Of a stretch of 39,858 nucleotides of DNA, positions 1 to 39,858 are shown piece after piece; position 1 is the first letter of the stretch, and each line of letters starts with the position of its first letter. A model generated the notes under the pieces. The model did not search any database, was not told where the DNA came from, and was given only the letters and a program-made list of their open reading frames with translations. Made by a program: the position numbers and the translations under genes. This DNA comes from an uncultured Chlorobiaceae bacterium (GTDB lineage: Bacteria; Bacteroidota; Chlorobiia; Chlorobiales; Chlorobiaceae), in contig CAILXB010000177.1 in NCBI GenBank assembly GCA_903838025.1, positions 1-39,858 on the forward strand, given 5' to 3'.

Positions 1-1
1 G

Positions 2-217
2 ATGGGAAAAACAAAAGTTGCGGTAACCATTGATGCAATGGCCATCATAAAAATTGACCGGCTTGTCGAAAGGAGGGTTTTTGCCAATCGCAGTCAGGCA
101 ATACAAGAGGCGCTCTATGAAAAAATTGAGCGTATTGAGCAGCGCAGACTGGCGGAAGAGTGTGCAAAACTTGATCCTGTCGAAGAGCGCCAACTGGCAG
201 AAGAGGGTAAATGTTAA
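2..217 (+). CDS. Ribbon-helix-helix (CopG-type) antitoxin-like protein, C-terminally truncated
   Basis: VAVTIDAMAIIKIDRLVERRVFANRSQAIQEAL is an RHH/CopG pattern. The ORF ends ...LAEEGKC* with no toxin ORF after it. Confidence 0.7.
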   Translation: MGKTKVAVTIDAMAIIKIDRLVERRVFANRSQAIQEALYEKIERIEQRRLAEECAKLDPVEERQLAEEGKC

Positions 218-346
218 CTTTCCTCTCTGGATGATTGACTCGCTTAATAAAGAACCGTATGTAAAATCCGGCTTCTTGAAAAACCGGTGCCGCATTGAGT
301 GGGCTTTGGTTTAAAATAAATTTGCATTTAGTGTAATAACCAGACA

Positions 347-1642
347 ATGAGAATAGACAGAATTGAAATAGATAACTTCAAAAACATTGAGAAGTTGTCA
401 ATTATCTTTGGCAAAGGCGTGAACCTGTTTGTTGGAGCCAATGGTAGCGGTAAAACAACTTTGCTTGAGGCAATTAATATTGCTTTAGGAGGATTTTTTG
501 GAGAGCAAGAACAAAAAATGCAAAGGATGATAGAGTTACCTGAAGTTAGAATAATAATGGCGGATGGTAATCCTGTGAGAGTTGAGAAAACATCAATTAA
601 AGCTTTTTCTGATGTAATTGGTGGCAACTGGACTCGAAATTTTAACTCTATTACTAAAAATAATGACGTCAAGAATGCAAGAATCGCAGGTATTTACGGC
701 AGTAAAATCTTAAACGGTTTTTTCAAACCAGAGGACAAAAATATTGCCCCCTTAATTGCATATTATTCTACACAACGATTGTTTAAAGATGCTTCACAAT
801 CTGCCAAGCAGAAATTTGATCCATTAGCCGGCAGAAGAAATGGCTATTTGCAATGCTTGAAAGACAATGCCATTAAAGGAACATTGGTGGAATGGTTAGG
901 AAATGCGGTAACAAGCAGAGCAACAAAGCAAATCAAAGAAATTGATTCTGTTGATTTGGTTTTGGAGAATGTTGAGACGGCCATTAAAAAGACTTTGGCT
1001 TCCTTCAATGATGATATTTGCGAAAATGATATCAAAATATATCAAGAGGCGAAATTTAATTTTGAACTCTTTATTCAGTTAAAAGATAATTTCAGTCTGC
1101 CAATCAACTACTATTCAGACGGCTTTAGAAACATAATTTACTTGATAGTTGATTTGATATGGCGAGCGTCTCAGCTCAATCCATGGTTAACGCTTGATGA
1201 AATTAAAAATCAACAAACGGGATGTGTAACCATTGATGAGATTGACTTGCATCTGCATCCAAAATGGCAAGCAAAAGCAATTGCTATTTTACAGGAATTA
1301 TTGCCCAAAGTCCAATTCTTTATCACCACCCATAGTCCAACTGTTGTTGCTAACTTTGATAACGGCTCTTTATTTGTTATAAATGAAGGCAGTGTTGCAA
1401 AGCACAATTCTGATTATTTTGGAAAAGAAATAAACTTTGTTCTAAGAAATGTACTTGGTGCTTCTGATAGACATGTGCCCACCCAGCAGAGAATTAATCA
1501 CCTGCTTCAATTGATAGATACAGAGCCCGACAGCAAAGAGATTCGACCGCTCCTTGATGGACTGGTTGCCCAATTTGGAGAAGATGATCCGGATATTCAA
1601 AAAGCAATTGCATTATATGAACTTTCAAAAAATCAAGACTAA
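347..1642 (+). CDS. AAA family ATPase, PtuA-like (Septu-type defence)
   Basis: Walker A GANGSGKTT, Walker B CVTIDEIDLHLHPKWQ, H-loop ITTHSP. The stop overlaps the start of the HNH gene (TAATG). Confidence 0.8.
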   Translation: MRIDRIEIDNFKNIEKLSIIFGKGVNLFVGANGSGKTTLLEAINIALGGFFGEQEQKMQRMIELPEVRIIMADGNPVRVEKTSIKAFSDVIGGNWTRNFNSITKNNDVKNARIAGIYGSKILNGFFKPEDKNIAPLIAYYSTQRLFKDASQSAKQKFDPLAGRRNGYLQCLKDNAIKGTLVEWLGNAVTSRATKQIKEIDSVDLVLENVETAIKKTLASFNDDICENDIKIYQEAKFNFELFIQLKDNFSLPINYYSDGFRNIIYLIVDLIWRASQLNPWLTLDEIKNQQTGCVTIDEIDLHLHPKWQAKAIAILQELLPKVQFFITTHSPTVVANFDNGSLFVINEGSVAKHNSDYFGKEINFVLRNVLGASDRHVPTQQRINHLLQLIDTEPDSKEIRPLLDGLVAQFGEDDPDIQKAIALYELSKNQD

Positions 1643-2337
1643 TGCAGTTTATCAAAAAACAAACAACTGAGCCAATTGATTGGAATGTATGGTTTACAGT
1701 ACCTCCTGACAGGCGCACGTTTAATTACGGAACTGACTGTAGTTCATTACCAAGGATTAGGGAGGCAAAACAGTTTTTGATTGATGAGCAACATTCTTTA
1801 TGTGCTTATTGCCAGCAAAAAATTGATATCGATAATTCATCTATTGAACACGTTACACCAAAAGAACACAATAAGGAGTTGTCAACTTCCTACTTTAATC
1901 TGGTCGCTGTTTGCAACAAAAATCAAGTAAAAGATCATTTAACGGGAAAATTTCATTGTGACCGTGAACGAGGAAGTAATATCATTCCTCCTGTTATTTT
2001 TTATTCCAACACAAAGTCAGTTGCCAACAAGACAAATTTTTATTTTACCGCTTACGCAAGTGGCGAAATTGCTGCTAAACCAAGTCTGGAAATCACTATT
2101 AGAAATCAGATAGAAGCTTTTATTAACATCTTAAACCTTAACCATAGTACTCTCAAAGATAACAGAGCAAAGGGTGCCCTCAGAGGTATGACTGCTGCGT
2201 ATTCAAGTTTGCCAGATAAAAGCCATAAGAAAAGCATTTTCTGGCGAAAACAATATGATAGAATTTTAAATAACCAATTTCATCCATTTCGTGAGTATTT
2301 GCTGGTATATATCGGATCCAAAATCGGATTGAATTAA
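1642..2337 (+). CDS. HNH endonuclease, PtuB-like / TIGR02646-like
   Basis: HNH-type LCAYCQQKI...IEHVTPKEHN...NLVAVCNKN. Translationally coupled to the upstream ATPase. Confidence 0.78.
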   Translation: MQFIKKQTTEPIDWNVWFTVPPDRRTFNYGTDCSSLPRIREAKQFLIDEQHSLCAYCQQKIDIDNSSIEHVTPKEHNKELSTSYFNLVAVCNKNQVKDHLTGKFHCDRERGSNIIPPVIFYSNTKSVANKTNFYFTAYASGEIAAKPSLEITIRNQIEAFINILNLNHSTLKDNRAKGALRGMTAAYSSLPDKSHKKSIFWRKQYDRILNNQFHPFREYLLVYIGSKIGLN

Positions 2338-2409
2338 AGAATAGAAAACGACAAATTACGATAAGCTGATCAATACACTCAAACAGTGTTCATGATTGTT
2401 AGGGCTAAA

Positions 2410-2514
2410 TAGCAATATTTCGCGTCCTTTCGATAAATTCGAAACTGGCGGGATTGCCGTCAAGGTCATCAACCACCTTGGCGACACAGTGATGAAGGTG
2501 TTCAAAATATTGTG
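2410..2514 (+). pseudogene. C-terminal remnant of a lost gene, possibly an adenine-specific DNA methyltransferase
   Basis: The frame reads NISRPFDKFETGGIAVKVINHLGDTVMKVFKIL* with no start and an in-frame stop shortly upstream. Family assignment is from memory of the tail motif. Confidence 0.4.
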
Positions 2515-2586
2515 ATGATGCGAAAAAAAAATCATAATGTTAAGCAACGTTGCCATGCAAAAATAAAAGAAAACTGCAAGACCATT

Positions 2587-4338
2587 ATGATTACCCGCCT
2601 GACACTGCGCAATTTCAAAAACGTCGGGGAACAGAGCTACGATTTCACCCGTTTCGACCTGCTCGTTGGAAGAAATAACAGCGGAAAAAGCACCGTGCTT
2701 CAGGCGCTTGCCATCTGGCAGTACTGTGTCGATGAATTCCACCGCTCTGCCCGACGTGGTTCGAAAGGAATACAGATCGTGCTCCCCAACTTCACAGCTC
2801 TGCCGGTACCGGAGTTTAATCTTTTGTGGAAGGACAGAACTGACCGTCGTTATCCTCTTGTCGATGGGAAAAAGAAGCAGGAATTTATCCTCATCCAGAT
2901 TGTGGTTGAATGGCACATCGCTCCTGAAAAAACAGAGGTTTTTGGTGTTGAACTGCGCTATCACTCTCCGCAAACGATGTATGCGATTCCTGATGGCGGT
3001 TGGACAAGATTCCGTGAACTGGAAAAAGCTGAGGTGCTGCCAAAAATCGCTTATGTCCCTCCATTTTCAGGTCTTGAACCCACAGAAAAATGGCTGGATT
3101 TTGCACCGATTCGCCAGCAAATTGGAAAAGGGCAACCTGGCAGTGTCTTGCGCAACCTGCTGCTTCAGGTCTGCCCGCCGATAGACCCTCGGATCAAGAG
3201 CGGCAAGCCAAGGCATCCGCAAGAGTGGCAGGAAGTCTTGAGCATCATGCAACGATGGTTTTCGGTAACAATGCTTGAACCGAAGTATGACTCTCAAAAA
3301 GATGTATCCATCACAGTTGACTACCATCAGAATGGCAAAGAGTTCGATATTATTGCTGGCGGAAGCGGCTTTCATCAGACGCTGACATTACTTGCATTTC
3401 TTTATGGTTATAAGCCGACAACCATCCTGCTCGATGAACCGGATGCTCACCTGCATGTGAACCTGCAACGAGAAATTCTCGATTTTTTCAGGCTGCAATC
3501 CTATGAGAGGGGTACCCAGTTTTTGATTGCAACTCATGCCGAGGAGTTTGCCAGAGGAGTTGATGCAAGTCAAATCCTCTCTTTGATGGGTCAAGAGGCA
3601 CAACGAATTCAATCGGTCCCCGATGTTGTCCGGGCGATGGCCGAAGTGTCGAACGAAGAGATCGTCAGATTGCTGGAATCACCCTGCATCCTCTATGCCG
3701 AAGGAGAGAGTGATGAACGAATTCTGCGGGCGTGGGCCGCCAAATGCGGTGCGCAGGAAGCTATGAACAAACTCTGCTTCAAGCCTATGGGTGGCGGGAA
3801 TAAAATCGCCATGAAAGATGCGGCAGATGAACATTTTAAGGCGTTGCAGCAGATTATTCCTACCGTTTCACGCCTTATGCTCTTTGATTACGATAGCGCC
3901 GAAAACGCATTCCACCCCCAACGGGAGAATCCAACTCTTTTTGAATGGAAACGAAAAAATATCGAAAACTACCTGCTTGTTTCGGATGCATGGAAACGTG
4001 CAGCGTTGCAACTGATGGAGTGCCGGGAAGATGATCTTTTTGCACAACCCGTTTTAAACGTTATTGATCAATTTTTTGCTGACGAAAATTTAACCCTGCC
4101 ACAAGGAAAAAGCTGGCGGGATATTTCAGCAAACATATTCACCGTTGTTGATGGAAAACGGCTGTTGTTTGAGAACGATAATTCCCTCTTCCATCAGTTG
4201 AGAAAAAGGAGTCCATCGTTACAGCTTTTGCGTGAGCAGGTGGCGCTCAGTATGACACCCGATGAAATTCATGATGATGTGCATCGTTTCATGAACAAAT
4301 TGCTCGTCATGACGTCTGTAAAAACAGCATCAGATTAA
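2587..4338 (+). CDS. OLD-like ATP-dependent endonuclease (ABC-type ATPase + TOPRIM)
   Basis: Walker A GRNNSGKST, Walker B TILLDEPDAHLH, TOPRIM CILYAEGESDE...LMLFDYDSAE. Start chosen at MITRLTLRNFKNVG rather than ORF start 2512. Confidence 0.8.
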   Translation: MITRLTLRNFKNVGEQSYDFTRFDLLVGRNNSGKSTVLQALAIWQYCVDEFHRSARRGSKGIQIVLPNFTALPVPEFNLLWKDRTDRRYPLVDGKKKQEFILIQIVVEWHIAPEKTEVFGVELRYHSPQTMYAIPDGGWTRFRELEKAEVLPKIAYVPPFSGLEPTEKWLDFAPIRQQIGKGQPGSVLRNLLLQVCPPIDPRIKSGKPRHPQEWQEVLSIMQRWFSVTMLEPKYDSQKDVSITVDYHQNGKEFDIIAGGSGFHQTLTLLAFLYGYKPTTILLDEPDAHLHVNLQREILDFFRLQSYERGTQFLIATHAEEFARGVDASQILSLMGQEAQRIQSVPDVVRAMAEVSNEEIVRLLESPCILYAEGESDERILRAWAAKCGAQEAMNKLCFKPMGGGNKIAMKDAADEHFKALQQIIPTVSRLMLFDYDSAENAFHPQRENPTLFEWKRKNIENYLLVSDAWKRAALQLMECREDDLFAQPVLNVIDQFFADENLTLPQGKSWRDISANIFTVVDGKRLLFENDNSLFHQLRKRSPSLQLLREQVALSMTPDEIHDDVHRFMNKLLVMTSVKTASD

Positions 4339-4389
4339 ACACCTTGCAATTTGAGTTGAACCCTGAAAAAAGCAAGCTGAACAAGATTA

Positions 4390-4412
4390 AAAATGGATTA
4401 GCCATTTTGTTT
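4390..4412 (+). terminator. Possible Rho-independent terminator after the OLD-like gene
   Basis: AAAATGG-ATTAG-CCATTTT stem followed by GTTTT; weak stem. Confidence 0.4.
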
Positions 4413-4534
4413 TAAGTTCAGCAGGGCGCTCAAGGTAGCGGTTGCTCCACAACATCATCTTCAACGCCATCACCAGCACTCCTGAAAAACAGAGTTCGGG
4501 GAACTTTTTCTTCGGAGTATTTCTTTATATATTT

Positions 4535-4561
4535 TATAAACAACGAATTACACTGTTTATA
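4535..4561. promoter_or_regulatory. Dyad-symmetric candidate operator upstream of the PEP-CTERM/exosortase locus
   Basis: Perfect 8-bp inverted repeat TATAAACA-N11-TGTTTATA, about 84 bp before the ATG at 4645. Confidence 0.4.
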
Positions 4562-4644
4562 TACGTAGGGACGTAACACTTTTTTTATAGATGAACAGCA
4601 TTCATACCATTAGTCTTTTAGCACCACCAAAAACGAAAGTAACG

Positions 4645-5097
4645 ATGAGAAAGATACTCTATGGATTGCTCGCAGTGGTCTTGGCCACGGGGGTGTTGAG
4701 CGGAACTGTTCGGGCTGCGGATGTAGCAAATATAACCCAGGGTCAGGCACAATCGGTCAATACTGGGAACGGCGCGAACATTGGGGGAGATGCAAATACG
4801 GTCTCTGGTACAGGGAGAGGGGCCGGTGGGCCCGGCGATGGCGAAGGTCCGGGCAACGGAGCCGGTCAGGGGATCGGGAATGGACCATCAGAACGGGAAA
4901 ATGGGTCATCAGAGAACGAAGATGAAGCGTCGAGAAGTCTGATGGGTGCTCAGACAACGCTCGTTGCATCATCGGATATGGCAGCATCACCAGCCCCGGA
5001 ACCAGCAATGCTGGTGCTTTTGGGCGTTGGTGGAGTTCTTTTGGTAACATTCTGGCTGAAGATCAGATCTGCCAGGATATCGAAGCGCGCTGCGTGA
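4645..5097 (+). CDS. Short Gly/Asn-rich PEP-CTERM sorting-signal protein
   Basis: Signal peptide MRKILYGLLAVVLATGVLSGTVRAA. C-terminus is PAPEPAMLVLLGVGGVLLVTFWLKIRSARISKRAA (PEP + hydrophobic helix + basic tail). ORF could start at 4591. Confidence 0.8.
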   Translation: MRKILYGLLAVVLATGVLSGTVRAADVANITQGQAQSVNTGNGANIGGDANTVSGTGRGAGGPGDGEGPGNGAGQGIGNGPSERENGSSENEDEASRSLMGAQTTLVASSDMAASPAPEPAMLVLLGVGGVLLVTFWLKIRSARISKRAA

Positions 5098-5984
5098 AGT
5101 GGCTGCTGGCAAGCTGCCTTTTTGCGGTAGCCCTTGCCGGGTGCTCCCCGAGTGGTGGCGAAGGCGAGAGGGGGCGTGTAAGCGCGGTGGTGAACGGCGT
5201 TGAGATAACCCGGCGTGAGGTCGATTTTTTGTCTCGTCGCCCGGCTCTCCCCGAAGCTGAGGGGGAGGCGGAGCGGCAACGCATCCTCTCGCTTCTAATT
5301 CGCAGGGAGCTACTTGCACAGCGAGCATTGGAGATGAAACTGGAGAACTCTCCAGACTTCATTGTCGCGATGTATGAAGCCCGCCGCAAAATACTTGCCG
5401 GGATGGCTGAGCAGCATGTTGCCACGCAAGCCGTAAAGGTTTCGCTGGAAGCCGCCAGTAAGGTCGTTGCAAAAAATCCCTGTTTTTTTTCACAGAGAAA
5501 ACTCTTTGTCTATGATCAAGTGGTTATACCTGGCGTTGACGAAGGGCTTCTCAGCTCACTGAATACAAGCGCTGGCAAAGGAGCCTCGCTGGCTCAACTG
5601 CTCAACAAGGTCAGCACAAAAAAGATGCCTTTTCGACGCACCATGCAGGTGCTGACAACCAATCAGATTGACCCGGGTATTTTTGAGGTCTTAAGTACGT
5701 TGCGTTTGAACGTGCCACAGGTAGCCCGTATAGAGAAGAAGTTTTCCATGATTCTTGTATTGCGAGCTACGGTGCCGATGCCGCTTGAAGGCGAGGCGGC
5801 CAATCAGGCTGCCGCCGACATCCTGAATGAACAGCAGCGCAGAATGGAACTTTCGAAAACGCTGACCAAATCACTCGATTCGGCAAAAGTCACCTTTTTT
5901 GGCGAATTTGCTTCTGCCAAGAACAGAAAGAAGTTGCCCGAAGCGGTGGTTGATCTGCCGCCTCCTGCGTTACTGCAACCATAA
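5094..5984 (+). CDS. EpsD-like peptidyl-prolyl isomerase lipoprotein (SurA N-like)
   Basis: Lipobox VALAGC. VVNGVEITRREVDF and the Leu/Arg-rich helical N-domain resemble SurA/EpsD. GTG start overlaps the upstream TGA (GTGA). Confidence 0.65.
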   Translation: MKWLLASCLFAVALAGCSPSGGEGERGRVSAVVNGVEITRREVDFLSRRPALPEAEGEAERQRILSLLIRRELLAQRALEMKLENSPDFIVAMYEARRKILAGMAEQHVATQAVKVSLEAASKVVAKNPCFFSQRKLFVYDQVVIPGVDEGLLSSLNTSAGKGASLAQLLNKVSTKKMPFRRTMQVLTTNQIDPGIFEVLSTLRLNVPQVARIEKKFSMILVLRATVPMPLEGEAANQAAADILNEQQRRMELSKTLTKSLDSAKVTFFGEFASAKNRKKLPEAVVDLPPPALLQP

Positions 5985-5998
5985 CCCGTTGTGCGCTC

Positions 5999-6856
5999 AT
6001 GACCCTTAAACCGCAAGCATCATGGTTCCCGTGGGTGCTCTTCAGTCTGCTCTTTTCGTATTCTGTGGCAAGGTACCTGCTCCTCTATCCACCATTTCCC
6101 GGAAAAAGCGATCAGGCGCTCCTTTACGCTGGCATAGTCTTCGCTTTATGGTCGGAACGCAGGGCGGTTGCAGCATCGTTGCTTTGCAGGGAGACGGGTG
6201 CTCTCATGCAGGGTTCTGCACTTGTCGCTGTCGGTTGCCTGCTCTATGCCATCGGACGTTTCTACCTGTCGGCAACCATGGATGTCTGGAGCCTCTTTCT
6301 GATGGCCTCAGGATTGGTGGCGGCGCTGGCTCCGCGAAATTATATACGCTCTGCACATTTTATCGCTTTTGCTGGCACCGTTGTTGTGGTGATAGGGTGG
6401 GCTGCGCCAAACATCCTCTCTTCTGAACTTGCGGTTGCCATTGCATCAGTCAGTGCAAGAGTGTTAAGCGCAACAATCCTTCCTGTGGTCGCCAATGGCG
6501 TTATTCTCTCTTTTGGTCCATACAGCGCTGAGGTTACTGAAGCGTGCTCAGGCATGAATTCAATTTTTTCATTGACGGCGCTTTTTGTCATTTACCTGAG
6601 AGCAGGTACACGACGATCTCCATGGCATATTGCGTTACTGGTTCTTTCTCTTCTTCCTGTTGCCGTACTGACCAATTTGGGACGGGTAATTTCGCTTGTG
6701 CTGGCGACATGGTACGTCGGCGACGGTTTTGCACAGGGACTTTTCCATGAAGTTGCCGGAATTATCTCGTTTATTGTCGCTCTCTTGCTGCTTTCGGTTC
6801 TCGATTGGCTACTCACCCTGCATAAAGGATCAAAAACGTCTACAGTATGCGCCTGA
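5999..6856 (+). CDS. Exosortase family transmembrane protein
   Basis: Multi-TM protein with exosortase signatures EACSGMNSI, LTNLGRVI and FHEVAGI (Cys/Arg/His catalytic residues). Confidence 0.85.
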   Translation: MTLKPQASWFPWVLFSLLFSYSVARYLLLYPPFPGKSDQALLYAGIVFALWSERRAVAASLLCRETGALMQGSALVAVGCLLYAIGRFYLSATMDVWSLFLMASGLVAALAPRNYIRSAHFIAFAGTVVVVIGWAAPNILSSELAVAIASVSARVLSATILPVVANGVILSFGPYSAEVTEACSGMNSIFSLTALFVIYLRAGTRRSPWHIALLVLSLLPVAVLTNLGRVISLVLATWYVGDGFAQGLFHEVAGIISFIVALLLLSVLDWLLTLHKGSKTSTVCA

Positions 6857-7533
6857 AAAAGCATAGCATTGTCTCCCTCGCTCTGGGACTCCTGATCCTC
6901 TGTTCGCTGCTTTTGGTCGAGTCGAGAGCGCATCTCCTGGTGAAAGGCTCAAAACCAGATCTTGAACGGCTTGTAAGCCTGCATCCCCCCGGATGGAAAC
7001 TGATTGAGGGATCGCAGGTAAAATTCTTGTGGAACGAATCGGTTTTGACTCAATACGATGTTGTTGCTTCAAGGATCTATCAACATACCGATGGCCGGCG
7101 GGTGCTGGTAGTGATGACCTGGAGCGGTGATGGGTTCCGCCGCCAAGGGCACGATCAGCAGGTATGCTATGGTGCCAGCGGATTTACGGTCAGTTCACCG
7201 CACTCCGTTTCAATCTCGACAGGTACCGACAGCATTGAGGCAATGGCCTTTACAGCCAGCCAGCCCTCTGTAGAAGAAGATGTGCTTTACTGGAGAATTA
7301 CTGATGGAATAAGGGAAAGAGGCATCGACAGCAGGAATACCATTGTCCACCGGCTCCAGCGACTGATCTATCTCTCCAATTTGTTTCAAGGGAAGTTGCC
7401 CGACAATCTGATGGTGAGGGTATCGAGCGTAAGGGAACGAGATGGTCAACCTGCAACAGCCCATCTCGATTACGTCAAAGAGTGGCCCAAGGCTATTTCT
7501 CCAGTTGATCGTGCACGAATTATGGGCCGATAA
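6847..7533 (+). CDS. EpsI-like exosortase-associated protein
   Basis: N-terminal TM, HPPGWKLIEGSQV, QQVCYGASGFTV and the adjacent exosortase context. Overlaps the exosortase by 10 nt. Confidence 0.75.
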   Translation: MRLKKHSIVSLALGLLILCSLLLVESRAHLLVKGSKPDLERLVSLHPPGWKLIEGSQVKFLWNESVLTQYDVVASRIYQHTDGRRVLVVMTWSGDGFRRQGHDQQVCYGASGFTVSSPHSVSISTGTDSIEAMAFTASQPSVEEDVLYWRITDGIRERGIDSRNTIVHRLQRLIYLSNLFQGKLPDNLMVRVSSVRERDGQPATAHLDYVKEWPKAISPVDRARIMGR

Positions 7534-7541
7534 CCTCCCGT

Positions 7542-9263
7542 CTATGCCGCAGACTCTGCCAGATGCGCTTCCACAAGTTTGCGGCGAAGAACCTTGCCTA
7601 CGGTTGATTTTGGCAGCACCAGGATGAATTCGACATGTTTGGGTACTTTGTAGGCTGCAAGGTCTTTGCGGCAATGCTCCCGGAGTTCATCAACCGTGAG
7701 CTGGTGGCCCGAGCGCAGCACAATCCACGCCTTAACCGCTTCACCCTGATAAGCATCGGGCACACCGGCCACACCAACTTCGAGCACTGCGGGGTGGACG
7801 GCTATGGCCTCTTCAACTTCGCGGGGCCAGACCTGAAAACCACCGGGCTTGATAACATCTTTTTTACGGTCAACAATAAAAAGGTAGCCATCTTCATCGA
7901 GATAGCCGAGATCGCCGGTAAAGAGCCAGCCGTCGCGGAGCACGAGTGCGGTCTCCAGGGGGTTCTGCCAGTACTCTTTCATGAGCTGGGGGGCTCGCAT
8001 GATGATCTCCCCTATTTCAAGCTCACGAAGAGTTTCAATACCGGTTTCCGGATCAACAATCCGTATCTCGACATCCGGCACAGGAATGCCTACCGATCCA
8101 TGCTTGTAGGTTCCCTTAATTGGAGTAAAGACCGAGGCAAGTGCGGCTTCGGTAAGGCTGTAGGCGTCGATAATGTGCCCTCCCGTCAGCTCCTCAAAAC
8201 GTCTTTTGGTTTCGAGCATGAGCGGTGCTGCGCCCGAAACACTCAGTTTGAGCGATTTAAGCATCGAACTGTCACGCTTGACTTTGGGGTGGTTGAGCAG
8301 TGCGGTAAAGAGAGTCGGCACACCGGGAAGTACCGCCGCTTTCAGGGTTTTGATGGTATGCAGCAGGTCGTCAAGATCACGCGGATTTGGCACAAGTGCA
8401 ACCGGGTAGCGCTCAATCAATGCCGCAGTCAAAATGCCAACCTGGGCATAGACGTGAAAGAGTGGCATGTTGAGCAGGATAATGTCTTTTCCTTTTTCAA
8501 GGATGACCTGGAACCAGCTCGCAATCTGCATTCCGGTCATCACCATCGCCTGATGAGAGATGACCACGCACTTGGGGTTACCGGTTGTGCCGCCGGAAAA
8601 GAGGAAAATTGCCGGATCATCATGCTTGATGGCAACCGGTGCAAATTTTCCACCGGTTTGGGCAGCAAGAAGAGCGCTCAGCCAGTGGTCTCCGGGATGC
8701 AGTTTCACCCTGTGCCCATCCTTTTTCTCTTTGAAGAGCCTGAAGAGCGTACTGTTGATGGGTGAAAGATACTCCTTGATGCTGGTAACAATCACCCTTT
8801 TGAGACGCGAAACGCTCTGGGCAATCTTGATTTTTTCGTAGAAAGGGGTGAGGACAATGACGGTCTCTGCACCGCATTCGTTGAGGGCGTGCTCAAGCTC
8901 GTTGACGGTGTAGAGTGGATTCATGGGCACAGCAATGGCGCCAGCTTTCCAGACTCCGAACTCGCTGATGATCAGTTGCGGTGAATTGGGCATGACGAGG
9001 GCAACCCGATCCTCCTTGCGCAATCCAAGCGAGAGCAGAGCTCGGGCGAGCGCATCGCTTTGCTGCTCCAGTTCGCGGTATGAGAGAGCACTTCCCTTAA
9101 AATACATTGCGGGATGGCGAGGCTGCTCCACGACACTTCTGCGGAGAACATCGACCAGTGTCTCTTCCGGGTAAGGATGAAGCGTGTGGGGAACTCCCTT
9201 GTCGTAATGGCGAATCCAGGGCTTTGCTCTCATGGCTGTTTTTTTTACTTGAGAAAGAAACAT
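7542..9263 (-). CDS. fadD: Long-chain acyl-CoA synthetase / AMP-dependent ligase
   Basis: FLFSGGTTGNPKCVVISHQ, GWLFTGDLGYLDEDGYLFIVDRKKDVI, STVGKVLRRKL. Start trimmed from ORF start 9317. Confidence 0.85.
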   Translation of the reverse strand: MFLSQVKKTAMRAKPWIRHYDKGVPHTLHPYPEETLVDVLRRSVVEQPRHPAMYFKGSALSYRELEQQSDALARALLSLGLRKEDRVALVMPNSPQLIISEFGVWKAGAIAVPMNPLYTVNELEHALNECGAETVIVLTPFYEKIKIAQSVSRLKRVIVTSIKEYLSPINSTLFRLFKEKKDGHRVKLHPGDHWLSALLAAQTGGKFAPVAIKHDDPAIFLFSGGTTGNPKCVVISHQAMVMTGMQIASWFQVILEKGKDIILLNMPLFHVYAQVGILTAALIERYPVALVPNPRDLDDLLHTIKTLKAAVLPGVPTLFTALLNHPKVKRDSSMLKSLKLSVSGAAPLMLETKRRFEELTGGHIIDAYSLTEAALASVFTPIKGTYKHGSVGIPVPDVEIRIVDPETGIETLRELEIGEIIMRAPQLMKEYWQNPLETALVLRDGWLFTGDLGYLDEDGYLFIVDRKKDVIKPGGFQVWPREVEEAIAVHPAVLEVGVAGVPDAYQGEAVKAWIVLRSGHQLTVDELREHCRKDLAAYKVPKHVEFILVLPKSTVGKVLRRKLVEAHLAESAA

Positions 9264-9294
9264 AGTACATTCTGAAAGGGTGCAAAACAACTTT

Positions 9295-10587
9295 TTACTG
9301 CATCGACTCCACCACATCGTAAACTGCCGTGGTTAATTGTGCAAGCTCTTCGTCACGCATAATGAATGGGGGCATCAGATAGACCAGGCGACCAAAGGGA
9401 CGAACCCACACCCCTTTTTCAACAAACTGTTTTTGAATGAGAGCCATATCGACGGGACTATGCAGCTCGACCACCCCTATGGCTCCAAGCACTCGCACAT
9501 CAGCGACATTCATTAAACCCTTGCAGGGCTCCAACCTTTGACGAAGCCCGGCTTCAAGCCGCAGCACCGATGCCTGCCAATCGTAACTGCAAAGAAGACT
9601 AATACTTGCGGAGGCAACAGCACAGGCAAGGGGGTTGGCCATAAAGGTGGGACCGTGCATGAAGAGCCCTGGATTACCTGAACAGATTGCCTCTGCCACC
9701 CTCTCTGTTGTCAGCGTTGCGGCCAAGGTCATGTAACCGCCGGTCAGCGCCTTGCCGACACAGAGGATATCGGGCACTACGTCAGCATGTTCAAGAGCGA
9801 ACATCTTTCCTGTACGGCCAAAACCGGTGGCGATTTCGTCGAAAATGAGCAGCACATCATAATAGTCGCAAAGTTCGCGGAGCAGAGAGAGATAGTGCGG
9901 AGAGTAAAAGCGCATTCCACCCGCACCCTGAACCACCGGTTCAATGATGACTGCGGCAATCTCGCGGTGATGCTCTTCAAGCTTCTGGCGAAGATCAGCC
10001 ATATCGGTTTCGGTGCAAGGCTCAGAAAATCGGGGGGCTGGGGCTTCGGCAAAGAACTGTTCCGGCATCACCCCTTTGAAGAGGGAGTGCATACCGGTTA
10101 CCGGATCACAGACCGACATGGCTGCAAAGGTGTCGCCGTGGTAGCCGGAGCGGACGGTCAGCAGCCGGTTTTTCAGGGGTTTATCCAGAGCCGCCCAGTA
10201 CTGAAAAGCCATCTTGATGGCCACTTCAACGGCGACAGAACCGGAGTCGCTGAAAAAAAGCTTCTTCAGGGGCTCAGGCGTTAGCGACACCAACTGTTTT
10301 GCAAGGGTTATGGCTGGCTGATGGGTGAGACCTCCGAACATGACATGGCTCATCAGTTGCAGTTGCCTGACTACCGCCTCATTGAGCACAGGGTGGTTGT
10401 AGCCGTGGATGGCGGCCCACCAGGAGGACATGCCATCAACAAGGCGACGGCCATCCTCAAGCTCAAGAAAGACGCCGCTGGCACAAGCAACCGGATAGAC
10501 TGGCAGAGGAGCTGTTACGGAGGTGTAGGGATGCCAGAGATGGTGGCGATCAAAATCAAGATCAAAGGAGGCTGCTTGCGTGGCCAT
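9295..10587 (-). CDS. bioA: Adenosylmethionine-8-amino-7-oxononanoate aminotransferase
   Basis: [30 protein letters not shown]-lysine region [15 protein letters not shown]. Confidence 0.93.
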
Positions 10588-10608
10588 ACCGATAAAGGCT
10601 ATAAAAGG

Positions 10609-11286
10609 TTATGATAAAGAAAGCCGCTCAACAGCATCAAAATCAAGCAGCCCCTCACGCAGGTCGATGATCGGTGCCGCACATCCCGCCTTGGCGAGGT
10701 ACCGACCAAGAAACGCACGGGTATCATCGGCGATCAGCTTGTCAATCTCCTGAAAACAGTTATAGAGAAGCCCCCTAAGAACAATTCCCCTGTGCTGACA
10801 GGCCTCGATGGAGAGGATGGTGTGGTTGATGCTGCCAAGCCGGGGGCTCGTTACCAGCAGAAGCTCATAGCCAGCATCCCGGATATAGTCGGCAAAAAGG
10901 ATATCGGGGGTGAGGGGGACAAGAAGCCCGCCAACCCCCTCAAGAAGCACCAGGTCGTACCGTTGCTGCAAGGCAAGGGTAGAGAGGCTGATACGGTGAA
11001 GATCGACCTCCGTGCCTTCCAGCCGTGCGGAAAGGTGCGGAGAGGCTGGATAGCGGAAAACAGTGGTGCAGGTGAGTCCCTCCCGGTCAGCATCCTGCAC
11101 TCCGATGCCCATCAGGCGACGGTGTTCAAGGATATCTTCCGCAATTCCTTCACAGCCGGTCTGCACAATTTTCTGTGTTATGACCCGTTTACCCTGCTGA
11201 AGGAGGGCCCTGGCCAGCAGACCGGTCATGTATGTTTTTCCAATTCCGGTATCGATACCGCCAACAGCCAGAACAGTTCCGCTCAT
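10609..11286 (-). CDS. bioD: Dethiobiotin synthetase
   Basis: GGIDTGIGKTYMTGLLARALL, EGVGGLLVPLT. ATG overlaps the bioC stop (ATGA). Confidence 0.9.
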   Translation of the reverse strand: MSGTVLAVGGIDTGIGKTYMTGLLARALLQQGKRVITQKIVQTGCEGIAEDILEHRRLMGIGVQDADREGLTCTTVFRYPASPHLSARLEGTEVDLHRISLSTLALQQRYDLVLLEGVGGLLVPLTPDILFADYIRDAGYELLLVTSPRLGSINHTILSIEACQHRGIVLRGLLYNCFQEIDKLIADDTRAFLGRYLAKAGCAAPIIDLREGLLDFDAVERLSLS

Positions 11287-12065
11287 AGGGTTCTCTTTTT
11301 CATACAGCAATAGAGAGGATGATAGGTCAGGTAAACACCATTTTCAGAGGAAAAGAGGCGCCGGTACTCTGCTAAAAAATGGAGATAACGACTTTTTGTC
11401 CATGAACGACGAAGCAGCCCGTTGACGCCGGTAGAGCGGATATGGTGCAGCATCGCTTCTGGGGACGTAAACTCCATTCGCAAGGTCTCTTCGCGACTGA
11501 CAGTTATCTCAAAAAAACGTCCGGCAAGCAGTTCAAGCTCCCCGAGGGTGTAATAGCTGAGTCCAACACCCTCGATGAGCGATATTTCACGCATGTTCGA
11601 GGGACCGAAAGTGGTAAAAGCAAACGTCCCTCCGGGCTTGAGGTGAGCCTCTATCTTTCTGAAAAATCCGTCAAGGTCATTGAGCCATTGCAGTGTAGCA
11701 TTCGAAGCAACAAGGTCGAGCGATTGAGGCAAGGGCTTCAGGCTCTCAATATCCCCGGCAAGAAAGTGAAACTCACCGACAGCAAAGCGGTCAAGAACCC
11801 CCTGAAGAGAGAAGCGACTCTCGGCAACAAGATCATTGGCATAATAGCTGTTGACGTTGCAACGGCCCAGCAGCTCCGCCATGAGTGCGCCTGAGCCTGA
11901 GCCAACTTCAAGGATCCGCTCAAACGACCGGCCCGGCTCCTGCTCGCAGATGATCTCTGCAAGTTCACAGGCCATCGCTTTCTGTACCACGGCCTGACTG
12001 CTGTAGCTGCGCAGGGTTCGGCAAAATCGGTCGCGAACCAGTTGCTTGTTGATCAATGGATACAT
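11283..12065 (-). CDS. bioC: Malonyl-[acyl-carrier protein] O-methyltransferase
   Basis: SAM-binding ILEVGSGSGALMAEL, DLVASNATLQWL. Lies between bioG and bioD. Confidence 0.88.
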   Translation of the reverse strand: MYPLINKQLVRDRFCRTLRSYSSQAVVQKAMACELAEIICEQEPGRSFERILEVGSGSGALMAELLGRCNVNSYYANDLVAESRFSLQGVLDRFAVGEFHFLAGDIESLKPLPQSLDLVASNATLQWLNDLDGFFRKIEAHLKPGGTFAFTTFGPSNMREISLIEGVGLSYYTLGELELLAGRFFEITVSREETLRMEFTSPEAMLHHIRSTGVNGLLRRSWTKSRYLHFLAEYRRLFSSENGVYLTYHPLYCCMKKRTL

Positions 12066-12742
12066 TCGAGCACCTCCTGCAGGTTCCTGAAATGAAAAAA
12101 GGGAAAGTGTGGCATATCAGCAATAACAGTTTGAGGAAGAGCTTTCCATGCACGGTACTGCTGCTCGGCCGGAACAACAAGATCACGTCCTCCAATAATG
12201 GCATGAGTATAGCGCCATGCGGTACCGCCAGCCGGACCCACCGTCAGGAAATGCTCCTGCAACCGCTCCAACTCCTCGTGTTGATCGGCAGCAGAGCGAT
12301 CGGGCGACATCGAGGAAAAAAGGGTGTATGCTTCGCCCGAGCCACACATCCTGCGGTTGAAACGGTTGCGGCTCTTTTCACTATAGGTTGCAAGGGTTGC
12401 CTGAAAAACCTCAGGGCAGATCCCTCTCTCTGCGTTGACCGGATACAGCGTACCATTGATGGCAATTGCGCACTCAATCGGGGGCAATGCAACGTGCTGG
12501 GCAACCCAGACACCGAATGACCAGGCAACCACGGTTATGCGCCCATACCGGGCAACCTCACTCATAACGCACGCTTCTGGTTCAAGGGTGCAATAGTCGT
12601 GGCAAATCAGCAGATCGGCCTCAAATCCTTCAGAAAGCGACTCGGCGAGAAGATGGTCGCCAATTCGGCGATCCATACCCCAGCCGTTGAAAAAAAGCAG
12701 CAGCTCTTCGGCACCCTCTTTTCTAAGCCATGTTGTTTTCAT
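12053..12742 (-). CDS. bioG: Pimeloyl-ACP methyl ester esterase
   Basis: LLLFFNGWGMD, VVAWSFGVWVAQ (nucleophile elbow), IIGGRDLVVP, MPHFPFF. DUF452-like. Confidence 0.85.
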   Translation of the reverse strand: MKTTWLRKEGAEELLLFFNGWGMDRRIGDHLLAESLSEGFEADLLICHDYCTLEPEACVMSEVARYGRITVVAWSFGVWVAQHVALPPIECAIAINGTLYPVNAERGICPEVFQATLATYSEKSRNRFNRRMCGSGEAYTLFSSMSPDRSAADQHEELERLQEHFLTVGPAGGTAWRYTHAIIGGRDLVVPAEQQYRAWKALPQTVIADMPHFPFFHFRNLQEVLECIH

Positions 12743-13908
12743 GCGGCTGCTATCCTCCCGACAATATCCGGAATTCGCTCAAGATCATTCCATTGCAGAG
12801 TCGATCGAAGTGAAATACGGATACGGGCGCTCTTTTCCGGGACAGTAGGCGGACGCACCGGCAAACAGAGAAATCCGGCATCACGAAGACGGGCGGAGAG
12901 TGCCACCGCGAGCGCATTGCTGCCGGTAATTACCGGTACAATATGGCTTTCGCCCGGGACATCAAGTGAGTGGGCAATGAGCTCACTGCGAAGCCTTGCG
13001 GCAAGCAGCAGGAGCGTCTGCCGCTCCCGGCTCATCAATGCCTGCCGCTCAAGGGTGAGCAAACTCCAGCCGAGAATGGCGGGTGGCAATGCTGTGGTAA
13101 AAATAAAGGAGCGCATGGTATTGATCAGGTACTCCCTGTAAAGGGTGCTCATCACGGCATAGGCTCCCGTTGAGGCGAGCGCCTTGCCGAATGTCCCGGT
13201 GATGATATCTATCTGCTGCACCACACCGACCGTTTCACAAAGGCCGAGGCCGCGCTCTCCAAAAACTCCAACACCGTGTGCTTCATCAACAACAAGAACT
13301 GCGCCGTACTTCTCTTTCAGGGCAACAAGGCGGGAGAGGTCTGCAAGATCTCCGTCCATGCTGAAAACCGATTCGGTGACAATGAATATCTGGCGGTAAC
13401 GGTCAACGGCAGCTACCAGCAACTCTTCAAGGTGATCGTAATCGAGGTGGCGGTAGCGCTGGTAGGGGGCTTCGGCAATTTTCATACCGTCAATAATGCT
13501 CGCATGGTTCTTCCTGTCACTGAGCACAAGATCATGACGACCGCAAAGCGCAGGAATGATACCAATGTTGGCATGATAGCCACTGTTGAAGACCAGCGCC
13601 GCTTCACGCCCGTAGAGTTCGGCAAGGGCATGCTCCAACTGGTCGTAGAGTGGATGGTTACCCGTCAAAAGGCGGGAAGAGGAGCTGGTCATGGCATACT
13701 CCCTCTCCCTGAACTCTTCGACATAACCGGCAAGCAGCTCCCGATCGTCGCCAAGGCCAAGATAGTCGTTTGAGGAGAGGTTCAAAAGAGCCCGACCACC
13801 CACCGCGATATGGGTGCCATGCCGGGCCGTGATATCAGGAAGAACCCGGTAGCGGTCGAGCTGGCGAAGCCCGTCAAGCTCCTGTTGAATCCGCTCCTGA
13901 AACTGCAT
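12739..13908 (-). CDS. bioF: 8-amino-7-oxononanoate synthase
   Basis: NLSSNDYLGLGDD, VVDEAHGVGVFGERGLG, ITGTFGKALASTGAY. Confidence 0.92.
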   Translation of the reverse strand: MQFQERIQQELDGLRQLDRYRVLPDITARHGTHIAVGGRALLNLSSNDYLGLGDDRELLAGYVEEFREREYAMTSSSSRLLTGNHPLYDQLEHALAELYGREAALVFNSGYHANIGIIPALCGRHDLVLSDRKNHASIIDGMKIAEAPYQRYRHLDYDHLEELLVAAVDRYRQIFIVTESVFSMDGDLADLSRLVALKEKYGAVLVVDEAHGVGVFGERGLGLCETVGVVQQIDIITGTFGKALASTGAYAVMSTLYREYLINTMRSFIFTTALPPAILGWSLLTLERQALMSRERQTLLLLAARLRSELIAHSLDVPGESHIVPVITGSNALAVALSARLRDAGFLCLPVRPPTVPEKSARIRISLRSTLQWNDLERIPDIVGRIAAA

Positions 13909-13920
13909 GGCTGCTCCCCC

Positions 13921-14925
13921 TCAGTTAAATGTTGCAATCTGGCGGGCAAATCGTTGGTCATCGGCAATGTCGCGCCCCCGTGTGGTCAGGTAGCCTCCTG
14001 TAAGATAACCATTTGCGCCCGAGAGCATCAAAAGTCCCTGAAAATCTTTCATAATGGTCTCTCTGCCTGCCGCAAATTTGATCACTTTATGAGGATGTGC
14101 AAGACGACAGATGGCAAAAGTTTTTACAATTTCAGCCACTGAAACAGGTTCTTTGCCTGCAAGCGGGGTACCTTCAATTGGCACAAGCACATTGAGCGGT
14201 ATAACTGAAACATCAAGTTCCTGCAGAGCAAAAATCATGGCAATGCGATCCTTCATGGTTTCACCTACCCCCATAATGCCGCCGCAACAGACGGAAATGT
14301 TGTTCTTTCTCAACAGCTTAATGGTCTCAATCCGCTCTTCGACGCTGTGCGTATCGGCAATAAGCTCGCTGTACCTGTCAGGCGCAACCTGAATATTGAT
14401 GTTGTAGTGAGCAATGCCGTGCGCCGCAAGTGCCGCCGCTGGCTCTTCGCCCAACATGCCAAGCGAAGCGCAGACGCTCAGTTCCGGCAGCTCCGCATGA
14501 AGGCGGTCAATCATGTCGAGCACCCGTTGAAACTCCGGGTTAATCCGTTTATAGCCGTAACCACTGGTTACGATTCCAAAGTGTGAGACCCCTGCGGAAA
14601 AACAGTTCCGCGCCTCAATCAGTACAGACTCTGCATCGACAAGATCATAAACCTCAATATCTGCCCGATTGTGGCGCGACTGTGCGCAAAAACGGCAATT
14701 TTCGCCGCAGACCCCCGATTTGGCATTCATAATGGAGCAGGCATGAAGCGCTTCAGATCCACTTCCGTAACGGTTTTTGACTTTGTTGGCCAGCGAAGCC
14801 AAATCAAGCGCAAGCTCACCCGGCAACTCTGCAAGTAGCAGAGCCTCGGCATGACTGATAGGTTCACCGGTTTCAAGTACACGGTATGCAGCGGCAATTT
14901 GGGGATGAAGCACTGGTTGATCCAT
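13921..14925 (-). CDS. bioB: Biotin synthase (radical SAM)
   Basis: [11 protein letters not shown] (CxxxCxxC), [23 protein letters not shown]. Confidence 0.93.
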
Positions 14926-14938
14926 AAAAATAAAGGGG

Positions 14939-15931
14939 TTATATGATTAATGGGCAGGTTCGCAGATGGGCCTCTCCCGATGAAACGAGGATAATTTCTC
15001 CCTCAGCACCCTCAAGCGTCAACTCTCCGAGGCGGGAGATTCCTCTCACCGTTCCGTTTATGCTTCGTTTTAACTGATCAATCGTCACCTCCTTCGACTG
15101 CAAAAGTGAGTACTCTTCAAGATAGGGAAGGATAAAACCGAGATCCTCCTCCACAAGCCACGCTTCGTAGAGTGGCTCAAAATAGTTCAGCACTACGGCA
15201 AGAAGTTTTGCTCTCGAAAAGAGTTGCCCGGTTTCAAGGAAGAGTGAGGTTGCACTCTCATGCAAAGGAGGCAGAAACTCTGACTGATTGACATTGATAC
15301 CGATTCCTACAACAACAAAGTGTGTAAGATCTGGCTCTGACTGCATTTCGCACAACACCCCGCATAACTTTTTGCCATTGGCCAAAATGTCGTTCGGCCA
15401 CTTGATCATCGGCGCAAGATCAAGCGAGAGAGCGCTCAATGCCTGGTGAAGAGCCACCGCCACAAGCAGTGTCAGTTGCGGCACACGAATTGACGGAAGA
15501 CTGGGCCGCAAAATCAGTGAAAAATAGAGATTGACGCCCGCAGGTGAGATCCAGGTACGCCCCATTCTCCCCCGGCCACCGGTCTGGGAATCGGCCACCA
15601 CAACGCAACCCTCCGCCGCACCCTCAACGGCAAGAGCCTTTGCGAGAATATTGGTCGAAGCTGTAACGGGGTGATAGGCAATCTTTCGGCCAAACCGTCG
15701 GGCAGCAAGAAACGACAAGACCTCAGCCTCTACGGGACGACCAGTCAAACCTGAAAGCCGGTACCCCCGTCCTGTTACAGCATCAAGAGAGTACCCTTCG
15801 CTACGCAACTGGCTGATATGCTTCCATACAGCACTTCTGGTAATGCCACATTCACGGCAAAGCGCTTCTCCCGATACAAAATCACCAGCAGTGATCATGC
15901 GGCTCAAAATTCGGGCGGTAACATCGTTCAT
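14939..15931 (-). CDS. birA: Biotin-[acetyl-CoA-carboxylase] ligase / biotin repressor with N-terminal HTH
   Basis: [26 protein letters not shown], ligase [13 protein letters not shown] and [15 protein letters not shown]. Start trimmed to MNDVTARIL. Confidence 0.92.
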
Positions 15932-15976
15932 GAGAGGTAACAAAAAAGGCGAAAAAAACGCTACGTTTTCAAAAAA

Positions 15977-16008
15977 ATGTCAACCCGAATGTAGCTCCGG
16001 GTTTACAA
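15977..16008. promoter_or_regulatory. Candidate BirA operator
   Basis: ATGTCAACC-N14-GGTTTACAA; right arm perfect and left arm 7/9 versus consensus TTGTAAACC-N14/15-GGTTTACAA. 45 bp upstream of birA ATG. Confidence 0.8.
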
Positions 16009-16069
16009 CTTTGCAACAAGAAAACGCACCGTTACCTGGTAATTGAGAAGGTTTGAAAAGAGAGGCGCT

Positions 16070-17803
16070 TCATCGCTCCATTGCTGCCATGCTGGCGGTT
16101 TCGTAGTTTTTGCGGTAGGCCTGCACTCCCTGAAAAAGAGTGTATGCAATTTTTTTCTGCTCCTGGCGGTCACGAAGAATATGCTCCTCCCGTGCATTGG
16201 AGAGGTAACCCACTTCAACAAGGGCGCTCGGCATGGAAGGGCTCCATAACACCATAAAACCGGCCTGGTGCACTCCGCCTCTTGTATTGACCGTCTGCTG
16301 ATAATTTGGGTTAAGAATGTGGCGAGCAAGGGATGCTGACTGCCGGGCAAATGCGCTCTGGGCCATACTGCTCATGATAAGATACTCTTCAGTAAAGCCT
16401 TTGTAAGCCTGTGTGTAGTCAGCCTCCTGGCGTATCACCGAATTTTCAAACAGGGCAACTTCAAGAGCCTCTTTGGTTTTGTGGGCTCCGAGAATGTAGA
16501 CATCAGAACCCCGAACACTGCGGTCTGGATTTGCGTTGCAATGAATACTGATAAAAAGTTTTCCTCCGCTCTGGTTTGCTATTTTCCCCCTTTGAAGCAA
16601 AGGGATAAAGGTGTCCTCCTTTCTTGTATAGACGACCCGTACATCCGGCCACTTCTGCGAAATAAACTTCCCGAGATCACGAACAATATTGAGTGCTACA
16701 TCTTTTTCACTAGTGCCGTTTCCGCCTGTAGCCCCAGGATCCTTTCCTCCATGGCCTGCGTCAAGCACAATAGTATCAAGCTTCCACTTTTCAATATCGC
16801 GACTAAGAACTCGTGCAATCTGCCGCTCTTTGTCGTTGCGGCCAGCAGCCTGGGCATTGGCGTTACTGTGGACAACGATCGTGTAGCGATTGTGTTTGTT
16901 GTCGCGCTGAAATTCTACCGAATTCACAACAAACAAGCGATTGTCGAGCGCAATGGTAAACTGTAACCCTGATCCAGATGCCTGTTTTGGAGTGATTGAG
17001 CTGACCACACTTCCGCTGTACACTTTTGTCAAAGCGCTGATGTCACCAAATGCTTTTTCAAGGGAAAAATAGGTGTACCCCTCTTTGTTAAGCGTAACGA
17101 GTGAGGCCTGGGAAGCAATACCGGAAGCTGAAAAGGTGATAAGCGCTCCATCCGAACGTTTTTTGACCTCAATTCCAGTAATGACCGTTCTCTCTGTTTC
17201 AGCCCGCTTGTTGGCGGACTCTGCGTCAAGAGAGCCATCATCGTTGAGCGTCCCGACTGTTCCGTCCGATTCTCCAATACTTTTCCGGTCAAGCCGAATA
17301 CGTATTTGGCCAGACGACTGGTTATAAAGCACCTCCCTGTCGAGCCATACGTTGAAAAGCCGGCAGACCTGACTTACTGGCAGCAAAAGCCGTGATTGCT
17401 TCAGTACAGGAGCCGACGACAGTTGGATAATCCTTTTTGGAAGTTCAGGGTTTCTCGAAAGAACAAGAACAAAATTATTACCGGCCATAATCGTACAAAT
17501 CGTTCCGGGCATCCCGAGAGATTCTTCAATAACAAGCTTGCCCTGCTCATTACGATAACTCATGCGCAAAGCCCGCACCATGGATTCAAGATCAATCATC
17601 AGAAGGCCCGCTCTTTTCTGGGCTGCCACCTTCATAGTGTAACCCTGATCCTCTCCTGTCATCACCTGAAGCGAAACGGTGCACTCTCCAGGTTGCGCCG
17701 GTGAGAGTGCAGAAAGGGTTCTGAAGGAGAGCATCAACAGTGTCAGCAGCATCAGAGCGGACAAACCAGAACGAAGAATGCGCAAAAAGTGGAACATGAT
17801 CAT
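16070..17803 (-). CDS. N-acetylmuramoyl-L-alanine amidase (Amidase_3)
   Basis: TIVLDAGHGGKDPGATGGNGTSEKDVAL, FISIHCNANPDRSVRG, ALVEVGYLSNAREE; N-terminal signal. Confidence 0.9.
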   Translation of the reverse strand: MIMFHFLRILRSGLSALMLLTLLMLSFRTLSALSPAQPGECTVSLQVMTGEDQGYTMKVAAQKRAGLLMIDLESMVRALRMSYRNEQGKLVIEESLGMPGTICTIMAGNNFVLVLSRNPELPKRIIQLSSAPVLKQSRLLLPVSQVCRLFNVWLDREVLYNQSSGQIRIRLDRKSIGESDGTVGTLNDDGSLDAESANKRAETERTVITGIEVKKRSDGALITFSASGIASQASLVTLNKEGYTYFSLEKAFGDISALTKVYSGSVVSSITPKQASGSGLQFTIALDNRLFVVNSVEFQRDNKHNRYTIVVHSNANAQAAGRNDKERQIARVLSRDIEKWKLDTIVLDAGHGGKDPGATGGNGTSEKDVALNIVRDLGKFISQKWPDVRVVYTRKEDTFIPLLQRGKIANQSGGKLFISIHCNANPDRSVRGSDVYILGAHKTKEALEVALFENSVIRQEADYTQAYKGFTEEYLIMSSMAQSAFARQSASLARHILNPNYQQTVNTRGGVHQAGFMVLWSPSMPSALVEVGYLSNAREEHILRDRQEQKKIAYTLFQGVQAYRKNYETASMAAMER

Positions 17804-18027
17804 CGAATCATTATTTTTTCCCGATAGTCGGTCGGGGTAAAATAATAATAATAAAATATCTCTCTTCTCCCTCTACCTCCGGATTTTATTGCCCGAAATG
17901 ATCGCTTCCACAAAAAGCCCAAGGGGCTCAATCGAGCAGCGAAAAATGGTAAAATTTGTTTTTTGCTCTTCAACACCTATCTTTTTCAAAATTTTACTTG
18001 TAATGCTTTTAATACCGGTACTGATCA

Positions 18028-20427
18028 ATGGCCCCAAAACCTGCAACACTCTCTGCCAGAAACAGGACCCTGATTGTCGTAGAATCTCCCTCAAAGGCAA
18101 AAACTATCAATAAATACCTCGGAGACAAGTATGCGGTTTTCGCATCGGTAGGCCATATCAGAGATCTGCCGAAAAAGGAGATTGGTCTTGATTTTGACCA
18201 TCATTACGAGCCGAGGTATGAAATTATTTCCGGAAAAGAGAAGGTTGTTCATCAATTAAAAAAACTTGCGGCTGAAGCCAACGAAATTCTCATAGCGACT
18301 GACCCTGACCGCGAAGGTGAGGCTATCGCATGGCATATCTCTCAGGAGATCGGCGTAACCAACAAACCGGTATCGCGGGTGCTTTTTAATGAAATCACCA
18401 AAAACGCGATCATTGCGGCTATCCAAGCTCCACGGCAAATCGACGACTGCCTTGTGCGCTCACAGCAAACCCGTCAGGGGCTTGATAAAATAGTGGGCTA
18501 TAAGATCAGCCCTTTTTTGTGGAATGTGGTGCTGCGCGGTCTTTCTGCCGGCAGGGTGCAATCCGTTGCGCTGCGACTGATCTGCGAGCGTGAAGCGGAG
18601 ATCACCCGCTTCCAGATTGAGGAGTACTGGTCGATTGCTGCTGATTTTACCACACCGGGCCACGAGTCTTTCCGGGCAAGGCTTGTGCGCCTCGAGGGTG
18701 ACAAGCCGCAGATCTGCAATCAGCAGCAGGCAGAGTCCATTGCAGCCCTCATCAAAAAGGGGAATTTTGCAGTACGGGAAATCGCTCCACGTGTACAGCA
18801 GCGAAAAGCTCCACTGCCTTTTACCACCTCACTCCTCCAGCAGGCGGCATCGAACCAGCTCGGCTTCGGATCAAAGAAGACCATGAGCGTTGCACAGCAA
18901 CTCTATGAAGGTATTGATCTTGGCGCTGAGGGCACGGCTGGTCTCATCACCTACATGAGAACCGATTCAACACGTATCGGTGCCGAAGCGGTCGTTGAGG
19001 TCAGAGGCTATATCAATCAGCAGTTCGGCAAAGAGTATATCGGTTTCGGCGGAGCAGCAAAACCGGGTAAAAATGCACAGGATGCGCATGAAGCGATCCG
19101 ACCAACATCGATTTTCAAAAAACCGGAGCAACTCAAACCCTATCTTTCATCCGACCAGTTTAAATTGTATGAGCTGATCTGGAAGCGTTTTCTTGCCGCC
19201 ATGATGGCTCCCGCAAAAATTGAACAGACGCGGGTTGATGTCGAGGATCGTGCCGAAAAGTTCCTCTTCAGGGCAACGGGTAGCCGGGTTCTTTTTGCTG
19301 GATTCATGCGGGTCTATGATGACCAGAAGGAGCTGGATTACGAGGCACAAACTTCTACGAAGGAGGATGTGGAAAAGGAGCTGACGGTAAAATTACCTGA
19401 ACATTTGTCGATCAATGACCCCCTTGCTCTTGCGAATCTTGACCAGAAACAGAGCTTTACCCGCCCTCCGGCACGCTACAGTGAGGCGACACTGGTAAAG
19501 GATCTCGACCATTTTGGTATTGGACGGCCATCCACTTATGCATCCATTTTTTCGACACTGCAGGATCGACGCTATGTAGAGCTGGAAAAGAAAAAAATTC
19601 TGCCCACTGAACTTGGCAAGGACGTCTCACTGATTCTTGTTGCCAATTTTCCTGATCTTTTCAATGTTGACTTCACCGCCTTCATGGAAAATGAACTCGA
19701 CAAGGTGGCAAGCGGAGAGGATAACTATGAAAAGGTGCTCGACAATTTCTACAAACCGCTTGAAGCGGTGCTGGGCCTGCGCAAATCCAATCCAATTGTT
19801 CCCCAGAACAGCGAAACTGTGCGCTGTGAAAAGTGCGGGGAGGGGCTTATGGTGGTCAAATGGACAGCAAATGGAAAATTTTTTGGCTGTTCATGCTACC
19901 CTAAATGCAAAAATATCAAGGCGATAAGCAGCAACAAGGCAAAAGCTGTTGATACGGCAATCCTCTGCCCCTCCTGCAAGGAAGGACACATGCTTTTGCG
20001 CAGCGGAAGATTTGGCGCTTTTCTTGCCTGTTCCAACTACCCCAAGTGCAATACGCTGCTTAATTTGAACAAACAGCGCCACATCGAACCATTGAAAACG
20101 CCGCCGGTAGTGACCACCATTCTCTGTCCAAAGTGCAGCTCCCCGCTCTATCTTAGAAGCGGAAAGCGGGGGTTGTGGCTTGGCTGCTCAAAATTCCCCA
20201 AATGCAAGGGACGCATGGCATGGAGCACCCTTGACGAAAGTACCCAAAGTCACTGGGAGGCAATCATGACCGACCACCAGAACGCTCACCCTGCGGTCAT
20301 GCTGACAATGGTTGACGGAAAAGCGGTACCGATGACCGTGCCCGTTGATGATATCATCCTGAAAGCGGAAGAGGCTGGGCTGATTATTGCCTCTCCCGTT
20401 GAAGAGAGTGCCGAAATCACCCCATAA
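18028..20427 (+). CDS. topA: DNA topoisomerase I
   Basis: TLIVVESPSKAKTINKYLGDKY, DPDREGEAIAWH, ITYMRTDSTRI. Three C-terminal C4 zinc ribbons. Confidence 0.95.
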   Translation: MAPKPATLSARNRTLIVVESPSKAKTINKYLGDKYAVFASVGHIRDLPKKEIGLDFDHHYEPRYEIISGKEKVVHQLKKLAAEANEILIATDPDREGEAIAWHISQEIGVTNKPVSRVLFNEITKNAIIAAIQAPRQIDDCLVRSQQTRQGLDKIVGYKISPFLWNVVLRGLSAGRVQSVALRLICEREAEITRFQIEEYWSIAADFTTPGHESFRARLVRLEGDKPQICNQQQAESIAALIKKGNFAVREIAPRVQQRKAPLPFTTSLLQQAASNQLGFGSKKTMSVAQQLYEGIDLGAEGTAGLITYMRTDSTRIGAEAVVEVRGYINQQFGKEYIGFGGAAKPGKNAQDAHEAIRPTSIFKKPEQLKPYLSSDQFKLYELIWKRFLAAMMAPAKIEQTRVDVEDRAEKFLFRATGSRVLFAGFMRVYDDQKELDYEAQTSTKEDVEKELTVKLPEHLSINDPLALANLDQKQSFTRPPARYSEATLVKDLDHFGIGRPSTYASIFSTLQDRRYVELEKKKILPTELGKDVSLILVANFPDLFNVDFTAFMENELDKVASGEDNYEKVLDNFYKPLEAVLGLRKSNPIVPQNSETVRCEKCGEGLMVVKWTANGKFFGCSCYPKCKNIKAISSNKAKAVDTAILCPSCKEGHMLLRSGRFGAFLACSNYPKCNTLLNLNKQRHIEPLKTPPVVTTILCPKCSSPLYLRSGKRGLWLGCSKFPKCKGRMAWSTLDESTQSHWEAIMTDHQNAHPAVMLTMVDGKAVPMTVPVDDIILKAEEAGLIIASPVEESAEITP

Positions 20428-22555
20428 GAAGAGCTATGTGGTAGACAACAAAAGAGAGAAGCCAGGCCACAGAGAGGGAGTAGGCCGAATAGAGCAACAC
20501 CGGGCGCCAGCGGCCAACCTCTTTTTTCATAACGCCGAGTGCCGCTACGCAAGGGATATAGAGCAGGACAAAGACCATAAGGCTAAGTGCTGTTGCCCGG
20601 CTGAATGAGGGATCGTGCCGAAGAACCGTTTTCAGCTCTACAGGGGTTCCATCATGTTGCCCAATGGATGAGATGGTGGCGAGGGTGGAAACAACGACCT
20701 CCTTCGCCGCCAGGCCGGTTACAAGGGCGATACCAATCCGCCAGTCAAAGCCAATGGGGCGGATAAGGGGCTCAAGCACTTTGCCAGCCCTTCCTGCCAG
20801 AGAGTACTCGAGCTGTTCCGACCGTATGCGCAAGTCAAGCTCTCTTTGTTGAACCTTTTTTTCAACATCACCCATGCCGCTTGCGGCAATACGTACCGTT
20901 TCAGCCGCAAGTTTTGCCTGAAGTACCTCGTTGCGGGGGTAGTTGCTTACCGCCCAGATAATGATAACCGCCCCGAGAATAAGTGTCCCTGCTTTTTTCA
21001 AATAGAGCCAGGCTTTCACCTTTGCCTGAAAGAGAACTGAGGAGAGTGTCGGCCAGCGATAGGGCGGCAACTCCATGACAAAGGGCTCTGAATCGCTTTT
21101 CAGAACAGTCGACTTGAGAAGCAAGGCGGTCCAGAGACCAACCACAATTCCGAGAAGGTAAATGCCGAACATGACGTTGGCTGCCACATCGGGTGGAAAA
21201 AAGGCAGCGGTCAGCAGTACATAGACCGGAAGTTTAGCTCCGCAACTCATGAAAGGAATAATCATGATAGTGACAAGCCTGTCGGTTGGGCTTTTGAGCG
21301 TTCGTGTCGCCATGATGGCCGGAATGGAACAGCCAAAGCCTGTTATCATGGGGATAAAGGACTTGCCGTGAAGACCGAAACGGTGCATCAGCCGGTCAAT
21401 CACAAATGCTGCCCGGGCCATATAACCGGAAGCCTCAAGAAAGGAGAGTCCGATAAAGAGCAGTACGATATTGGGCAAAAAGAGCAGCACACCACCAACA
21501 CCGGCAATGATGCCGTCAATGACGATAGAGCGAAGTGTCTCATTCGGCAAAAGTGGAGCAATCACGGAGGCGATGAGGCCGAAAAAAAATTCAAGTGCAC
21601 CCATAACCGGCGAAGCAAGGGTAAAGGTCAACTGAAAAATGGCCCAGACCACCAATAAAAAAATTGGCAAGCCAAGCACCCGGTTGAGCACCACCATGTC
21701 GATATAGTCCGTTGGTGTAGCCTTGACTCCTCCCGGAAAACGGATACACTCCTGCATGGCTCCCCGAATAAAAGCATGACGATCTTCGGTTATGAGAATT
21801 TCGGGCTCCGAATCATGCAGCCGTTCAGCTTCACGAAGGGCCTCCTGAAGGGCAAGTTCAACTTTTACCCAGACCGGATAGTGCTGCACTTCGTTATAGG
21901 CCTGCCGGTCATTCTCCAGCAGCTTGATGGCAAGCCATCGTGCATTAAAGGCACCAAGTTCCCGTTGATGGAGAAGATATGTGGTAATTTTTTCAACCGA
22001 AGCTTCAAGTTCTGGACGAAAAAACAGCTTGTTTTTTTTGATTTCAATATCATTTCGGGAGAGTCGAATGATATGATCGAGCAGCGCATCAAGTCCAATA
22101 TTCTTTTTGGCCGAGGTCGGAACAATGTGGCAACCGAGAAGCTTCTGCAACTGCTTGATATCGAGAACAATACCCTTCTCCTCAACCTCGTCAATCATAT
22201 TGAGGGCAACGAGAAAATCAACTTCAAGCTCCATGAGCTGCGTTGTCAAAAGCAGGTTCCGCTCAAGATTTGTTCCTTCTACAACGTTGACAACAACATC
22301 AGGCGGCTCCTTTATGAGATACTCCCTTGTTACAATCTCCTCCGGGGAGTAGGGGGTGAGTGAGTAGATTCCAGGTAGATCAACCACTGTAATCAAGTAT
22401 CCCTTGTACTCAAGATATCCCTCATGCTTTTCAACGGTCACCCCTGAAAAATTTCCAACTTTCTGGTGAGCGCCAGTCAGCGCATTGAAAAGAGAGGACT
22501 TGCCGCAATTCGGATTGCCTGCAAGCGCAACTTTGATCTCTTTATGTTCACTCAT
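20417..22555 (-). CDS. feoB: Ferrous iron transport protein B
   Basis: GTPase GNPNCGKSSLFNALTG, DLPGIYSL; multi-TM SFIPMITGFGCSIPAIMATRTL. Confidence 0.95.
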   Translation of the reverse strand: MSEHKEIKVALAGNPNCGKSSLFNALTGAHQKVGNFSGVTVEKHEGYLEYKGYLITVVDLPGIYSLTPYSPEEIVTREYLIKEPPDVVVNVVEGTNLERNLLLTTQLMELEVDFLVALNMIDEVEEKGIVLDIKQLQKLLGCHIVPTSAKKNIGLDALLDHIIRLSRNDIEIKKNKLFFRPELEASVEKITTYLLHQRELGAFNARWLAIKLLENDRQAYNEVQHYPVWVKVELALQEALREAERLHDSEPEILITEDRHAFIRGAMQECIRFPGGVKATPTDYIDMVVLNRVLGLPIFLLVVWAIFQLTFTLASPVMGALEFFFGLIASVIAPLLPNETLRSIVIDGIIAGVGGVLLFLPNIVLLFIGLSFLEASGYMARAAFVIDRLMHRFGLHGKSFIPMITGFGCSIPAIMATRTLKSPTDRLVTIMIIPFMSCGAKLPVYVLLTAAFFPPDVAANVMFGIYLLGIVVGLWTALLLKSTVLKSDSEPFVMELPPYRWPTLSSVLFQAKVKAWLYLKKAGTLILGAVIIIWAVSNYPRNEVLQAKLAAETVRIAASGMGDVEKKVQQRELDLRIRSEQLEYSLAGRAGKVLEPLIRPIGFDWRIGIALVTGLAAKEVVVSTLATISSIGQHDGTPVELKTVLRHDPSFSRATALSLMVFVLLYIPCVAALGVMKKEVGRWRPVLLYSAYSLSVAWLLSFVVYHIALLMG

Positions 22556-22818
22556 GCGTTACTGCCGGAAAAAAGAACACCATCCCCTGACTCCCCGACT
22601 TTACACACCAAAACACCCTCTGCCTCAGTTTTTCTCATGGCAAGATAAAGCCCTTTGAAAAAAATCTCAATTGGATCACCAAGTGGTGCAACCCTGAGCA
22701 CCTTGAATGTTGTCCCTTTTATCAACCCCATATCCATGATTCTGCGTCTGATGACACTCTCCGCCTTCAGGGCCGTCACTTCAGCCTTGTCTCCCACCTT
22801 CAATTCTGATAACCGCAT
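22552..22818 (-). CDS. feoA: Ferrous iron transport protein A
   Basis: MRLSELKVGDKAEV...RRRIMDMGLIKGTTFKVLRVAPLGDPIEI; ATGA overlap with feoB. Confidence 0.92.
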   Translation of the reverse strand: MRLSELKVGDKAEVTALKAESVIRRRIMDMGLIKGTTFKVLRVAPLGDPIEIFFKGLYLAMRKTEAEGVLVCKVGESGDGVLFSGSNA

Positions 22819-22849
22819 GGCATAATCTCCCTCAAAACAATAAAAAAAT

Positions 22850-22874
22850 AATTAGGACGAATAATATCCTATTT
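22850..22874. promoter_or_regulatory. Imperfect inverted repeat upstream of feoAB (candidate metalloregulator site)
   Basis: AATTAGGA-N9-TCCTATTT, 7 of 8 positions symmetric, 31 bp upstream of the feoA ATG. Confidence 0.4.
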
Positions 22875-22918
22875 AACGGTTACCAGCAAGAAAAAATTGC
22901 ATCTTTGGAAAAAAGGAG

Positions 22919-23299
22919 TTATCCGTGCGGCGCCGCAGCGCCAGGAAAGGGAGGCCAACCCATCCGCTCTCCACCAATCAGATGGGCGTGGATATGAAGA
23001 ACGCTCTGCAGGGCATCCTTGCCGGTATTAAAAACAAGCCTGTAACCAGACTCCCTGATGCCGACAATCTCTGCAACAACTCCGGCGGCCAGAAGAATGT
23101 GACCGGCAATCGCTTCATCTTCCAGGCAAAGATCGTTAAGCGAGGCGATATGCTTGACGGGAATAATCAGTACGTGCTCTGCTGTAACGGGCGTGATGTC
23201 GCGAAAAGCGACAACATGATCATTGCGATAGAGAATTTTTGCTGGAATCTCACCGCGCACAATGCGGCAAAAAAGACAATCAGCTTCCTGTTGTAGCAT
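22919..23299 (-). CDS. HIT family protein
   Basis: CLFCRIVRGEIPAKILYRNDH, HIHAHLIGG. Confidence 0.93.
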   Translation of the reverse strand: MLQQEADCLFCRIVRGEIPAKILYRNDHVVAFRDITPVTAEHVLIIPVKHIASLNDLCLEDEAIAGHILLAAGVVAEIVGIRESGYRLVFNTGKDALQSVLHIHAHLIGGERMGWPPFPGAAAPHG

Positions 23300-23333
23300 A
23301 AGGGACTCCTCTTTTAACTCTTTAGGGTGGTTC

Positions 23334-23849
23334 TCAAGGTTCTTGCACTACAGAGAGCGACGCCGTGCCATTGCCCGTCATGACGACAACTTTAAGCTTC
23401 TCTTTTTCAGCCGAAACAACTCCGCCCACCCCGTCACCGGAAGTAACAATGGTTGAAACCTTCTGAAAACCTTTACTCTTAAGCTGGCTCTCAACGTCCT
23501 TGACAATATTTCCAGAAACACTCTCGAAGACGACGTTCCAGCTCTTCCCCTCAGGAGTCTCTGAACGGGTAACAACCCCTATCTTACCCCAGGAAAACCT
23601 CGGAACATCAGCAGGCATATCGGCTGGCCAGACTCCGCTGTTGCCCTGAATTTCAATTTTCTGCCCTTGGGACTGGATAGTTATGTTACTGCCGCCAGAA
23701 TTGATATCGACTTTTTTGCCTGTTGACTGCTCAATCGCTTTTTCCACAAGCACATCCTCAATCTTTTTCTGGCAGGAAGAGAGGGTTGTACTGAGAGCAA
23801 GGAGTGCCAGAAACATTCCGGCATAACGAACATATAATGGTACCGGCAT
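23334..23849 (-). CDS. Hypothetical lipoprotein
   Basis: Signal peptide with lipobox-like TTLSSC; no recognised domain. Confidence 0.6.
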   Translation of the reverse strand: MPVPLYVRYAGMFLALLALSTTLSSCQKKIEDVLVEKAIEQSTGKKVDINSGGSNITIQSQGQKIEIQGNSGVWPADMPADVPRFSWGKIGVVTRSETPEGKSWNVVFESVSGNIVKDVESQLKSKGFQKVSTIVTSGDGVGGVVSAEKEKLKVVVMTGNGTASLSVVQEP

Positions 23850-23967
23850 AGCAAAATATTCTACGGTTATAAATTATTTTCAGTGAAACAGCATACACGC
23901 AATGTACGCAAATGCCAGAAAAGAGAAAAAAAATGTATTCCCGACCACAGGCTTGCCGAAAATTCGG

Positions 23968-25299
23968 TTATGCAACCGATGAGGTATTTGCGGTGCCTTC
24001 GTCAACCAGCCTGGGAACTTCAGAGACTTTTGATGCAAGCACTTTATCGATCCTCTGGCCATCAAGATCAACAATTTCAAGAGTCCACTCTTCCCATTTC
24101 ACAATATCACCCGTCCTCGGCATACGCCCAAGCAGCCACATCATAAGACCGCTGAGGGTATGATAAAGCCCCTTATCCTCCTCGGGCACACATTTCAACT
24201 CAAGCGTGTCTTTCAGTTCAGGCACAGGGATAAGGCCATCAAGCAGCCAGGAACCATCAAAGCGTTCCACAGCCCATGAATCCTCAAGATTGCGCGGAAC
24301 AAATTCTCCGGTAACCGCCTCAAGCATATCCTGAAGGGTAACCAACCCCTGAATTTCACCATACTCGTCAACCACAAAAACCATCTGGGTGCCAGATGTC
24401 CTGAAATGGTCGAGCAGCTCCATGCCTGTAAGCGTTTCAGGAACATAAACGCAGGGTTGCAACTGCGAGGTAAATTCAGTGAGCCCCCCTTTCAGCGTTT
24501 TAGAAAGAAGCTGTTTGGCATTCACAACCCCAAGCAATGACTGAAGTCCTCCATTGCAGACGGGAAAACGCGAGTGCTCCGACTCTGTCACCCTGTCGAT
24601 ATTTTCTTCAAGCGGCCGGGATACGTCAAGAGAGACAATGTCTGCCCTTGGAACCATCAGCGAACCGAGTTGACGGTCATCGAGACGGAAAACATTACGC
24701 ACCATTTCATGTTCATGCTGCTCAATCACCCCGGCTTCAGAACCCTCCTCGAGCATGGCATGAATCTCTTCCTCCGTGACGCTCGGCATGATGTGAGGAT
24801 GGTTTCCCGTCAGACGGAGAATCGCATCGGTCGAGGCCGTAAGCAGCCTACCAAACGGGCGCGTTATCGAAGAGAGCGTACGCATGGGGCGTGCAACCAT
24901 ACAGGCAATTCCTTCCGGATTGAACTGGCCAAGACGTTTAGGAACAAGCTCTCCTACCACAATGGTGGTGTAAGTAATCGAAAGCACTACAAAAACTATT
25001 GCAACAATATGGCTTATCTTTGGATCCATGCCGAGCACCTGAAACCATTGAGCTAAAGGTCCAGCAAAGGCACCCTCTCCAACAATACCATTCAGGATAC
25101 CTATGGAGGTAATGCCAATCTGAATAGTCGAAAGAAACCTTGTTGGCTCCTGACAAAGCTTCAGGGCAACAGCCGCCGACTTGTCTCCATCCTCTGCAAG
25201 CTTTGAAAGACGGGAGCGCCTTGAAGTTACCAGCGCAATTTCCGACATGGCAAAAAGCCCGTTAACAAAAATCAAAACAAGAAGAAAGAGTATTTCCAT
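23968..25299 (-). CDS. CNNM/CorC-HlyC family protein with CBS domains
   Basis: N-terminal TMs, EEIHAMLEEGSEAGVIEQHEHEMVRNVFRLDDRQLGSLMVPR, GEIQGLVTLQDMLEAVTGE. Confidence 0.92.
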   Translation of the reverse strand: MEILFLLVLIFVNGLFAMSEIALVTSRRSRLSKLAEDGDKSAAVALKLCQEPTRFLSTIQIGITSIGILNGIVGEGAFAGPLAQWFQVLGMDPKISHIVAIVFVVLSITYTTIVVGELVPKRLGQFNPEGIACMVARPMRTLSSITRPFGRLLTASTDAILRLTGNHPHIMPSVTEEEIHAMLEEGSEAGVIEQHEHEMVRNVFRLDDRQLGSLMVPRADIVSLDVSRPLEENIDRVTESEHSRFPVCNGGLQSLLGVVNAKQLLSKTLKGGLTEFTSQLQPCVYVPETLTGMELLDHFRTSGTQMVFVVDEYGEIQGLVTLQDMLEAVTGEFVPRNLEDSWAVERFDGSWLLDGLIPVPELKDTLELKCVPEEDKGLYHTLSGLMMWLLGRMPRTGDIVKWEEWTLEIVDLDGQRIDKVLASKVSEVPRLVDEGTANTSSVA

Positions 25300-25312
25300 A
25301 ATTATTCAGGTT

Positions 25313-25385
25313 GAACCGGTCAAGAGAAAAAGAAAAAAAATTGGTGCCGCTACAACCCATCAAACGGCAGAGCCCCGACCGGTTC
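25313..25385 (-). promoter_or_regulatory. Structured 5' leader of the CNNM/CBS gene
   Basis: Perfect 9-bp inverted repeat GAACCGGTC (25313-25321) / GACCGGTTC (25377-25385) enclosing TGCCG...CGGCA and a minus-strand poly-T run. Confidence 0.35.
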
Positions 25386-25549
25386 TGTTGTTACACAATT
25401 TTCATGATCACTATGATTACGACACCATTCAACTACATTTTTATTCTGCAACTTCCAAACCAGATATCTCCACATGTAGCGACTTATGCCACCCACCACT
25501 ACTCAGGCAAAAAGAGTAAAACCACCCGGTCGAGGCATTGCTGCGCGCT

Positions 25550-25963
25550 TTACTTACTGGCAATAAAGAGCGTTTTCACCTTTGCAATTAGTTGATTTTC
25601 CGTCAATCGCTCGCAAGCCTCAATTCCAGTTACCTTTGTATGCAGTCCATTAACCTTTTCAATCTCTTTGGCAAATTCAAGTTTTGCCTCTCCAGGGCCA
25701 AAAATGGCAATTTTCGATGAATCACCAAGCAACTCAATCACCTTTATGTAAAAGGCGTGATACTGGTGTTTTCGCCGTTCTTCTGCGGAGTGTTCATTGA
25801 ATACTGCCTGCGCCACAACGGTACCCCCCGCTTTCCACCCACCGGCAGGCTTGAGATGACTTTCCGCACCGGACTCTACATGTTGAACAAACGCTTGATC
25901 GCCTTCAATTGAAACCAGAACAGCTTCCTTGTGGTCAATCCATATACCAGTGTTTTTTTTCAT
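25550..25963 (-). CDS. Conserved protein with N-terminal WIDHKEA motif, possibly eRF1/Pelota-related
   Basis: MKKNTGIWIDHKEAVLVSIEG...RRKHQYHAFYIKVIELLG..IAIFGPGEAKLEFAKEI. Start trimmed from ORF start 26179; AGGAG upstream. Confidence 0.65.
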   Translation of the reverse strand: MKKNTGIWIDHKEAVLVSIEGDQAFVQHVESGAESHLKPAGGWKAGGTVVAQAVFNEHSAEERRKHQYHAFYIKVIELLGDSSKIAIFGPGEAKLEFAKEIEKVNGLHTKVTGIEACERLTENQLIAKVKTLFIASK

Positions 25964-26159
25964 GGCTACCAGGCTCCTTCTGTAATAATGTTTCTGAATG
26001 GTAACAGAGAATTCTTGATGATTCAACGAGCACAAACAATCCAAAAACCCAATGGGCAAAAGAAGTTTGCACATCGCCTTACGCCGCAATGTAAGCAAAA
26101 AATAGTATACCAGTACAGTGCTTTTACTTTTGGAGCGGTACGAGAATGTAATCACCTCA

Positions 26160-26220
26160 AAAAAAGATGCCCTGCACAAAGAGAGCCAGGGCGATGAAAC
26201 CCGGATCCTGTGCAGGGCAT
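26160..26220 (-). terminator. Strong Rho-independent terminator of sdhCAB
   Basis: Perfect 12-bp stem ATGCCCTGCACA (26167-26178) / TGTGCAGGGCAT (26209-26220), followed by a T-run on the minus strand. Confidence 0.75.
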
Positions 26221-26255
26221 GAGAGCCCGATAAGCCAGCAAGAAACCCCTCTCTC

Positions 26256-27035
26256 TTAGAGGGAGTCCTGAATCACCCGCTCCTTGTCGGCAAAGATTTT
26301 CGCCGCGAGAAACTCCCGGTTCATACGGGCGATATTGACCACAGAAATTCCTTTTGGACACTCCGCCTCGCATGCGTAAGTATTACTGCAACTACCAAAA
26401 CCAAGCTCATCCATCGTAGCAACCATCTTCTGCACCCGTTTGGCAGCCTCAACCCGCCCCTGGGGAAGCAGTGCAAGATGCGATACCTTGGCACCAACAA
26501 AGAGCATGGCGGCAGCATTGGAACAGGCGGCCACGCAAGCTCCGCACCCAATGCAGGTTGCCGCATCAAAAGCTGCATCCGACTCCTCCTTTGGCACCGG
26601 AATGGTATTGGCATCAGGTACACCACCGGTATTCACCGATACGTAGCCGCCTGCCTGTATAATTTTATCAAATGCACTGCGGTCAACAATAAGATCGCGA
26701 ATGATGGGAAAGGCTTTTGCCCTCCATGGTTCAATATGGATACTATCGCCATCCGTGAACGAGCGCATGTGCAGTTGGCAGGTGGTCACTCCCTTGACCG
26801 GCCCGTGAGGACGTCCATTGATATACAGACTGCATGTGCCGCAAATGCCCTCCCGACAGTCATGATCAAAGGCAACGGGATCTCCACCGGTCATGATGAG
26901 CCTTTGATTGAGGGAATCGAGCATTTCAAAAAAGGAGCTGTCAGGCGAGATTCCTGAAATATCGTAGGAAACCATCTCCCCTTTGGCCTTGACGTTGTTC
27001 TGTCGCCAGATTTTCAGCGTAAAGTTCATAATCAC
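26256..27035 (-). CDS. sdhB: Succinate dehydrogenase/fumarate reductase iron-sulfur subunit
   Basis: [46 protein letters not shown]. Confidence 0.93.
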
Positions 27036-27038
27036 CTG

Positions 27039-28979
27039 TTATTTGTAGCTCCGCTGGGAGAGCTTGATCTCTTTGAATTGAAGTTCTTCGCGGTGCAGCT
27101 CAGCAGCAGCATCACGCCCCTTGTATTCCCATGCACCAACAAAAGCAAACCTATCGTCATTGCGCAACGCTTCGCCCTCACTGGTCTGATACTCCTCCCG
27201 GAAATGACCCCCGCACGACTCTTTTCGCTGCTGGGCATCCCGCACCATAAGCTGGCCAAGTTCGATAAAATCGGCAACCCTGCACGCTTTTTCAAGTTCA
27301 GGATTGTATTCATCCAGCCCTCCGGGCATCCGGACTCCTTTGGCAAATTCTTGACGCAGTTCAGTCAGTTGATAGAGTGCTTCAGTAAGACCCGCATCGT
27401 TTCGCGCCATTCCGCAATACTCCCACATGATTTTGCCAAGGCGACGATGGAAGTGATCGACCGACTCCTTGCCTGAGCTGTTTTTAATCTGCTTCAAACG
27501 GTCGGTAACAGCATTTGCTGCAAGGGTAAATTCGGACGAACCAGTATCGAACCGTGGCGTATGAATTTCGGTAGCCAGATAATTGCCAATGGTATAGGGA
27601 AGGATAAAATAGCCATCAGCAAGGCCCTGCATGAGCGCGGAGGCTCCAAGGCGATTTGCTCCGTGATCGGAAAAGTTGCACTCTCCGATAGCATAAAGAC
27701 CGGGGATGGTGGTCATCAAATCATAATCAACCCAGAGGCCCCCCATGGTGTAATGCACCGCAGGATAAATCATCATCGGCATTTCGTATGGACTCTCAGC
27801 GACAATCTGCTCGTACATCTGGAAGAGGTTGCCATAGAGAGAGTCAATGGCGTCATGCCCCTTGCGTTTGATGGCATCGGCAAAATCAAGGAATACAGCC
27901 ATTCCGGTAGTGCCAACGCCAAAACCTGCGTCGCAGCGCTCTTTGGCAGCCCTTGATGCCACGTCCCTCGGTACAAGATTACCGAAAGCAGGGTAACGAC
28001 GCTCCAGATAGTAATCCCGATCCGCTTCTGCAATATCGGATGGCTTGATCTCTTTGTTCCTCAGCTTTTCAACATCTTTTATCTTGGCCGGAACCCAAAT
28101 CCTTCCATCATTCCGCAAACTCTCGCTCATCAAGGTGAGCTTTGACTGCGCATCGCCATGAACCGGAATACAGGTTGGGTGAATCTGGGTAAAGGCAGGG
28201 TTGGCAAACATCGCCCCCTTCTTGTAGGCACTCCATGCCGGTGTCACATTGGAACCCATGGCATTGGTAGAGAGAAAAAACACATTACCATATCCACCAC
28301 TTGCCAAAACAACAGCATGAGCTGCATGACGCTCTATCGCACCTGTCACAAGGTTTCGGGCAATGATACCCCGTGCATGACCGTCAACAAGCACCGTATC
28401 AAGCACATCTCGACGGTTAAAGAGCGTGACATTGCCTGCCGCAATCTGGCGGCTCAGCGCTCCGTAAGCACCAATCAAAAGCTGCTGTCCGGTCTGTCCC
28501 CTTGCATAGAACGTTCTTGATACCTGAGCACCTCCGAACGAACGGTTTGTCAGCAAGCCACCGTACTCCCGGGCAAAAGGCACGCCCTGCGCCACACAAA
28601 GATCAATAATCGGGTTGCTGACCTGGGCAAGACGATAGACGTTTGCTTCACGCGCACGGTAATCGCCACCTTTGATGGTGTCGTAAAAGAGACGATAGGC
28701 ACTGTCGCCATCGTTTGGATAATTTTTTGCGGCATTAATTCCTCCCTGTGCAGCAATACTGTGTGCCCGACGCGGTGTATCCTGATAGCAGAATACCTTG
28801 ACATTGTAACCGAGCTGCCCGAGCGATGCAGCCGCAGAGGCTCCGGCAAGACCGGTGCCAATGACAATGATATCAAGTTTGCGTTTGTTGTTGGGGTTTA
28901 CCAGCTTGCAGCCCGATTTGTAGGCGGTCCATTTTTCAGCCACCGGCCCTTCAGGGATTCTGGCGTTGAGGCGTGTCAT
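27039..28979 (-). CDS. sdhA: Succinate dehydrogenase/fumarate reductase flavoprotein subunit
   Basis: [72 protein letters not shown]. Confidence 0.95.
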
Positions 28980-29037
28980 TGAAGAGTATTGTGAGTGTTG
29001 TTTTTGGTAAAAAACACAGCCGTTATTGGTTAGTAAA

Positions 29038-29699
29038 TCACTTGAATAAATAGAGATAAACTGGAACAAGACTGAATCCAAGAGCAATAAAGACCGAGTA
29101 AGCCGAACCGATAAACTTTACGGCATCGGTATACTTGCTGTGGTTCCATCCAAGGGTCTGAAAAGCCGACTGCATGGCGTGGTTCAGATGAATTCCAAGA
29201 AAAACAAAAGAGACTACGTAGAGGAGTGAATACCAGGGGGATGAAAACAAACGCAGTGTGCGACCATAGAAGTCGTGAGCTGCTATACCGGAAGGTGGCG
29301 CTACAAGCCCAATCTTGATAAAGTAGAAATCAATAAAATGGAGAAAGAGGAAGATGAAGACAATGATACCGGTATGGAACATGTACTTCGAAAAGAAGGA
29401 GGTCTCAGAGCTGTTGCTGCATGCGTAGGCGATCGGTCGTGCCGCCTTATTCTGGAAGGAGACGAGCACTCCAAAAAAATATGGAGCAAAAATCCGGCAA
29501 AAAGCACAATCTCAAACACCTTGATGAGAGAGTTTGTTCCCATGAACGTTGCGGCCTCTGTGAACATACGACCGCCATCATCTTTCAGCAGCATAAGATT
29601 GATGCCGAGATGCACACATAAAAACGTAACCAGAAAAAGTCCGGCAAGCGCCATAAATACCTTCCTGGTAATGGACGAATACGAAAGCATGATAGTCAT
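29038..29699 (-). pseudogene. sdhC: Succinate dehydrogenase cytochrome b558 subunit, interrupted by an apparent frameshift
   Basis: N-terminal half MTIMLSYSSITRKVFMALAGLFLV...GFLLHIF and C-terminal half GVLVSFQNKAARPIAY...YLYLFK are in different frames, joined at an A7 tract (29473-29479). Confidence 0.85.
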
Positions 29700-29800
29700 A
29701 CTATGGTTATTTCAATGGCAAAGAACTGTGGATTACCTCCTGAGGCTCTCAAGGTAAGTTCATCTTTTTTAACTTCCAACAAAAAAATCACACAAGACGC

Positions 29801-30442
29801 TTATTCGTCAATCAAAGCAACCGCTCTGACGGGGCATGCTTCTGCGCCGGAAATTTTCAGTGGAAAGCAGCAAAAAAAGAACAAGGAATGCAATAAAAAC
29901 GGCGGACAGAGAATATTTTCAATGATGAGTATCTCTTTTTGGAGCAAAATCCTGTGAACAGAAAAATCAACAGAGTCTGCCGCATCGACAGAAATCATAT
30001 CAACACCAACTCCTTTCAGATGAAAACCGGTCAGCCACCGGGCAGTTTCAGAAGAGAGTACCGGGTATCCTGCATAATAATCTGCAGAGCCCCAGTATTG
30101 ATTCCACCCTGAGCAGAGCAACAGAAAGTCGCTCTCCTTTATGAGATCCCGAAAAGGGTGCAGCGCTTCAACGGAAATAATCCCATCGGCAATACCACGC
30201 AGATCAATCGCGATTCCCTTTCCGGCAAACCGCTCAACGCCAAACGCATCAAGCGAACTGCCAGCAGAAAGAATGTGCGAAGGAAGATCGACATGGGTGC
30301 CGGTATGAGAAGAGAGTGTAAGAAGCTGCTCGGCAAAGCCTTGCTCGCCAATGGAAGAGAGAGACTGAAAAATCGGACCGGGAGTGCCGGGATAAGAGGG
30401 CATGGCAACCTCAATGGTATGACTCAGATCAACAACGCGCAT
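29801..30442 (-). CDS. Cyclase family protein (kynurenine formamidase-like)
   Basis: MRVVDLSHTIEVAMPSYPGTPGP, SSHTGTHVDLPSHIL. ATG overlaps the upstream stop. Confidence 0.85.
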   Translation of the reverse strand: MRVVDLSHTIEVAMPSYPGTPGPIFQSLSSIGEQGFAEQLLTLSSHTGTHVDLPSHILSAGSSLDAFGVERFAGKGIAIDLRGIADGIISVEALHPFRDLIKESDFLLLCSGWNQYWGSADYYAGYPVLSSETARWLTGFHLKGVGVDMISVDAADSVDFSVHRILLQKEILIIENILCPPFLLHSLFFFCCFPLKISGAEACPVRAVALIDE

Positions 30443-31218
30443 CACCTCAACACCTTTTTTCGTTTGATCCTGCATAAGAGATAGTCGATAATCGTCTGAA
30501 CAGCTTTTTCCCTCTCGCAATCACAAAAGAGCTGATGACCGGAATGCTCCAGCCATATCAAAGACTTTTCTGAGGGAGAAGTGGCAATCCCGTCGTACAG
30601 CATAATTGCACTTTCAGGACGCACGGTGAGCTCCTTGCGGCTGTGTATGATCAAAACAGGCACAGTGATGCGATCAAGCAGTTTCGTACTTTTTTTGATC
30701 AGGTCAAACAGGGAGATAATCGCGTCTGTCGGTACCCACGAATAATGTGGAATACAGGTTGCACATGCTGCTTCGGAAGCGTCACTCTTTAACTCCCAAT
30801 TCCTGATAATTTTACCAAGAAGTGGTGCCGCGAAATGGAGTGGACGACCGGGAGCGAACACCGAGACAAGTTTGATTGCCGGTGTAGCAAGCACCAGGCA
30901 GTCAATCTTCTCCCGATACATGACGGCAAGATTCAATGAGAGAAGTGCACCCATGCTGTGGCCGATTACAATGATCTGATCCGCCTCAAGAGAGAGCTTG
31001 TGAAGCGCCTCTTCGGCATCTGCCATCCACCGTTCCCACTTCACGCCACGGAGTGCCTCCGGCGACGAGGCTCCATGTCCGGTCAGAAGAGGCACGCTGA
31101 GTGGAATACCAAGCTCCAGAAGGGAGAGTGACAACAACTTTACACTGTCAAGCGTGGCCGTAAATCCGTGAATAACGAGAACACCCAAAGGGCTCCGCAC
31201 CTGGTGTTGTTCATCCAT
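30442..31218 (-). CDS. Alpha/beta hydrolase (carboxylesterase / monoacylglycerol lipase-like)
   Basis: GVLVIHGFTATLDS, IVIGHSMGALLSLNL, LEHSGHQLFCDCE. Confidence 0.88.
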   Translation of the reverse strand: MDEQHQVRSPLGVLVIHGFTATLDSVKLLSLSLLELGIPLSVPLLTGHGASSPEALRGVKWERWMADAEEALHKLSLEADQIIVIGHSMGALLSLNLAVMYREKIDCLVLATPAIKLVSVFAPGRPLHFAAPLLGKIIRNWELKSDASEAACATCIPHYSWVPTDAIISLFDLIKKSTKLLDRITVPVLIIHSRKELTVRPESAIMLYDGIATSPSEKSLIWLEHSGHQLFCDCEREKAVQTIIDYLLCRIKRKKVLR

Positions 31219-31355
31219 GATCGTATCTCGTCATAGTACTCTTTATGAAAAACAGTATTCCGGCGCAACGCCGACTGAAACAGAGTATACCATAAGTACA
31301 GGTTATGAGCGAATATTGTACTAAAATAGCTATTTTGCAGAAAAATCAATTTACT

Positions 31356-31880
31356 ATGAACAACGTGATGCGCAAGATTCTGCTGATTGGATACATACTG
31401 CTTCCTATGATATTCAGTTCATGCTCGTCAACGCGTGTTCCATGGGGAGGCAAAAGAATTCTGTCACCAGAGGAGGCTTACCGACAGGGAAAAATCAAAA
31501 ACACCCCCTACGTTATTAACGGTCGGGCCTATGTTCCCATGAGCTACCAGGAGGCACTCTCTTTCGAAGAGACCGGGATAGCGTCATGGTACGGCCAGGA
31601 GACGCTCGACCAACACAGCGGACAGTTGACCGCCTACGGGGAAGTTTTTGACCCCTCGCAGCCAAGCGCCGCACACAAATATCTGCCTCTACCTTCTCTT
31701 GTAAAAGTAACCAATCTCGATACCCATGCGTCAGTGATTGTCCGGGTCAATGATCGCGGACCATTTGTCGACAATCGCGTTATCGACCTGAGCGCAGAAG
31801 CGGCAAAACAACTGGGATTCTTCAAAAAAGGGACGGCCAAAGTCAAGATTGAGGTTGTTAACAATCAAGCATGGCATTGA
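31356..31880 (+). CDS. rlpA: RlpA-family septal ring lytic transglycosylase lipoprotein
   Basis: Lipobox-like IFSSC, GIASWYGQE...TAYGEVFDP, VKVTNL...VIVRVNDRGPFVDNRVIDLS. Confidence 0.88.
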   Translation: MNNVMRKILLIGYILLPMIFSSCSSTRVPWGGKRILSPEEAYRQGKIKNTPYVINGRAYVPMSYQEALSFEETGIASWYGQETLDQHSGQLTAYGEVFDPSQPSAAHKYLPLPSLVKVTNLDTHASVIVRVNDRGPFVDNRVIDLSAEAAKQLGFFKKGTAKVKIEVVNNQAWH

Positions 31881-32928
31881 AGTTTTTCGGCTGGCGACAT
31901 ACCCAACTGCGTTTGTGATAGGCATAGCCAGCAATCAGCGGCAAAGCAATGGTTGCTTCGGCAAAGACCATCTGCTCATGAATGGTATCAACCTTGCCCC
32001 ATGAACTGGCCTCTTTGAGAGTAGAGCCGGAAAGTGCTCCGTCACGCTCATCGGCGACCGTAATCTGTACTGCATAGGTGTGCATGGAGACGTCATCATG
32101 GCCAAGCACTTCGGCGGCAACAACAATATCCTGGGTAAAGTTTTTCGGTACACCTCCTCCTATCATGAAAAGACCAGTCTTGTCATTCTCAATCTTGATT
32201 TTGGTCAATTCACGAAAATCCTTCACCGAGTCGATGGCTACATGCTGCTCGGGATTCTGCCACTGGTGACGTACCAGCCCGAATCCGGCAGAACAGTCCG
32301 AAAATGCGGGACAGAAAATCGGCACACCCTTTTCGTATGCCTTGTAGACGATGGAGTTTTTATCGAAATTATTTGCTTCAATATATTTCGCCATTTCCAC
32401 AATAAATTCACGGGAGGAATAAACTCCTGGCGGCATGGAGTTGGCGATGAGGGCTGTTGTATCATCGCAGACGCGAAGATCATCTTCATCAATAAAGGTG
32501 TCGTAAATACGGTCGATGTGCAGCTCGCGAAGAATGGCGTCATCAATAAACTGCGTACCCTTGTAATGGCGGAATCCAAGAGCTTCAAAAAAGTCCTGAT
32601 CAACAATGTTCGCACCCGTAGAGACAATAACATCAACCATGTTGTTATCGATCATGTCAATCAGCACCTGCTTTAATCCTGCGCTGATCAGCGAACCAGC
32701 CAAGGTTACAATGACTGCGCACTCCTCGTCTTTCTGCATGAGATCCACAATGGAGGCCGCTCTTGCAAGATTGCGTGCCTGAAAAGCAGTATCACTCATC
32801 TGGTCAATAAGAGGAACAATATTCAGTTGCTTGATATCAATATGGCGAACCGGCGCGCTCAGCAACTCCTCTTTTCTGACTCCAGACTGCATAACGACTC
32901 CCGACACAATTGAAAAGTGACAAAACAA
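31858..32928 (-). CDS. Deoxyhypusine synthase-like protein
   Basis: ECAVIVTLAGSLISAGLKQVL, DVIVSTGANIVDQD, GGGVPKNF, and SSWGKV at the DHS active-site lysine position. Confidence 0.88.
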   Translation of the reverse strand: MFCHFSIVSGVVMQSGVRKEELLSAPVRHIDIKQLNIVPLIDQMSDTAFQARNLARAASIVDLMQKDEECAVIVTLAGSLISAGLKQVLIDMIDNNMVDVIVSTGANIVDQDFFEALGFRHYKGTQFIDDAILRELHIDRIYDTFIDEDDLRVCDDTTALIANSMPPGVYSSREFIVEMAKYIEANNFDKNSIVYKAYEKGVPIFCPAFSDCSAGFGLVRHQWQNPEQHVAIDSVKDFRELTKIKIENDKTGLFMIGGGVPKNFTQDIVVAAEVLGHDDVSMHTYAVQITVADERDGALSGSTLKEASSWGKVDTIHEQMVFAEATIALPLIAGYAYHKRSWVCRQPKNFNAMLDC

Positions 32929-32932
32929 AAAA

Positions 32933-33034
32933 AGAGAGTAAGCTTACTATATCACACACTCAAATTACCGGATGCTGCTTCCTTCCGGATCTGACATGGT
33001 TGGGCAACTGAGCGTTGTATAGGACTTACTCTCT
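32933..33034 (-). ncRNA. ffs: Signal recognition particle RNA (small bacterial type)
   Basis: Minus-strand core CATGTCAGATCCGGAAGGAAGCAGCATCCG, closed by a perfect 10-bp stem AGAGAGTAAG/CTTACTCTCT, then a T-run. TATAAT lies just upstream. Confidence 0.93.
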
Positions 33035-33254
33035 AATTATATCAGTTTTTGAAATCCCGCATCTTTTCAGATTAGAAAAGCAAAAACACGTTGTGTAATA
33101 TAGTGTATTGAAACGTGAAAACAAAAAACAAACAAAGATCTTTTATCTTTCTGTCAACTGTTATAAATTGGAGGACATTGGGAACTTTACAGAACAACAA
33201 CCCTGCCTGAAACAGCCTCACTCGCTGCCGGGTTTCGCGGCAACAATTATTGTT

Positions 33255-34301
33255 ATGGGAACACAACGAATTTTAAGCGGGATGCGCCCTACCGGCAAAC
33301 TCCATCTCGGTCATTTCACCGGTGCCCTTGAAAGCTGGGTCGAGCAGCAGAACTTGCTTGATGAGCATGGCGCAAGGGCCTATGAAACCTGCTTCCTCAT
33401 TGCCGATTATCACAGCTTGACAACCTCGCTTGACACCAGCGAAATCTATACGCATACACTTGATATGCTCGTCGACTGGCTGGCAGCAGGCATCGATCCT
33501 CAAAAAAGTCCACTTTTCCGCCAGTCGCAAATCAAAGAGCACGCTGAGCTTTTTCTGCTTTTTTCTATGCTGATCACCTCATCGCGTCTTGAAAGAAACC
33601 CTACCTTGAAAGAGCAGGTACGTGACTTGAACATGGATTCCCTTATGTATGGCCATTTGGGTTACCCTGTTCTGCAAGCAGCCGATATTCTCCTCTACAA
33701 GGGAAATGTCGTCCCTGTAGGCGAAGACCAGATCCCTCATGTGGAGATTACCCGCGAAATTGCACGCAAATTCAACAATCACTATCCTCATCCCGTTTTG
33801 GGAGAGGTCTTTGCTGAGCCTGAACCTAAAATCACGAAATTCTCGCGTCTGGTCGGCCTTGATGGAAAGGCAAAGATGTCAAAGTCTCTCGGCAATACGA
33901 TTCTACTTGCGGACGGCCCTGAAGAGGTGATGAAAAAAATGCGCACGGCGGTCACCGATACAGAAAAAATCCGCAAAAACGATCCGGGCCACCCTGAAGT
34001 CTGCACGGTCTTCAGTTACCATAAAAAATTTGCCACACAAGAACAACTTGAAAGCATAGAGATTGATTGCCGCGCAGGCTTGCTTGGCTGTGTGGATTGC
34101 AAAAAACTGTGTGCTTGCAATATTTCGCTGGAACTGGCGCCCCTGATTGAAAAACGCCGGTATTATGAAGCCAATATGGATCTTGTCAAAGAGATTCTTT
34201 TTGAAGGCGAAATAAAAGCAAAAGTCATCGCATGCCAGACCATGCAGGAGGTGAGAGCTGCCATGAAGCTTGGCGAAACAACCTGCTGCAACCATCATTA
34301 A
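33255..34301 (+). CDS. trpS: Tryptophanyl-tRNA synthetase
   Basis: RILSGMRPTGKLHLGHFTGAL, GEDQIPHVEITREIARKFN, KMSKSLGNT. Start trimmed from ORF start 33108. Confidence 0.95.
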   Translation: MGTQRILSGMRPTGKLHLGHFTGALESWVEQQNLLDEHGARAYETCFLIADYHSLTTSLDTSEIYTHTLDMLVDWLAAGIDPQKSPLFRQSQIKEHAELFLLFSMLITSSRLERNPTLKEQVRDLNMDSLMYGHLGYPVLQAADILLYKGNVVPVGEDQIPHVEITREIARKFNNHYPHPVLGEVFAEPEPKITKFSRLVGLDGKAKMSKSLGNTILLADGPEEVMKKMRTAVTDTEKIRKNDPGHPEVCTVFSYHKKFATQEQLESIEIDCRAGLLGCVDCKKLCACNISLELAPLIEKRRYYEANMDLVKEILFEGEIKAKVIACQTMQEVRAAMKLGETTCCNHH

Positions 34302-34307
34302 ACTTTC

Positions 34308-35006
34308 ATGCGGAACAAAAAACAGGCTTTTATTTTTGATATGGATGGAGTGCTGACAGACAATATGCAGTTCCATGCCGACTCATGGGTCGAACTCTTC
34401 AGTGATTTCGGCCTTCAGGGGCTCGACGCTGACCGATATCTTGTGGAGACGGCTGGCATGCAAGGGCTCGATGTTCTCCGTTACTTCCTTGACCCGAAGA
34501 TCAATGAGGAGGAGGCTGAAAGGCTTACCAATCTGAAGGATTTTCTCTATCGGGTCATGTCGCGCGACCGCATAAAGGCGATGCCTGGTCTCAAACTCTT
34601 TCTTGATGCCGCCGACCAGAGGGGAGTCAAGCTTGGAATAGGCTCCGGGGCATGCCCGAAAAACATCGACTACGTGCTCGGCATTCTTGATATGACGACA
34701 ACATTCCAGGCCATTGTAGATCCTTTTCAGGTACGCCACGGTAAGCCGCAACCAGATATTTTTTTACGTGCCGCCTCACTGCTTGGGGTAGATCCTTCGG
34801 AATGTATTGTGTTTGAAGATGCCCTGCCAGGCGTCGAGGCAGCAAGAAAAGCCGGGATGCAGTGTGTTGCCGTTACAACAACAAACCGGGCCGAAGCCTT
34901 CAGCCATTTCGACAATGTTTTGCAGGTCATCGACGATTTTACCAGCCTTTGTCCTGACGAGCTCCTGAAAAAGCTCAATGAAAAGCAACCTATGACCCTC
35001 TTATAA
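34308..35006 (+). CDS. HAD-family hydrolase (beta-phosphoglucomutase-like)
   Basis: AFIFDMDGVLTDNMQFH, GIGSGACPKNIDYVL, GKPQPDIFLRAA, VFEDALPGVEAARKAGM. Confidence 0.9.
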   Translation: MRNKKQAFIFDMDGVLTDNMQFHADSWVELFSDFGLQGLDADRYLVETAGMQGLDVLRYFLDPKINEEEAERLTNLKDFLYRVMSRDRIKAMPGLKLFLDAADQRGVKLGIGSGACPKNIDYVLGILDMTTTFQAIVDPFQVRHGKPQPDIFLRAASLLGVDPSECIVFEDALPGVEAARKAGMQCVAVTTTNRAEAFSHFDNVLQVIDDFTSLCPDELLKKLNEKQPMTLL

Positions 35007-35015
35007 AAAAATCCG

Positions 35016-36677
35016 ATGCTTGAATTTTTCTCTCCAGTTATTCACAATGCCCTGCGCTCGGCAGCCATTATTACTGATAAACCTGTTAATATCGAGCAGC
35101 CCGCCGACAAAAAGTTTGGTGACTTTTCGACCAACATAGCCTTGCTTGCCGCCAAGGAGTGCAGAAAAAACCCCCGTGAACTTGCTCAAACCATTATTGA
35201 GCATCTCCATTTCCCCGCAGATACCATCGCCAAAGTTGAGGTTGCCGGTGCGGGATTCATCAATTTTTATCTTACGCCACATTTCATCATGCAATCGGTC
35301 GAGCAGGTACTGCTTGAGGGCGACAGGTATGGATACGGGAGTGTTGGTCAGGGCAAGAGTGCTGTTGTGGAATATGTCAGCGCAAATCCAACAGGGCCGC
35401 TGACCATAGGACGCGGCCGGGGTGGCGTGCTTGGCGACTGTATTGCCAATCTCTTTGCAACCCAGGGATACGAGGTTACAAGGGAGTACTATTTCAATGA
35501 TGCTGGCCGACAGATGCAGATTCTTGGAGAATCGGTCAAGCTCCGTTATCTGGAACGCTGCGGGCTTGCGATTGAGTTTCCCGCCACCCATTATCAGGGG
35601 GAGTATATTGGCGATATTGCCCAAGAGATCTTCCGTGATCACGGAACGGCTCTTGTAGAAAACACGGAGTTACTGATATTTAAAAAAAGGGCTGAAGAGA
35701 TTATTTTCGCCTCTATACGCAAGACGCTTGAACGCCTCAGCATCCGGCATGACTCATTTTTTAATGAGCACACCCTCTACACCACGCCCGATGAAGGGGG
35801 CTTGAACGCGAACCAGAGGGTGATCGAGGCGCTCAGGAGCAAGGAGTTCATCACCGAATACGATGGCGCAACCTGGTTTCAAACAACAAAGCTCGGCCAG
35901 GAAAAAGACAAGGTGCTTGTTAAATCTTCCGGAGAGCCAAGCTACCGTCTACCCGATATCGCCTACCATATCACCAAGTTTGAACGCAACTTCAGTATGA
36001 TCGTCAACGTGTTCGGCGCCGACCATATCGACGAATACCCTGACGTTTTGGAGGCCCTTAAAATTCTCGGCTACGATACGGGGCGCATCAAAATTGCCAT
36101 CAACCAGTTTGTGACAACAACGGTTGACGGGCAAACCCTTAAAATGTCAACAAGAAAAGGCAATGCCGATTTGCTCGACGATCTGATTGACGATGTTGGA
36201 GCGGATGCGACAAGGCTCTTTTTTATCATGCGCGGCAAGGATTCACACCTGAACTTCGATGTTGAACTGGCAAAAAAACAGTCAAAAGACAACCCTGTCT
36301 TCTATCTGCAATACGCCCACGCAAGAATTTGCAGCCTGTTGCGTATGGCCAAGCAAGAAATTGGCTTTGACGCCATTTCCGACTCAGAGTACCACACTCT
36401 GCAACTGCTCAACTCTCCGGCGGAGCTTCAACTGGGGTTTGCCCTGCTTGATTATCCTGATATGATCAAAACAAGCCTTCGTTTGCTTGAACCGCAAAAA
36501 ATGGTCGAGTACCTGCACTCCCTGGCAGAAGTGTTTCACCGCTTCTATCAGGAGTGCCCCATTCTCAAGGCCGAACCCGATATTGCAAGAGCTCGGCTCT
36601 TTCTTTCACTGGCGACTCGACAGGTACTGCGCAATGGATTCAGGATTCTTGGTGTTTCAGCACCTGAGTCGATGTAG
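35016..36677 (+). CDS. argS: Arginyl-tRNA synthetase
   Basis: [48 protein letters not shown]. Confidence 0.95.
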
Positions 36678-37281
36678 CCGGAGCCAGCGGATTACGATAA
36701 AGCCCGTGCTCCATGATATAACGATAGACCGATGGAGGAACAAGGTGAGAAAAAGGGGTCCCGGCAGCAACACAATCCCTGATAAGCGTCGAGGAAATCG
36801 GAGCAGAGAAGTCGATAACCTTGAGGGATCCTTTCGGCAGCATGGTTGCTGGCGGGGGAGTATTATGACTAACTGATGCTCTACTGAAGACCGCAATATC
36901 ACATAATGAAAACAGTTTATCCGGCTCTTTCCACAGGGAAAACTCCCTGAAACTGTCCTCGCCGACAAGCAGTGTCAGCTTGTCGGTTGGGTAGAGGCGA
37001 TGAAGATGACGCAAGAGATCGACAGTATAGGAGGGCTGCTTTTTTTCAAGTTCCCACCCGCTTACCTCACAGCACACGCCTGTGCGATTGATTTCCCTCG
37101 CAAGAAGCTCAGCCATGCACTTCCTGTGCACGTCGGTTGTGCCTCTCTTTTGCTTGAACGGATTATTCGAAACCGAGATAAGTATTCTATCAAGTCGTAG
37201 CAACTCCCTGGCAAACAGGGAGAGGGCAAGATGGCCATTATGAGGCGGATCGAAGGAGGCGCCAAAAACTGCAAAATGCAC
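36640..37281 (-). CDS. nadD: Nicotinate-nucleotide adenylyltransferase
   Basis: [37 protein letters not shown]. Confidence 0.93.
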
Positions 37282-37293
37282 GACTGACTCTGA

Positions 37294-38187
37294 TCAGTGT
37301 TTGAAATTCTGCTTGATTTTTTCCCTGACACCCTTCATTTCTCTCTCTTTATCCGGGAAAAGTTGCACGTACTGATCGAGCGTCTGACCTGCATCAAACC
37401 ACTTTTTACGCATTATCAAGACATCAATTTTTGCTGCAAGAGCCTGCTTGAGGTAGATGGTATCAGGAAAAAGTTTTATAACCTCATCATAATAGATTAC
37501 AGCAGCCTTGTTCTTATTGAGCTGAACATACTGTTTGGCTATAAAAAAGATTTTTTTTGCCAGTTTTTCCCTTAATACCGGAATTTCCTTTTCAGCATAT
37601 CTCAAGCTGTCAATCCGCGAAAACCTGGCAGTTGCCGCAACATAGTTCTGTTTGTAATCCGGGTTCTTTGGATTAATCTTCAACAACTCCCTGTAGGTCT
37701 CAACATCACTGGCAATCTTCGAGGAATCAACCATTGGATAGAGCTCCAGATAAAGGGAAAACTGCTCTATGGCCTTGTTCGTATAGTACTGATCAAGTTC
37801 AAAATTAGGTGAAAGCTTTTCATAGGATTTTGCAAGCAGAAACTGTGCAGTTCTTGCGTACGGAGAGGAAGACATCTGCTGCTGCAACCTGGTAAACATA
37901 TCAGCAGAAAGGATATACTGCCCGGAACGAAAATAAGACTGGCCAAGATAAAACAGTACATCATCCTCAAGTGCTGTGGCTCGTGAAGTAAAAATAAGTG
38001 ATTCAAACACCAGAGCCGCTTCCTGGTAATCACCCTTGTCGTACAACTTCTGTGCCTTCGCATATCCTTCATTCACGCGCTCGGTTGCAGTCGTTGCCGG
38101 CTTTGAGGAAGAACAGCCGGAACTCATCAATAACCCTATCGAAAAAAGGATCACCGCTGCACGTGAAAAAAATCTGGAAACCGACAT
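37294..38187 (-). CDS. bamD: BamD/ComL-like outer membrane assembly lipoprotein (TPR)
   Basis: Lipobox LLMSSGC, YAKAQKLYDKGDYQEAALVFESLIF, GQSYFRSGQYILSADMFTRL. Confidence 0.85.
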   Translation of the reverse strand: MSVSRFFSRAAVILFSIGLLMSSGCSSSKPATTATERVNEGYAKAQKLYDKGDYQEAALVFESLIFTSRATALEDDVLFYLGQSYFRSGQYILSADMFTRLQQQMSSSPYARTAQFLLAKSYEKLSPNFELDQYYTNKAIEQFSLYLELYPMVDSSKIASDVETYRELLKINPKNPDYKQNYVAATARFSRIDSLRYAEKEIPVLREKLAKKIFFIAKQYVQLNKNKAAVIYYDEVIKLFPDTIYLKQALAAKIDVLIMRKKWFDAGQTLDQYVQLFPDKEREMKGVREKIKQNFKH

Positions 38188-38275
38188 AGAATAACTCCAT
38201 TATTCTTTTTAAGGAAAAGAGGACACCATTAAGACGAAACTCCAAAAAAAGAGCCCGCGCTGGAAAGCGTTTTTG

Positions 38276-38348
38276 TGGAGCTTAGGGGAGTCGAACCCCT
38301 GACCTTCTCATTGCGAACGAGACGCTCTACCAACTGAGCTAAAGCCCC
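38276..38348 (-). tRNA. tRNA-Ala (anticodon CGC)
   Basis: Cloverleaf GGGGCTT TA GCTC AGTTGGTA GAGC G TCTCG TTCGCAA TGAGA AGGTC AGGGG TTCGACT CCCCT AAGCTCC A. G3:U70 pair present; 3' CCA not encoded. Confidence 0.95.
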
Positions 38349-38405
38349 GGAACTTCGATGCTACAAATTTTCAGTACTATCGGCAAATTGTGCATCTTGA
38401 CAGGA

Positions 38406-38436
38406 GAATAAAAATAGCCTGCACGAGCAGGCTATT
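38406..38436 (-). terminator. Rho-independent terminator downstream of atpH
   Basis: Perfect 10-bp stem AATAGCCTGC-(TCGT)-GCAGGCTATT followed by TTTATT on the minus strand. Confidence 0.85.
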
Positions 38437-38480
38437 GACTATTGAGTTCTTCGACGAAGAGCGCAGGTCACCCGCCTGTT

Positions 38481-39017
38481 TCAGGAGACAAGGGTACGGC
38501 GAAGCAGTTGAAGCTGATGACTGATGGTTCCGTCATAAATCGTATCACCAATTTTAACAGCAACACCGCCAATAAACTGCTCATTGAGAAGCATCCTTGG
38601 CCTGATTTTTTTGCCAGTGAAAGCAGCAAGCTTCGTTACCAGTTCGCCTGCCTGTTCATCAGAAAGCTGAACCGCGCTGGTAATATCAACGTTGATCACC
38701 CCTCGTTTTTCATCAAGCAGGATTTGAAACTCATCAATAATTTCAGGCAAAAGCCCTGCACGTTTTTTTCTGGCAACCAGCTTTAAAAACAGAAACATCT
38801 TCTCCCCGATCGAATCGCGAAAAATCTCTTCGAGTATGTGAATTTTCTTGTCGCCTTTAACAAGAGGACTCCGCAGGGCATGAACGAGATCTCGAGAGTT
38901 TTCAAGAACCCCCTTGATCACTTGCAACTCCTCAACAATCGTATCAAGAAAATTACCCTCTTCTGCTGCTGACAAAAGAGCAGAGGCATATCGACGGCTT
39001 GCAATGAGACTTGACAT
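38481..39017 (-). CDS. atpH: ATP synthase F1 delta subunit
   Basis: IASRRYASALLSAAEEG, GVINVDITSAVQLSDEQ, LNEQFIGGVAVKIGDTIYDGTISHQLQLLRR. Confidence 0.93.
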   Translation of the reverse strand: MSSLIASRRYASALLSAAEEGNFLDTIVEELQVIKGVLENSRDLVHALRSPLVKGDKKIHILEEIFRDSIGEKMFLFLKLVARKKRAGLLPEIIDEFQILLDEKRGVINVDITSAVQLSDEQAGELVTKLAAFTGKKIRPRMLLNEQFIGGVAVKIGDTIYDGTISHQLQLLRRTLVS

Positions 39018-39032
39018 GGCGGTGAGCAGTTT

Positions 39033-39566
39033 TCAGTTACGTTTTGTTGAAAGATCCTGAATCATGCTGTCAACAATCTTTTTTTGCATGTCGGCATCAA
39101 GAGCAGTCTTGATAATTTTTTCAGCGCCCTTGACGGCTAGATCAGCAACTTCATTCCTCAGCACATCAAGTGCACGGCGTTTTTCTTGTTCAATTTCATC
39201 TTTTGCCGAAGCAATCATTTTTTTCGCCTCGGTCTGCGCCTTGTCGGTAAAATCAGCGCGAAGCTTTTCAGCATAATCTCTTCCTTCACGGATGATCCTG
39301 TCAGATTCTGCGTCAGCCTTTGCAAGCAAATCCCTGTTTTTACGCAAAATAGCCTCAGACTCATCTTTTGCCTGATGCGCACGGTCAATAGAGGACTGAA
39401 TTCCCTTTTCCCGCGCTTCCAAGGCACCAAGAATGGGGCCCCAGGCAATCTTCTTCAGTATAAGCAACACAATCACGAATGTTACCGCAGTCCAGAAAAT
39501 AAGGCCGGGGTTCGGGCTCAGAAGACTACCGGCAAGAAGTATAATTCCTGACGTAAGCATGAACAA
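39033..39566 (-). CDS. atpF: ATP synthase F0 subunit b
   Basis: Single [40 protein letters not shown], then a long charged coiled coil. Confidence 0.93.
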
Positions 39567-39663
39567 TGTTTCCGTTAACGATTAATAAAGCCCGACTGCG
39601 AACTGAAACTGTTCAGCCGCAATCGGGATATCTTCTGTATCGAATCTGCAAAACCGCCAAATC

Positions 39664-39858
39664 TTACTTAAGAGCAAGAAGCACACAGATAACTTCACCG
39701 AAGAGGGCAACACCCTCAATAAGAGCCGCGGCAATAATCATGGTAGTACGGATATCTGATGTAGCTTCCGGCTGACGGGCTGTACCCTCAGCGGCAGAAG
39801 CGGCAATGTTGCCAATACCAAGACCTGCACCGATAACAGCCAGACCGGCGCCAAGACC
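39664..39858 (-). CDS. atpE: ATP synthase F0 subunit c (partial, truncated by window edge)
   Basis: Minus-strand GLGAGLAVIGAGLGIGNIAASAAEGTARQPEATSDIRTTMIIAAALIEGVALFGEVICVLLALK*. Confidence 0.93.
   Translation of the reverse strand, partial: GLGAGLAVIGAGLGIGNIAASAAEGTARQPEATSDIRTTMIIAAALIEGVALFGEVICVLLALK

Follow-up and report, generated by a model that had tools for sequence, protein, structure and literature searches.

A putative dedicated exosortase cassette with one small Gly-rich PEP-CTERM protein in a Chlorobiaceae genome

Does an exosortase whose gene adjoins one small PEP-CTERM gene, outside any EPS setting, belong to a sorting system dedicated to that single protein? The question is raised by a locus near the start of the window, the 39,858-nucleotide stretch of DNA analysed here, which is contig C177 of a Chlorobiaceae MAG (G000; 80% complete, 2.38 Mb, 329 contigs). 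The exosortase acceptor, tail discrimination and the role of EpsI are hard to study in systems with dozens of scattered substrates and an EPS cluster. Single-substrate cassettes would make this poorly understood sorting enzyme unusually easy to test.

The four-gene cassette and its surroundings

Four tightly packed plus-strand genes at 4645–7533 encode a PEP-CTERM protein, an EpsD-family lipoprotein, an exosortase and EpsI. The initial annotation had described a four-gene exosortase locus with a short PEP-CTERM protein, and both profile matches and orthologues bore this out. The features are as follows.

4645..5097, plus strand: PEP-CTERM substrate, 150 aa, start taken from the orthologue alignment
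4645..4716, plus strand: predicted Sec signal peptide MRKILYGLLAVVLATGVLSGTVRA, by reading the sequence
4987..5094, plus strand: PEP-CTERM tail (SPAPEP, hydrophobic helix, basic end), by tail profiles
5094..5984, plus strand: EpsD-family peptidyl-prolyl isomerase-like lipoprotein, 296 aa, lipobox LAGC (TIGR02925)
5999..6856, plus strand: exosortase type A, 285 aa (PF09721; clade of five)
6545..6547, plus strand: codon of the predicted catalytic Cys183 (ACSGMNS), invariant
6683..6685, plus strand: codon of the conserved Arg229, invariant
6746..6748, plus strand: codon of the conserved His250, invariant
6847..7533, plus strand: EpsI, 228 aa, one N-terminal hydrophobic helix and a soluble domain, His102-x4-Cys107 (TIGR02914, PF11984)

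Two gene overlaps reported initially are present: the GTG start of EpsD at 5094 lies on the substrate stop codon (GTGA, 4 nt), and the exosortase (5999–6856) and EpsI (6847–7533) share 10 nt. The first open reading frame runs from 4591 to 5097 (168 aa); orthologues begin instead at the equivalent of the ATG at 4645, so the substrate has 150 aa, in agreement with the length of about 150 aa first proposed. The signal peptide, Gly/Asn/Ser-rich middle and PEP-CTERM tail of that description were likewise recovered. Read by eye, the basic start, hydrophobic stretch and AxA-like end of the signal peptide are all kept in the orthologues. The mature region of about 90 aa is Gly/Ser/Asn-rich, and the C-terminus carries the tail SPAPEPAMLVLLGVGG...RSARISKRAA. 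By the same reading, the window substrate and every intact type-A orthologue show the whole PEP-CTERM plan: a signal peptide, a PEP motif, a hydrophobic helix and a basic extreme C-terminus.

The tail scored just under the cut-offs of both general PEP-CTERM models (TIGR02595: 15.0 bits, cut-off 16; PF07589: 17.4 bits, cut-off 20.7), so routine annotation could miss this substrate. It reached 80 bits with a type-A tail profile and, with a profile of mixed Chlorobiaceae tails, 5.2e-16; both profiles include the window tail. By profile search, the substrate family is limited to the five type-A exosortase loci among 98 genomes of the class, and weaker matches to its profile were caused by the tail. 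Its core, NTVSGxGxGAGGPGDGxGPGNGAGQG, is strongly conserved and is shorter in second tandem copies.

The PPIase-like lipoprotein of the initial annotation proved to be of the EpsD family (TIGR02925: 157.7 bits, cut-off 108.9). It is without the C-terminal membrane part seen in its paralogue on contig C189. The exosortase matched PF09721 over nearly its whole length (3e-29; score 102.6, cut-off 25.7). Against the named NCBIfam subfamilies it scored 130.2 for XrtV (cut-off 313), 102.3 for XrtB (275) and 61.9 for XrtA (208). It is thus outside every named subfamily, and the nearest, XrtV and XrtB, are both far below cut-off. The Cys/Arg/His signatures noticed earlier correspond to Cys183, Arg229 and His250, which are invariant in 14 of 14 Chlorobiaceae exosortases of three types. 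The predicted structure of the enzyme was of moderate confidence (pLDDT 73.6). A search of the PDB gave no structural match better than E=0.6 and no sequence relative, and the literature searched here contained no experiment on any Chlorobiaceae exosortase, a direct cleavage assay included.

EpsI passed TIGR02914 (51.6 bits, cut-off 42.8) and PF11984 (1e-19), in line with its first description as EpsI-like. Its His and Cys are invariant in 19 of 19 Chlorobiaceae EpsI proteins, and H-x4-C occurred in 49 of 50 EpsI-like matches from other, mostly proteobacterial loci. The EpsI model (pLDDT 80.6) gave weak best matches in the PDB (E 0.01–0.05, TM about 0.3–0.4), namely Apa, PsbP, DcrB and SciW. 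SciW engages a secreted protein by its transmembrane domain; a SciW-like fold would therefore suit EpsI as a membrane-tail partner, and we regard this likeness in the model as a lead.

A profile scan detected no glycosyltransferase among the scanned genes of the window, which upholds the earlier remark that none flank the locus. The cassette lies between Septu/AAA ATPase genes on one side and acyl-CoA ligase and biotin genes on the other, and the polysaccharide synthesis neighbours of an EPS-linked locus were absent. Pairwise dN/dS among the three orthologous loci was 0.13–0.28 for EpsD, the exosortase and EpsI, and 0.27–0.39 for the substrate. As these values are well below 1, purifying selection seems to act on all four genes.

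Directly upstream of the cassette, positions 347–4338 hold Septu-like PtuA and PtuB genes and an OLD/GajA-like AAA ATPase gene. At the orthologous site, G054 (L053) carries type I restriction-modification genes, and G074 (L049) a transposase-like ORF. A fixed insertion site was rejected, as the sequence past the acyl-CoA ligase differs widely between relatives. Matches of a simple promoter scan were at chance level, and those of a terminator scan modestly above it. Further along, a deoxyhypusine synthase homologue (31858–32928; PF01916, 9e-101) is unusual for a bacterium.

Exosortases and PEP-CTERM genes in this genome and its relatives

Genome-wide statements rest on profile searches, and PEP-CTERM genes were counted with a profile that draws on 17 tails from Chlorobiaceae, the window tail included, and spans three types. 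G000 encodes three exosortases by PF09721, on C177 (the window), C189 and C134; the cassette as the sole exosortase system of the cell was therefore rejected. Up to E=10, the census gave exactly three PEP-CTERM genes, and each exosortase has one of them directly upstream. Because the window tail is part of the profile, its own E-value is no independent evidence; the informative result is that nothing further matched. One target per exosortase thus holds in G000, three enzymes with three genes, in a genome 80% complete from which further substrates may be missing. The whole-genome scan that had been recommended revealed no scattered PEP-CTERM proteins. The initial annotation had named many other PEP-CTERM proteins together with an EPS cluster elsewhere as evidence against its one-substrate reading: the former were not found, and polysaccharide-type genes do occur at C189 and C134. 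That reading stands for the single paired gene and fails as a description of the only exosortase system in the cell. By gene content and linkage, the window cassette as one of three parallel dedicated systems in G000 survives testing.

The C189 cassette (type B) consists of a 271-aa PEP-CTERM protein, EpsD, exosortase and EpsI, and is paralogous to the window set; the two exosortases share 59% identity. Its neighbours are DegT aminotransferase, methyltransferase and radical SAM genes. The C134 locus (type C) encodes a 290-aa PEP-CTERM protein with DUF4114, a TPR protein, a distant exosortase, a small membrane protein and an EpsI-like protein, near acyltransferases, a family-25 glycosyltransferase and a group-1 glycosyltransferase. 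Each locus, like the window cassette, has one PEP-CTERM gene directly upstream of the exosortase, whereas their substrates are larger (271 and 290 aa) and their neighbours EPS-type; C134 also differs by its TPR protein in place of EpsD and its far more distant exosortase. Contamination as the source of C189 is unlikely, since types A and B coexist in the near-complete genomes G037 and G080 as well. At L007 (6082–8151) the C189 exosortase set is followed by a HipA-type gene and then a second, truncated epsI copy.

The window exosortase falls in a monophyletic clade of five (SH-aLRT 98) from five Chlorobiaceae genomes. The type-A substrate family and this clade occurred only ever together, linked in all five genomes with the substrate upstream of the exosortase. 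Exosortase patterns run against 85,000 species genomes gave no type-A relatives beyond four of the same five genomes. In the A1 form (window, G074, G054), substrate, EpsD, exosortase and EpsI adjoin the acyl-CoA ligase, and the biotin genes are also present where the contig extends far enough. In the A2 form (G037, G080), two tandem short substrates precede exosortase and EpsI, and EpsD is not adjacent; gmhA/ribH-type genes lie on one side and a hemE-type gene on the other (names read from sequence); the first tandem substrate of G037 is frameshifted. The proposed synteny comparison thus gave a divided result, with substrate–exosortase linkage in five of five loci and the four-gene order in only three. 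The two chromosomal settings are different and neither has EPS genes; no glycosyltransferase lies near a type-A locus in the five genomes, as far as contigs extend.

A motif scan found no sigma-54 promoter before the window substrate gene. All four tandem A2 substrate genes showed a near-perfect sigma-54 match (10–11 of 11, e.g. TGGCACAATAATTGCA) 64–88 nt before the start, at L052 7031–7046 and 7858–7873 and at L051 7235–7250 and 7787–7802. These matches are not independent because the four copies are homologous. Two type-C substrates scored 10 (G053) and 9 (C134).

Similar pairing was observed in relatives. In G054 (99% complete), a type-A and a type-C exosortase are each paired with one of two PEP-CTERM genes; a third census match in this genome, at E=0.43 and interrupted by stops, is noise. 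G074 holds a single exosortase and a single PEP-CTERM gene. One type-C exosortase adjoins two tandem PEP-CTERM genes in the finished genome G025 (where both genes lie directly upstream of the exosortase at 1.571 Mb) and in its relatives G026 and G029; the census profile found nothing further above noise in these three. One-enzyme sets with one, or two tandem, targets therefore recur. G080 has three further PEP-CTERM genes, G037 also has other PEP-CTERM proteins, and other Chlorobiaceae genomes are of the usual many-target kind, where PEP-CTERM proteins number up to 24.

An exosortase above cut-off was present in 26 of 98 genomes of the class, a patchy distribution. Many PEP-CTERM matches were counted in G013 (24), G018 (21), G009 (16), G008 (15) and G070 (9), where PF09721 and TIGR04178 found no exosortase and PF11984 no EpsI; G013 and G070 are 98–99% complete. 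A different sorting enzyme, or genes missing from the assemblies, would account for this, and the founding paper noted the same exosortase absence for C. tepidum, with two PEP-CTERM proteins. In that paper, Plut_1390 of Pelodictyon luteolum also appears as an EpsH-like match, in a genome scored 0 for PEP-CTERM. The present pairing may explain this orphan exosortase by dedicated substrates that the general model missed; if G025 is Pelodictyon luteolum, Plut_1390 has dedicated targets that escaped the 2006 model.

Mechanism, tail specificity and competing explanations

With moderate confidence we favour a dedicated single-target cassette that exports, cuts and probably attaches one small Gly-rich protein. 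Sec would export the substrate, whose C-terminal helix and basic end would hold it in the inner membrane. As a periplasmic lipoprotein, EpsD might keep the unstructured chain accessible. The exosortase would then cut at or near the PEP motif, using Cys183 with Arg229 and His250, and remove the tail; it would probably transfer the chain to an envelope acceptor, with EpsI assisting at the membrane. The presumed product is a small Gly-rich protein at the surface or outside the cell. Sec export, the hold by the C-terminal helix and the cut near the PEP motif follow the established scheme (PMC1569441, PMC12188702). The protein families, the invariant Cys/Arg/His, the paired census, the exclusive co-occurrence of substrate family and exosortase clade, the monophyly of that clade, the dN/dS values and the EPS-free settings all favour this dedicated cassette. 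The missing adjacent EpsD at two of five type-A loci and the other PEP-CTERM proteins of G080 and G037 count against it.

Tail profiles gave a less distinct picture. With a profile of the three A1 tails, only two of the three A2 tails outranked every other tail, at 41–46 bits for A2 tails and up to 42 for other Chlorobiaceae tails; the A2 profile gave 35–46 bits for A1 tails and up to 34 for others. This cross test separated type A from other tails weakly. The stronger separation by the type-A tail profile is partly circular, as that profile holds the sequences it finds. A clean type-A-only tail code was rejected, because the gap fell to about one bit or vanished in the cross test. Tail specificity is therefore suggestive, not clean. 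As type-A tails resemble other Chlorobiaceae tails, another exosortase may also process the window substrate, and, judged from sequence, the window exosortase may also process other substrates. That one cell holds three mutually insulated systems, each with a private substrate, the window's displaying a small Gly-rich protein without an EPS partner and exosortase sorting thus untied from EPS, is a tentative extension that we hold less likely than not.

The window set might instead be a displaced part of an EPS-linked system, which processes its neighbour, shares substrates and acceptor with C189, and whose product binds an exopolysaccharide made elsewhere. The paralogy of types A and B (59% identity), the DegT aminotransferase and methyltransferase genes adjoining the C189 set, the overlap of tails between types, the three further PEP-CTERM genes of G080 and the ties of PEP-CTERM proteins to EPS in the literature (PMC9850573, PMC12188702) are consistent with such sharing. 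However, type A is found in G054 and G074, where no type-B exosortase was detected, no type-A locus lies inside an EPS cluster as far as contigs extend, and G000 has no unpaired PEP-CTERM gene, which makes a displaced part rather unlikely.

Decay offers another account, in which other substrates and EPS genes were lost and the system is on its way out. Exosortases are patchy (26 of 98 genomes), one G037 tandem substrate is frameshifted and C189 carries the truncated second epsI, but four intact genes with dN/dS well under 1 in three orthologous loci and the strongly conserved substrate core render a remnant improbable. The small protein could also be a mere neighbour whose tail is a membrane anchor, as its score just below the curated PEP-CTERM cut-offs would allow. 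Strict co-occurrence and adjacency in five genomes, the GTGA overlap and the like arrangement of two other exosortase types make this very hard to credit.

Relation to known sorting systems

Each part of the cassette is known, and single-target exosortases are known in kind: exosortase E with VPEID-CTERM is reportedly a dedicated single-target system. It likewise joins one exosortase to one target, and is said to differ in its exosortase family with a fused protease, its tail motif and its phylum. New are the unnamed exosortase clade, whose small Gly-rich substrate lies outside any EPS context, and the presence of three dedicated sets within a single genome.

The EpsD-EpsH-EpsI, XrtB and XrtV systems (TIGR02925, TIGR03113, NF035943, NF045608, NF045609) have three protein families in common with the cassette. 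XrtV and XrtB are the best NCBIfam matches of the window exosortase, and EpsI types B and V of the window EpsI. Unlike those systems, the window exosortase scores far under the cut-offs (130 against 313, 102 against 275), the flanks lack EPS synthesis genes, and one small substrate lies in the operon in place of many scattered ones. Rhombosortase and GlyGly-CTERM pairs, whose enzyme and target genes tend to adjoin in one-target genomes (PMC3237569), follow the same dedicated logic with an enzyme of an unrelated serine protease family.

The minimal type-A set consists of one exosortase, one EpsI and one substrate of 78–152 aa, two genomes having no adjacent EpsD. With several paralogous sets in one genome, tail specificity could be tested by direct swaps.

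A similar cassette was observed in another phylum, in a Burkholderiales MAG (L147, 1284–7241), with EpsD, a PEP-CTERM protein, a further EpsD, exosortase and EpsI. Its exosortase is 57% identical over part of its length, and a response regulator and a histidine kinase adjoin the set.
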